Source: Thamnidium elegans (Eukaryota; Mucoromycota; Mucoromycetes; Mucorales; Mucoraceae). From it: 64,000 bases of DNA. Numbering within the stretch: the first letter of the stretch is position 1; each line of letters opens with the position of its first letter. Below, piece after piece: positions 1 to 64,000 of this stretch. A program made the translations under genes and the position numbers. A model generated the notes under the pieces. The model did not search any database, had not been told where the DNA came from, and saw only the letters and a list, made by a program, of their open reading frames with translations. Location of the stretch: positions 344,501 through 408,500 of the forward strand of contig JAIXMG010000021.1 in NCBI GenBank assembly GCA_025201345.1, given 5' to 3'.

Positions 1-345
1 GTTTGTGCACCTTCACATAACCCAAAGTAAACATATAATGCGTATATGTACATATGAAAGAAATTACTAATTTAGTTTTTAATTTCTTCAGTTTTGGTAT
101 TTTCAGGTTGACAGATCCACCTGGTTTAGATGTAATTAGTAATTGTAAAAAGACGCCAGCTTTTCATCCACATCCTGATCTACCTATCTACACGGTAAGG
201 GTTTTAGATAATATACAATACGTATGTTTAAAAACTAATTTACTTTTTTTTTATATATGTCCTTATGAAGGGAGCTGATGAAGGAGGCCATGTTTCTGTA
301 TCTGATTATGATTTTATTGTGTTGGATGTACGAGATAAAAAATAA
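1..345 (+). CDS. 3' end of an unrecognised protein gene (5' part outside window)
   Basis: Three terminal exons can be joined in frame: 1-26, 107-194 and 271-345, separated by introns with GTAAAC...TTCAG and GTAAGG...GAAG borders. The product ends VCAPSHNPK / LTDPPGLDVISNC... / ...FIVLDVRDKK and stops at TAA 343-345. About 62 residues are visible. I do not recognise the family; the tail is mixed charge with no membrane segment. The joins rest on phase agreement only, since the upstream exons are missing. The second acceptor (GAAG before GGAGCTGATG) has a weak pyrimidine tract, so the last exon is the least certain part. Confidence 0.5.
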
Positions 346-917
346 TAAAAAACGTTTCTACTATTTATGTAGTGTACATATCAAAATATTTTACTACTAT
401 TGCAATTTACCTACATCAATCACATAATCATGCAACCCCCCTCCCCCCAACGGGTTCGTCTAATGATAGTTGGTATCTTGGGTTAATGTTTTACAAATAT
501 CGATAAGGTATAGTATATAGTTATATATATAAAAAAAGGTACGTTACTGTGTGAGATTTTTTTTTTCTTTCTTTCTGTGCTGAATAATGTACCCGTCATC
601 GTGTGAATATTCCTGGAACGTAACTAAGTAATATTTAATTCGGTTTAAATACACACAACACACATACGCTGTATAAATTTTCAGTTTGTTTATTACAAGC
701 AGCATTATGATCAATTCAATTTAAAATGATAATTGCATACGATTTTAATAATGGTCCCAAAGTTTCATAGCTAATTCGATCTTAATATTTCTATTCATCT
801 TGTGTAACTCACAGAAAATAATTAAATAAATAAATAAAAAAAACTATTGGGGGGGGGTTTTTTTTTTCTTTTTTCTCTTTTACTTCCTTTCTTATATTTA
901 CTTCAAAAAAAAAAAAT
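346..917. other. intergenic, AT-rich
   Basis: No ORF or RNA gene could be supported. The stretch contains C-rich and T-rich tracts around 436-450 and 848-880 and ends in the A-rich leader of the next gene. It probably holds the 3' UTR of the gene to the left and the promoter of the aldolase-like gene. Confidence 0.6.
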
Positions 918-1344
918 ATGACAACTCCAAAGTAAAGTATATCACCTTTAATTTATTAAACATTAACTAAATAAAAAAAATCAACTTTCAAAAAAGTATT
1001 GAAGCGGCTGAAAAACCAGGATTCAAGAGCACAGCTGCTATTTTTCTTCGTTCTAAAAGAAAGATTGTTTTGACAGGATCCGAGACAGAGGAAGAAGCAA
1101 GATTGGCTGAAAAGGCTCCAGTCATTCTTCCCCAGTTTCCTACTTTTAAGGATGTTCATTCACAACGAGTACATATGAAACAAAAGTTGGCAGCTGGCTT
1201 TAGATTACTTGCCAAGTTTGGGTGGGATGAAGGTAACTAAAAAATCGGTATTTCGTAAACCTTATTCACAAAAAAATTATAGGCGTTGCAGGGCATATGA
1301 CCTTTAGAGATCCTGAATATCCTGATCTTTTCTGGTACGAATCC

Positions 1345-1383
<39 letters not shown>

Positions 1384-2081
1384 TTTTGACGTATATTTTT
1401 ATATAGGGTGAATGCATTTGGACAATACTTTGGTCATATTAAAGCTAGTGATCTTATCCTAGTAGATCATACAGGAGCCATTGTTCGCGGTACTTATTCA
1501 GTAAATAAAGCGGCTTTTGTTATTCATGCCGCTGTACATGAAGCGCGTCCTGATGTTACATGTGCCGTACATACGTAAGTATAGCTAAAATAAAATATTC
1601 TAAAATTACTTGTTAAAAAAAAATTACTGCTTTTATATGTAGCCATTCCATCTATGGTAAAACTTTTTCTACGTTGGGTCGTAAACTTTTACCTATTTCT
1701 CAAGACGCCTGTGCATTTTTCGAAACACACAGTGTCTATGAAGACTTTGGTGGTGTAGTCTATGATAAAGAAGAAGGAGAGAGATTGGTAAAAGCATTAG
1801 GACCTACCAATAAAGCCTTGATCTTGCAAAACCACGGTTTATTAACCACAGGAAGAACAATCGATGAAGCTATTTGGGCCTTTATTACAATGGAAAGATC
1901 CTGTCACTCTCAATTAATGGCAGAGGCTGCTCATGTTAACGGCTATAAGGATCTCAAGATTATTTCCGACGATGTTGCCAGAGCTACATTTAAAAGTATT
2001 GGCGATGCTCGTGCCGGTTATGGTCAATTTCAACCAATGTATCAAATGATTATTAAGGAACATCCTGATTGTCTTGAATAA
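918..2081 (+). CDS. class II aldolase/adducin domain protein
   Basis: Predicted 302-residue cytosolic protein of the class II aldolase/adducin N-terminal fold (L-fuculose-phosphate aldolase/RhaD-like; related to S. pombe Mug14). Exons 918-931, 997-1232, 1283-1334, 1407-1574 and 1643-2081 join to an exact multiple of three. The start ATG at 918 is supported because its 14-nt first exon splices in frame to NIEAAEKPGFKST. Family marks are visible: VAGHMTFRDPE, the metal-binding pair in VHTHSIYGK, and the C-terminal histidine in LQNHGLLTTGR. These match the three zinc-binding histidines of bacterial aldolases. Whether it is a true aldolase is unknown; fungal members are mostly uncharacterised. 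Intron 3 carries a long AT dinucleotide run. Confidence 0.88.
1349..1379. repeat. (AT)n microsatellite inside an intron
   Basis: About 15 uninterrupted AT units lie within intron 3 (1335-1406) of the aldolase-like gene. Likely length-polymorphic between strains. Confidence 0.9.
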
Positions 2082-2328
2082 AAAAATACTGATATATTTT
2101 TATTTTATTTTTTATTATTATAAGAGTAAATATGGATAGGTTTTTTTTTTTTGTAAAAAAAAAAAAATGTAAAAATGTGTTAAATATGTATATATTACAA
2201 GTAGTTTTTCATTATTGAACAATAAGGAACCATAATGTAGAGTTTGTTTTTTCTTTTGCGGAAAACTAGTATTTCAGAATGATATAGAAAGCATGGACTA
2301 TTTAAAAAAAAAAAAAAAAATAGTTGGG

Positions 2329-2567
2329 TTAATATAACCATAAATTAATTTTCCTTTCCTTCCACTTACTAATTCCAGGAATGTAACCAAGACAGGTTAA
2401 AGCAATGTTGATACAAAGATCACAAACACAACCTCTTTCAAGGAAGACACCAAGAGGAGGAAGGATGACAGCTACAACAAACAATAAGTATACTTGATCC
2501 TTTTTATTATAATAATAACAAACTTACCAAAGAAGAATTTAAAGATATCGGAACAAGTGAGAGCCAT
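2329..2567 (-). CDS. PMP3: plasma membrane proteolipid 3 (PMP3/UPF0057 family)
   Basis: A 60-residue hydrophobic protein encoded by two exons, 2567-2528 and 2471-2329, with donor GTAAGTTT and acceptor TTGTAG. The sequence runs MALTCSDIFKFFF, then AVILPPLGVFLERGC, then a second membrane segment LCINIALTCLGYIPG, and ends ISKWKERKINLWLY. This is the classic two-helix PMP3/RCI2 layout with the conserved LPPLGVFL and GYIPG motifs. Family members sit in the plasma membrane and influence membrane potential and salt tolerance. It is easy to miss because each exon is short. Its 3' end converges on the aldolase gene, about 250 bp away. Confidence 0.9.
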
Positions 2568-2734
2568 TTTATTTGTTTTTTAATATGTGTGAATATAAAA
2601 GAATAGAGAAAAGAAAAAAAAAATAGAAATGACCCTTCTTTTATAGCCTACAGAAATACACAAAACGTCACCAAGACAAAATTACTAAATATAGTTTGGC
2701 GTTGTACAAATTAAAATAGATTTTTTATTTTTTT

Positions 2735-5700
2735 TTATTTAGGAGTTAAACACTGCCAAGCGCTTAATCGCCAAGGAGCTGAGATGACAGATCTTTGAGC
2801 GCACTTGTAAGAAGCAATAGGATACTTGGCTCTTTGAGCCAAAGCTGCATTTTGATAAGCTTCAGATTGAGCATTAGCAGTACGCGATTTATTCAAAGAC
2901 ATAACAAGTGTACTTGATGTCATGGTATTGGTTAAGTCATCACCTAAAGCAGAATTCACAAGGTGGCTGCTTAAACGGGCCCACACTAAAGCCAACCAAG
3001 GTGTTTGATGAACGCTTTTGACTAGAGCACGAGTTGCTTGAATTTGGTTACCCTATACGTCATATGTAACTATACAAAAAATTCTTGTGTACTCTCTCAC
3101 ATGTTTAAAAAAATTTAATATTAACATTACCTGAATTTCGTAAAACTTGGAAAATAAATAAGAAATCGATTGTTCTCTGTCTGATTCATCTATAATAGGT
3201 TTAGCTTATAATTAATATAATATATTTTAGCAGAAAAAAGAAAAAAAAATTCTTACAAGCTATATCAACTGATACTTTTGCTAATTCTTGTAAAGCTGCT
3301 GCAGTAAGTGTTTCATCATCTTGAAGCATACCCATTACACATAATGAAAAAATAGCAGGTAAATAATTTGGATTATCAGTAATACTAAAAAAAAATATAT
3401 ATATATATATAGTACCAAATTTAGAAATATTATAAAAAGCGCAGAAAAAATGACGTTATACCTCGAAAACAATTGATCTTTAGCAACTGATCTTTGTTCT
3501 TCTCCACCCAGGGCCCACAAAACCTTACTTAATAAGACAATTACGTCTTGACGTAACTGAATATCATGCTGTGTAGCATCCAATGCCAACTCAAACAGCG
3601 CAAGGGATTCAGATAATTTGTCCTGAAAGTAATATGCAATACCTGCATTCAATTGAGCATACACATTGTGCGCGTCTGCCACCACCTGATAACTGTGTAT
3701 GGCTCCTTCAAAGTCTCCTACTGCACAAAGCGTACGACCTAAATTAGAATGAATCTTGCAAAGTCTTGTGTTTCCTTCTTCTGCTGTGATCTGGGATTCT
3801 TCTAATTGAGCCTCCACTGCCAAGATAGCCGATGCAAATGATTCCGCTGCTCTATCGTATTGACCTAATCTTTCCAATAGTAACCCTAACAAATTAAGCG
3901 CTAATGCATCATGAAGCTTTTGTTCCGTTAGTTTTTCAAGTGCGAAAACAGGAGTGATGATGGTTGAAGTATCATGTGTTGTAGCTAATCCATTGAAAAT
4001 AGTATCTGCGTAACCATAGCTAGCATCCATCTGCACCAAAACTAAAATTAATAAAATAGAAAAAAAAAAAACCACTCCATAATTTCAAACTTACGGCAGA
4101 TCCGTTACTTGATTCAAAAGCATGTTCAAAGATAGCTGCTGCATCAGTTCCCCAAAGTGAAGCAACATACGCTTGACCAACCCAAGCAGAGATCCATTCA
4201 GGGTCCAACGAATGAGCCATTTCAAATGCTTGATTTGCCAACTCATAATCCTTTAAAGATAAACAAAGGAACCCATAATTTGTCCAAGGAATAGCGCTTC
4301 GATTATTAAACTCCATGGCCTTTACAAAAGCGTACTGTGCAAGTTTTGGCAGATCAGCTACCAACATAGCAATCACACCTAAACTATTCCAATACAAGTA
4401 CTGTGTCGGTTCCAATTTCAATGCCACTTTACAACACTTGATAGCCACCATGGCTTCCTCTTGGTTAGCGTTCAAACTAAGATGATAATAAATAATAGCA
4501 AGATCGTGCCAGAACGCAGGAGCAATCGACTGATGGTTTCTGCAAATGACAATGGCTTGCTTGTAAGCATGAGCAGCGCACGATAAAATAACGTCAAGAG
4601 CCGTCTTATGAGGCAACGTAAAATCCTCATCGGCTAATTGGCCCTGATCCAGTTCCAAGAGCTCACCAAGCCAGTGGCTAGTGATATCCGCCGTAAACTT
4701 CAACTGATCATGCGCTTTTAAATTTGCCAACTGCATCACTTGCTGCAATTTCAAATAATCCATATTGTTCAAGTACTTTGGTATCTGACGGTAAAAAGCA
4801 CAAGCATCACCTACGAACTTCCAAAACGATAGCATCGAAGCGTCTTGCTGCAAACCCAAGAGACAAGTATCCAACGTCAAGTTACATCCATCGGAGGCAC
4901 GGCCAAAGAACCCTTGCTGAAAGTCTTCCTTGGCACGTTCGAGGTAGGTTTCAGCAAGTCCGACAAGAGCCGGTACATAATTCATGTGGCGTTGGTCCTT
5001 GGCAAGCTGTAACGTATGTTTGAATCCCGCAATGGCTTCATCTAGCAATCCGACCTTTTGTTGCACATAGGCTTGCTCGTTACTAGCGTGTACAGAGGTG
5101 GGGTCTAAATTGGTGGCACGACCAAACGCCTTTAAAGCAGCTACAAATCTACCCGCTCTCGAGTACGCTTCAGCAAGTCCTTCCCAACAACGCACATCGC
5201 TTGTATCAGTTCGTAACGCTTTTTGAAAGCAAACAATGGCTTGGTTGTACGAGCTGGTATTCTAATTATAGAAAAAAAAATATATGCAATCAGAGGAAAT
5301 GTGATTTTTACATACAAAAAAAAAAAAAAAAAAAACTTACCATGTTTATGTAACCTAAACGTCTCCAAGCCCAACCCACCTTGGGGCTAGACTCGCTTAC
5401 TTGCACAAAAATCGCTTCGGCTTCATCTTGTTTATTCTCAGCAGTCAAATAATCCGACAAGTAGAGCGCAGCATCCGTATCAAGCGGATTTAGAATATAC
5501 GCCTTTTGATAACATTTCTTGGCACGTGCATGATCCTGTTTAATTTCTCTGTAGTAATGACCAAGAAACGTGAATCCAGTAGCGAAGTAAGGATCTAGCT
5601 TTACAGATTGCATAAAGTACTTGAATGCGTTACTTGAATCTAAAAGAAAGAAAAAAAAAAGTCAGTTCACATATGTTTGTGAGTGCCGTTTAACCTAATG

Positions 5701-7341
5701 TTTTACCTTCCATAAACCAATAGACACGACCCAGACGATAATAGTAATCCGCAACATCTTTGCCTGCAATCACTAACGCCTTTTCAATACACTCAATGGC
5801 CTCCGTATAATTCTTTTGCTCGCAATAAATCCACCCAATTTCAGCAACTGATGGATGATTTTGAGGGTCAAGCTGATGCACCTTTTGAAAATACCCAAGT
5901 GCTTCATCCAATCTCTTTTCTTCGATTAAAATCAGGCCTAACCCTTCCAATGCGCCCGTATGCTGGGGGTAATGCTGTAAAATAGTCTTGTACAACGCCA
6001 TGGCGTCAATATGATACTTTTTATCCAGTAATCGATAACAGTGAGCCATACAAAGTTCCAACGACAGCAAAACATTTGACATGGAGATACCAGTTTCAAG
6101 TTTTACCTTGGTTACAATATCTTTACCTTTCGTAGCGTACTCCAACCCAGTTTCAAATTCTTTAGATTCATAATAGATCCAGCAAAGACACTGGTATCCA
6201 AACAAACTATTGGGACATGCGTCTAACCCTTCACCGAACAAATCAAACGCTTCATCCAAATTACCTTGTTTGCTTAACTGGTACCCTCTACCTAATTTTG
6301 CCAACCCAGTCTCAGGGAATCGTTGAATTAGTTGATTAAATAGGTCCCAGTCGTATTTATCAGGTGAATCCACATTAGCAGATTCTATCAGCAGTTGAAG
6401 AGGTAACGGATCATTGGCATCAATTAACTCTCTAGCTAAATCCATTACCTTTTGATACAATTCCGCTTTATCTTTTGCACCCATTAATCGCTTGGAATAA
6501 AACGTAAGTAATTTAAGTTTCCAAACTTGACGTTCCTGTTGATCTTGTTCAGGTATTAAATCCAGTACGTTTTGGTACATGATACCTAATTTGGATACGC
6601 TGTAGATTTCTGCCTCTACTTGATCTCTGACTTGTGCTGGTGTACCTGCACTGACACGAAATCTTCTCGATGCGACTTCACTATCGATTTTGGCTGCTTG
6701 CTCTTTATCAAGCTTTTCAATCACGAGTTTCCAAATATCAATTTGAGGTGGTAAATCAGGTTGGTCCTTGATAAGTTCGTAGTATTCGCTTCCAGATAAA
6801 AATAGTTTTAACGTCTCAAAGTGCTTTTCGGGTTCGGTGTCTTTATAAACTTGTAATAACTTTTTTAAATAGGCTGCTAGTTTAGCACCATCCCCACTAC
6901 AGAAGCGTTTAATATTACTTATTTTCGTTCAAGCAAATATTATTATTATTATTTTTTTACCTGGCAACAAAACGTGGTATCAACTGCTGAATGGTCTTTG
7001 CTAATTCAACCTTTTTATTTCTCTTTTCATAAAAGCTAACAAGACCTTGCCACCCGAGCATATTCTCGTCATTGATTTCAATAGCTCTTTTATAAGCTGC
7101 TTCTGCTTCTTCATCGTCTTCAAGACCTGTATAAGCAACGCCTAGAAAAACCCAGCTAACAAAAAAAAAAAGGTTACAACAAAGTTTATAGGGGGGGAGG
7201 GTTTTTTTCTTTGGTATATCTTTACGCGTTATAGTTTTCTCCTTCCCATAATAAAATTCGTTTACATGCTTTCACAGCCTCTCCAAAATTTTTAGTCCCA
7301 ATGGCTTCTCTAGCAGCTTTTAAGTTTGCCTTTGAATTCAT
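2735..7341 (-). CDS. SKI3: Superkiller protein 3 (TPR scaffold of the Ski complex)
   Basis: Long TPR-repeat protein of roughly 1,350 residues, encoded by about nine exons (borders include 7226/7155 and others near 6962/6898, 5706/5640, 5341/5262, 4095/4029 and 3462/3384). It starts at ATG 7339-7341 with MNSKANLKAAREAIG, followed after the first intron by AWVFLGVAYTGLE. That matches the N-terminus of human TTC37/SKIC3 (inference from memory of the family). TPR units recur throughout, for example YNQAIVCFQKAL, YWNSLGVIAML and LNLLGLLLERLGQYDRAAESF. Ski3 scaffolds the cytosolic Ski2-Ski3-Ski8 helicase complex that feeds mRNA 3' ends to the exosome. Length lies between yeast Ski3 and human TTC37. 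Exon 3 (about 1.2 kb) and exon 5 (about 1.17 kb) carry most of the repeats. The small exons near 3130-3260 are the least certain. Confidence 0.87.
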
Positions 7342-7519
7342 TGTTCTCGAAATAACGACTTTCTTACAAAAAAAAAAACCCGCATTCTTATTATCATTAT
7401 TTTGATGTTTACTAGTCACGTCTGCGGACCGGGCGTAAAAGAGAGAAGAAAAAAAGAAAAGGGTAGAAAAAAGTATATATCGTTCTATTGCCTTCTATTC
7501 TTACTTTTTTAAAAGCAAT
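7342..7519. promoter_or_regulatory. short divergent promoter SKI3 / TMX-like gene
   Basis: Only 178 bp separate the two divergent start codons, so both promoters must lie here or overlap. A TATATATCG stretch occurs near 7472-7481, about 40 bp before the thioredoxin-gene ATG. No other motif stands out. Confidence 0.5.
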
Positions 7520-8333
7520 ATGAAGTATCTTGCATTGTTTTTAACTGCCTTATTTGCAGTCTTTACGTTCAGTCAAGCTAAAGTTGTAGAGTTAACTGAC
7601 GAAAATTTTGGAGACCTTATTCTTGAGAATGACGAGTGGCTGATTGATTTGTAAAGTCAAACACATTTTTTTTTAATACAATGACAAACTAACTTTATAT
7701 ATTGTAGTTATGCTGATTGGTGTGGCTACTGTACACGTCTTGCCCCTGTATTTAACGCTGCTGATCGTCTTTTAAGTATGAGTACTCATAAGCATACCAA
7801 GTTGGGTGTTGTTAACGTTGAAACTAATCCTGGATTATCTGCTCGTTTCTTTGTTTCACGTTTACCTACAATTGTTCATATCAAAGATCATGAAGGTATG
7901 TATAATGTGAAAAGAATTTGATAATAAACTAATTTTGGTAAATGATTAGTTCGTGTATTAAAACCTACACAAAAGGAAAATGATATTGTTGCATTTGTTA
8001 CTGAGGAAAGATGGCGTGATGTTGAACCCAAATCTAATTTGATTTCACCTTTTAGTTTATTGTAAGTATTACATAATTTGCATACAGAGATTTTTTTTTT
8101 TAAAAAAAAAAACGTAAAAATATAGCGGTAAGATGGTCGGATTTGTTGGCAAAATGATCAAGAAATTGTCAGGTCATTCACCATGGACATTAATCGGTGT
8201 ATTGACCGGATTTTTGGTATTTGCCATTAGTTTACCTGTCTTGTTGAATAACAAGACTGTAGCTGAAACAGATAAAAAGAAGGAAGTCAAAGCTTCTCCA
8301 ACAAGCAAAAGAAAGTCAAAGCGCATTGATTAA
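7520..8333 (+). CDS. thioredoxin-related transmembrane protein of the ER (TMX1-like)
   Basis: A 212-residue membrane thioredoxin; exons 7520-7650, 7708-7895, 7950-8061 and 8126-8333 join in frame. Residues 1-20 form a signal peptide (MKYLALFLTALFAVFTFSQA). A thioredoxin domain follows with the redox site FYADWCGYCTRLAP and the cis-proline loop SRLPTIVHI. A single membrane helix near residues 170-190 (PWTLIGVLTGFLVFAISLP) precedes a Lys-rich cytosolic tail ending KRKSKRID. The CGYC active site and layout match TMX1-type protein disulfide isomerases, which help oxidative folding of membrane-bound clients in the ER. The Lys-rich end resembles a dilysine ER-retention tail, but the exact KKXX form is absent. 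Confidence 0.88.
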
Positions 8334-8850
8334 AAAAGTTTATATATTTAAAGTAGAAGGAGGGAGGAAGGGAATGTATATATACAATTATAATAAAAAA
8401 AAAAGAAAAAACTATTACTACTTACCATTATATACTCAACTTATAAATCTACAAATAAAATCTCGCGTACAAAAACACAAACAATTTTTTTTTTCCCCAA
8501 ACACACACAAATTATACACAAAAAAGAATAAAAAAAAAAAAGAAAAAAAAAAGAGAGAATCGAAATCCAAGACGTAAATTCTACATACATTCTACTTCTA
8601 CATTCTACTCTACAATGATAGGTGATCCTCTACAAGTATAATCCAACGATATTTAAATTTAAGGAGTTTTTTAAAAAAGTGTCAAAACATGAAATCCACT
8701 GATAATATTTTTAATGTATTAAATCCAAGCAACAAAAAAAAAAGAGTAAAAAAAAAAATAAAAAAAAAGAGACGCGTAACTTCTTTTTTTTTTTTTTTTT
8801 TTTTTTTACCTAAAATTTTTTTCTTGCGTTTAAAAAAAAGACAGTATTAT
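8334..8850. other. intergenic, A-rich, convergent 3' ends
   Basis: Contains the 3' flanks of the TMX-like and RRM genes, which converge. It is dominated by oligo-A and a T run of more than 20 nt near 8784-8807. No coding or RNA signal was found. Confidence 0.6.
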
Positions 8851-10055
8851 CTACGATAAGGTTCAGGTGATTCGCGTCTATATCCACGGGCATCCATTGG
8901 GGGTGGAGGTGGGGGAGGAGCAGCATCTAACAAGAATACGTCAATTTTTTGCAATAAAATAAAAATGTATATCAAACTTACAAGGATCGTTCATTTGGCG
9001 GTCACGAGGGTCGTCCATAGGTGGGGGAGGACCACTTGTTGAGCGTCTAGGAGCAGGGCGATGTTCATCTTTCTTTGTAAGTCCAATATCCCTAATAATA
9101 AAAAAGACAATCAATATACATATATAAAGAAACCAATTTAAAAATTATATACCAATCAAGTCTTAAACGGCGTCCTTCAACACTGAATCCATCAAACTTT
9201 TCAAAGGCATCTTCAGCGTCACGACGATCTTCAAATTCAACAAAAGCAAAGCTATATACAGGAATGTAATAAGTACCAAAATAATAAACAAAATGCATAT
9301 TTACACACAAAGAGAAAAAAATAATTTACCCCTTGTTCTTATTTGTAACAGCATCCATTGGTACAGTGATTGACTTTAAACGACCATAACGTTCAAACAT
9401 GGTTGCGACCTATATTTGTAACAAAAATAAAAATAAACAACACGAAAAAAATACATATATATATTATATACTTTACGTCACGTTCAATAAAATCATAAGG
9501 AAGGTTACCAGCGTATATAGTTGTAGTTGTCTTTCTTTCTTGTTCGCTTCCTCTATCAACAGGTCTTCTTTGTCTTGATTTAGGAGGGAAACCACGTCCA
9601 CCTCCACCGCCTCTTCTATCATCATAACGATCATTGTAACGGTCTCTGTGATCATAACGGTCTCTATGATCATATCTATCATAACGGTCTCTGTTATCGT
9701 AACGGTCTCTATTATCATAACGATCCTCTCGGTGATAATACTCGCGACGAGGATAAGATTCATATCTATCTCTTCCACCACCGCCGCCGCCATGGCTATT
9801 ATAACGATCGTCATCACGGTAAGAACGTCTATCGTCATAATATCTACCGCCGCCAGGTGCTCCGCCACTAGTAGATGGAGAACGACGAGGAGGAGGTGAT
9901 AATGATCTATCACGACCAGGAGAACGATTATCTCTTCTACCTCCACCTACAGATGAAGAAGATGAAGGTGGCACTGTATTATTAAGGTTACTAGGTGGAG
10001 GTGGAGGTGGAGGAAAGTCATCTACGTTTCCACTTTGTTGAGGTGAATCAGCCAT
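8851..10055 (-). CDS. RRM protein with RGG/RDRY-rich N-terminus (SR/splicing-factor-like)
   Basis: Predicted protein of about 319 residues in five exons, starting MADSPQQSGNVDDFPPPP at ATG 10053-10055 and ending ESPEPYR. The N-terminal half is proline-, glycine- and RS-rich (SPPPRRSPSTSGG) and holds a tandem array of RDRYD(N/H) units and GGGGRG boxes. One RRM follows: RNP2 as IYAGNLPY, RNP1 as KGFAFVEF, and a terminal RLRLDW. The C-terminal tail is Pro-rich. This architecture fits nuclear RNA-binding SR-like/transformer-2-like proteins in pre-mRNA splicing or export; the exact orthologue is not clear. The repeated RDRYD codons give a period-18 DNA pattern (9640-9735), which also creates long spurious ORFs in other frames. 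Confidence 0.82.
9640..9735 (-). repeat. short in-gene tandem repeat encoding RDRYD(N/H) units
   Basis: Near-identical 15-18 bp units (GGTCTCTATGATCATA-type on the plus strand) encode consecutive Arg-Asp-Arg-Tyr-Asp motifs in the RRM protein. Likely to vary in copy number. Confidence 0.8.
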
Positions 10056-10497
10056 TTTTATTTTTTTTAAAATATGTTGTGTTATAAAGTAAGCAAAAAA
10101 AAAAGGACAACCCCCCTCCCCTCTACTTTACTAGTGAAAAAAAAAAAAAAAAAAAAAATTGACCCCGACTTTAGTCTATACAAGCCACTTCTTTTGATCG
10201 CCAATTAAATATATATATCGTGTTTTTCGCCTTTTGAATAAGTTAACCCGTTTTACTCTTTTGAGAAGAATTACCCGACAGAATCAAATTTACCAATCAA
10301 TCATTATTTTATGAAACTTTTGCTGCAAAAAAAAAAATCCCTTAACTTTTCTTAATGGAGTAAAAACCTAAATAATCTTGTGTAATAAAACCTCAAAAAA
10401 TTCCCCGGGGAAAACATGAAATAGTATAAATACGACATTTTTTTGCTTTCCCATATTTTCCCTTTCTTTCTTTCCTAATCTATTGTATATTAAAAAT
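10056..10497. promoter_or_regulatory. divergent promoter RRM gene / polyol dehydrogenase
   Basis: 442 bp between divergent start codons. On the dehydrogenase side there is a clear TATA box, TATAAATA at 10425-10432, 66 bp before the ATG. Just upstream is a perfect 12-bp palindrome TTCCCCGGGGAA (10401-10412). The palindrome contains the Mig1/CreA-type consensus SYGGRG (CCGGGG) on both strands. A CCCCCCTCCCC tract lies near 10110-10122. Confidence 0.55.
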
Positions 10498-11832
10498 ATG
10501 TCCAACACAAATACTAGCTTCGTACTTCAAAAGAAAGATGAAATCTCCTTTGTAAGTATATATATATAAATATATATTTATATATATCCGCCACCAACAT
10601 TTTTTTTTCTTCCTCAGGAACAAAGAGATATCCCAACTGCTGGACCTGGTGAAGTCATTGTAAACATCAAAGCAACTGGTATTTGCGGATCCGACGTTCA
10701 TTACTGGACCCACGGTAATATTGGTCACTTTATCTGTAAAGCTCCCATGGTCCTCGGTCACGAATCAGCAGGTATTGTTTCCTCTCTCGGACCCGGCGTA
10801 ACCAGTCTTAAAGTAGGTGATGCAGTTGCTTTAGAGCCAGGTGTACCTTGTAGAAACTGTGAGATGTGTAAGATTGGTAAATACAACTTGTGTCCCGACA
10901 TGAAGTTTGCTGCTACTCCTCCTTACGACGGTACCCTCTGTAACTATTATAAACACGCTGCTGACTTCTGTTACAAGTTACCTGAAAGTATCAGTTTGGA
11001 AGAAGGTGCCATGATGGAACCTTTGTCCGTGGGTATTCATGCCGCTAGAAGAGGTAGTGTTAAATTGGGTGATAAGGTCTTTGTGTTTGGTGCTGGCGCC
11101 ATTGGTTTATTGACCGCTGCTGCTGCTAAAGCCGCTGGTGCTTCTCATGTTACCATTGCAGGTTTGTTTATAAATTATATACAAAAATAACGCATCTCTT
11201 AATATTTTTTAAAATGCAGATATCTCTGAGTCAAAGTTGGAATTCGCAAAGACTTATTCTGCTGATAAGACTATTCTTTTAACAAAGAAACGTAGTGAGG
11301 GACAAGATAGTAACGATTTCGCTCGTCAACAAGCTGAAGAAATTATGACTGAACATGGTGTAGAACCTGTTAATGTTGTCTTTGATTGTACTGGCGCTGA
11401 AGTTTGTGTTCAAACATCCGTTTTTGTAAGTTTTTTTTTTTTTTTTTGTGGTGGTACTGAATTTTGTACTTAACTTTTGATGTGAATTAGCTTGTCAAGA
11501 ACAATGGTTGTATTGTTTTAGTTGGTATGGGTGCTTCCGTACAATCTATTTCCGTTGCAGATATTTCTGCTAGAGAAGTTGATGTTAGAGGTGTTATGAG
11601 ATATTGCAACGTAAGTACTTGCTATAAAAAGGGGAGGGTATTTTTTTTTCTAATTTTTTTTTTTATGCGTATGTAGACTTATCCTACTGCTATTGAAATG
11701 TTGGCTTCTGGAAAGATTGATGTCAAGGCTTTGATTACTCACAGATACCAATTCAAGGATGCTTTAAAGGCTTTCCAACACGTTAAGGAAGCTAGACAAG
11801 GTACCATCAAGGTTGTCATTTTAAACGAGTAG
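10498..11832 (+). CDS. zinc-dependent sorbitol/xylitol (polyol) dehydrogenase
   Basis: A 359-residue medium-chain dehydrogenase; exons 10498-10551, 10618-11161, 11220-11425, 11491-11610 and 11677-11832 join in frame. Catalytic zinc ligands are visible as Cys in TGICGSDVHYW and His-Glu in VLGHESAG. The structural-zinc lobe is PCRNCEMCKIGKYNLC, with four cysteines. The Rossmann motif is FGAGAIGLLTA, followed by the acidic start of the nucleotide loop (ADISESK), which suggests NAD+ rather than NADP+. This matches fungal sorbitol dehydrogenase/xylitol dehydrogenase, which oxidises polyols to ketoses in the cytosol. Substrate choice between D-sorbitol, xylitol and L-arabinitol cannot be read from sequence alone. 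The promoter palindrome with CreA-like sites suggests glucose repression (inference). Confidence 0.9.
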
Positions 11833-12221
11833 GAATTTTTTTCTGCGTGGATCTATATCACAAACTGTGATGACTTGTAGAGTTATTTGTATAAAATTGT
11901 AATAATAATAAAAAAAACATTATATCAAAAAAGAAAAAGCATAACATGTACAGGATTTTAACCTTTAAATGGGATGCTTGCACAATCGATTCTAGAATTA
12001 ACTTATTTCGGGCCAAGTTGTGTCAAGTTGACGGCGCTATTTATCCCTTTTTTTAATCAGCTTTTCGCGCTGATTAAATCGTCTCAAAGCTTAATATAAT
12101 TGTAGTAAGACTGCCTACAGCAGGTCTTTTATTACAGTAACAAGAGTTGGTTTTTTTTTTTGCTGTCAAAATCAGAAATATATGAGCACTCAACACGAAA
12201 ATATCGTAAATACTATTGATA
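11833..12221. other. intergenic upstream of repeat pieces
   Basis: No gene seen. It begins with the 3' flank of the dehydrogenase (AATAATAATAAAAAA near 11900). A small in-frame start at 12181 runs into the adjacent repeat and is not considered a gene. Confidence 0.5.
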
Positions 12222-12291
12222 AAACGGTTTTCTTAGGAACCACCGCAAAAATTCTTTCGAACCACCGGTCTGTACATAGGAAGCTTAGGAT
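12222..12291. repeat. palindromic dispersed repeat, copy A (partial)
   Basis: About 70 bp, from ACGGTTTTCTTAGG to GAAGCTTAGGAT, closely match 31665-31735 with only a few substitutions and one indel. The core CTTTCGAACCACCGG is a member of a motif that recurs in both orientations in this family. The right half of the element seen in the 31.7-kb copy is not contiguous here; a similar right half begins at 12753. Confidence 0.8.
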
Positions 12292-12523
12292 TTTTTTTTC
12301 TTTGAAATTAGATTAATGTATAAATTTGTGATTTAGAGTTCCGGAAAAAGTAATTAAAAAAAGGAAAAAAGAGGGTAGATGAGCTAGAGTTCTATAACTA
12401 AACATTCCGTTTTTACTCGATTATATCATTGATCTCGTCTATCGAAATGAGTGAACGGGATATTGACAACTCAAAAAGTGCTATTGCCTGCTGATCGATC
12501 CAGGAAGACTGGTCGAATATACA

Positions 12524-12751
12524 TCACCAATGGTATTGCCAAATAATTTCAAGAACGATACCAAGTGACAGAATGATGTCCTCAGGGATCTGTTGACAGG
12601 CCTTGTCGTGCAAAGTAAAGAGAGCAATCCATACCGTTTCCGGAAAAGGAAAAGTGTCATTAAGATTCATATCTTCTATTGCAGAGAGTCCATTTATGAA
12701 AGCAGGAAACAAAGAGTTCATTAGTTTCGGATCCTGATCGACATATACCAC
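12524..12751 (-). CDS. 75-residue ORF between repeat pieces, function unknown
   Basis: An uninterrupted ORF beginning MVYVDQDPKLMNSLFPAF and ending LEIIWQYHW. Composition is less biased than typical shadow ORFs here. Its position between two pieces of the palindromic repeat (12222-12291 and 12762-12845) suggests a remnant of a mobile element or a captured gene. I recognise no domain. It may be only a fragment, since upstream sequence towards 12845 reads into the hairpin. Confidence 0.25.
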   Translation of the reverse strand: MVYVDQDPKLMNSLFPAFINGLSAIEDMNLNDTFPFPETVWIALFTLHDKACQQIPEDIILSLGIVLEIIWQYHW

Positions 12752-12761
12752 AGAAGCTTAG

Positions 12762-12845
12762 GATCAGGTATCCGGCGGTCTGAAAGCAGTATCCTCTAGA
12801 CAATACAACTACGAGATACTGCTTTCAGGCCACCGGATATCCGAT
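12762..12845. repeat. palindromic dispersed repeat, copy B (hairpin)
   Basis: Imperfect inverted repeat: left arm 12763-12793 (ends CTGAAAGCAGTATC) and right arm 12815-12845 (starts GATACTGCTTTCAG), with a 21-nt loop. Roughly 27 of 31 positions pair. The preceding GAAGCTTAGGATC is shared with copies A and C. Both arms carry the family core CTTTC-N3-CACCGG, in opposite orientation. Confidence 0.85.
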
Positions 12846-13284
12846 TATAAGGAGGGGCTGGATGTTTTGACAACTTTTTTTTTCTCTTTGATCCAAAAAA
12901 AAAAAAAAATGACCATAAGCTTCAACGTTCTAAATTACCCAGTTCGTAAAATTCCAAAACATCAAATTTGTCTTCAAAATTTCTTCTTCAAGGAAAAAAC
13001 ATACACTAATGTCTTGGCCATTCTAAACAATTGATCTCTTGAAAACCCCGTCGCAGTTTTCAAAAGTACTATCGACCAAGTCTGGACAATGGCGTTCCCG
13101 TTGTTTATGTGAGTATATTTTTTTTTAAAAAAAACCCCCTACATTTAAACTAATATGAAACGCAGGATATTTCGTTATGTCAAGAAAAACTTGAAAAAAG
13201 TCCCTTAGAAGGGTGTATATGTGACAAAAGGGATCATAGTAAACGTGAAAGAGCCCCCACCCCCAGACTTGCTCCATCCCTCAG
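12846..13284. other. intergenic with possible exon remnants
   Basis: Contains short open stretches starting at 12909 (MTISFNVLNYPVRKIPK..., stopped by TGA) and 13089 (MAFPLFM, then GTGAGT donor). None can be joined into an intact gene. They may be degraded exons of the gene whose last exon survives at 13285-13500. Confidence 0.4.
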
Positions 13285-13500
13285 GATTGCTCCACTGTTG
13301 TCGATGCCCCTCCTCCAGCTAGCGAAAATAGTTCTTCTGCCGGTCCTACTACGGATATTACAACCCATAAACGACCTTATCTTGACAGAATGAATTTCTA
13401 TTTAAAACGCGCACGTATTTTATTAGAAGATGAAATAAAGGAAGATGAAACAAAGCTCAACGTAAAAAAAAGGCAATTAGAACAATTGATGAAAATTTAG
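13285..13500 (+). pseudogene. orphan terminal exon, probable gene remnant
   Basis: An open frame behind a CCCTCAG acceptor reads DCSTVVDAPPPASENSSSAG, then HKRPYLDRMNFYLKRARILL, then an acidic/basic helical stretch ending KKRQLEQLMKI and a TAG at 13498-13500. It has real codon texture and a Pro/Ser linker followed by a likely coiled coil. No intact upstream coding sequence can be joined: upstream frames carry stops. It is therefore called a remnant; an unusual exon structure is possible. Confidence 0.35.
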
Positions 13501-13749
13501 TTGCTGAACACGCTATATCAAAGTGCTCCTATTTATAATAAAACGACCACTTTTTATCATTCCAATTTTTTGTGTTGTTAGTGCCTTTAATTCGAATACA
13601 ATCGAACGGCTGCTATACAAGCTGGGCATAAGTTTTTTTTACTGAGTAAATCACATGAATAACAAGTCACGGTTCTGAGTCAATTTATAGCCCCATTCTT
13701 GCCAACGAAATACCCCCTTCTTCTTTATCAATCAAAAAAAAAAAAAAAA

Positions 13750-14233
13750 ATGGGTCACCTGTAAGTTTTTTTTTTAAAAAAAAAAAAAAAGTCATCTTGT
13801 TAAACACTATTTCATAACTAGAGTTACTTTGGCTACGTGTTCATTGAACCAATGGGCCATGGATTTCGAAGGCAACCTTGAACGTATTTTAGAAAGTATT
13901 CGAATTGCAAAAGAAAAAGGTGCCAAGTTACGTGTTGGACCTGAACTTGAAGTAACGTAAGTTATCTTGGACCGTTTTTTTTTTTTTACATTGAAGTTAA
14001 GTATGACTGTAATAGAGGTTACGGTTGTCAAGATCATTTTTTGGAAGGTAAAAAAAAAAAAAAAAAGACGAAAAAGAAAAAAATGTAATATTGACAGAGA
14101 TGATTAGGCGATACCTATTTACATTCTTGGGAAGTACTTGCGGAGATTTTAAAGAGTGACGAAGCACAGGATATGATTTTAGATATTGGCATGTAAGTAA
14201 AAAAAAAAACCAAAGAAAAACGACCACAACAAA

Positions 14234-14268
<35 letters not shown>

Positions 14269-16180
14269 CTGTCATGCATAAATCAGTTAAATATAACTGT
14301 CGTGTAATTATCGCTGATGGCAAAATCGTACTGATTCGCCCCAAGATTTTTTTGGCCAACGACGGTAACTACCGTGAATTACGATTCTTCACTCCCTGGA
14401 CCACAAGAAAAGTAGAGCAATACTATTTACCTCGTATGATTTCCAAAATTACTGGCCAGGTAATATTATAAACAGAAACACACGCACATATACTCATACA
14501 CAACAGACTCTGGTTCCTATCGGCGATTGTGTGATCAGTACATTAGATACCTGTGTCGGCTGCGAAACCTGCGAAGAACTCTTCACCCCCGCCAGCCCGC
14601 ACATCGCCATGGGCCTCGACGGCGTTGAGATCTTCACCAATAGCAGCGGAAGCCACCACGAGCTCCGTAAACTAAACACCCGTATTGATCTGATCAAAGC
14701 AGCCACACAGAAAGTAGGTGGTATTTACCTCTACGCCAATCAACAAGGCTGTGACGGCGACCGTCTTTACTACGACGGATGTGCCATGATTGTCATGAAC
14801 GGCGATATTATTGCGCAGGGATCTCAATTCTCGCTTCACGACGTTGAGGTGATCACTGCTACTGTGGATTTAGAAGACGTGCGGTCCTACCGCGCACGTA
14901 TGGTAAGCCGTGGTATACAAGCAGAGAACACGCCTGCGTATCAGCGCCAAGAGGTCAAGATGGCATTAACACACAGTTACATTGAAGACGATATCCATAT
15001 CCGACCTACCAAATCACGTGCTCCCTTCTACCACACACCCGAAGAAGAGATTGCATTGGGACCTGCCTGTTGGTTATGGGACTACTTGCGTCGATCAAAG
15101 ACCGCCGGTTACTTTTTACCGTTGAGTGGTGGTATTGACAGTTGTGCTACTGCTACTATCGTTGCCTCCATGTGTCGTCTTGTTGTGAAAGAAGCTGCAA
15201 AAGGTAACAGACATGTGCTGGAAGACGCTCGTCGCTTAGCAGGGGACGCAAACTACACGCCTACCGATCCTCGCGAATTTGCCGGCCGTATCTTCTACAC
15301 ATGCTATATGGGAACCTCCAATTCAAGTAACGAAACGCGTCAACGTGCTAAAGATTTAGCTGCTGTCATCGGCAGTTATCATACCGATCTTGACATGGAC
15401 ACCGTTGTCAAATCGATCCATACCTTGTTTACATTTGTCACTGGAAAATCACCAAATTACAAAGTGCACGGCGGATCCACTACCGAAAATTTGGCGCTTC
15501 AAAACATCCAAGCCCGTCTTCGCATGCTGCTTGCCTACTTGTTTGCACAGCTATTACCTTGGTGCCGTAACGTCAGCGGAAACCTGTTGGTGCTTGGAAG
15601 CGCCAACGTCGACGAAAGCTTACGAGGATACCTTACCAAATACGATTGCAGTAGCGCAGACATCAACCCCATCGGCGCTATTTCCAAACGCGACTTAAAG
15701 AGGTTTATCGCCTACGCCGAAACGAAGTTTGAAATGCCTATTTTAGGAGATTTCCTGTGCGCGGTACCTACTGCTGAACTCGAGCCTATTACCGCGGACT
15801 ACGTGCAGTCGGACGAGGCAGATATGGGCATGTCTTACGACGATCTCTCGCATTACGGCAGACTTCGTAAAGTCAGTCGGTGCGGGCCTTACTCCATGTT
15901 TTCTAAATTGGTGCATGAGTGGGGTGATGACATGCCTCCGACTGAAGTTGCTGCAAAAGTCAAGCGTTTCTTCTTTTACTATTCGATTAATAGACATAAG
16001 CTTACAACTTTAACTCCTGCCTATCATGCCGAAGCGTATAGTACTGATGATAATCGTTTTGATTTAAGACCCTTCTTGTACAACGCTTCGTGGAAATGGC
16101 AATTTAATAAGATTGATAAGCAGGCTCAAGAGTTGGAGAGGTTGACAAGAGAGAAGGAATTGAATAGTCAAGTCGATTAA
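13750..16180 (+). CDS. QNS1: glutamine-dependent NAD+ synthetase
   Basis: A 709-residue two-domain enzyme; exons 13750-13760, 13822-13956, 14016-14047, 14108-14192, 14267-14460 and 14508-16180 join exactly. The N-terminal nitrilase-type glutaminase starts [20 protein letters not shown]. Its catalytic triad is Glu in GPELEVTGYGC, Lys in [15 protein letters not shown] and Cys in [12 protein letters not shown]. The C-terminal synthetase has the ATP-binding P-loop [13 protein letters not shown] and the downstream [19 protein letters not shown]. The enzyme amidates nicotinic acid adenine dinucleotide with glutamine-derived ammonia, the last step of NAD+ synthesis, in cytosol and nucleus. Length matches yeast Qns1 (714). 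The last exon is unusually GC-rich for the window, as expected for a conserved, well-expressed gene. Confidence 0.96.
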
Positions 16181-16331
16181 AAAAAAAAGTTTTTTAATAA
16201 AAAAAAATATATGATGGGATATGCTTTATTTTTAATATAATGTAAATCACTAGGATTTTTTAAAGCTTAGCGGCTATTTGTGAGCTATTTTTATTGCCAC
16301 TTAAAAAAAGGGGAGGGAAGGCGATTTAATA

Positions 16332-16360
16332 CGAAAGAAAAGAAAAGAAAAGAAAAGAAA
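16332..16360. repeat. (GAAAA)n microsatellite
   Basis: Five to six pentamer units lie just beyond the stop codon of the HIBCH-like gene on the opposite strand. Confidence 0.85.
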
Positions 16361-16371
16361 AAAAAAATTAC

Positions 16372-18068
16372 TTACACTTGTCTTTCTATAAAACTCGATA
16401 CCTTTTGTCGAACTCCAAATTTTCCAGGACGACTAGCTTCAAACCAGTTTAAGAGTTCTCCGTCTTTCTTAAGATTGTATCTTCGTATAACATCTCTTAT
16501 CTCCTTATCAGATGGTAAACTATAACGGCTGTACGGGTTTACACAAAAATCAGATTCGGTTGAAAAGTAAAGTTGGTGCGTTTCTAAAGCGTCAAATATC
16601 TTTACACGTATATCATCTTCTACATCAATGTCTTCTAATTTTTTAGGGTACCAGTGTCGTTCTCTTTTACCTGCTACGTGTCCAACCATACCTTCTTTCA
16701 AGTCATGCGTATACTAATGCAGGAGGGTTAATATTTTGTTACTAAAAAAAGAAGAGAACTTACAGGCATTCTTTGCCATAATCTATACTCCATACGAATA
16801 CATTCGTTATACGATAAATGTTCTGCTCGACGAAAGCATTCCAACATAACTTTTAAACTAGTAGGAGAACCTCGAAGAATAGCTTTAACGCAATCAAGGG
16901 CGAATTTACTTGCGTCTTTTGTCAACGCTTTAATAATTTCTTCGACTGAATTATAATTGAAACATCTGCGTTTATACAGTTTAGAAAAAAATAGAGCTTA
17001 AAGCCTTTTTGCTTTTGTATACCTTTCAATCACATCCAACTTGTGTCCAAATAAAGTATAACTAGACGCTTTATGATCTTGTTTCACTGCGTATGATTCA
17101 ATCACTCTGTTAACTGAGTCGTGTGTAGCATCTTCGAGTTCGTTTAGTTCGGCTTGCATAGCCGACAGGTTTGAAGAATGAACATAGTGAGAGGCTAGAC
17201 CACAAAACCTATATACATGATAAATTAGAATTGCATAAAATTGATTATAATGTAGTATATTTACAATGTATCTTCTGCTTGAAGACGGTGACCAGTTAAA
17301 CCAAGATACAAACCCAAGTTGCCATCATAACGTGACAACATAAACGAAGTGCTGCTGTCAATAAACGACCCAATAATAGTTTCAGGCATTGCATACAGCG
17401 TATTTTCTGTAGCTATTCTAAAAGGCACTTGGCCAACTAAACCTGATCCTGCACCCACTATATATAAAAATGTCAGTGTTTTTTTCTTGTAGATAACTAT
17501 TTTATCTTACTAGTAACTCCATCCATAATAGCAACGATGGGTGTATTCATCGTTCCAATAAACTGTAGCAATTCATAGAATTTACCTAGATTAGAAATGA
17601 CTTCATTTGTTGCACCAAGTTCTTCTTTTGAAAGAAGTCCTGCTATGCCTTTAACTGAATGTTACTATTCTATTTTATTTTTATTTTTTTAATTACAACG
17701 TTGATACTTTACTTTTAATGTCACCTCCAGCAGAAAATATCTTTCGCTTATTGTTTCCACCACTGATAGTGATCAATTTAGCATCAGGAGATTTCTCCCA
17801 AACCTAGAAAAAAAAAAAAAAAAAAAAAAAGAAGGGATTAGATGCAATAAAAAAATTAATAGTATAATTTACTTTAAGATACGGATATAAAATAGAAACA
17901 TTTTTGATCCATATAGAGTTGAGATCTCTTGGTTTGTTTAAAACAAGGTGTCGAGATTGCTTGTACTTATGAACAAGGACAACGGGTTCTTCCTATACAT
18001 ACGCGATGAATTATGCCGGTTTATATACTAGCATAACATAAACTTACTTGGATCACTTTATCGGACAT
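16372..18068 (-). CDS. 3-hydroxyisobutyryl-CoA hydrolase-like protein (enoyl-CoA hydratase/isomerase superfamily)
   Basis: Predicted ~430-residue crotonase-fold protein in about eight exons, starting MSDKVIQEEPVVLVHK at ATG 18066-18068. Family marks: KIFSAGGDIKSI (oxyanion-hole region, normally FCAGGD), VAIMDGVTMGAGSGL (second oxyanion loop), and MPETIIGSFID, corresponding to the MPE...G...D catalytic stretch of HIBCH. The C-terminal half has the HIBCH-specific extension. HIBCH hydrolyses 3-hydroxyisobutyryl-CoA in mitochondrial valine catabolism. In fungi such proteins have also been described as the mitoribosomal subunit Ehd3/mS47, so that role is possible. No clear mitochondrial presequence is seen at the chosen start. 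Several residues deviate (Ser for Cys in SAGGD; Ser at the second glycine of the VGG-like loop), so activity is uncertain. Confidence 0.8.
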
Positions 18069-19159
18069 GGAGCGCCTTTTTCTTTTTTTTTAAAAAAAAT
18101 ATGTAAGAAAGAAAGAAAAAAAGGTGAAGTAGTTTGCTTTTATATTTACATGGTACATGCATAAGCTAACTTTTTCATTTTTTCGTACGGCAAAAAAAAG
18201 AAAAAAAGAAAGAACGCCCCAAACTGATATAAAAAAGGGAGAGACTTTAGTACATATTACTTTACAAGTTTGGAGAGGGATATTTTAATGCATATCTTTA
18301 AGAACATATTGGGGTAAAAAAGAAAAAATTGCGCGTACAAAAAAACGATTGATACCAAGATAACGGTTTTCCTATTATTGCATACCGTACGGACATTTTT
18401 TATGCAATGCAGTACGGTATTATATCTAATTTGGAACTATCATAGTAAAAAAGTAACTGTAATGATCGGCATTAGTTTTAACTAGTACAGGTTTATTTTT
18501 ATTTTAATTAACTCGTCATTGACTTATCATCATAAGTAAAAATGCTTTTATCACCGCACACGCGTTGAGCAATACAACAAACTAATAAAGCATGAGAGAA
18601 ACATATATTTCCTTTTATTGTAGTAGTAATACATAAAAATAGTTTGTTTTTTTTTCATGTATGTAAGCTGCATATTAGTTTAATCACGTCAGTCGATGAA
18701 TCCCTTTCCAATTAAAATAATAAAATGATAACTCTTCAATTCCTACAAAAAAAAAACACAGAAAATTTTAATGTGGGCAGATAAAAAAAAATAACCATAG
18801 TGATCGATAAGCTTGCTCACTCCTTTATTAGCATATTTGAGTACAAGGATATTATTGGTTACCATGCACGCACACAGAAATACATGTAGTGTTACCCAAT
18901 TGACTATCGATTAAATGCATACTTTTGCACATGAAGGAATAAGTTTATTTGTTTTAAAATAGTATAGGCGTTTTAAATAGGAAAAAGGTCACCCACCAAA
19001 AAAAAAAAAAAGGAGCATGTGATCAACGAAGAGTATTGAAATAAAAATACCATTTATAATTACGTGCATTTTACAGCTTATAATATATGTATATATATAT
19101 ATCATTCGATATTTCTATTTGAAGTTAAAAACACGGCCCATAGATGTCCGAATTTCCCT
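18069..19159. other. intergenic, AT-rich, one small palindrome
   Basis: No ORF or RNA gene could be supported. The only structured element seen is an inverted repeat: ATACCGTAC at 18382-18390 and GTACGGTAT at 18412-18420, perfect over 9 bp with a 21-nt spacer. Confidence 0.55.
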
Positions 19160-19480
19160 TTATACCAAATGTCCTGAGTTTACAGCATGACCAATAGCAG
19201 AACCTACTTGTGTTCCAGCATTTTTAGCAGACGCTTCGATATCCTCTTTTGTTCCTGGCACTGTTGGGTTTTCTATTCCGCTCATCGTACTTTTCACGCC
19301 TTCCTTTATAGCTAAAAGTGCCCAACCTACGGTACGAACTAATCCATCATCGCGTTTCTGTAATTTATCTGTATCCATTCTTGATGCTTGTGAGTGTCGT
19401 TTTGTAGGTGCTGCTTGCACCATAAGACCAAAAGCGAGCGTAAAAACTATAATGAGTACTGCGATTGATCTTTGAAGCAT
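19160..19480 (-). CDS. small secreted protein with dibasic processing sites
   Basis: A 106-residue intronless ORF starting at ATG 19478-19480. An in-frame upstream codon extends the frame but lacks a signal peptide. Residues 1-25 (MLQRSIAVLIIVFTLAFGL, then MVQAA) form a signal peptide with a likely cut after VQA. The mature part has two Kex2-type sites (TKRHS, LQKRDDG), no cysteines, a TVGWALLAIKEGVK helix and a Gly/Ala-rich end (AGTQVGSAIGHAVNSGH). This layout fits a small secreted peptide or effector-like protein released by Kex2; no family recognised. The gene stands alone in about 3 kb of non-coding DNA. The promoter on its right has no clear TATA box. Confidence 0.6.
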   Translation of the reverse strand: MLQRSIAVLIIVFTLAFGLMVQAAPTKRHSQASRMDTDKLQKRDDGLVRTVGWALLAIKEGVKSTMSGIENPTVPGTKEDIEASAKNAGTQVGSAIGHAVNSGHLV

Positions 19481-21155
19481 TTTTATTTTTAAAAAAAAAG
19501 TAGTGATAAATGGGGGTCTATATTTTGCGAGGGATGTTATATACAAATTGTTTAAAAGAAAGGGAATAAAATATAAATTAAAAAAGAAACGTCTAGATGG
19601 TTTTCTTTTTTTTTAAAAAAAAAGAAAGTAGTTTTTATATATATACATTGAACCTCCTTTTTTTTTTAGTGCTTTAGATTGTCATGTTAACAAACTGCAT
19701 AAACGACCATGTAATTTATTTCAGTATCTTTTTTAAACAAGAATAGCTACCTCCTATATACCACTCTCTTTCTCTCTTTCTCTCTTTCTCCCTTTTTTTC
19801 TTTGATACTATCTGAAAAAAAAAAACCCACTATATATACACTCTTTATTTTAAGCTATAAAAAAATCGAATAATTTTTAGTTGAAAAAGGGAAAGGGAAA
19901 GGGAAAGGGTTAAAAAGGGAAAAACGCAGTAACAAGTGATAATTATGTTCTGAATTAAAAAGAATACATGATCCCTAACTTTATAATAGACACTATCCAA
20001 ATTAAAAAGATTACAGTGAAAACGTTGGGCGTCACCAGTTTTTTTTTATTTTTTTTAGTGAGGGTCCAAGATGTTAGTTAGCCTTTTCTAAAAATGTCAT
20101 GCCTTTCTGCCAAGCACACAAGAAGAAGAAGAAAAAGTTCGTGGGAACGGGAAAGATCTATTCACACGATAGCAAAAAATGTAAGCTCACTACCGAAAAA
20201 GAAAATCAAAATTCGGGTAACTAAGTCTAGTAGGCATTGGTTACCTCACTTTTATATGTGACATGGAAAAAAAAAAAAACGCTCAAATAGTCTTGACAGT
20301 ATTGACAGTGGCTTTTTTTTTTTTTTTTTTTTTTTTTATAAGTATACATCTTTTCTCTTTACGTAAAGAAAATTTTAACGTTATACTTTTTTCGATCTGC
20401 TAATTTTTTTTTGGCTGTCGGGGTTATTCTTTAGATGCTCGAGAAAACTTTCTTTTTGATAATAGAATGAAGATACAGACAAATCAAATTCACTTTGTAC
20501 CCCGGTATAAGACCTTGTGCTTTTTTTTTTCGGAAACACATCATTGTAATACCATTTGAGCCAATAAAGAAAACCGCTCAAATTAATACCATCTTTTGTT
20601 TCGTGTGAAATTTAAACTCGCGATTGTGAGAACATGCTATAATGTTATTAGGTCCCCCCTTTTTTTTTTCTGTATTCGTATTACATTTGTCAAAACATGT
20701 GTTAAAGAAAAATAAAGCCATCTTTTTCAGTTCATAAATCAACCAATTGAAGCCAAAATATACTTTTTTAAAGGGACAAAAAATATCATTTTTTAGTTAT
20801 TGCATTTATATTATACCATCTTATTAAAAACTAAAGTTTCTTATTATCAGTGTTATCAGTCGCACAATGTGCAATTGAATCTAATATTACAACGTAAACC
20901 TTTTATCCTAATTAGTAAACTCCATCGAAAAAAAAAGCATATGACCTTTTAATTATTATTTTGAAAGAAATATAACGTTAATGATTTGTTGGGGATTCAT
21001 TTCTGTCTCACAGAATGCAGAAACCAAGGAAACTTAAGAAGGCTGCTTATTAGCTCTTGATTACGAACGGTTTCGGGGGAAAAAAAATTATATATAAGCC
21101 AACCATTTTATTTCAAATTGTATATTTTATTTTATAAACTTTCATTTATACAATA
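19481..21155. other. long intergenic stretch with AAAGGG repeats and TATA box at the right end
   Basis: No convincing gene. It contains four GGGAAA units (about 19886-19912), a CTCTTT-rich tract (19762-19800) and a T run over 20 nt at 20312-20338. A 55-codon basic open frame at 20094 and an ORF at 20381-20581 (no ATG start) were judged spurious. TATATAAG at 21091-21098 lies 58 bp before the transporter ATG and is a probable TATA box. Confidence 0.5.
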
Positions 21156-22533
21156 ATGTCATTTACTGGCGATAAGAAAGATCTTAAGCATAAGGATTTC
21201 TCCACACATGCTACAAGTGGTACATATATATATTTAAACTTTTTATATTTTGCCTTACATTAACATTTCTTTTTCTCCTGTAGAGCGCGATTTTGAAATC
21301 GGAAGTCTAAGTGATAAAGATGTACTTGTTGATATTGACCGATCCAACGCTGGTTCGTCCTGGATGGCCTATTTCAACGTTGTTTGTGTTGTAGCCGGTA
21401 CAGGTATTCTCGGTATCCCGTACGCTTTAAGACAAGGTGGCTGGATGGGTCTTCTCATCTTATTCTTGGCCTGGACCATGTCCTCCTACACCTCTACAGT
21501 TTTGATCCGACTCTTATACGTAAACGGTAAAGTCCGCATGAGCACCTACAAAGAAGTCGCTACTGCTGCCTTTGGTCCAATCGGTGGCTGGCTTACTTTC
21601 TTCTTCAACACCTGGATTGTGCTGGGTGCTCCTATTCTTTACATGGTACTTTCTGGCTCTAACTTTAACGAACTCTGTAAGGGAACTGCTGGTGAAATCG
21701 GTTCCGATAACTGGACAATTATTCTTAGTGTTGTTATTGCTATCCCTTTTATCTTGGTCAAGACCATGAAGGAAGTTGCTTGGATGAGCGCCGTCGGTGT
21801 CATTGCTATCTTTATGGTTGTATTCGTCGTCTGGATTATGGCTATTATCGATCAACCTAACCAGGTAAATATCAGCCATGATCCTGTTATCTGGGACATG
21901 TTCCCTATTGCTCTTGCTACCATTTCATTCAGTTTCGGTGGTAACGTTGTCTATCCTAACGTTGAAGCTTCTATGAAAAAACCTCGCAATTGGGCCAAGG
22001 TCTCTTGGGGTGCTTTAAGTACTTGTGCCGCCATGTATCTTATTGTTGCTGTTTCTGGCTATTACGTTTATGGTACTACCGTTGAAAACCCTGTCTATAC
22101 CTCCCTTCCCGAGAACGCTGGTCGTACTGTTGCTATTATCGTCATCACCATCAACGTCTTGTTGTCCGCTCCTATTTTAACTACTTCTTTCTCCTTGGAT
22201 TTGGAAGAGATGTTCAATATCTCGGTAGAAAGACATGGTAAAGTCAAGGAATTCATTTACCGTGCCATTCTTCGTATTATTATCATGGTAGTTATCTGTG
22301 TCGTTGCTGTTGTTGTTCCTCATTTCGGTGCCTTGATGTCTTTAATTGGTGCCTTTGCTAACTGTGCACTTATCTTTATTTTCCCTGTTCTCTTCGACTT
22401 TAAATTGGCTGGGTTCCGTCACAAGCCTTACTATGAACTTGCTTGGTGTGCTCTCACTGTTCTTCTTGGTTTAGTTGGTTTAATCTTTGGTACCATCGAA
22501 GCCATCAAGGAATTAATTGCTGCTTATCAGTAA
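21156..22533 (+). CDS. amino acid/auxin permease (AAAP) family transporter, vacuolar AVT-like
   Basis: A 437-residue membrane protein from two exons, 21156-21219 and 21284-22533. The short first exon encodes MSFTGDKKDLKHKDFSTHATS and splices in frame to ERDFEIGSLSDKD. About 11 hydrophobic segments follow. The first has the AAAP signature GTGILGIPYALRQGGW; others include FSFGGNVVYPNVEASMKKP and FTGALMS-type FGALMSLIGAFANCALIF. The family moves amino acids with protons across the plasma or vacuolar membrane; the GxGILGxPYA start and length resemble yeast Avt1/Avt3-type vacuolar transporters, but its long N-terminus is absent. Codon use is GC-richer than neighbours, suggesting good expression. 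Substrate cannot be predicted. Confidence 0.9.
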
Positions 22534-22877
22534 ACCCATAGTCTATCTACTTTCTTTTTTAAACCCTTCTTTTTTTGTGTGTGTGTATATACCCTAATCC
22601 TCAAATTTTTTTTTTCTTAATTATAATAATATATCTTAGCTTAAATTTTTAACATAAATTACGTACGATCTGCTTGATGACTTCATATAAATTGGATATA
22701 ATGATATCATTTGGTTACACCAAAAACCTTAATATAGTCTAAAAATCATGCTAATTTTTTTTCTTTTTTCCTTTGTGACGAGTGTTCCAGATTTTTACAA
22801 AAAAAAAAATTGTATAAATACCAAAAAAGAACTGATCATTTAATTTTTTTATTTTTATTATTCCTATAAACAAAAAA
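22534..22877. promoter_or_regulatory. intergenic with TATA box for the small ORF
   Basis: Holds the 3' flank of the transporter and, at 22813-22820, TATAAATA 58 bp before ATG 22878. A GTGTGTGTGT tract lies near 22577-22586. Confidence 0.5.
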
Positions 22878-23120
22878 ATGTCTAATACCAACAAGAACGA
22901 AAACGTCGATGCTACAACACACCCTTCCGTCTACCGAGACACAATCAACCAAAAGGTGAATCAAAAGGTGACTGGGTGCAAAACTGAATGCTCAAAGAAC
23001 GAAAGTAAAGGTCAAGACGACTGGGACTTATACCCAAACATGATCCGACAAGTCGAAAACCAAGGGTCTCCCGAACAAGTTGAACATCTTCATGACTTGG
23101 AGCATACATCAAGCAGATAA
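22878..23120 (+). CDS. small hydrophilic protein, 80 residues, unknown
   Basis: Intronless ORF starting MSNTNKNENVDATTHPSVYR and ending LEHLHDLEHTSSR-like (HDLEHTSSR). It is rich in Asn, Lys, Glu and Gln with two cysteines (GCKTECSK) and no membrane segment. Support comes from an ATG with an A-rich leader, a well-placed TATA box and non-random codon texture; the repeated NQKVNQKV and even charge suggest a disordered protein. No family recognised. It converges on the phospholipase gene, with 41 bp between stop codons, so their 3' UTRs overlap. Confidence 0.55.
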   Translation: MSNTNKNENVDATTHPSVYRDTINQKVNQKVTGCKTECSKNESKGQDDWDLYPNMIRQVENQGSPEQVEHLHDLEHTSSR

Positions 23121-23161
23121 AAACCTAACAAATAATGTACATAATAAACTACTTTCTTTAT

Positions 23162-25845
23162 TTATAAATATGACAAGTCTTGTCTTTTTAATCTTTCATC
23201 TCTTTTTCTTTTCCAAGTATCTTTAAAAACTTTTCGCACCTTTTCCAAATTGTCTTTTACATTTGCTTCTGCAAGTTCATGTAACTTGTTTACTTGTTCC
23301 GAAGTATACACAAAGTTCCAAGTGCTGCAGAACTCGGCATTTTGTGGATCGAACTCGGGATCATAGTTCTCATTTACGATCAAAGGGAAATAAATCAAGG
23401 TGATCGGGTTCGTGTTTTCCGGGTACGTTGTCATAGTATTTGAATCATCATTTTTATCAGGTGTTGTTTCTGACGAACTAGACTCGAATACAGTACATGT
23501 ATTTAAAGTGTATTTTGAAGTAGGCTTGCAGCTTTCTTTTGTTTTTTCCGAGGATTTGTTGTTACTTTCTTGAACAACAGGTATATTATCAGTATCTTGT
23601 TTAGGCCACCCAGCGCCCGAGGGCCAACCATTAATACCACGACGTTTGACATAACCTTCAGCACGATCGAAAAAAGGGGTATCCTGAATATCCGCACTAA
23701 GATCCAGGGATAAAATCACATCTACGTCACGTCCTTGTCTTAAAAGCGGGTAAAACGGTATATTATTGTCCATGCCAGCATCCATCAATCCAATTTGTTC
23801 TGATTCAACTAAACTTTCCGATCTTAAAATCTCTTCGTGTGTTTCATCTTTTGTTTGTACTTTGGTGGCTAATTTATAAAATGGATTGGGAAACGACGCG
23901 GGTGATATGGGATGAATCGTAGACACTGATGATTGGTAACTGTCGATCATTTCATCGGCCTTTTCAATAGCGGAAGTAGGTAAAAGCATACGGATCTCTT
24001 GATAGAAATGTGCTAAACTGGCTACAAATGCAGATCCAAACATACCCATTAAAATACCTAAACTTTGTTCCGGTAGTCTTTCTATGCTTTTTCCTGCTTC
24101 GAATTTTCTTCCAAATGACCAAATAGGAATCCAAGCTATATTTATATAGTGTTAATGTTTACTGTTCTAGCTGTAATATAAAGTTTTTAGACTGCGCTTA
24201 CCATTAATCTCTTCACTACCCATATCATAAGGTGTAAATTCAAACCACTGGTATAAATCACTCGATTCCTCTTCTTCTTCTTCAGCTTCAGAACCTTCAC
24301 TTTCTTTCTTACTCTCTTCTTCTTCTTCTTCTTTAATATCTTTATTCTCTACATCTTTTTCCTCTGTATTTTTTTCCTCTGTATCTTTTTTCTCAATATC
24401 TATATCCTCTACCACTTCTTCGGATTTCTTTGACGAGATTGTTTCTGCCTTTGTGACACCTGCTTTCTGAATTTCATGTCTTACGGCACAGTAAATTGGC
24501 ATAGGCAACGACCCATCTTCAAAATATACTCTCTGTCTTGATAACTTGATCTCGTTCTTTTTCAGCAACCTTGGCTTTACCTCTGCACCATCATCTTCTT
24601 GAACCGTTTTGGCATTCTTATCGTTCAATGACGGATCTTCAATAAATTCACTATACGCAGGATGAACCTCTCTATCATCTTCATCGTCGGTATCCGGTGC
24701 AGCTGTAACTGTAATCTTTCGCGATAACAAAGTACCTCCCAACAACATACCAAAGATATCCACTAAACTAACAGTGCCATTTTGCTGGTAATAACGTTGA
24801 ATGACACCATGGAGTATGATTTTAGCGTTATGACGTGATGCATTCAGAACGGTTAAAAAATTAGACAAGTTGGCAATATGCGTATGGATTCGACTGGAGA
24901 GATGGTCTTTTAAGGTAGAGACAGATGCGTTTGTTAAAGGGCTGTAAAGTTGAGACATGGCCCATGTAGAGCCAGAAACACCTTTTTTATATATCAGTAT
25001 CGAGCGAAATATATTTCTAAGGGGCTTTACTTTACCTGCCATGTATAATACGCAATCTAAAATTCCAGTTTCACTCATGGCGTTCAAATAACCTGAGCAG
25101 CTTACCATGGCTCTATACCCACCACCACTAAATAAATCCCCCGTATTATTACTCCTATTATTTTTATAATTATCATAAAAAGGTTTTACCTTGACGCCAT
25201 ACCAATATTAGGTATATCTTCTAACTCTACTTCATTCTCATCCACCCCAATAAAAAACGCAAAAGCAGCCTTCATTCTTAACTTTCGAACTTTTGCAAAC
25301 TCGACCTCTTCTTTCGACAACTCCTGACCCTCTCTTACATACGCATCGTGTTCGATCTCAGGGTGCAAAACTGGATCATCATCCTCTTCCAAAGATTCAT
25401 TCACGATCCGTCTAAAATCCTCTAACGATAAGAACTCCCAAAACGAATTATACATTTCCCTGATGGTTTCGATTTGATTTTCGAAACTGGGATACAGTGA
25501 GGATAACTTGGTCTTCAGTTCTTCAAACGAGGTAGGGATAACACTTGTTAAATAATCGGATGTGTTTTGCGAGAACAAGTTGCTAAGGAAATCGTCGGCG
25601 GAACTATCGAGTACAAGATTGTCTGGTAGCGCTGCAACAAAATCATTGTATAAGGAGTTGTTGTCTACTTTATCAATGAGTTCCTTTTTGGTCTTTGCTG
25701 TTACGCTTCGATCCTTTGCCACGTTATTGTTTCTGGTCCGGTAATAAACTGTGCCTAGAACTGAAACCGTAATAAGTGTTGCAAGCGCAACTTTCGAATT
25801 TGTTGAAATACTTTTTGTTATTAAAGAAGAGTTCTTTGAAGTCAT
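23162..25845 (-). CDS. membrane-anchored cytosolic-PLA2/lysophospholipase-type enzyme
   Basis: A 833-residue protein; exons 25845-25190, 25127-25036, 24981-24202 and 24135-23162 join to an exact multiple of three. A single N-terminal membrane helix (about residues 19-36, VALATLITVSVLGTVYY) precedes the catalytic domain. The glycine loop is MASSGGGYRAM (oxyanion hole), the nucleophile serine is in MAGVSGSTWAMSQL (GxSGS), and the catalytic Asp is in LMDAGMDNNIPFYPLLR. These are the hallmarks of the PLA2_B/cPLA2 catalytic domain, which cleaves acyl chains from (lyso)phospholipids. A long acidic Glu/Ser/Lys insert (VEDIDIEKKDTEEKNTEEKD and following) lies between the Ser and Asp halves. There is no secretory signal or C2 domain, unlike secreted yeast phospholipase B or human cPLA2-alpha; an organelle-membrane location with the catalytic part cytosolic is inferred. 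Confidence 0.88.
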
Positions 25846-27336
25846 GTTTTTTTTAAAAAAAAATAAAAAAGAAAAGAAAGAAAAGAAAGAGAAAAAAGGA
25901 GAGGCTTATTTTTTTTTTTTTCCCGTCAAAAAAAAAAGAAAAAAAAGAGATAATACCAAAAAAAGAACAATGACGATTTGTTCATATATCGTACAATCGT
26001 GTCATATATTACACCAAGTTGAAAAAACTTTTTTTGTTACACTAAAATACGTACCCAGATACTATTTAGAGCTAGCGTCAAGACGACTGGACTTATTCAA
26101 AAGGAACCCAATTTTGAAAGCTAATGTTTTTTCTTGAAATTGTACACCTTCTATAGAAAAAGGAACAAAAAGATGGGAATCCTTTTCGAAAAGAATAGAT
26201 ATCATAACTAATATGTTTTCCTTGATTTTGAAAACGAGTTTTGGAGTAAAGTCAAAGTCTGTAAAATTGAAATTCGTCTCAATAACATTTCTTAATATTA
26301 TGTGTTCTTGTTCTTGTAATCACTTTATTTATGCAAAGACTAGCGATCCTTATTCCCACATTACTATTTTATGGTTATATTATATACCTTTAACGTCTTC
26401 ATTATTGTTATATTTACATAATAGAGATATATTACACCTTACATATATGTATTACTCTATATAAAGTAACTGTTTTTCATTATCTCAGCTAAATCAATAA
26501 TTTACCACATTCCTTTTTATAAAATGCAATGTGAAATAAAAGCTGCCCAATATTCTCTATTATCTTTTCAACACGTACATTGCCAACAGCTCATTTTATA
26601 TTTACATATTCTCAAATATAATTTATTAAAGAGTATTTTTTTATTTACGACATAAAGGGGGGGGACCTGATTTAGTTCTCAAGATCAAATATAGTCTTGA
26701 TTAACAGAATCAACCACAAGAAGTTCACTGATTCCAAAAGTAGCGTTCCCAATTAGATAAAAATAAAATAAGAAGTAAAATAAACGAAAGAAGAGCGAGG
26801 ATTGGGAACGGTGGAAGCTTCAACTCACCCTACAATAGTCTTGGCAAGCCAACAAACCGTTGTACAGTTCTAGTTGAATGAGCTTCCGGTAGAGAATCGT
26901 ATTGTATCTGAAATTACTCACAACTCATAGAAGACCCTTATCTATTGTAAGTACGGACTAAAATCAGCACTTACAACAAGCAAACTACTGAATAAACAGC
27001 CATGAGAAGAAAAGACAAATATCCCTTTGCGATTTTTTTTTCTGTACGCGTGAATTAAGATGGCCAATTATCCAGGTGTGTAACACATTAAACTTAGGTT
27101 CGGCTATCAAACAAACAAAAAAAACGAAATATCTCAACTGTGACGTAAAGATTACACAAGTTGATGTATTTTGAACGAAAGCAGTGCTAAAATTTGAAAC
27201 AGGCTAGATGAACAGTATTACTACTGGTCAAAAAAAAAAAAAAAAAAAAAAAAAAAAACGAATATATATAATGCAAGGGATGTACACTTTTTTTTTTTTC
27301 TCTTCTTTAACCTTTACGAGATATATACAAAAAAAA
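25846..27336. other. intergenic with a compositionally distinct, hairpin-rich island at 26680-27050
   Basis: No gene could be supported. The island 26680-27050 lacks the homopolymers of its surroundings and has two inverted-repeat pairs: CGTTCCCAAT (26748-26757) with ATTGGGAACG (about 26803-26812), and GGAAGCT (about 26813) with AGCTTCC (about 26887). It could be a small structured RNA or old repeat. A poly-A run of about 26 nt lies at 27231-27257, and a C/T tract precedes the next start. Confidence 0.45.
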
Positions 27337-28035
27337 ATGAATTACGTTAAAGGAAAGATCGCAGAAAACTTGCACGTACCCGAAATTGTAGAAACTGTTC
27401 GAGTTACTGGCACAAGACAACTCACACAATTTGAAAAGAGGTTTCCTTACTTGAATCAAACTTTACCTACTACCAGAATAACCGACAAGCAAAGAACAAA
27501 GCAATTGAAAAAAATTAAACGATTGGCAGGTTGGTTAGATAATGCAGTACCTCATTCACCTATACCTTTTGGTATTGATTCTATTCTTGTAAGTAATATA
27601 TGTTATATACACACGAAAAAAAAACAATTGATTGTTAACCGAGTAATCTAGGGTTTCATTCCTTTGGTTGGTGGATCAATGGGTGGTTTACTATCACTTT
27701 ATCAAGTCTATTTATCTACTTCATTCGGTATCCCTCTTTGGTTATTCGCTCTTATGATTTTCAATATTGTAGTTGATTTTGTCTTCAGTTTGATTCCTAT
27801 TGCTGGTGGATTCCTTCACATGTTCTATAAGGCTAATATTTACAACTATGAAGAACTGCGCGATTATGTAGAGTCACCAGAGTACTTGGAGCGAGTGCAA
27901 TTAAGAGAATCTACTTCCAAGACAAAAGATACAAGTCCCGGTGAAATAACTTGGACTCAATTAGGCGCAGATGTCAAGAATATGGTACCAGCGATACCTC
28001 TATTAACTAAGCAAGTCCATAAAAAAGCCATGTAA
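27337..28035 (+). CDS. DUF4112 membrane protein
   Basis: A 211-residue protein; exons 27337-27588 and 27652-28035 join in frame. The N-terminal third is basic (KQRTKQLKKIKRLAGWLDNA). It is followed by the DUF4112 core: IPFGIDSILGFIPLVGG, two membrane helices (LLSLYQVYLSTSFGIP and LFALMIFNIVVDFVFSLIP) and PIAGGFLHMFYKANIYNYE. The tail is hydrophilic. The paired GIDSILGFIPLVGG / SLIPIAGGFLHMFYKAN motif defines this fungal and bacterial family of unknown function; the two IP(L/I)(V/A)GG turns suggest a re-entrant or hairpin membrane insertion. The ATG follows an A-rich leader. Confidence 0.85.
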
Positions 28036-29472
28036 ATAAATAAAGTTATTTTGTACATTTTTTTTTTTTTTTTTACTCGCCACATTTGGCTCTCAGATGT
28101 TGCCACGTTTTCCGCTCTAAAACAAAAAGCATTAGCTGGGACTTTTTTTTTAGTCACAATGACGATCATAGACAATACTTGTCAGTCATAATGAGAAACA
28201 CGTACTGCAGAAAAAAAAATGAGGCTTTTTTTTCCGTGATCATGTCATTTTTTTTTTTTTTTAATTAGACCTTCTCTCGTGACAGATAAGAAAAGGCGCT
28301 TACTAGAGCTTCTTTTAAGAAAAAGAAAAACCAAGTCGAATTCAAAAGCAGAATCGTATGTCAAATGTGTAGATTTTATAAATTAAAAAGGTTACTGTAA
28401 TCGTATTCCAAGTACAATTCGACAATACTGATTTTCTCAGGGTGTTAAAATTATCTTTTTTATTTTCGGTGGTTACAACAGAAAACTCTTTTTTGTGTGA
28501 CATTTTTTTTTTTTACTTGGAGGATTTTCTTCGTCTTATTAATCAATTCGAAGCTTTAAGAACCCATTACTTTTTTCTCTTTTTTTTTTTCGGTTATGAA
28601 CAAGACACTGCCAATAAGATAAGCAGGCATTATTTAAAAAGATAATCCTGTAGAAATGTTTTGAATACACGTTTTATAAATAGGGAAATGATAAACAGTG
28701 TTACTCTAAATATAACGTACATGTCGCTAAATTAGGCACAATACATCTACTTTGGGTTTCCGGTGCCATCATCCAGGAATGGTAATAAAAAGCACAGTTA
28801 CCATAAATATAATTCGAAAAAAAAAGTACTACTTCCTCTCTTTTTTATTATTATAGCAGTAGCTTTTATAAAAAAAAAAAATAGTAGTAATTAGTAAAAA
28901 AAAAAAAAAAAAAAAAAAAAACGATCTAGTTATAAAGAAAAAAAAAATCTTTTTTACAAAGAAAAAAGAAAGAAGGGGGGGAAGTGGGGGAGAAGGACTA
29001 TTCTTTAAAAGGTAATTCAAGTGAAGAATATTACAAATTATTAAAAAAACTGCGAGAGTTTTGATCAATCCAGATGCCCTGTCACAGAGGGTGGGACGTC
29101 GTATTTGACCAAAATATTGTTACCATAGCAACCAAAAGCCAGCATCAAATAGGCAGACGGACATAGCAACGTGGGACAAAAGGCTGGACCAAAATCGCGG
29201 CCCTTGTGACTTGACTTTCCGTTTCACAAATAGATTATTGCTGCGCAGCAAAAAAAATATATAAAAAGGTTGAATTTTTTCGTTTTTCCCTTTTTTTTTT
29301 CCCTTTTTTTTTTATAAATTTATCCCCCCTTCTTATACATAGTATACCCTTATTGACTTTTTTTTTTATATACTGGGAATATATAAAACTTCTTTCTACA
29401 AAAAAGTCAACTAAAAATCTTTCATACATAATTAATCCTTTTTTAAATTTGCATTCATCACTTTACTTTAAC
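28036..29472. promoter_or_regulatory. intergenic and promoter of the C2H2 factor, with RFX X-box and palindrome
   Basis: 28036-29060 is homopolymer-rich with no gene seen. From 29061 the base composition becomes more even. Elements: a perfect X-box GTTACCATAGCAAC at 29119-29132 (RFX consensus GTNRCC-N0-3-RGYAAC); a half site CATAGCAAC near 29163; a perfect 12-bp palindrome TGCTGCGCAGCA at 29239-29250; and TATATAAAAA at 29258-29267, about 205 bp before the ATG, suggesting a long leader. Confidence 0.6.
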
Positions 29473-30738
29473 ATGACTTATTCCAGCACCCTTAATATGA
29501 ACGATCTCAACGAGATCTTATTTCCTCACAACGATACCATTAACAGTAAACCTGTTAATACCAAATCTAACGAATTTAATTTCGTCCAAGTCTGGGAAGA
29601 CATAGATGGTGAGTACAATGAAGTATCAGAGTTTGTAGAAGCATGTAAACTGATTGTTTCCAATAATATTATAGCCGCTGCGATTGCACTTAATACGCAA
29701 TCAGATTGTTCTACTAATATTATAGAGCAAAACTCTTTAGCTGCTCTTATTGGTGATATCGTTCCTGCTGCCGCTGCCGTAGTAGCTGGTTATGGTGAAT
29801 CTCCACACATGAATACTCCCTTCTTGGATCCATGTGTCGGTACACCTTTTACACCTTCTTCTTCTTCTTCTTCTTTTACTCCACATCTAGCCCAGTTTCA
29901 TAACTCCCCTTATTACTCCCCCTACGCATATAATAATAACGTAGGTATGACACAGCAAGATGACATTCAAGTCTCTAATTACTTGAAAGCTGATGTATCA
30001 TGGCAAACACCTATCCCAGCTGATCTATTTGCCACCGTACCAATTTCCTCAGATGATGTATCACCAGAACTATTAAATACGTACGACAATTTCAATGGAA
30101 ACCCTACACAATTATTATTGGATACTTCTTTACCTCAAGTTATATCCAACAACAACGATGATTCAGATTCTCTTTTCCCTCCTTTATTTTCTGATGAACC
30201 TACTGAATTAAGCAATACTATGGACTCAAATCAACACGATATCTTTACTGCGGAAGATTTCGAAGCTAGCAACTTCTTGGAAGATTGCTTTAACGATAGT
30301 GCATTTGATATGCATGCTGCTACCAATGCAGTTGAAAACAACAAACCTATGAAGGAAGAAGTGCAAATAAAATCAAAACCTAACAATAAACGCAAGAACA
30401 AGGAAAATAATGCACCAAAGACAAACAAGCGATTCAAGGCCTCTACTCCTGCTGAAGATAACAAGGACCGTAAATTCGAGTGCAATATCTGTCATGCTAC
30501 CTTTAACCGTCGTTATAATCTTGGTACCCATATTAAAGTGCATTCTCCTGCAAGAGTGAAAGACTTTGGTTGTCATTTATGTACCAAAGCATTTGACCGT
30601 AAACATGATTTAACTCGACATATCGCTACAGTGCATAATGGTGAACGTGCTTACAACTGTAATTTATGTACTTCTGCCTTCAGCCGAAAAGATGCTTTAG
30701 TAAGACACGGTATCCAAAAGCATCAAGCTAAACCTTGA
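29473..30738 (+). CDS. C2H2 zinc-finger transcription factor (Swi5/Ace2/Crz1-like fingers)
   Basis: A 421-residue intronless gene starting MTYSSTLNMNDLNEILFPHN at ATG 29473; the in-frame upstream extension has no ATG. The N-terminal 300 residues are acidic, Ser/Asn/Pro-rich and likely disordered activation regions. A basic stretch (KRKNKENNAPKTNKRFK) resembles a nuclear localisation signal. Three tandem C2H2 fingers end the protein: FECNICHATFNRRYNLGTHI, FGCHLCTKAFDRKHDLTRHI and YNCNLCTSAFSRKDALVRHG. The RRYN / RKHDLTRH / RKDAL pattern resembles the finger set of yeast Ace2/Swi5 and, less closely, Crz1. Target genes are unknown. The leader of about 200 nt and the X-box upstream are noted with the promoter. 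Confidence 0.88.
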   Translation: MTYSSTLNMNDLNEILFPHNDTINSKPVNTKSNEFNFVQVWEDIDGEYNEVSEFVEACKLIVSNNIIAAAIALNTQSDCSTNIIEQNSLAALIGDIVPAAAAVVAGYGESPHMNTPFLDPCVGTPFTPSSSSSSFTPHLAQFHNSPYYSPYAYNNNVGMTQQDDIQVSNYLKADVSWQTPIPADLFATVPISSDDVSPELLNTYDNFNGNPTQLLLDTSLPQVISNNNDDSDSLFPPLFSDEPTELSNTMDSNQHDIFTAEDFEASNFLEDCFNDSAFDMHAATNAVENNKPMKEEVQIKSKPNNKRKNKENNAPKTNKRFKASTPAEDNKDRKFECNICHATFNRRYNLGTHIKVHSPARVKDFGCHLCTKAFDRKHDLTRHIATVHNGERAYNCNLCTSAFSRKDALVRHGIQKHQAKP

Positions 30739-31052
30739 CTCTTTCGATTTATCTCTTCTTCTTTGTAATTACCCTCTATGACACCTATTTTCTTCTCTTT
30801 TTATCATTTACTTTTTTAAAATATTTTTCTTCCCTTTTTTCTATTTTTTTTTTTTTTTTTTTTTTCTTTAACAACTCCCTTTTTATATGTTCAAAAATAA
30901 AGTTTTAAAAAAAATCTCTACAAAATATAACCCTTTTTTTATTTGTTTTGTAACTTTGGTTATCCATAATAGGTCTATGTACGATAAAGAATGTATTCCG
31001 AGTTATCCATTCTGACCCTTTAAAAAAAAGTACTTGGAAAATTAACTTGTAA
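30739..31052. other. 3' flank, T-rich
   Basis: Pyrimidine-rich 3' UTR-like sequence with a T run over 20 nt at 30845-30866; no gene seen. Confidence 0.5.
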
Positions 31053-31650
31053 CTAAATGACTACATCTTCCTCTTGAGCACGAGAGAAGTCGTTTTGATC
31101 ACTTAACAGGATACAAACATCATCGTCGTAAGCAAGAAGCTTGAGAGTTGACGAGTCAGCATGAGCCCCTTCTGTACATGTTAATATCATTATATTTTTA
31201 AACTGGCGAATTAACTTACCAGATTATTGGTATTTATATCAACACTGGAAACTAGTACGCTTTCAAACGAAGAGTTTCTAAACGAACGAATCCCATCCAA
31301 TTCGTCCTTAATAAAATATTCATTCCAAGTTATATCTTCAGGATCAAAAATTAACGAATGGCTAGGTCTACAAATAAAAAAGTTAAATGATTGATTTAAT
31401 ACAGTTGTATTGACACTTACTGATCATAAATACTTTTTTCAGATAACTCCTTCGTCCTCAACTCTACAATAGTTCCAATCGATAGCGTCCACATATTTGT
31501 TCCGTCTAAAGAACTACAATTTTCTCCTTGACAATTTTACTTGACGAGCATTCGACACTGCTTGTTGTGCTTGCTGTGCTTTTGCTTGAAATGAATGTTG
31601 TGTTTGTTATGCTTGGTGTACTTGGTGCTGTTGGCGTGGCTGTTATGCTT
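31053..31650 (-). pseudogene. frameshifted gene remnant, possibly joined to a retrotransposon RT fragment
   Basis: Read on the minus strand, 31650-31515 encodes a Ser/Thr-rich stretch (TSITATPTAPSTPSITNTTF). The frame then shifts at about 31510 into LDGTNMWTLSIGTIVELRTK, followed after a clean GTAAGT...GTAG intron by SLIFDPEDITWNEYFIKDEL. After another intron comes a segment STLKLLAYDDDVCILLSDQN ending DVVI and TAG at 31053-31055. The last part resembles the YADD box of non-LTR reverse transcriptases with Ala changed to Asp (inference). The 5' end stops abruptly at the palindromic repeat copy C. Nothing upstream supplies a start, so this looks like a gene broken by insertion and decay. Confidence 0.45.
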
Positions 31651-31664
31651 GTAAAAAAAAAAAA

Positions 31665-31765
31665 AACGGTTTTCTTAGGGGCCACCGCAACAATTCTTTC
31701 GGGTCACCGGTCTTTACATTAGGAAGCTTAGGATCTGGTACCCTGTGGTCCGAAAGTGGTACGCC
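31665..31765. repeat. palindromic dispersed repeat, copy C (most complete)
   Basis: About 100 bp whose left half matches copy A (12222-12291) and whose right half (GAAGCTTAGGATCTGG...CCGAAAGTGGTAC) matches the left arm of copy B. The element is roughly palindromic around GAAGCTTAGG: left core CTTTCGGGTCACCGG (about 31696-31710) and right core CTGTGGTCCGAAAG (about 31743-31756). No transposase is encoded. It fits a MITE-like or foldback repeat. Confidence 0.8.
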
Positions 31766-32807
31766 TACGTACACATGTCGTTCCCCAATAGCTTTTTTTT
31801 TTATTATTGCTGGCTTTACCAAAGATAAACTAATGGTTTATTGTTTGTACCATGTTCTCGGTGCGATGGTAAACCTCTTTGAAGAAAAAAAAGGAATGGT
31901 CAATTTACACAGGCCAATTTTAAAAAGTTTGACGCATTACCTTTTATTTTTACTATAGTAGTTGTTCTTGTTTTAAGCGAGCTACATCCATTTCTACCGA
32001 CAACAAGAAAAGGCTTATTTTGAAAGATGTATGCATACGATATAAAAAGAGTTCACAGTTAAAAAAAAAAGAAAAGATAAAGTAATAAATAGACTTTGAT
32101 AAATAGGGGATCTAATTTATCATACACTTATGCGACAAGCGCCGTTTTATGAAATTAACGTGAATACGCTAATATCACATCAATGAATCATTTTGGCGCT
32201 ACAAGCAACTACCACATATATAAAAATGATTAACCAACGTATAAGTGCGTGTACATGAAACAACTAGTGGTATAATACGACATGATGAGTAAATATATCA
32301 CACGAGTAAAAGTGGGCTCTATTTATCACTTATTAATTGCATTTTTTTTTTTTTTTTTTGTTCTTTTTCTTTACTTGTTATCTTCTTTCTAACTCATAGA
32401 TGTATTGTGACGGGATAACATACAAGCATGATTATTTTATTGATTATTGAAATGGTGTAAATTCAATCTTAATTTTTATGTATCATACGCCTAAAAATCG
32501 CAAAAATCAACACCATCGTATAAAATATCCCAAAAACGCAGCTTTCATTTGCGCAACGACCCATGTGAGTTCATGTAAATCTAAAGATCTTGAAGTCCCC
32601 GAAATTATTCGGAATCGCAAGGTTTTAGCGTGAGCAAATTAAGAAATTTTATGTAACAAACAAAAGAGGGGATTTGTTCGAAACTTTTATAGTAATGTCA
32701 GTTAATCTGTATCATGTTGTTCTCTTTAGTTTGGTTTAGTTTAAAGATAAGGCAAAAAGTAAAAAAGTAGATAAGATGGAGTTTTCTTTAGATATAATAT
32801 TTGTTTT
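31766..32807. other. intergenic, no gene seen
   Basis: AT-rich, with a T run near 32343-32359. No ORF of note and no RNA gene recognised. The right end is the 3' flank of the minus-strand gene that stops at 32808. Confidence 0.5.
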
Positions 32808-33392
32808 TTAATGATAATAGATATTGTTATTGGTGCTATTCCATCTATTGATAGATGGTCTTTGATTGGGTCTAGTTCTTTCTAGCATAATATCACTATT
32901 ACTACGAGATATGACTGGATAATCGTCACGATAGTAATGGTCTTCTAGACCATCGTGCTCTACCAGACTTTTTTCATTATCACTATGTAAAGAAGAAGAA
33001 GAACTTGGGCTGTACAATGTGGATTCAGTTACAGAAGCGCTGTCAACATTTTTGTTTGAAGTGAAATGAACGCATATAGAGTAAGGCAGTTGATGAGGAT
33101 GGACAGGGAAGGGAGGAGGGGCTATCATGGGAGACATATAGGGATCATAGCAGCAGCCATAGCAACAGTACCATGACTGTGGAGGGATAAGATGTTGCAT
33201 AGGTAACATAAAACGTTGGTCTGGCATCATTACAGGCTGAAACTGCCTACAGCTATTACTATTATTATGCATTTTATTTTTCAAGCCCAATAGAACCCGT
33301 CTTGTTCTTGAGAGCAGACGACATCTAGCAAAGAAGGGTACCTTTCTTTGTTGTTCCTTGAATGGCTCAAATGGTTGTGCAAGTAACATCAT
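32808..33392 (-). CDS. orphan protein with Cys/Pro/Tyr-rich middle and Ser-rich tail
   Basis: A 194-residue intronless ORF starting MMLLAQPFEPFKEQQRKVPF and ending NRWNSTNNNIYYH. It has a basic N-terminus (FARCRLLSRTRRVLLGLKNK) and a Met/Pro/His-rich middle with a cysteine cluster (SWYCCYGCCYDPYM). A poly-Ser run (SPSSSSSLHSDNE) and an acidic/basic tail follow. The CCYGCCY cluster may be palmitoylated or bind metal (inference). No domain recognised; low complexity suggests disorder. Codon texture and length argue for a real gene, but no homology can be claimed. It ends tail-to-head with NMT1, whose stop lies 157 bp upstream of this gene's start. Confidence 0.5.
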   Translation of the reverse strand: MMLLAQPFEPFKEQQRKVPFFARCRLLSRTRRVLLGLKNKMHNNSNSCRQFQPVMMPDQRFMLPMQHLIPPQSWYCCYGCCYDPYMSPMIAPPPFPVHPHQLPYSICVHFTSNKNVDSASVTESTLYSPSSSSSLHSDNEKSLVEHDGLEDHYYRDDYPVISRSNSDIMLERTRPNQRPSINRWNSTNNNIYYH

Positions 33393-33548
33393 TTTGTATA
33401 TTTATTTATTTTATGTATATAATTGAAAGGGAAAAGGAAAATAAGAAAAAAAAGGAACCTTTTTTTTTTTTTTTTATATGGACACGACAACCTTTTTTTG
33501 GAGGTCATTTATTTATTTATTGTTTTCTCTCTCTCTCTCTCTTTCTCT

Positions 33549-35375
33549 TTAAAGCATAACCAATCCAACCTTATTTCTAGCAACATCGGGACACTTCCAG
33601 TTATACAAGTAATAATTCAAATAACCATCACCGTTACCAAACTTTTGTTCATCAACAAATTTAGCATTATCCATTAAATCAAGAGTATTTACGACGTCAA
33701 AACCGGCCTATATTTTTTGTTGTTATTAGCCATCTTTTTTTGTCTCCCCATATTTTTTTTTTTTTTTACATAAACAAATAAAGGAAAAAAAAATATATAC
33801 TAACCTTTTTAGCTAATACCAAAGCATCATTCACAAGTTCGTTTAATCTCTTTTCAATAAACTTTTCAGTTTGATCATGATCCAATGCTTGAGGAATTTC
33901 CAAACCATAATAGAACATATACGCAGCATTCAAAGTAGAATGCTTGGGGTTACCGATAACAGAACTAGGAAGAGAGTAGAACGAAAAGAAATCTGTAACC
34001 TTATTATCTTGTTCGACAACATAACTCCAAACTACCTTTTCGTGAGGTAAAATCCAATGTTTAACATCTTCATCTGTTTCAAATACAGGTGCGAAATCAA
34101 ATCGGGATAAATACTTGTTAAGCAAGACACGTACTTGAGGTACATCTTCTAAGCGCATCTCTCTTAATCCGGCAATACTGGTCTTTTCGGGAACCTTGTA
34201 TGCTTTAATCATACGAGATAATGTGGATCTAGGTGGAATACGTGAGAAGTTACATTCAACAAGTTTCTTGGGGTTAAGTGATCTATGATAATAACTAGAT
34301 CATGTGTGTTAGTTTTTTAGAGAGAAAAAAAAGTTTGAATCTCAGTCTAGATCCCTTTTTTTTTCTTACCGACAAGTGGAAATAGGTTTGGGAATAACGA
34401 CACCAGCAGTATAAGCAGCTTGGAAAATACCTTCAACATGACTTCTACGTGTAATTTCCTTGATAAGAACAGGAGCTAAACGCTTTGATCTAAGCTTCTT
34501 GTGAACACATAAAAAGTTGATTTCTGTCAAGTTGTGGACCCTAAAAAAAATAATTTCATTTTAGCACCAAAAATGACATACATGCAAAATAATAAAAACT
34601 TACTTTTCATAGGTTCTCATAGCAACAGGAATACCACTAATAAAAGCAACCAACTTTTTGTTGGAAGCTACACGAACACCAACGAGCCAAGACTTTCTCC
34701 AGTTAGGAGGTAAAAGAGCCCTACAACCATAAAAACCTTCTTTTTAACAAACTTGTACTTCCCTCTTTTTTCTCTTTATGTATACTTTACCATTTCAAAA
34801 ACTCTGCGGAATAATCAAATCTGAATTGTGCTTCATCATCTTCAACATAATTCATAGTTAAAAGTTCATAAAGTTCCTTGACCTAAAACAGCAACATCAA
34901 TACTTGGACCAGTAATAATGAACCAAATTTTTTTTTTTTTACCTCTTTATCATCTTCCATATTGATTTCGCACCATTCAAAGTCCTTGGGTAAAGGAAGA
35001 GGTTCCTTTCTGATTTGATCAAAAGGAATATCAGCTTCAATAGGACCTGATTCATTAATCTCGTCATCTACAAAAGAGATCATCAGTCTCTCGCTTTTCC
35101 CGTTCCTCTTTTTTATACTTACTAAAGCTGGGTACAGGTTGAGTGTTCCAAAACTTGTGGTCACCGACATCTTTTTTACCAGTGGACTTTACCATACCAG
35201 ACTTTTCCATCAAGGCCATACTTTCCATCATTTGCTTTAATTGAGCTCTCATCAAAGCTTCTGATTGAGGATCAGTACTCTTTTCGCCAGTGGCAGGTCT
35301 CTTGGAGACAAGTTTATCCACCTTTTTTACGAGATCTTTCAACTCTTTTTCAGTAGGTTGTTTTTTATTATCCAT
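33549..35375 (-). CDS. NMT1: glycylpeptide N-tetradecanoyltransferase (N-myristoyltransferase)
   Basis: Predicted ~473-residue cytosolic enzyme in about eight exons. It starts [18 protein letters not shown] at ATG 35373-35375 and ends NKVGLVML; the terminal carboxylate acts as catalytic base in this family. Seen: [10 protein letters not shown] near residue 75, the NMT signature [20 protein letters not shown], the myristoyl-CoA contact region, and [12 protein letters not shown] in the C-terminal GNAT lobe, followed by YYLYNWKCP. The enzyme transfers myristate to N-terminal glycine of target proteins. Length and both lobes are complete, so it should be functional. It is divergent to RCF2, sharing a 494-bp upstream region. 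Confidence 0.95.
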
Positions 35376-35869
35376 GATTCTTTACAAAAAAAAAACGCGG
35401 GCTATCGTTCAGGAAGGTAAGAGAAGGAAAAAAAAAAAAAAATTAAGTAACCGCAGAAAAAAAAGGGTTTTTAAAGGGCGATGCTCATGACTGTTTCATT
35501 GTGACAAAAGACGTAATGTGTTCAAAGAAGAGCTCTTAATCGTTTAACCGGGAAGAAGACAATGAAGTAAAAAAGTATAATGAGCTGACAAGATATTTTG
35601 AATTTCAACTCGTGAAAGAAGATAAAATTTACTAAAGCAGTGAGTAGATTACAAATAAACTTTTAACCGTTGCGATTGGATCCTTAAATATGTAAAGAGT
35701 ACGAATAGAATTAAAAGAACAGCCGGTTGCAGGGCCAATGTCAATTGTAATGATTAAATCATCCCACTTTAACTTTGTCCGGTCCGCACTAAATCATATA
35801 CTATATAAAACGGGGGTGTTAAACTCTTTAATTTTTTTTTTTTTCCAAACAATTTTTTTTTTTTTTAAT
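35376..35869. promoter_or_regulatory. divergent promoter NMT1 / RCF2
   Basis: 494 bp between divergent starts. TATATAAAA at 35802-35810 lies about 60 bp before the RCF2 ATG and is a likely TATA box. T tracts at 35829-35868 form the leader. No clear motif on the NMT1 side. Confidence 0.5.
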
Positions 35870-36662
35870 ATGACCAAACTTTTATCTGAACAACAAGAAA
35901 AGACCAGTGAAAAGATTTTTTACCAAAGTGGTCTTAAAGGTGCTGCTGTCGGTCTCGGTTTAGGTCTTGTTGCTACTGCATTGACTATCCGTAAATCTCC
36001 TGACTTCAGGGCTTTAAGCAGACCTTACCAAGCTATTATGGCCGCATCAGGTATGTTTCTTTTTTTTTTTTTTGAAAGAGTCGAGATATTGGAAAGTATA
36101 TAAGAAGAAAAACTAAACATGTATTTTATGTATGTAGGTTCTGCTGCTGGTTTCTTATTTGCTGCCGATAAAGCTGTTTCCAAGTATGAAATGGACGTAC
36201 TTGGTTATACTGATGAAGATATGCTTCGAGAATTACGTTCTAACCGTGTACCCGATGAACACTTGTCCACAATCGATAGATCTTTACGTTACTTGAACGA
36301 TAACCGTTGGTCATTTATTGGTAAGATATTATAAGAGAGAGAGAAAGAGAGAAAGAGAGTATTAGTAATGGGGACTGACGTAATGGTTAGGTATCTCTTG
36401 GGCTGCTTCTATGGTTGGTGCTCTCGGTTATAGTTTCTCCAACAAATATCTTACAACACAACAAAAGGTAGTCCAAGCCCGTATGTACGCACAAGCCGTT
36501 ACGATCGCAGTTTTGATGGCTTCTGCCTCTGTTTCTATGTATGTTGGCGATGAAGGAAAGACTCGTAAAGAACAACCTGATGCTCAGTTAAGAGCTGTTC
36601 TTGAACTTCCTGATTCTATCTCACCAAAGCATGAATCTAAAATGGTCAAGCAATCTTCTTAG
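35870..36662 (+). CDS. RCF2: respiratory supercomplex factor 2-like, HIG1 domain protein
   Basis: A 211-residue protein; exons 35870-36050, 36138-36320 and 36391-36662 join in frame. An N-terminal soluble part with a Gly/Ala-rich helix (LKGAAVGLGLGLVATAL) leads to GSAAGFLFAADKAVSKYE and then the HIG1 domain. In that domain WAASMVGALGYSFSNKYL and QARMYAQAVTIAVLMASASV form the two-helix inner-membrane hairpin with the conserved QxRxxAQ-type loop. The layout with an extra N-terminal membrane-associated half and a short hydrophilic tail fits Rcf2, which associates with cytochrome c oxidase and the bc1-COX supercomplex. No cleavable presequence is expected in this family. Confidence 0.88.
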
Positions 36663-38008
36663 ACTGTATACATATATATAATACAACAGCAACAACACAC
36701 GCAAAAAAAAAAAAAAAAATTCCATCCCTTTAGTTATTTTTTTTTTTATATATATCGATACACACACACACACACACAAACCACATTCATTTCCAGATAC
36801 AAAAAATAAAATAAAAAATGCATATATGACACATATTCTGTTCCGACTGTTTTGTAACCGGGTTAAACCGGCGAAACAAAAAATACATATTCCTTTTCCC
36901 GAGTTAAAAAGGGCCAGCTTCTCGTTTATTAGTAGTGCACACAAAAGATGTAATCATACATCATCTAAGTTAATGTCTTACATGTCTTATATATAAAAAA
37001 AACCCCTCCCCTCTTCTTTTCTAATTTACCCATGGGCTAACTTTTTTGAAACTTAGTTACACCAATTATTTTTTTCTGTCTTGAAAGGATAGTGTAACCA
37101 AAAGAAAATTAAAAACGAGGCATCCATTGAATGCACCGGGGCCGATCTATAACATAAAGTTTCAACTCTACCAATTGCATATCTTGTGAGACCACTAACT
37201 ACAGATTAAAAAAGTAGCTTCGAGCTTATAAAATAACAAGAGCTTCCTTTTTCCTCTATTCATCTCAACCGCACCATGTATCCAGTAGCAGCCTTATTAA
37301 GGGTGATCGAAATATGAAAGAGACCTTACCATTAAATCGAACATACCCTTATATCGAACAGTGAATGGGATATCTAGCAATAAAAATACCGGACAAGTTT
37401 TTTTTTTTTATGTTTATTCCAAGTAGTGACAATATAATATAGTTTTACGATACATCCATAAATAAACAGCGACTTATAAGTAACTACTAAATCTTTTGTG
37501 TAATTTTCCCTATAGTAATAGTAGTAATACTTATAGCGAATCTTTCAATTATTTTTGACTACTCTGTTGAACTCAATTTTGGCTTATCAATAAATCTATT
37601 AAATCAATGGCAATATTAATTGACAGTCATCAATATTTATATATTCAGTAGGCTGCGTGTGTAACCAGAAAAGCGAAGCATAACGTTACATAGAACTAGA
37701 CCAAAGCGTATGAAAGACTTAACTACTATATACACATTATAAAAGAAATTCAGGTGTCCGTAACTTCTTTGTAGAGACTTACAAAGCACAAAACGACTTA
37801 AGTAAGTCTACTTGTATGTATTAGCGTAGTAAAAAGAGTACACAGAGGATTTGTGATATGCGACAAATATAAATACTTGTAACCTTTTGACCTTGCTAAG
37901 CCAATTCCATTTTACGCCTCTTTTCCTTTTTTTCCTTTCCTCAAAAACTTTTTTTTAAAAGAAACGTAAAAGCTTTTTTTTTTTTTTTTCTTAATTTTAG
38001 AAAGAAAA
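36663..38008. other. intergenic, with (CA)n tract and TATA box
   Basis: No gene seen. Contains a CA-dinucleotide run near 36762-36778. TATAAATA at 37868-37875, about 135 bp before the SEL1-gene start, is a possible TATA box. An AT-rich 1.3-kb stretch otherwise. Confidence 0.5.
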
Positions 38009-39479
38009 ATGGGATTTTTTGGTAAGGCACAGCTTTTTTTTTTTATCTTGCAACACTAATATAAAAATGGAAAATTCAGGCAAAACAACGGCTGACGACT
38101 GGTATAAAAATGGGGTAAAGCGATATGACAGCAAAAACTATAACGCGGCCTTATGCAATTTTTTTGAAGCAGCGGAAAGTAATCACGCTGAAGCACAATA
38201 CTTAGGCGTTTTATATGAGAATGGTTACGGAGTTGACGTCAATTACGATGTGGCACTTTCCTGGTACTTAAAAGCAGCAGAACAAGGGAATTCAAATGCA
38301 CAAAACAGTATTGGTTTTTTATATCGGAATGGTTACGGAGTTGACGTCAATTACGATGTGGCACTTTCCTGGTACTTAAAAGCAGCAGAACAAGGAAATT
38401 CAGGTACTCAAAACTATTTAGGTATTTTATATGAGACTGGGTATATAGTTGATGTCAATTACGATGTGGCACTTTCCTGGTACTTAAAAGCAGCAGAACA
38501 GGGAGATACAGATGCGCAAAACAGTATTGGCCTTTTATATTACGGTGGGAAAGGCGTAGAACAAGATTTTAATACAGCTAGAGAATGGTTTACGAAAGCT
38601 GCCGAAGGAGGAAACGTAGAAGCTCAGCTAAGTTTGGGTGATTTATATAGAACTCAGCAGAATTATATTGAGTCAATAAGATGGTTTAAAGAAGCTGCAA
38701 ATGGCGATAACGATGAGGCTATGCATAAAATTGCCGAGCAGTTTTATAATGGTCAAGGTGTAACCAAGGGCTATTAAGAGGCAATATGTTGGTTCACAAA
38801 AGCCGCTGAAAAGAGGTACACTCCTGCCCAAAACACTCTTGGACAAATGTACAAGGATGGGTATGGTTCTCCTGTAAATTATGAAAAGGCGTTTAAATGG
38901 TATAAAATGGCGTCGGATAGTGGGAATGCTATTGGACAAACAAATATTGCAGACATGTATTACGAAGGATTAGGTGTTGAGAGAGATTACGATGAGTCGA
39001 TTCGTTTATATAGACTGGCAGCCGAAGCAGGGGACAAAGAAGGTCAGATGCACCTTGGTATTATGCATCTTGATGGATTTGGCACCGAGATTAATCTTGA
39101 TACAGCTCTAGAGTGGTTTGAAAAGTCATTAGAAAATGGGTATGAACCAGCACGAGTATACATTGACCAAGTAAAGACCAGAAAACTTCAATCTCGGATA
39201 TGGTTACGCGTAGAAAGTGAAGCTAAAACTGAAAGGGAAATAGAATTAGAAAGAGAAGCGAGAGAAGCAAAAGAGCAAATTGCTATATTGCTAGAAAAAC
39301 TTGCAATGAAGGATTCAGAAATTGAACAATTTATAAAAACAGCCAAAATAGACGCGAATGCAGAAGTACCGATTCCTTCGATAGAAGTAGTTAAAGTTGT
39401 TCTAGCACCAGATAAAGAAGACGAAAAGTTCCAAAAACAACATTGTCGCAAAAAACCTCTCATATTCTTTAAAGTTTAA
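38009..39479 (+). pseudogene. SEL1-repeat protein gene with an in-frame TAA
   Basis: Start at ATG 38009 with a 13-nt exon (MGFFG) spliced over 38022-38079 to KTTADDWYKNGVKRYDSKNY; an alternative unspliced start is ATG 38067 (MENSG...). The protein is a run of 36-residue SEL1 (TPR-like) repeats with the usual (A)QxxLGxLYxxGxGVxxDYxxAxxWYxKAAEQG pattern, then a coiled-coil tail. TAA at 38775-38777 interrupts the reading frame between GVTKGY and EAICWFTKAAE; the same frame then stays open to 39477. So one nonsense codon splits an otherwise intact protein of about 470 residues. SEL1 proteins act as adaptor scaffolds; this type is amplified in Mucoromycota. If translated only to the stop, it would be about 240 residues and still fold as repeats. 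Confidence 0.75.
38220..38505 (+). repeat. 108-bp tandem expansion of the SEL1 unit
   Basis: Three near-identical blocks with starts at about 38220, 38328 and 38436, period 108 bp (36 codons). Blocks one and two share about 68 identical bases beginning AATGGTTACGGAGTTGACGT; block three keeps most of this. Identity at silent sites shows recent duplication. Confidence 0.92.
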
Positions 39480-39835
39480 TACATATACCTGTATAAAATA
39501 TTACAATATTATTAATAAAAAAATGTCTTCCATTTTTAAAACTATACAAATATTAAGCTTCCTATAATTTAGCTCTGGCAACAGTTATAGATATGCAGAT
39601 ATATAAAAGATAGAACGATCGGCTTGAAAATCACTGCTTAGAAGAAAAAAAAGTTTACTGAGATACTGTAGCTTAAAAAATCACTCACATAAGAAATCAC
39701 TGCTAATTTCAGCAGTTATAATAAATAATGGTCTTTAATTTATTAAAAAACAGAAAACGCGTTTCGAACCCAAGTTGCATAATACAAAATAGTTGTTTCG
39801 AGTATATCTTTGATAAAAAAAATTAAAAACGTACT
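39480..39835. other. 3' flank of the SEL1 gene
   Basis: AT-rich, no gene seen. A TTCGAACCC at 39755-39763 resembles a tRNA T-loop, but no cloverleaf fits around it. Confidence 0.5.
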
Positions 39836-40560
39836 TTTTTTGTTTTTTTTTCGATTTTCATTTTTGGGGGTCAACCCCTTTTGTTTTTTGGCCAAAAATC
39901 ACAGTTTTTTTGCGATTACTCCGGATCCAAGTTTTTTTTCTTTGTAAAAAAAACAAGGATAGTAAAGTGCTCTTTTAGACGCATTTAATTCATTTTAAAT
40001 AAAATTTTTAATTCAAAAATTGAAAGAGTAATCACTGTTTAAAATAACTTTTTTTTTTTTTTGGAAAAAATGACACGCGTTTTTTGTGTAACACTTTTTC
40101 TTGATTTTTTCTTTTACGTGATTACATAAAATATATTTTTCTATTACTATTTTTGGTTATAGCAACGATTATAGATCTTTAAAAACCCTTTATGGTTTAT
40201 TTATAAATAAAAGTGCTATAACTAAAACTGAGCGAGAAAACACGTTTTAAAGAAAACGCTATTTTAAGTTCCGCTTAACTCGGATTTTAGTAAAAAAAAA
40301 AACGTCTTTAAACGTTGATCGCTCGCTCAGTGTTTTTAGTAAAAATATACTTTTAGGTGAATTAAATGCTCCTAAAAGAGCACTTTATTATCATTGGTTT
40401 TTTCACAAAGAAAAGCAAAGTAGATCGGGAATAATTGCGAAAAATCTGAGAAAAAAAATCGAAAAACAAAAGGGGTTGACCCCCCAAAATGATCAAAAAT
40501 GGCCAAAAATGAACAGTCGAAAAAAAGTAGAAAAAATCGAGAAAACTATAAAACAGCAAG
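39836..40560. repeat. foldback-type inverted repeat, about 0.7 kb
   Basis: Left arm (about 39845-40000) and right arm (about 40355-40505) are inverted copies. Outer match: GGGGGTCAACCCCTTTTGTT (39866-39885) with AACAAAAGGGGTTGACCCCC on the right (40466-40485). Inner match: GTAAAGTGCTCTTTTAGACG (39962-39981) with its near-complement ending AGAGCACTTTAT (40377-40388). The centre carries a second, smaller pair (ACTGAGCGAG 40227-40236 and CTCGCTCAGT 40322-40331). No transposase is encoded. Likely a non-autonomous foldback element or large MITE. Confidence 0.8.
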
Positions 40561-41056
40561 CAATTTTTAATATTTGATGTTAAAGACAATGTCTTGACGA
40601 CTAACTTTTACTAAGTAACTTGGGCGAAAGAACCATTTCCTGACTTTTAATCATACACAGAAAACACCTTATTTAAACACTAATAAAATTATCTTTTTTA
40701 GAAGTGATACTTAAATATGCATGAAAAAACCAAGTGTTTTAAAAAGATGATAAACGAACAATGATGGATTATTACACTTTAAATAGTTCTAGAGCTCACC
40801 CAATTTACTGTATGAAAAAATATATTGCGTATCTTTTTCTGCAGGAGCTCAAACATTCGAATCATTTCAAATATGTTTATAAATTTTTATTAGTTTTTTT
40901 TAGATAATTATATATATTTCTACTAGTTTAATAGCTATTTATATGAAAACAAACTATTTTTATATAATGTTTAAACTCTCAATAACTTTCATAGCAGTAT
41001 AAATTATGAAACAAATCGTTTAGGTGCTTGACCAATAGCTAATGAATGTGTTTTAT
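40561..41056. other. intergenic, no gene seen
   Basis: AT-rich sequence to the stop codon of the minus-strand Hsp70-like gene. No feature recognised. Confidence 0.5.
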
Positions 41057-44000
41057 TTATTCTGGGTTTTTTAAGGCGACTACCTTCGTAGAATGATTTA
41101 AGGCCAAATAGTTTTCTTTCGATACAACATTTTGACCCTTTACTTTTACAGAGAAATAAAGTGAGGATAAATGACTCTTATACTTGACTGAAATTATAAT
41201 AGGCATGTCACAATTGTACTCATTATTAGTTAGTTCAAAAATCTTCAATTTTTCCAAAGCCATGTTATCCAATGGGATAGTACTTCCGTTATCCAAAGAG
41301 GTAGTACTTTTGTTATCAATGTGGTCTGTAATTTTTACCCTAAATATACCTACAGAAATTTTCAAAATAAAATAAAATAAAAAGGGGATAAGTATTTGGA
41401 TCTTATTTTTCGATCTAGTTACTTACTTATACGAACTATTTCTTCTATACCACTATGGCTTTGGCTGGTTTTTAGTTTTCTTTCTAAACTAAAGGACTTT
41501 TCTAAACCAAAGCGATCAATTGTATCTCCTTTTTTTAAAAGTAAGAAGGCACGTTCCTTATCGATTGTATTAGGTACTACGCCCAACCTTGCATCCTTCT
41601 TTGAGGGTACAATAGTATCGTAAATTCCAGATTCAGACAATGTTATAGAGTAGGCGTAACTTTCATTAGATATCACAGCCATATTTCCGCGTTGAAAGCT
41701 TGTTTGAGAAAAGACAGGTTGTTTATGATCAATTTTGGGATGTAAAAACTGAGCTGGAAAATCTTCTATGATAAAACATCGCGCACTGGTTTCTTTACCG
41801 ATAAGCTTACCGTTTAATTCAGTTGATAGCAAGTAAGCAATCTTCTTTTGGTATTCCGAGTTTTGGTTAAAGTGAATAAGACCAAAGAGATAGTTTAAGT
41901 CGTAGTATGATCCGAATAGATTTGTATTTTCGAGCGAGCTATATAGTGTGGTAGCAAGGCTTTTGAACGTGGGTTTCCAAGCGATTTCAATCATGCTATT
42001 CATACTCAAGTTGATAACACAGTTACAAGTATGAGTTAATGGTATTGTCAGTCTGTCATCTGACGCGTTTATCAAACCCTAAAAAAAAAAATACAAAAAG
42101 ATGAATAAAAAAATGTATATGAAAAACACGTCAATTGTATAGTACTTACGTTTTCTGACATGTATGATTTAAGAGATTTAAAAAAATCTTCTCTGGCATC
42201 AAATGAAAACAATTCTTGGACTTGGTATATGCTTTGGCATTTATGATATTCACATAGTATGATCAAGCTTTCCGTTTGCACAACACAGTTCCATACATTC
42301 ATGCACAGAGAATCGTATATGTTTTCAATCGAAATAATTTTGTCTTTTATAACAATGGATGATGCTTCGACTTCTGAACTACCAGGTACCACCACCTTGT
42401 TTAAAGTAAGCTGTATGTAGTCTTCGTGAATGTTGGCTAATAAGAAGTACGAGTTGAGAGGGAATTCAGACCCCTCATGACGTCGTTGAAGTAAAGGTAA
42501 CAATCCTTCTCCTCTTGTAATAACCTTGAGATAATTTGAAGTGCCTTCGGATTTAACAATTCCACTGGCGGCCACAATTTCCTCGAATTCGCTTTTGGTT
42601 CCAATAGCATTGTCTAATAGCATTCTTTCGATTGATACTACATACCCAATCTCTAACTCTGCTTCGTCAAATCCCAAGTTTTTCTTTAATATTACATCTT
42701 TTAAATAAGCCAAGTAGACTATCAAAAAAACTCTAATATGTTTCTGTTGCTGAGTGTTATAATTTTGTTGTTGTGTGGAATCAGAATCTTCTTCAAAGAA
42801 AAAGTCCGTACTCAGTATAGTTTTAATTTCTGACAAAAGGGTTTTCTTTAGTTCAGAAGAAAAAATATAGAATTGTTTTTCTTCATAAGCCGGGAATATT
42901 TTCTTTTGTTCTATTTCTTTTTCTTTTTCTTCTTTTGCTTTTTCTTCTTCTTTTGTTTTTTCTTCTTTTGTTTTTTTTTTATTGCTTGCTTTTTTTTCTT
43001 CAAGTGTTTTTTGGTCTTTTTTTATTTCTTTTTCTGGTTCCTGACGTTTTTTAGAATGACGATTGTATTTACTGAAGTATTCTAAATAGTCAGGGAAAAT
43101 ACTCTCGATGGAATCAAACCCACTGTATAATTGTTAGTATACTTTGTCCTTTTTTTTTCTTTAAATCCCACTTTTCAATTTATCTTACTCCTTTGTCAGT
43201 TTTAACGTTGTTATATTTGAAATATCTAAAAATTTATCTAAAGAAAGCGCCCTAAAGTTTATCGTTTTAGTACGAGATTCTGTTATTGTTTTGTTTTACT
43301 TGTGTAAGATATCAAAAACACATACTGATTATCACTAGAAAGAGAATTAGTATCAAATACTTCTTTAATATCCCCGTTTTCCTTTAAATTCGAGAAAGAA
43401 ATGATTGTTGATTCAAGCGAAATATCTATTACAATAAGTATTAGTTTCAATTTATATTTATACAACACCTAAACTAACCTATGTTAATAATAGCATCTAA
43501 CTTTATTTCCGGATATTCAGTCTTAAGATCAATGTTAGAAGGATCTTGACTGTCTTCAAGATTATCTTGAGAATAAGAAATTGTTGCGTTAGCAAATAAA
43601 TTTAAAAAATTTATAGACATTTGAATTGTTTCCTCCATCAAATCAGATATAGTAATATGATCATTGGGTTCCTGTGCCTTCATCATTGGCAAGTATTTAC
43701 TATTTGTAAATTTTTCTTTGCTTTCTAAAATTTTCTCTACCCATGGAATCCAAGGATGTGTCTGTGTATCGAATGGGGCACAATATTCAAATGCTAAAAT
43801 TAATGTACGACTCGTACTAAACGAGTGCTTCAATAAGCTTTCTAGACCTCGTACAATTTGAATATCAATTACGCCGCATATATCTGATACAGTTACTGAT
43901 CTAAGCGTCTTTTGCTGCGGGCTTGTTAAATTCCAAACATCCATATCAATATTCTGAAATAATTTTTCTTGTTCATAAGTTGTAGCTCTATCATACCAAA

Positions 44001-45062
44001 AAGTCTCCATATATAAAGGTTAATTACTTGAATTGTATGGACATGTGTGTGCTTGTGTGTTTTTCATGTTTACCGTTTTCTCTGGAAAGTAATTCAATAC
44101 ATGGTCTATTATTAAATCCAAAATATCATTACTTTTAGTAGATATTGCACTTTCTATAAAATTTCGTATATTTTCCTTGAAACCTAAAAGAGACGAAGAA
44201 ACAAAACTCGAACGTATTGATATGGGTTCAAGAAATACCTCTTGGACATTCAATGTTGACTTCTTGGGTGAAATTACATCAAGATTGAGAGATAAAGTTC
44301 CTTTCTTATCCGACGATATTCTACATAAAATGTTTTCTTTGCCTTCCTCGTAAAGTTTAGTACGGCTGTAAGCGTCCATATTTATACTACGTCGTTGTAA
44401 ATAGTAAAAGGTAGCTTCCAAATCAGTATAGAATAAAAGTCTATCTTCATGGTCATCTTTTGATATAATACCCGCTTGTATAAAAAGAGGGCGAATAATA
44501 TAGTTCCTCATTCCAGATTCCCATTCAGAAGGAATAATTATTATGTAGTGAAACGCACGGGGGTTTTTTCTTGTAACCTCATGGTAATAAATCGATTTTT
44601 CTAAATTTTCTTGCAGGAATTTCGATATTGCAGTAAAGGCAAAGCTATCATCTTGATCTTTGTAATTATCACCGTGTTCATGATATATACGTATTTTTTT
44701 TAGGAATTGATCAACATGTGTATATTCATCTTTGCGCTCGAAGTTTGGATCTTGTCCATAATCTAAAACTTTTTTTCTTTTCTCGTCATAGGTAATACAG
44801 GCTTTACCTCTGTATGCAATGAATTTATGTCAAAATAGCATTACATTATTTTATATTATTTTACGTACTTATAATTATAATTTTCTGTCTCTCGCTTCGC
44901 CTCGAGTGTGTTTATTGGCGTTAGCGAAGACTTTAAAGTAATGTACTCGTTATCAAAGTCTATATACATATATAAATAACTACAACAACAACAACAAAAG
45001 GTTTGATACTTACGAATAACCATACACTCTGTGTGTTGATGAAAATTATAGTCATTCTCCAT
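41057..45062 (-). CDS. double Hsp70-like (actin-fold) protein with lost nucleotide motifs, paralogue A
   Basis: Start MENDYNFHQHTECMVIH (ATG 45060-45062); at least nine exons were traced and all joins keep frame. The first Hsp70-like half has FHYIIIIPSEWESGMRNYII, then AGIISKDDHEDRLLFYTDLE, which aligns in pattern with the 'tVPa.W...A...mreAa..AGli...dh.dRl.l.sEPEAAa' connector of fungal Hsp70-like proteins. Phosphate-2 DxGGGTxD is replaced by LCRISSDKKGTLSLNLDVIS. A second such half follows: IGYVVSIERMLLDNAIG...ASGIVKSEG...LKVITRGE, then NSYFLLANIHEDYIQLTLNK. Later come YLFGLIHFNQNSEYQKK (adenosine-site GG lost) and LLLKKGDTIDRFG. A Lys/Glu-rich linker (about 42860-43040) separates the halves. 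All P-loop-like residues needed for ATP hydrolysis appear absent. Function unknown. Confidence 0.72.
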
Positions 45063-46179
45063 ATTAATGAAATACTAATAAGAGAATGGAATAAGAACAA
45101 AAAAGAAAAGGATGGGAAAGAAGAAGGTATATCGGGATACCAATTTTCCGTTACACTTTTATTAGCCACTTTACATGTAACATTACATGTTACATTGGAA
45201 TCAACAGTCCTAGATGAACATGTTTTATTACATTAATTTTCAGAAGATAAAAGCTATAGAGAAGATATTCAACATGTAAGCTAAACTCCTCCCTCGGAAT
45301 TGAAAACACAAGTTATTTAAATGAAACATAAGATTAATGGTATAAAAAAAAAAAAGAGTAAAGAGTTGTTCCAAGTTATCGAAGCTCGGAAGAGAAAACC
45401 TTTTTGGAACAAAAATAATTAGATTGAAAATCCTTGAACGTAAATTGTATCACTTCCCACAGTCTATTTTATATCTCGGCATAAATGTTTTTCTTTGAAG
45501 CAAGGACCTAATATGTTATTTATTTTAAAAGATATAGAAAACTAGATATTTGCGCGTACTAACGTCATATGATTCAAAACATGGCAAAAAGAGGTTTCTA
45601 AAGCTCCCCCATTAACGTTAAATATGCTCTTTCACAAGCTTCAAATGGGCTTATTTTTTTTTAAAAAAAAAGCTTAAATTGTTGCTACTTTTAAAATAAT
45701 AATAGAGACAACGGATAATATATAGTTTAAGCACTAATCTAGTTTGCTCGTTTGTTTATTTGTTTGTTTTTTTTGGCTGAAGGAAGGATTGTCATCTGTA
45801 GTTAAGCAATAAACATTCGTGTTCATACTATGTACTTCTGAATTCCCTTTTCGGGAAATACTTTGCCCTAAAATCATTTGAACCATTTTCATATAGCATG
45901 AATACACTTTATTTTTTAGAAAAAAAAGGGAGATGAGGGACAATATATTAAGCCGTATGAATTACATAGTGGAATAAGCAGGAAAAAAAAATACTTTGAA
46001 AAAAGTAATCGCCACTCGTCTTCGAAAAAGCCAAACGAGTAACACGAAAGGAAAAAAATATAAATATCGTGTTTTGTACCATGCTATTTATTCACCCAAT
46101 AAAAGTACTTTTTTTTTTGTCTTTCTCTTTTCTTTTGTTTCTTTAGTTTTACTCTTTCTTTTTTTAAAAAAAAAAAGAA
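45063..46179. promoter_or_regulatory. divergent upstream region of the two Hsp70-like paralogues
   Basis: 1.1 kb between divergent starts. A small nested palindrome ACATGTAACATTACATGTTA lies at about 45172-45191. T/A tracts flank both starts. ORFs here are short and were not believed. Confidence 0.4.
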
Positions 46180-49100
46180 ATGACAGAAACAGATACAGAA
46201 ATTAAAAAAATACCTGAAAGCTATGGCTTTCAAAAGCATAGTTACTGCATGGTTATTCGCGAGTATTTTTGTTTTCACTTAAATGTCTATCTTTTTTTTT
46301 AATATTTAATTATTCTTGTAGATATGGATAACGAGTACATTACCACAAAGCATTTTCTTAATAAATTAGAAGGTTTTTCTAGCCAAGAAAAGTATCCTGG
46401 AAGGTACTGTATACTTAAGCAATTCTAGTGCATTTTCTAATTGTGGCATTTTTTTTTTAGAGACAAAGCGTGTATCACTTATGATGAAGAAAAAAAGACG
46501 GTTTTGGATTGGGGAGAAGATCCAGCTTACAGTCCCCCAAATGGGAGCAAGCATATCAGGAGCTTTATGGTTGGGATATTTGAAATTTATAAAAAATGTC
46601 TGAAAACAAAGACAGCTAGAGCAAAGAAAGAAGACGATGAAATCCGTGAATACGATAAAAACGATGAAAGCGACGAAAACGGTGAAAATGGTGAAAATTG
46701 CAAATATAATGTAAACAATGAAGATAATGAGGACAGTGAAGACGAAGAATATGATATAAGTAAAAATGATGTTAAAAATGATCAAACCAATAAAGTGGAT
46801 GATAGTGACAGATTCAAAGATTTCGCCGAATTCGCTTGCTTTGATGAAGAAGATAAATTTTTTTTAGATGCAGTATCAAAATTTATATGGTTAAAGTTTA
46901 AAAAATCATTCAACTATCACGAAATAACCCAAAAAAGCAATGACGCCTTTCATTATATATTCATAATGCCTTCATCTTGGAATAAAAGAATAATAAGATG
47001 GATTCTGCGACCGCTCTTTATAAATTCTGGTATTATCACAAAAGCCGATCACAAGGACAGAATTTTATTTCTTACCGATTTGGAAGCCGTTTTTTATCAT
47101 TTGCAGAGTCAAAAATACGCTGAAATGAACAATAGTTCTCAAGTCTTTAGAAAGGGACAAGAGAGTGTTTTATGTAGAGTTGCCTCAAACAAGAATACAG
47201 CATCTATCGAGTTCGATTTAATCTCACCACAATACCCTCGATTGGATGTATCTAAAGTCATTTTTTTCCCTCGTGTATTAAAATCGGAAAAAGCTTCTCT
47301 AAGTCTTGATCATTTTAAAAAGAAAGTGGGTGAGTTTATAAAAGAAAAGTTTATTAAAGGAGAAACCGAAGAGTGTGAAAAAGAAATTCTTGATAGAATC
47401 GTGGATTCTGTGCTAAATTACTTTTCACAGCGAAAGGTAATAATATAAAATGATAGGACCCTACTTTTGATGATTAACCTTTTATTTTTATGCAAGTATT
47501 TTTATTCTCGTAAAATTACCGACTATTCCAACTATTACATATTTAAAACTACAAATTTGACAGACTGGCAATTAACCGATACTCAAATCAAGGTTATACA
47601 ATCAATCGAGGTTAATCACATTTTTGACGTACTTGATCAAAACGGGGGATTAAAAACTATTAAAAAAGCAATACAAGATGTAACAAATAATCGCAAAAAA
47701 AAGCGTACCTTAGTTTTGACTCATCGGTATTTTTCTTTTAACGAACAAGTACCTCCTTTAGTTCCTTGGTTAGAAGAATTTTTAGAATATTACAAGGAAC
47801 ATTTGGAATACTCCATTGTTTCTGCTACAAGTGGGTACAATCCTAGTGAGCATATCTCTCTACCTGATATGATGGCGGGTGCTGCTACTAGAGCATCGCA
47901 GGTCATAAGGAATGCTAATATAAATGCTATACCTTTCGAATTACCAAAAGATCGCTCTAAAGTTAATCGTGAAACTCCTTCTTCTATATTCTTTGACAAA
48001 AAACAAAATGCTACTATCGTTATGGGTTAGTTAAAGTACCAAAATAAGAGGGTACTTACCATATTTTAACACTTCTTGTAATAGATATATCCCTGGAAGC
48101 AACCTTGATTTCATACTCGTCTCTAGACGACAAAGGTGATATCGAGGACGTCTACGACAGCAGTCATTTTGAGTAAGTGCACCTATACAGGTTTCGTAAC
48201 CAAAATTCTCAGTACTAAAACCAATATGTTATTAGATTACCTCCTTTGAGCAAATTCTTTGATATTTCTAATGGGGCGAGCTTAAAAGTGAATAAGAGGT
48301 ACTTTTTATTAAACATATATACATATATTTATTTATATTAACAATTTACAGGATTATTTTGTTTATTGATAAATACTTGGCCATTGATTTAGATTACTTT
48401 AGTAAATACGACCGTCAAATTAAAAGAGACAGCGAGTCAAGTGAAACCAATCAGCCTTCCAAGCCTAAAGGGAATGAGCTGCCTGAATATTTTTTCAGAC
48501 AAAAAGACGAACGAAAAGTCGATCTTATGTCTGCGATTAAAAAGCTGCTTGATGCAGATTATTTAGCAGAAGAACAATTAATCGATACTCAACAACAAAA
48601 GTATATCAGAACCTTCTTATTGATATACTTGTCCTATTTAAATGAGGTTATATTAAACAAGAAACCAGAGGTGAAAAAATCAAATGTTGGGTATGTAATG
48701 TCCGTCGAAAAGATGTTGTTGGACAATTTGGTAGGTACCAAAGAAAATTTTAAAGAAATCGTACTTGCAAGTGGAGTGATTCGAGAAAGCGATCCCACAA
48801 AAAAATTAAAGGTGATTACACGTGGTGAAGAACTATCTGTTTTACTTCAACAGGCTTCTGGGTTGAAGATTTCTTGCAAGTCTTACTTTGTAGTATTTCA
48901 ATTACATGAAGATTATATACACTTTACACTAAATCGGGTAGTGACAGCTTCTGATTCTAATAACAAAGAATCGTCTATTATCATAGAAGATAAAATCCTT
49001 CCTATTCGAAATATATACAAATCCTTGTTTATGAATATGTGGAAACATCTAACACGAGAAGGAGATTTTGTTGATCGATGTGGTGACCATAGTGATGATG

Positions 49101-50263
49101 AAAATTATGATTGCTTGGAATTTATCTCGTGCGAAACTAAAAAAATGCTTTTTAACGATTTTAAAACGTATGTCGAAAAGAATGTAAGTATACAGATATA
49201 TATACAACTACCGCATCTTCTTATTAAATAATATGTATTATAGATTACTCATACGAATTCCAACCCACTAAGTGGAGACGAAGAAACGATATTGTTAAGA
49301 TATAATGATACTTGTAAATGTAGTGTTAATTTCTCTGCTAAAGATATTATAAACCTTGCCTTTATACCAACTTTTAAAGAAATTGCCACTACAATATTCA
49401 CTGTGATAGCAAATAAGGATGAATCCGGAAACTACATGAATATTTTTTGTGTGTTTGGTTTGATCTACTTTAATCGTAATCAAGAATTTCAAAAGATTTT
49501 AGCTGATATATTACAAGAAGAAGTAGTTCAATGTATAGACGGTAAAGAAATCGAAGTGAAATGCTTTGTTGTTCCAGATTTACCAAGTCAATTTTTGCAA
49601 CCAAAAGCCGGCCAAAAATCTTTATTATATCAAGACTTTCAAGTCGGTAGCTTGAGCCAAGTGTCTAGTGAAACGTATGGGTTTTTCGCAACATATCTTA
49701 AAGGAGCAATGGAAGAAATTAATCTCTCATACACCGAGAAAAAGTCCAATAAAAAGGTTACCAAAATGTACAAAAACCACATCTTTCCGCTATTAAAGAA
49801 AGGAGAGATCATTGATAGCTTTGGTTTAGATAAAACATTCTTTTTGGACCCCCAAAGCCCAACCGAACAAAGCGCAACCGAACAAAATACAACCGAGCAA
49901 AGTGCAACCAAACGAAGCGTAACCAAACAAACCTTCAATATAGGTAAATTAAAGAAAACACAAAAATCGAAAATTATACACACTGACTTTTATTATTCTC
50001 TAGTTTTATACAAATTGAAAAAATTGGATAACGTAAAAGACGATGAAAGGGCGCCTATGACAACCAATTTCTGGGACGAAGTAAAGACTTTTACATTGAC
50101 AAATCGTGGACTGGGTAGTCGTATTCCAATTATGATTTCTATGAGACCTAATGTGTATAGCCCTCTACTTGATTTCTCAGTAAAATTTGTTGGTCAAGCT
50201 ATTGCCTCTGAGAAAGAGCATTGTGTTAAAGTTGGCGAGTCCATGACTATAGCAAGATATTAA
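46180..50263 (+). CDS. double Hsp70-like (actin-fold) protein with lost nucleotide motifs, paralogue B
   Basis: A 1,222-residue protein; exons 46180-46258, 46322-46403, 46461-47436, 47497-48025, 48085-48172, 48236-48298, 48352-49183 and 49244-50263 sum to an exact multiple of three. It matches paralogue A along its length, with the same introns and phases. Half one: FHYIFIMPSSWNKRIIRWIL and SGIITKADHKDRILFLTDLE, then LCRVASNKNTASIEFDLIS where DxGGGTxD should be. Half two: VGYVMSVEKMLLDNLVG, LKVITRGEELSVLLQQ, KSYFVVFQLHEDYIHFTLNR. Half-two C-terminus: FCVFGLIYFNRNQEFQKILA and FPLLKKGEIIDSFGLDKTFF. B has its own Asp/Glu/Asn-rich insert (about 46630-46790) and a 15-bp tandem repeat. Intron 1 must use a GC donor to stay open. 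Likely a non-hydrolysing scaffold or sensor, but this is inference. Confidence 0.75.
49861..49935 (+). repeat. 15-bp tandem repeat encoding (A/T)TEQ(S/N)-type units
   Basis: Five units of 15 bp (AACCGAACAAAGCGC-like) encode repeated Thr-Glu-Gln-Ser-Ala pentapeptides, degenerating to Thr-Lys-Gln. Absent from paralogue A at the matching position. Confidence 0.9.
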
Positions 50264-50420
50264 TCAATAAAAATTAACGTAGTCACAAACTGGAAGTTTC
50301 GTATCAACGTAGCCAATGTGTTAAACGAACGTGTCAGTTTCCAACGAATATTAAAAAAATGCATAAAATTGATAAAGTCCTCTTTTTTTTCTTCGCTCTC
50401 TTTATTCTGTCTTATAAAAA

Positions 50421-51207
50421 ATGCTTGCAGACCTACGTAGAATGAATGTGCGACAGGTACAAAAAAAAACGATTTTTTTTATATTTCTAGGTAACTTAAA
50501 AACGAATTAAGGTCGCTTTACAATGCTTGAGTTTTATAACTATTGCCGCTTCGGCACTTATGGCTTGGAAAAGTTTCTCGGTTATCACGAATACTGAAAG
50601 CCCTATAGTTGTCGTAATGAGGTAGATACATGTACAAAAAGAAGGAGATATATAAATAAATAAAAAAATAAAAATTATTTTGATCTAGTGGAAGTATGAG
50701 ACCAGCATTTGATCGTGGTGATTTGTTATTTCTTAGCTTACCTAAAAATGACCCTGTGGAAATAAACGATATTTGTGTATTCAAATTACCAGGAAAAGAT
50801 ATTCCCATCGTTCATAGAGTGCTTAAAATACACAAAGAGTATATATATATGTATATATATATTAGTAAAACTACTAGTTTATTTATTTTATTCATTTATT
50901 TTAGTATAAACACCGAGAAAGAATATATTTTAACAAAGGGAGATAACAATACACTAGATGATCGATCACTATACGGCTCTGGGCAAATGTGGATTCATAA
51001 AGAGAACATAGTTGGAAAAGTAAAAGGGTAATATATTAAACTATTTTTTTTTTCTTATATATATCATGTATTAATTTTTTTTTCTTCTTGCATGATAGAT
51101 TTATGCCTTACGTTGGCATGGTTACTCTTTTAATGAATAGTTATCCTTGGGTGAAATTCGCGTTATTAGGTGTTCTTGGATTTTTTGCTCTTATTCGTAG
51201 AGAATAA
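50421..51207 (+). CDS. SEC11: signal peptidase complex catalytic subunit SEC11
   Basis: A 175-residue ER membrane serine protease; exons 50421-50456, 50512-50621, 50689-50838, 50905-51027 and 51099-51207 join in frame. It starts [12 protein letters not shown], typical of Sec11. The N-terminal membrane anchor is [20 protein letters not shown]. The catalytic serine lies in the motif [18 protein letters not shown], split by an intron. The catalytic His is in IPIVHRVLK and the Asp box is [10 protein letters not shown]. The C-terminal hydrophobic segment [18 protein letters not shown] closes the protein. It removes signal peptides from secretory proteins in the ER lumen. The acceptor of intron 1 is a weak TTAAG, needed because the stronger TTTCTAG upstream would bring an in-frame stop. 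Confidence 0.93.
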
Positions 51208-51824
51208 AAAGTTATTTTTTTTAAAAAATGCGTAGTTTTTGATAATTAAGAATACTAGTTATGAAGATCAACCCCTTGTTCCTGAAAAAGGGATAAATGC
51301 TCGTGCTTCTGTTATGTAAAGTCCTACTAGTAAGAAAAAAAAGAGAAAAAAAAAAGGATTAAACGAAATAGATACCATTGTGCATGTATTTTGGTCATAT
51401 TAAACCAAGGGGATGTGCATGACCTAACCAAGAAAGCGTAGTCTATTTATTGAAAACATATAATTCGGTATTTTAGCACATGTATCCAGTTTATTGGCAA
51501 AGCAGTACTATGTACGAAACATAATTAATAAATCAAGCGATTGCGTTTAGCCTTTGAGAGAATATTGGTTATGTGTGATTAAGACTTTAAACCAATAAAA
51601 GGAAATCGGAATCTTTACTACATGCTAAGCGGTGCTTGTAAAAAAAAACTAGCATCTTTTTTTTTCTTTTTTTAAAAAAAATTGTATGATTTTATTTCAC
51701 GAAAATGTATGTATAAAAAAAAAGGTGCAATAAACTGTATAGTAAAAAAATAGGAAATATGTAAAAAAGGAAAGAAAAATAAATAAAAGAAGTTCTTTTT
51801 TTTTAATTCTTTCATTTATTTGAT
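51208..51824. other. intergenic between convergent SEC11 and BZW genes
   Basis: Convergent 3' flanks, A/T tracts, no gene seen. Confidence 0.55.
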
Positions 51825-53323
51825 TTATTCATCATCCTCATCCTCGTCACTGCTTTCGTTATCTCTTAACCAGAGAACAAAAGGTTCCAATTGCTTCAAG
51901 AAGAGAGTCTTACCTTGAGCAAGATGAGCTTTATCGTTCCAATAAAGAATAGCGTTATCGGAAAGAACATCGTTCTTGTAAAGGGTTTGAACGATACGAC
52001 GGAAAAACTTTGTTAACTTGACATCTTCATAACAAGCGGATTGAACCTTTTGTAAGAGAACGATTTCGGTCTTGGGAGAAGTAGAGAAAGCTTCCAAAAC
52101 TTTAGTCCATTGAGCGATAGAACGCATAACTTGAGCTTCAATTTGATCAGCACGAGCACTCATGGAATCAATGGTATTGATAATAGATTGCCAGATAATG
52201 GGAATAACATCAGCTTCAGTAAGACTAGCTTCCTTCATGTTGTCCTTGATGAATTGACAAACTTCAGCATCAGAAGAATCACCGAGTAAGAGTTCAGATA
52301 AATCATTCAAAAGACTACCCTTCATAGAATTCTTCTTATTTCTACGATAATATTCGACTAACTCCTTCATATCCTCAGCTTCAAAATGACGAACAAGACA
52401 ATCTTCATCACGCTTATTGGGAGGGAAAAATTCGATAATACGAGAGTTCAAACCTTCACTAGCCAAATAACGACCCAACTGTTCAATATTTTGGTTATCT
52501 AAAACGGTACGGAAAACGGTTGTAGTGAAATCAAGAGCATGACCATCCTTGACAAGATAATCTTTAAGAAGAACCTTCAATACAGATGAAGGAACAAGTT
52601 GCATACAGATAAAGAAACCAGTAGATTTAGCCAACTTTGAGTTTTCTTCGGGTTGCCACTTGTTGATAAATTGCAAGATATTTTGAAGTGTCTCTCCAAA
52701 AATTCTTTGCAAGTATTTATAACGACGAATCAATTTGTTGAAAACATCAACATACTTTTTAATCACGGTGGCATCATCTTCTGCTGCAAATAAGCAGAAA
52801 GGGCTTCGCTCAGCATCATCATCAATAATTCCTCCAGGTTCTACATACACAAAAAAAAAAAAAAAGAAAAAAAAAACTTTTTTAGCAAAAAAATAAAATA
52901 AAATTCAAAAAAAAATAATAAGCTTACCTAAAATACCACCAGTAATAAGAATTTCGAAAAGTGAATCACCGTATTTACGATATTCGAGTGTGTTTCCAAG
53001 AATGTCAAGTTTAGCAGAAATAGCGTCAAGATCACCTCCTTTAACAGTCTTTAATTGAGCGAGTAATTGATCTCTAAAAACTATAGCAACATACACACGT
53101 TAACAACAATACACTTACAACTCGACTAGTTTATACTTACTCTCAGGCTCGTGCTTAGCGTTTGCTTTTTGAACACCCTTTTTTTTTAATAAAAAGAAAA
53201 ATGGTTAGATGAAAAAGATGATGAATTATAATCTAATAAAATACTTACTTTTCTTTGTTTAATTCTTACACCATGCAAGACGGGTTTGGGATTGGTAGAG
53301 GCCTGGGATTGGGTAGAATTCAT
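51825..53323 (-). CDS. eIF5-mimic protein / BZW family (W2 domain)
   Basis: Predicted ~424-residue cytosolic protein in four exons: it starts MNSTQSQASTNPKPVLHGVR at ATG 53321-53323 and ends DNESSDEDEDDE. The N-terminus matches BZW/5MP proteins: EIFRDQLLAQL, YRKYGDSLFEILITGGIL, EPGGIIDDD and VDVFNKLIRRYKYLQRIFGE. The C-terminal W2/MIF4G-like domain has QKVQSACYEDVKLTKFFRRI and LYKNDVLSDNAILYWNDKAH, followed by an acidic tail. In the family the W2 domain binds eIF2-beta and eIF3 and lowers non-AUG initiation. The length matches human BZW1 (419). This is not eIF5 itself: the N-terminal eIF5 zinc domain is absent. It is divergent from FANCI. Confidence 0.9.
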
Positions 53324-53578
53324 GTATATGCTAAAAACGATCTCTTTATTCTTGGTGCGTTCGAAGCAAAATTAATCTGTAGTAAAAGAACCAAAAAGAA
53401 AAAAAGAAAAAAAAGATTTTTTCCTTTTAAACTTTTTTTTTTTTTAGTTTGCACACCACACCCCCCGTGACGCACTATATATCGAATGAACCGTCACATG
53501 TATCACTTTTTTGATACGCGCTTCGACGCCTAAACTATTGGTTTCTTTACGCGCAACTAATTCTCTTTTATAATTATT
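53324..53578. promoter_or_regulatory. divergent promoter BZW / FANCI
   Basis: Only 255 bp. Contains GTGACGCAC (about 53467-53475), its near-inverse CGTCACATG (about 53491-53499) and two ACGCGC cores (about 53516 and 53550). The ACGCGC cores could be cell-cycle (MBF/E2F-type) elements, as expected for a DNA-repair gene, but this is inference only. Confidence 0.35.
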
Positions 53579-56500
53579 ATGGACGCAGAAATATTCAAGT
53601 TAAATAAACAATCAAATAAGAGAAAACTTGTTGAGTTTTTAAATGAGACTTCAAACGAACAAGTAAACTATAAATCCCAAACAAGAAAATAAAAAAAGGG
53701 GGGGAGGTTGTTCACTGACATGCTTTGAAATAGATTAGTAGCCTGTTAAAAGAGAAACTTGACGATTACCATGCTAAAAACGATGTTGACACAATACTTG
53801 TTCTTCGAGCATTGTTTCAAGGTAATTTTTTATTTTATTTTTTTTGTGTTGAGTGTTTAGAGTAAGGTACCAAACATATTCTCTGTCCCCCCCCCCCTTT
53901 ATTTTTAAGGATCACCAATTGAGGAAGGTCATATCCAACGTCGCTTCCAAATTATCCAAAGCGTCATTGAATGGTAAAATAACTACAAGCAAAGAAAAAA
54001 GTAAAAACCATCTTATACGTTTTATATGTGTAGGCTTAGTATAGAAGATAAAGAGAATGCAGATAAATCAAAGCAAGCATCTCATGTTGTCAATTTAGTT
54101 TTACCCGAAGTAAGACAAACAGAGTTTTTATGCATAATATCGAATTGCTGATTTATATATTTGTAGATTGAACTTTTACCAACGGACATGTTACGAAATG
54201 CAGGTATTAGTATTACAAAGATAATTGACGAAAATGAGGCAGTACAGTTACGTATACTGGATATCTTTTCAAAAGTTTGGAACGTTTTATCCGCAGCAGA
54301 CGAACTAAACCACTTGAGCGATATATTTGACCATTTGATGCAAGCAAACTGGAATAATCAAATCGTTGTCGGCATATCATCTGCATTAAACGAAATGGAA
54401 TTATCTAATTCTCAATTAGAAACCATTATAAAACATATGATTCGAAAATTAGCAGATATGGAAATGGAAGAGGTGCCACCTTTTATCTATCAACTATTAC
54501 TTATTTCTAGAAAGGTAATAATCGAAAATTGAGGGCTTTAAATATCATTGTATTAAATTGTTACAAATTGTAGGGCTATAAACGTGTTATTTTAAGTGGC
54601 ATTTTAGATTACTTTAATTCCAACACAATAGATAGCTCTATGGAAGGCACAGTCATGTTACATATCTCATTTGCGATTAAACAAGATAAAGATTTGGGGA
54701 ACGAGCTAGTAAAACTGATCAAGAACGATAAATCAAGTCAGCTTCAAGTCTTTAATATAGCTTGTCTGTTGTCAGTTGCGCGTATTCATAGACTTCAAGA
54801 TACTATTTTCGACTTATTTAAAACTTCCATCGTATCAATTTATAAAGATAAAGAAAAATCAGATAGAGCCCTTTGGATTGCAGAATACTGTCCATTAGAC
54901 GCTGAAAAATTCAGCCAAGTCCTGCTTGATGTAGTAGAGAAATCGGCTTTGGGCTGGGACCAAGTTATTCAAAGCTTAGCTCAATTAGCATTAATTTTAA
55001 TTGATACAGTATCAAATAGCGATAGTAAGTATTACATGTAAAAAAAAAAAAGATGTAATTTTTTTAATTAATGAAAATTTAGGCGCAGCAAAGACAAAAA
55101 GCAGTAGCGTAAAACATTATGGAGCAAATGAACAAGTTGCAAGCCTTGGTGTCAATATACTCTTACAACTTTTTAAATACCATGATGTTGTTCGAAGTGA
55201 AATATTAGAACAAATCACTTCTCGTATTGTGTCTAGGTCTGATAGTGTAATGGATTTTCTTCGCTTGTTACAACATATCATTCAAGAGTATCCAGATGAA
55301 GTAGAAAAATACCTTACAAACGTAATTTATTGTTTAAAATGTTCAAAATTATATATAAAAACTAATAATTTCTCTTTTTTTTTTTTGTAGATTAAAGATA
55401 CACTGGATTTCCTTTCCTTTCTACCTTTACCAACTGCACAACGTTTACTTTCTGCTATTCAACCCGTCGCTAAATCTAATGAACAGTTTAGAGACGGGCT
55501 AATTTTAATTCTTCGAAAGAGTTTATTTGCAAAGTAAGGTAATATCCGATCGTTATAATTCCATATACTTACCTTGTATTTTACTGTTAGGGATTCAGAT
55601 GGTCGACAAATGGCAGTAGGCGGGTTCTTGAGTATCTTGAACGACCAACTAACAGAAATTAAAAACGGTGATAATGATGGACAGGCAGTAGTAGCCGAAG
55701 GTGTTGCCTTTGAAATCCTGGGTTTATTAAGAAGATGTTTCAGTCAACAATACGAAATTAGAAGCAACGCATACCATGGTTTAGGAGCTCTAAGCCAAGA
55801 ACATCCATCTTTTGCTGGTGATATATTTGAATTACTCTATACTCAATTTATGAGAACCTTTGAAAAGGATTCTAGTATTATCAATCCCATTAAATTGGAA
55901 GTGTGTATAGAGAATGCTACTAACGGCGCATATCCTAAAATGCTGGAACCTGTGCATGTACTGTTGGCTAATTTGATCAAGGCATTATATGCTACACGTT
56001 TAGAGACACCTTCCGCTGTTACGGTAGACACAATATCGCAGTTTAAAATGACCATGAAGTCTTTTGTAACTAGACTTTCAAGAGCTACGTTGGAAGATTT
56101 CGAACTGGAAAAAACTAACTTTGATATGGCAACTCACATTGGGTTAAGAAATACTCAATACGCTACACTTTTATTAGGTTCTTATGAGGTATGTATATAT
56201 ATATATATTAGGGAAGAAACCATATATTTATATACAACTATTTGTAGAATGCTATGGAATATGAGTTCTTTATCACCGGTTTAACAAAGAGCTCTAGTGA
56301 ATTATTAGTAACTCTATACAAGAAACGTAAAGAATTAGTTGGCTTATTAAACAACTCTACAAACGAAAAAGGAAAGAAGAATACATCAATCAATATTCAA
56401 TATTGCGTTAGCTTTCAATTTATTTCTAAATTATTCTTGGATGTGTTTGGAAAAGATTTGAAAGATGATATTGATACACCTGCTTTTGAAATAAGACGTG

Positions 56501-58139
56501 ATATTGATTTTGTACAGTTTATTGTTTCTATTACATGTGAAAGTCTTCGATTTGTAAGTATTTCGTATTGGGCTTTATTTATAATGTTACTCATATTTTC
56601 TATTTTTATGTAAAGGAAATTGATAATGAACATTGTCATGATGATGAAACGTACTTTAAAGAATGCTCACAGATTTGTAAAGTTTATATGCACATGTTAC
56701 AGACAGAAGATTCCGATAGTACTTACGCGAATCAAAGCTCTACCAAAAAAACACCTTCTGTATTAGTATCTGTTGCATCTTCACTTCTTTCAATTCTTGA
56801 AACAGTGAATAACGTATGGCCTCAACGCTTTAAAGAATTATTAATCAAGTTATTAGAACCTTGCGATATCAACAATGCCAAATCCTTGAACCGAATTATT
56901 GTTGAAGTGATTATGCAATTAAAAGATATTGTTCAAAGATACATGTCTGGCCGTACTCCCATCTACAAGGAAGTATCTGGTGTATTACAGATCGCTTCTT
57001 ACTTGTGTGGAACATTAGATAAAAAGCAAACTGATTTTGCTATGCGATCACTTCATGTTGTACAATGGTTAGATCAATTAGCTAAAGAGAGATCAATTCA
57101 GGATAGTACTCTGGCTAAAGATATAGTTTCGTTATTGATTCGATTAGGTGGTAGTATTGGAGAATACGATACAATTCAAAATATTTGTGAAGATATTCAT
57201 TTGTTTACGGGTGATATTGATGTTAATACTTCTACTGATACTCAAACGGAACCAGAACTTAGGTACCAAATTATTAACATCAAGACGTTTTCCACAATTA
57301 CAACACAAGTATTTGAGTTTCTTGATTCTTCTTTGGATGATCTTACTTGGTGTACAGGTAGATTAAAATTATGTGGTAAGTGATGATTATATTATTTTAT
57401 AAAATATGGTGACTGTTGGTTTTTTAATTATTACTATTTTTTAGCTGCAGGATCTGACGATGATTTGACAAGAAGTTTCGAAAAAGAATATTGTAAACGA
57501 ATTGTTTCACTTATGGTTATCTTGAGTGAATTAGTAAAGGCTGTATTGACCGATGTACATGCTGAAAGTTTATTTAAAACTTTAGTAAAAGCGTATAGAA
57601 CTCTTCATACGTTTGTAAAATATGTAAGTACATAAAAAAAAATGGCGATTATCTCCTTTAATGAGCAACTCACAAATTATTATTTTTAGAAAATCCTTTT
57701 TCCTCGTGAAATATCATCCGATTTTATCAACGTGATTAGTAAAGCAGGTACCGAGATCACAGAGAGAATGTACAAGTTCTTGACAGTTTACGGCCAATCA
57801 CAGCAACAAGACACCAGTGTCAAGAAGAAGGGTAAAAGAAAGGAAGTGAATATGAAACAAAGAGCCAAGATCCAAAGAGAATCTCGAATGATTCCAAACC
57901 TTATCTTTGCAGTAGAACAATTTGAACGTCATTTAATTCAATTGAGTAGAAAATCAAGAGTTGATTTTATGCAGTATATGAAACGTAGTACCTCTCGAGA
58001 CTTTAAAATTCAAATGAGTTTAATCAATCAAGAAAGCTCTGATGAAGAGGAGGATGAAAAATTAAAGAGAGTCACAAGAGATGATAGTGAGGGAGAAGCT
58101 GAGGGTTCTTCAGCAAAGCGACATAGAAGAGATTCATAA
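53579..58139 (+). CDS. FANCI: Fanconi anaemia group I protein homologue
   Basis: Predicted ~1,260-residue nuclear protein in about 13 exons, starting MDAEIFKLNKQSNKRKLVEF. Helical-solenoid segments match human FANCI in pattern: EQVASLGVNILLQLFKYHDV, ILEQITSRIVSRSDSVMDFL, LDFLSFLPLPTAQRLLSAIQ and LILILRKSLFAKDSDGRQMA. The end is the clearest: NLIFAVEQFERHLIQLSRKS, then RSTSRDFKIQMSL, then an acidic/basic tail (KRHRRDS). FANCI pairs with FANCD2 to clamp DNA at interstrand crosslinks after monoubiquitination. The human site Lys523 sits in DARKSAVAGF; here the matching segment reads DGRQMAVGGF, so Gln replaces Lys. The intron 1 donor, exon 5 end and intron before 55391 were traced by frame; small exons near 53750-54120 are the least certain. 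Confidence 0.9.
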
Positions 58140-58315
58140 CATCTTCTTTTAAATAATGCACTGTAATAAATAGATAAAAATAATTATAAAAAAGGTAATT
58201 TTACACTATAACTATCTAAAGACATAATATATATTAGTAAAAGAAGAGAAGTGACACAGACAGGTTACACAAATTGACTACATACACTATGTTTCTAAAA
58301 ATCACCAAAATATAT
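58140..58315. other. 3' flank of FANCI
   Basis: AT-rich; nothing seen besides the probable FANCI 3' UTR. Confidence 0.5.
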
Positions 58316-58396
58316 CGTCACCAGCAGGGTTTGAACCTGCGCACGTAAACGTATGTGATTTCAAGTCACACTCCTTAACCACTCGGACATAGTGAC
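58316..58396 (-). tRNA. tRNA-Ser (anticodon UGA)
   Basis: On the minus strand, 5' GTCACTA (58396-58390) pairs with TGGTGAC at the 3' end over 7 bp; discriminator G (58316). The anticodon stem TGTGA/TCACA encloses the loop CTTGAAA, giving anticodon UGA (reads UCA). A variable arm TACGTTTACGTGC-type and the T-arm GCAGGTTCAAACCTGC are clear. No intron; CCA not encoded. A run of T follows on the plus-side flank only weakly, so the Pol III terminator is uncertain. Confidence 0.92.
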
Positions 58397-59706
58397 AATT
58401 TATAAAAATTTGTAAATTTAAAGCTTTATATACTTACTATAGTTATGGCATCACGTGAATATCGCGTGAATGTCATACGTATATCACGTGGTAAAGTGCA
58501 TCTAGCTCATTTATGGTAGTGAAAAAAAAAGGAAATTGATCGACGGTTCCTAACGGTATTGTGCCTCAGACATTTATTACTAAAGTTCTATATACTTCGT
58601 TTATAGCTACCATGTACTTTTAAAACAGTGAGACATTCTTAAAAGTATAAAGAGACGACGGGTTTTCTTTTAGCAATGAACGTAAACAAAAGATGAATCA
58701 TAAAAAAGAGTTTGTGGGAAATTATGTTCTATATTTTAGTTACACGACATAAAACGTTAAAAAAGGACCTTCTTTTTTTCCACGATTACTTTTTGCGTGA
58801 TTAATGACATAACAAGACATCATACCTTTTAAATTTAAAATAGTTCTTTTTTATCCGGAAGGTTCTTGTGTGTATTTATTTGATCCTGATAAAATCAATC
58901 TAAAATGCGTTTTAAATTGTAATTAATTGACTGTCTTGAATAAATAAATAGAAAAACCAGTGGGCTGTCAACCTTTGCATTCGAGTCATAAAGACTCTCT
59001 ATGTCTATATTTCGGATTTAGAATCGGATCTTTTCATATGTACCTAAAGCGTAATCAATTACTAAATCTGTTATCACATTCTATGCCCGGCTTCTGTTAA
59101 AAAAAAATCTTGATAAGGTAAAAATAACTTTTTTTTTGCAGCCAAATAGTTACTATGGAAACGTCAAAATAGTTTGCCAGAGAAAATCTTAAAAAATGAA
59201 AGCGGATACTTAACGCCGAAACCTTATGTACATGTATATAAAAGATGGAGTACATATGTTTTAAACCATCATAATACAAACAAAATAAATATACAATGCT
59301 TTTTTACTACTTTTTTTTTTCAGAAAAAGATTTCCTGCTTCCGTACATTACATCGACATATCTTTAAGGAACAAAAGAAAATCTCGATCTAATCTAAAGA
59401 TTGTAATGTTTTTATGCAAGATTGAGTTCTCTGTCGATTGGTATATACTTTTGATTGCGCTGATAAACCGCACCATAATAGCTAAACATAGCTTCAATTG
59501 TACAAGTATATACTTTTCAGCTACACGTCTCTCTAACGTTCGTCACATATAAATAGAGTTATGTGTAGCACATTTATGGAACAATCATCAACCGTAAAAC
59601 CCCCCCCCATATTTTTAACACTCCGTGGAGTAGAAAAACCCACACACTTGACCAAAAAGGTGTATATCCTCCCCTCTTTTTTCTTTTTGAAAATAGTTTA
59701 AATTAA
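58397..59706. promoter_or_regulatory. intergenic with paired CACGTG boxes and a TATA box
   Basis: Two E-boxes CACGTG (58452-58457 and 58485-58490), each in the context ATCACGTG, with a related CGCGTG at 58463-58468 between them. TATAAATA at 59548-59555, about 155 bp before ATG 59707, may serve the reductase gene. Poly-C (59600-59607) is present. No gene was recognised between. Confidence 0.45.
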
Positions 59707-60198
59707 ATGCAGTGTTATCATCTATTTAAGCGTAGTTCTATAACAGATCAAACAAGAAAGGCAGTGGGGCCAATCTACCGGTCCTATTTCTCGGGATATT
59801 TTAGTGTCCCTGAGAAGAATATTACTCATTCAGTATCTAACCAATATAAATACCGCCAATCTTATTTTCGTTCTTCTTGTTACTCACATAATAGATTTTA
59901 TTCAATGTCTTCTCAACCTCGTGTATTGACAGGTAATATCGTTTAAAGAAAAAAAGAAATAAAAAGTCAATTATTTAAAAAAAAAAAATTGTACAATATA
60001 TGTAGTTGGTACTGGTGCTGTTGGTGCCATTTACTCTTGGAGACTTTCCAAGTCATGTAATGTCACAACTGTTTGTAGATCTAATTTCGACATTGTAAAG
60101 GAACAAGGTTTTGAAATTAGCTCTGCCAAGTTCGGCGAAGAAGTATTTAAGCCTGATAATGGTAAACCCAATATTTTATTTTATAATTATTAAACAGC

Positions 60199-60233
<35 letters not shown>

Positions 60234-61164
60234 AATAGTTGTACGTACTGTATCTGAATGTGTTGACTCAGAACCTTATGACTATATCCTTATTACTCTT
60301 AAAGCACTTCCAGAGATTTACAACTGCGCAGATATCATTGCACCCGCCGTATCTAAAAACACTACCATTGTCTTAATTCAAAACGGTCTTGGTGTCGAAG
60401 AACCCATTACGGATAGATTTCCTGAGAACCCTATTGTCTCTATTGTTGCATACATTGGTACCTCTCAAAACGATCCTGGAAAGATCACTATGGTAGGACG
60501 TGAAAGTTTAGTGGTTGGCAAATATCATGCTGCCAAGACCGATTCTGATGAACAGCGTCAAAAGTTTTCCGAGCTTTTAATTAAGGGAGGTGTTGATGTC
60601 CAATTTGTCGATGATGTAGAACGCGTTCGTTGGCAAAAGTTATTTTGGTAAGTAAAAAAAACAAAACAGAAAAAAAAGTCAGAATATTGTGTAATTAACA
60701 AATAATGTAGGAACTCTGCATTCTCTCCTGTATGCGCTATGACGGGTATGAACACTACAGAAGTTTTGGAAAATGAAGAGGCTATGAATGCTGTTAAGCA
60801 AGTAATGCATGATGTGATTGATGCCGCTATCGCAAACGGCCATCCTTTCGATCATAACGAACAAATGCAAAATATGATTGCTAGAACTGAAGCTACTGCT
60901 AAAAACTACAAGCCTTCCATGTAAATATACATACAAATATATATATATATATCTACAGTCGATAATAATACTTTTTTTTTAAAAAAAAATAGGCAACTTG
61001 ACAAGGAGCGCGGTAGCCCCATGGAAGTTGAAGTTATCCTTGGCACTCCTTTAAAGAGAGCCAAGGCAAAGGGTCTTAAAGTTCCTTATTTGGAGTTAAT
61101 TCACTCTGTATGTAGCGCTAGCAATTCTTTTGCACTCAAGCAAAGCAAAAAAGCTCAACTCTAA
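59707..61164 (+). CDS. PAN5: 2-dehydropantoate 2-reductase (ketopantoate reductase)
   Basis: A 390-residue protein; exons 59707-59932, 60006-60161, 60239-60647, 60711-60920 and 60993-61164 join in frame. From ATG 59707 it has a ~66-residue basic, Ser/Tyr-rich extension (MQCYHLFKRSSITDQTRK) resembling a mitochondrial presequence. A second ATG at 59905 (MSSQPRVLT) would give the enzyme core alone, so dual targeting by two starts is possible. The core has the NADPH loop VVGTGAVGAIYSWRLSKS, ITLKALPEIYN, the signature QNGLG(V)EEP, the catalytic Lys in RVRWQKLFWNSAFSPVCAM, and the C-terminal SPMEVEVILGTPLKRAK. It reduces ketopantoate to pantoate for coenzyme A synthesis. Intron 2 holds a 30-nt poly-T. 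Confidence 0.93.
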
Positions 61165-61227
61165 TCTTTTTAATATATATAATTATTTCGTTTTGATAAA
61201 AAAAAATAAAAAATCATTTATTCATAT

Positions 61228-62343
61228 TTATGGAGTAATAAGAGGTTTACGTTGCCATTGGTTTTGTTCTTGATTTAAATAATACCAGGTATCTGCAGTT
61301 TCCTTATGACTACGTATAAACCCACCTAACTCATTGACACCATAAATCTCATCTTGCAGTAACTGATCTTGTTTTACGTCAGACACAATCTTTCTCTTTG
61401 TAGCAGTATTTAAATCAATTTGAGGAATCTTGGTTTCCAAACTAGGCGATAAGAATAAAGGGATCGAGAAACGATCCGCATAGTTTTCCAATGATTTATT
61501 GATAACACGATGCGTTGTTGCCACAAACGTTTGTCTTGTCAAACGTTCCAAAATTTCACCAATATTTACAATAAACGTATCAGGGATAGGTTCAGCATCT
61601 AACCATTGTCCATTTTGAGCTTGCACCTGAAGACCACCAATTTCGTCTTGTAACAGTAAAGCCAAAAAACCGGTATCTTTATGTGGACCGACACCTAAGC
61701 CGTGGTCTAGAGGTTTATCGATGGGGTTGTTTAAAGCAGGATAACGAATTAATTTGCATCGAACTCCGTAATCTTTACCAAACAAGGACATAAATTCTTC
61801 TTGGTTAAATTCAAGTACTCTAGCCATTGCATTAAGAATAATTAAACCAATTTCGGCCATAGAATCCATAAGTTCGGTAATTGTTTCTTTAAAACCGGGT
61901 ATTTGACGAGGCCATTGATTAGGACCTCTCAAGTGAGCATATGTAGGATTGTTTTCGATAGGTACAGTAGGTTGGTCTCTTCCTAAATCAATTTGTTCTC
62001 GATTGTCTTGTTTATAATCAGTAGTTTCGGAGTCTATGTAACGGTTAGTACACACACATATTTCAAGTATATATAACTTACTTAGCTTAGAATATCCTCG
62101 GAAATGAGGGGATTTTTTCAACTCGATTTCAAGTTTCTGTTCAATAGGTAACTTGAAAAAAGATTTAATAGAGTCAAATGACTTTTGTTGAAGTTCAAGT
62201 GGTACACCGTGATTACAGATATAAAAAAATCCAACTTCACTCATGGCATCGTATAGTTCCTTTAAAAACTCTTTGGAAGAAGCAGAATCAGGTTGATCCA
62301 ATTGGTACTTTGATAAGTCAAGTATAGGAAGTGAAATAGTCAT
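61228..62343 (-). CDS. 2-oxoglutarate/Fe(II) oxygenase (isopenicillin N synthase-like)
   Basis: A 355-residue protein from ATG 62341-62343 (MTISLPILDLSKYQLDQPDS), with one 48-nt intron at 62034-62081. The N-terminal DIOX_N domain has VGFFYICNHGVP and FRGYSKL. The oxygenase core has the iron ligands His and Asp in GPHKDTGFLALLLQD and the distal His in VATTHRVINKS. The 2OG-binding Arg-x-Ser follows as RFSIPLFLSPS. Family members include IPNS, ACC oxidase-like and gibberellin-type dioxygenases; fungal members act on diverse small molecules and the substrate here is unknown. Reading through the intron also stays open (16 codons), so a retained isoform is conceivable. Its 3' end converges on the ketopantoate reductase gene with 63 bp between stops. 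Confidence 0.9.
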   Translation of the reverse strand: MTISLPILDLSKYQLDQPDSASSKEFLKELYDAMSEVGFFYICNHGVPLELQQKSFDSIKSFFKLPIEQKLEIELKKSPHFRGYSKLSKLYILEICVCTNRYIDSETTDYKQDNREQIDLGRDQPTVPIENNPTYAHLRGPNQWPRQIPGFKETITELMDSMAEIGLIILNAMARVLEFNQEEFMSLFGKDYGVRCKLIRYPALNNPIDKPLDHGLGVGPHKDTGFLALLLQDEIGGLQVQAQNGQWLDAEPIPDTFIVNIGEILERLTRQTFVATTHRVINKSLENYADRFSIPLFLSPSLETKIPQIDLNTATKRKIVSDVKQDQLLQDEIYGVNELGGFIRSHKETADTWYYLNQEQNQWQRKPLITP

Positions 62344-62891
62344 TTTTTTATGATTGAAAGGAAAAGAGAAGTGGGTGTGAGAAAATAAATAAATAAAAAT
62401 GTAGATATAGAATGAGAATGTGGTCATATCATCTCGATCTCACGCGATTTTGTACCAGTAAAAAGTTATTAGGCTACGGGCTGTGTATTGAGAAAAAGCT
62501 AAAAAAAAAAAACTGCATAATTTTAAACATATACTTTTTGCTATTAGTATTTAATCTATAATTTTTGATTAGAAAGTACTATATGTTCGACACATATATA
62601 TCTGTAGTGTGTCACAACGACCTTTTAAAAACAAGTTTAAACCTGTATAAGCGTAGTAAAATGTACAACATGAGAATAACAATGCAATTGTGTTTCGTTA
62701 TATCGTAAAAAAACTAAATTTCATAATATTCTATTTAAAACATACTTTTTTCGCTACATATTTTTATATCGTGTATCACATCTTTTTCTTAGATTTTTTT
62801 TTATTGGAACAAAAAAAAAGAGAGAAAAAGGGCTATTAATGAACAATCAGGAAACGTAAAAGAATCCGAGTTTCAAGAATAGGGAAGAGAT
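62344..62891. other. intergenic, no gene seen
   Basis: AT-rich promoter of the oxygenase gene and 3' flank of RPS29. No motif stands out. Confidence 0.5.
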
Positions 62892-63455
62892 TTAACGGTA
62901 CTAAAATGAAAGATAGATGTTAGTTTTCCTATTATTTCAACGTTTTTTGTACACGTATAAATTTTACCTTGTGGAAACCAATATCGCTGGCATATTCACG
63001 GAAACATTGACGACAGATGTTGAGGTTGTACTTGCGGATCAAACCAGCACGATGAGCACAAACTCTACTATAAAACGCAAAAAAAAAAAAAAAAAAAAAA
63101 AAAGTTAGACCATCACACATAAAAAAAATTTTTTTGCCCAAAAAAAAATACAAGTTTCTTTTTTTCATCAATCAAATCCATTCGGCAATTGCGTTTCTTT
63201 TTTTTTTCAATCTGTCTAGTATACGTCGTTTCAATTGTTCATCATTGTCAATAAGGATTTGATGATTTTTTTCGTAAAAGAAACATGTATTTTTTTTCGG
63301 GTGGCTTATACCGTCATTGCAAAAAAAAAGTAGAAAAAAACTTCTCTTTATACAATGACTAAAAAAAAAAGCATATCGGAATAGTATACATACCAGGCGC
63401 GAGAGCCCTTACCGAAGGACTTGGGGTGAGAATTCCAAACGTTAGCGTGGGCCAT
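62892..63455 (-). CDS. RPS29: small-subunit ribosomal protein uS14 (S29)
   Basis: A 56-residue protein; exons 63455-63394, 63067-62968 and 62900-62892 join to 171 nt. It reads [20 protein letters not shown], then [20 protein letters not shown], then [16 protein letters not shown]. The four zinc-binding cysteines (CxxC...CxxC) of eukaryotic uS14 are all present, and length equals human RPS29. The last exon is just nine nucleotides (TACCGTTAA), encoding Tyr-Arg-stop. Intron 1 (326 nt) is long for this genome, as is common in ribosomal-protein genes, and contains a 23-nt A run. Component of the 40S head. Confidence 0.95.
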
Positions 63456-64000
63456 GATGTATTTCTGTTTACAAATGCGAAAAAAGAGGAAGAGCCAGTG
63501 AATAGATAGCTTCAAGGCTTCTTTCTTTCAATTTTTTAAGTTGCGACCGATTCTCTTTTTTTTTTAGTAACAGTCACTATTTTTTAAAACAGTGATGATG
63601 GAGCAAAAGTAAAGAGAAATGTGCATAGGCGTACGGTAGTTAGAAGCTTTATTTGATGCTCTGAGAGTTTAGTTTCAAAAAATACTATAGTATCCTCTCT
63701 TGAGAAGCCTAAAAAAAAAAAGAAATTGGTTGCTAGGAAACAAAGTTAACTAAAATGAAAGTAGTTGCCATAGTAACAAAAACCTAAATCATTACCGGTT
63801 TTTGCGTTAGTTATCTCTACCACGAAAACTTCAAAACCAAGCTTAATAACCCTTAAAGGTACTTTAATTTAATATTTATACTATATCTTTTTATACAGAG
63901 CTCAATTCTTTCTAGCGAACAGAGCACTTCCATTTATTTTTTTAGATGTAAAAATGTTGATAAACTACCTTTTAAATATTAATACTTGCAGTAACAATGT
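63456..64000. promoter_or_regulatory. RPS29 upstream region with RFX X-box cluster at the right end
   Basis: A perfect X-box GTTGCCATAGTAAC at 63764-63777 and a near match GGTTGCTAGGAAAC at 63728-63741 lie within 50 bp. They may serve a gene that starts beyond the window. No coding signal was found up to 64000. Confidence 0.5.

Follow-up and report, generated by a model that had tools for sequence, protein, structure and literature searches.

HSPA12A and HSPA12B harbor one ATPase domain, in contrast to the two ATPase-like halves of the fungal proteins described here, which are denoted family F. Remote homology connects F with these two proteins and with single HSPA12-type proteins (e.g. P0048 from Glomus and P0053 from oyster) by way of double HSPA12-like proteins, denoted family D. 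Two consecutive actin-type folds are likewise found in hexokinases I and II, and one of the two halves of hexokinase I is inactive. In the accessible portions of the respective sources, HSPA12A is described as a cytosolic adaptor for SorLA, to which it binds in an ADP/ATP-dependent manner (PMC6345817), and HSPA12 homologues were found only in vertebrates among the genomes considered in that 2008 paper (PMC2266713). Again going by accessible portions, an expansion of the Hsp70 transporter class, not of family F, is described for Glomeromycotina and anaerobic chytrids (PMC8778642), and the main text of the Thamnidium genome paper is without mention of Hsp70 or heat shock (PMC7928374). The accessible parts of the open-access literature searched yielded neither a double Hsp70 of the F or D kind nor a pseudo-Hsp70 family in Mucorales.

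The gene pair and its paralogues

The window, i.e. the whole stretch of 64,000 nucleotides from Thamnidium elegans that was analyzed, contains two divergent genes, A and B (Table 1). A sequence-only reading had given them exactly these spans and strands, and both show complete reading frames after GT-AG splicing, the GC-AG donor of B intron 1 being the sole exception in the pair. Splice sites were set manually. The proteins are 32% identical across 1273 columns, and seven introns are common to the genes, in phases 1, 2, 0, 1, 2, 2, and 0, in line with the common exon order and phase already recognized along at least seven introns; A harbors an eighth. An alternative phase-1 reading of A intron 5 was dropped because the annotated Helicostylum protein P0001 continues across the chosen junction. 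The two halves of each protein join at intron 4, at about 43.45 kb in A and 48.05 kb in B, and not at 43.0 and 48.4 kb as first supposed; near 43.0 kb, half 2 of A contains a Lys/Glu-rich insert. The region separating the genes is a possible shared promoter, judged by its position.

Table 1. Features of the divergent gene pair, in window coordinates
Feature	Position	Strand	Remarks
Gene A, predicted double pseudo-HSPA12-like protein	45062-41057	minus	9 exons, 1160 aa
Gene A exons 1-5	45062-45014, 44959-44869, 44809-44074, 44004-43479, 43425-43326	minus	
Gene A exons 6-9	43251-43189, 43122-42150, 42078-41427, 41349-41057	minus	
Gene A half 1 (pseudo-NBD1)	43479..45062	minus	exons 1-4
Gene A half 2 (pseudo-NBD2) and substrate-domain-like tail	41057..43425	minus	exons 5-9
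Divergent intergenic region A/B	45063..46179		1117 bp, from gene coordinates
Gene B, paralogue of A	46180-50263	plus	8 exons, 1222 aa
Gene B exons 1-4	46180-46258, 46322-46403, 46461-47436, 47497-48025	plus	
Gene B exons 5-8	48085-48172, 48236-48298, 48352-49183, 49244-50263	plus	
Gene B half 1 (pseudo-NBD1)	46180..48025	plus	includes acidic Asp/Glu/Asn-rich insert
Gene B half 2 (pseudo-NBD2) and tail	48085..50263	plus	

A protein search with A as query found 15 hypothetical proteins of T. elegans, Helicostylum pulchrum, and Mucor flavus. A profile search returned three proteins only, two of them new and both from Helicostylum. Orthologues of both genes in Helicostylum, 63-77% identical, speak for a real pair and against a chance arrangement: P0001 matches A along two stretches (71% and 77% identity) and P0017 matches B along three (63-75%). 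Since their locus tags are adjacent (HPULCUR_004705 and HPULCUR_004704) and both come from a contig of the same size (1126368), the pair seems to be kept as neighbors in Helicostylum. A midpoint-rooted tree built from 42 sequences, after omission of six rows (F_P0014, F_P0016, D_P0018, D_P0033, D_P0043, and D_P0044), splits the 17 F rows from D with a support of 1.0. A with P0001 and B with P0017 form pairs (1.0 each), which join each other (0.956) apart from the expanded remainder.

A and B did not match PF00012 at E<=1, and none of 15 F members did so either; a direct Hsp70 match of F members was found neither in Pfam nor in NCBIfam nor among PDB sequences. Pfam gave three weak, unrelated names on A and none on B, and NCBIfam weak, unrelated names only. 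F is unnamed in fungal annotations because no Pfam model finds it. These results and the open-access literature searched agree with the earlier statement that no family of this layout has been described, and A and B are, by sequence, members of an apparently undescribed family of Mucorales.

The family is large in T. elegans. A genome search with the exon-7 frame of A yielded at least 90 matches, at least 69 of them at E<=1e-30; among these 69 places, 66 are free of in-frame stops and three contain stops (lower-bound counts). Further in-frame stops occur among weaker matches. The exon-3 frame gave 96 genome matches in all. An 86-kb contig (C43) carries twelve match rows on one strand, grouped as nine places with a spacing of 8.2-10.0 kb between 17.5 and 84.6 kb. 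An interpretation of such arrays of about 10 kb as rDNA was dropped; Rfam found no rRNA in 5.5 kb of sequence from one array unit. The wider family is thus expanded in arrays; the placement of the pair in an accessory region is nevertheless doubtful, because A and B are conserved 1:1 between genera.

Selection was assessed by pairwise NG86, a coarse, whole-exon measure, on fetched paralogue sequences (17 for exon 3, 15 for exon 7). Pairs with dS<1 number 26 of 136 in exon 3, with a median dN/dS of 0.36, and 16 of 105 in exon 7, with a median of 0.25; values among the pairs listed range from 0.10 to 0.56. No positive selection was seen in either exon at this resolution. F paralogues are under purifying selection, and the proteins are retained despite their disrupted ATP sites.

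Double HSPA12-like proteins as a bridge to Hsp70

The exon-3 frame of A weakly matches (E 1.5e-5 to 6.8e-4) places in the genome that are also found by PF00012 or by a D search. Two of these were inspected and represent genes encoding two consecutive HSPA12-like ATPase domains, i.e. D proteins. Their domain 1 contains DFGTT, DAGG(G/S)T, and GGFG; domain 2 reads DIGYGTT or DIGYEFS, and its second loop is gone (NMYHDICSL, NIQRDCFHL). About nine D genes are present in the T. elegans genome, and in six of them a half-2 query also matches half 1 (7.0e-6 to 5.6e-4). A protein search with one such gene, C23, gave 40 proteins, of which P0018-P0044 are D proteins or fragments from Thamnidium, Helicostylum, Parasitella, and several Mucor species (e.g. 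P0019 from Thamnidium, P0022 from M. flavus, and P0041 from M. circinelloides), named hypothetical protein or Heat shock protein 70 in the sources. Sixteen of the 22 D proteins scanned match PF00012 at E<=0.01, and the D profile (alignment A3, omitting P0018, P0030, P0033, P0043, and P0044) matches solved Hsp70s at about 1e-6.

F resembles D in length, in its two ATPase-domain-like halves followed by a tail, and in a collinear profile match. The two profiles align over 688 columns with an E of 1.1e-9, compared with 0.57 for a reversed control and 0.096 to 0.77 for 15 shuffles. Corresponding halves align best (half 1 with half 1 at 4.9e-8, half 2 with half 2 at 6.1e-6; crosswise 0.0014 and 0.027). 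Searches with either profile alone, run on 59 proteins, perform less well: 10 of 27 D proteins are recovered with F (E 1.8e-17 to 2.4e-8), and only 3 of 19 F proteins, including A, with D (E 8.2e-12 to 1.3e-9).

Intron positions lead to the same relatives, with seven positions common to F and the D gene C23, the one checked for all seven, and six also in C30. In an alignment made from sequence only, seven of the eight A introns lie in the same phase and at most 13 columns from C23 introns, four of them within 2 columns; this comparison rests on manual gene models with phases visible during modelling, the choice being constrained by the reading frame. None of 200000 random placements reached this agreement. 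Phase-1 introns split the phosphate-1 Asp codon in half 1 and its counterpart in half 2. The phase order 1-2-0 repeats in both C23 halves, a pattern that duplication of an intron-bearing domain would produce; A and B carry one extra phase-2 intron in half 2. In L056, an HSPA12-like gene of T. elegans, an AG likewise immediately precedes the last two bases of the phosphate-1 Asp codon.

The duplication is therefore seen only via the D family, whose halves align with each other at 3.8e-11, and via the introns; the halves of A and B themselves have no detectable direct similarity (nothing significant by blastp or two-sequence hhalign), and the F profile halves compared with each other give an E of 0.1, which is not significant. 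With double halves and common introns present and intact half-1 ATP motifs absent, A and B are best placed as a derived sister family of D and not as D members, because the half-1 motifs are lost and the tree splits F from D with 1.0. There is little doubt that both are double pseudo-HSPA12 proteins.

ATP sites and predicted fold

D half 1 keeps DFGTT, DAGGGT, the NES Glu, and GGFG, which F lost wholly or partly. The half-1 phosphate-1 loop reads HFDNEY in A and HMDNEY in B, with His at the Asp position and Asp at the Gly position; the GGGT loop has been lost, and the adenosine motif GGFG has no aligned counterpart. Half 2 reads DISLEST or DISLEAT, with the Asp kept and the Gly lost, and ANIHEDYIQL (A) or QLHEDYIHF (B) stands in place of DxGGGT. 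The claim that both halves lost their ATP-site motifs thus holds, with the nuance of the retained half-2 Asp. The AG(L/I)I..DH.DR pattern reported for both halves is clear only in half 1 (A retains PSEW...AGIISKDDHEDRLLF); half 2 of A reads SGIVKSEGTSNYLKVITRGEG.

Tallies over 19 F and 29 D rows, fragments included, extend this picture. The half-1 phosphate-1 Asp is present in one of the 14 F rows that have a residue at this column, compared with 20 of 21 D rows; the single exception is P0001, whose annotated start seems to fall within the sequence that forms intron 1 in A. The Gly of this loop is kept in 12/19 F rows, A and B not among them. The second Gly of DxGGGT occurs in 0/19 F and 26/29 D rows, with a loose alignment of this loop, and an earlier column of the same loop shows G in 4/19 F rows. 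GGFG has an aligned counterpart in 0/19 F rows and is kept in 27/29 D rows. For half 2, the phosphate-1 Asp is found in 16/19 F and 29/29 D rows, and the Gly in 0/19 F and 28/29 D rows. The simplest order of events would be a decay of half 2 before the F/D split and of half 1 later, in F. Hsp70-type ATP hydrolysis by A or B is, from these residues, very improbable. F proteins may bind nucleotide weakly, since the half-1 Gly and the half-2 Asp persist in most rows.

Confidence in the structure models was middling (mean pLDDT 56.6 and 63.4; pTM 0.39 and 0.41). Foldseek found the actin/Hsp70 ATPase fold in half 1 (residues 1-410 of the orthologue), although query TM-scores did not exceed 0.21 among the rows listed. 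Top matches were structures of Hsp110/Sse1, Ssz1, and canonical Hsp70, which share the fold of F half 1; in contrast to these, F has no recognizable DxGGGT or GGFG and has a second ATPase-like domain. In the F-only VIA list, Hsp70 (15.2) and MreB (14.8) are tied, and therefore the superfamily fold is shown, not Hsp70 in particular. All VIA rows listed lie within residues 1-426, and the lack of half-2 rows says nothing against half 2, whose assignment rests on sequence and introns. Hexokinase structures (1dgk, 5hex, 1qha, 1hkb) align with the entire model over 1010-1048 columns; given a different activity and no shown sequence relation to F, this is an analogy only. In sum, the tandem-duplicated, catalytically dead Hsp70/actin fold proposed by the sequence-only reading is supported by D-profile homology with its controls, by the introns, by the residue tallies, and, for half 1, by the structure matches.

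Possible modes of action

The explanation regarded as probable is that F constitutes a family of ATP-less double pseudo-HSPA12 scaffolds or adaptors. The sequences show F to be related to HSPA12-type Hsp70 proteins with a head-to-tail duplication of an intron-bearing ATPase domain, the D family; D retains the ATP-site motifs of domain 1 but not those of domain 2, and in F the former are lost as well. F proteins would have given up the ATP cycle and would hold partners through a conserved surface and the substrate-domain-like tail, perhaps working together with D proteins that retain one ATPase domain. The mode of action itself, as nucleotide-independent scaffolds, is a more tentative part of this proposal. 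Among the three roles suggested earlier, scaffold is a reasonable reading, and sensor and self/non-self are unsupported here. The best-conserved F stretches are candidate contact surfaces: PSEW...IRP.F...LIS.DDH.DRLLF in half 1, and GYAISIE, TQGEGLLP, HEDYVQLTL, and NIYDSLC in half 2 (conservation windows, unlike the catalytic tallies, omit six F and five D rows). The PxxW...DHxxRLLF segment of half 1 is presumably part of Hsp70 subdomain IA, near the docking site of the J-domain and linker. Adaptor roles may occur in the HSPA12 branch, because HSPA12A is reported as an adaptor of SorLA; its binding is nucleotide-dependent in the accessible part of that report, unlike the mode proposed for F, which would lack this switch.

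The part-retained sites could also mean that A and B have a remodelled cleft that still binds nucleotide or a different small ligand, and that they act as ligand-gated switches, not passive scaffolds. This is rather unlikely: the half-2 Asp (16/19 rows) and half-1 Gly (12/19) fit it, as does HEDYVQLTL, which replaces the second phosphate loop of half 2 and is among the best-conserved parts; on the other hand, the half-2 phosphate-1 Gly is present in 0/19 F rows, and the aligned D rows already lack DxGGGT in half 2. To a similarly low degree, F proteins might be regulators or decoys of ATPase-competent D proteins, dimerizing with them or competing for J-domain partners or clients. The coexistence of about nine D genes with at least 69 F places in one genome and the PxxW...DHxxRL segment kept by both families point this way, but the rest of the Hsp70 consensus is missing from F, and J-domain docking is a guess. 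Still more speculative is an extension of this idea to a pseudo-enzyme regulatory network, in which an Hsp70-type chaperone would have given rise in Mucorales to a large repertoire of ATP-less double pseudo-chaperones, partly in tandem arrays, acting in trans, as decoys, subunits, or client selectors, on the few double HSPA12s that remain ATPase-competent.

High copy number and the same-strand array with 8.2-10.0 kb spacing would fit a fast-evolving repertoire for self/non-self or pathogen recognition. Such a role is improbable, as dN/dS values of 0.10-0.56 in the pairs listed give no positive selection at pairwise resolution, Pfam found no effector domain in A, B, or 15 F members, and both genes have 1:1 Helicostylum orthologues. 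Least of all are the genes likely to be decaying, non-functional remnants that lost catalysis by drift: stops in 3/69 places, and more among weaker matches, contrast with the complete frames of A (eight introns) and B (seven), with their orthologues in a second genus, and with purifying selection among paralogues, by which this reading was already disfavored.

Pseudokinases have taught much about scaffolding, and a large, selectively maintained pseudo-Hsp70 family of the kind favored here would be their counterpart in the Hsp70/actin fold. The likely steps, from a single HSPA12 to a double protein with one intact domain and on to a double protein with none, lie within one genome. With all steps in one genome, the loss of a chaperone ATP cycle would therefore be directly studiable.

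Neighbours and inserts of the gene pair

The SEL1-repeat gene beside the pair contains one in-frame TAA (38775-38777), located mid-repeat, and represents either a nonsense copy or a gene with a splice that was not seen. A putative signal peptidase-like ORF lies a short way downstream of gene B. Apart from a single tRNA, Rfam models at gathering thresholds yielded no match in the whole window. The Lys/Glu-rich insert in half 2 of gene A is shorter or absent in gene B, which instead harbors an acidic insert in half 1.

Coordinates of the features (window positions unless prefixed C43, an 86-kb T. elegans contig)
Feature	Position	Strand	Remark
SEL1-repeat gene	38001-39479	+	single reading frame apart from one stop
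Lys/Glu-rich low-complexity insert, gene A half 2	about 43060-42890	-	
Putative signal peptidase-like ORF	50684-51031	+	likeness recognised by eye
tRNA	58316-58396	-	Rfam match
L062	C43:38000-43500		F-gene array spacer

Spacer of the F-gene array

The spacer L062 contains short ORFs and no rRNA. By eye, one of these ORFs resembles an N-terminal extension of the annotated protein P0006, and the P0006 annotation may therefore be a fusion with spacer sequence.

ATP-site loss in other double HSPA12-like proteins

In P0046, a 1045-aa double HSPA12-like protein from Parasitella parasitica, inspection by eye shows the reverse of the D pattern (motifs kept in half 1, lost in half 2): half 1 has lost the GGGT loop, reading DADSKYLK, while half 2 retains DAGGGTVD and EPEAAA. 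In the D-type protein P0042 from Mucor saturninus, the phosphate-2 loop of half 1 is altered to IAIGERTT, perhaps another step toward ATP-site loss. Judged from the P0046 motifs, single-site loss may have occurred more than once in double HSPA12-like proteins.
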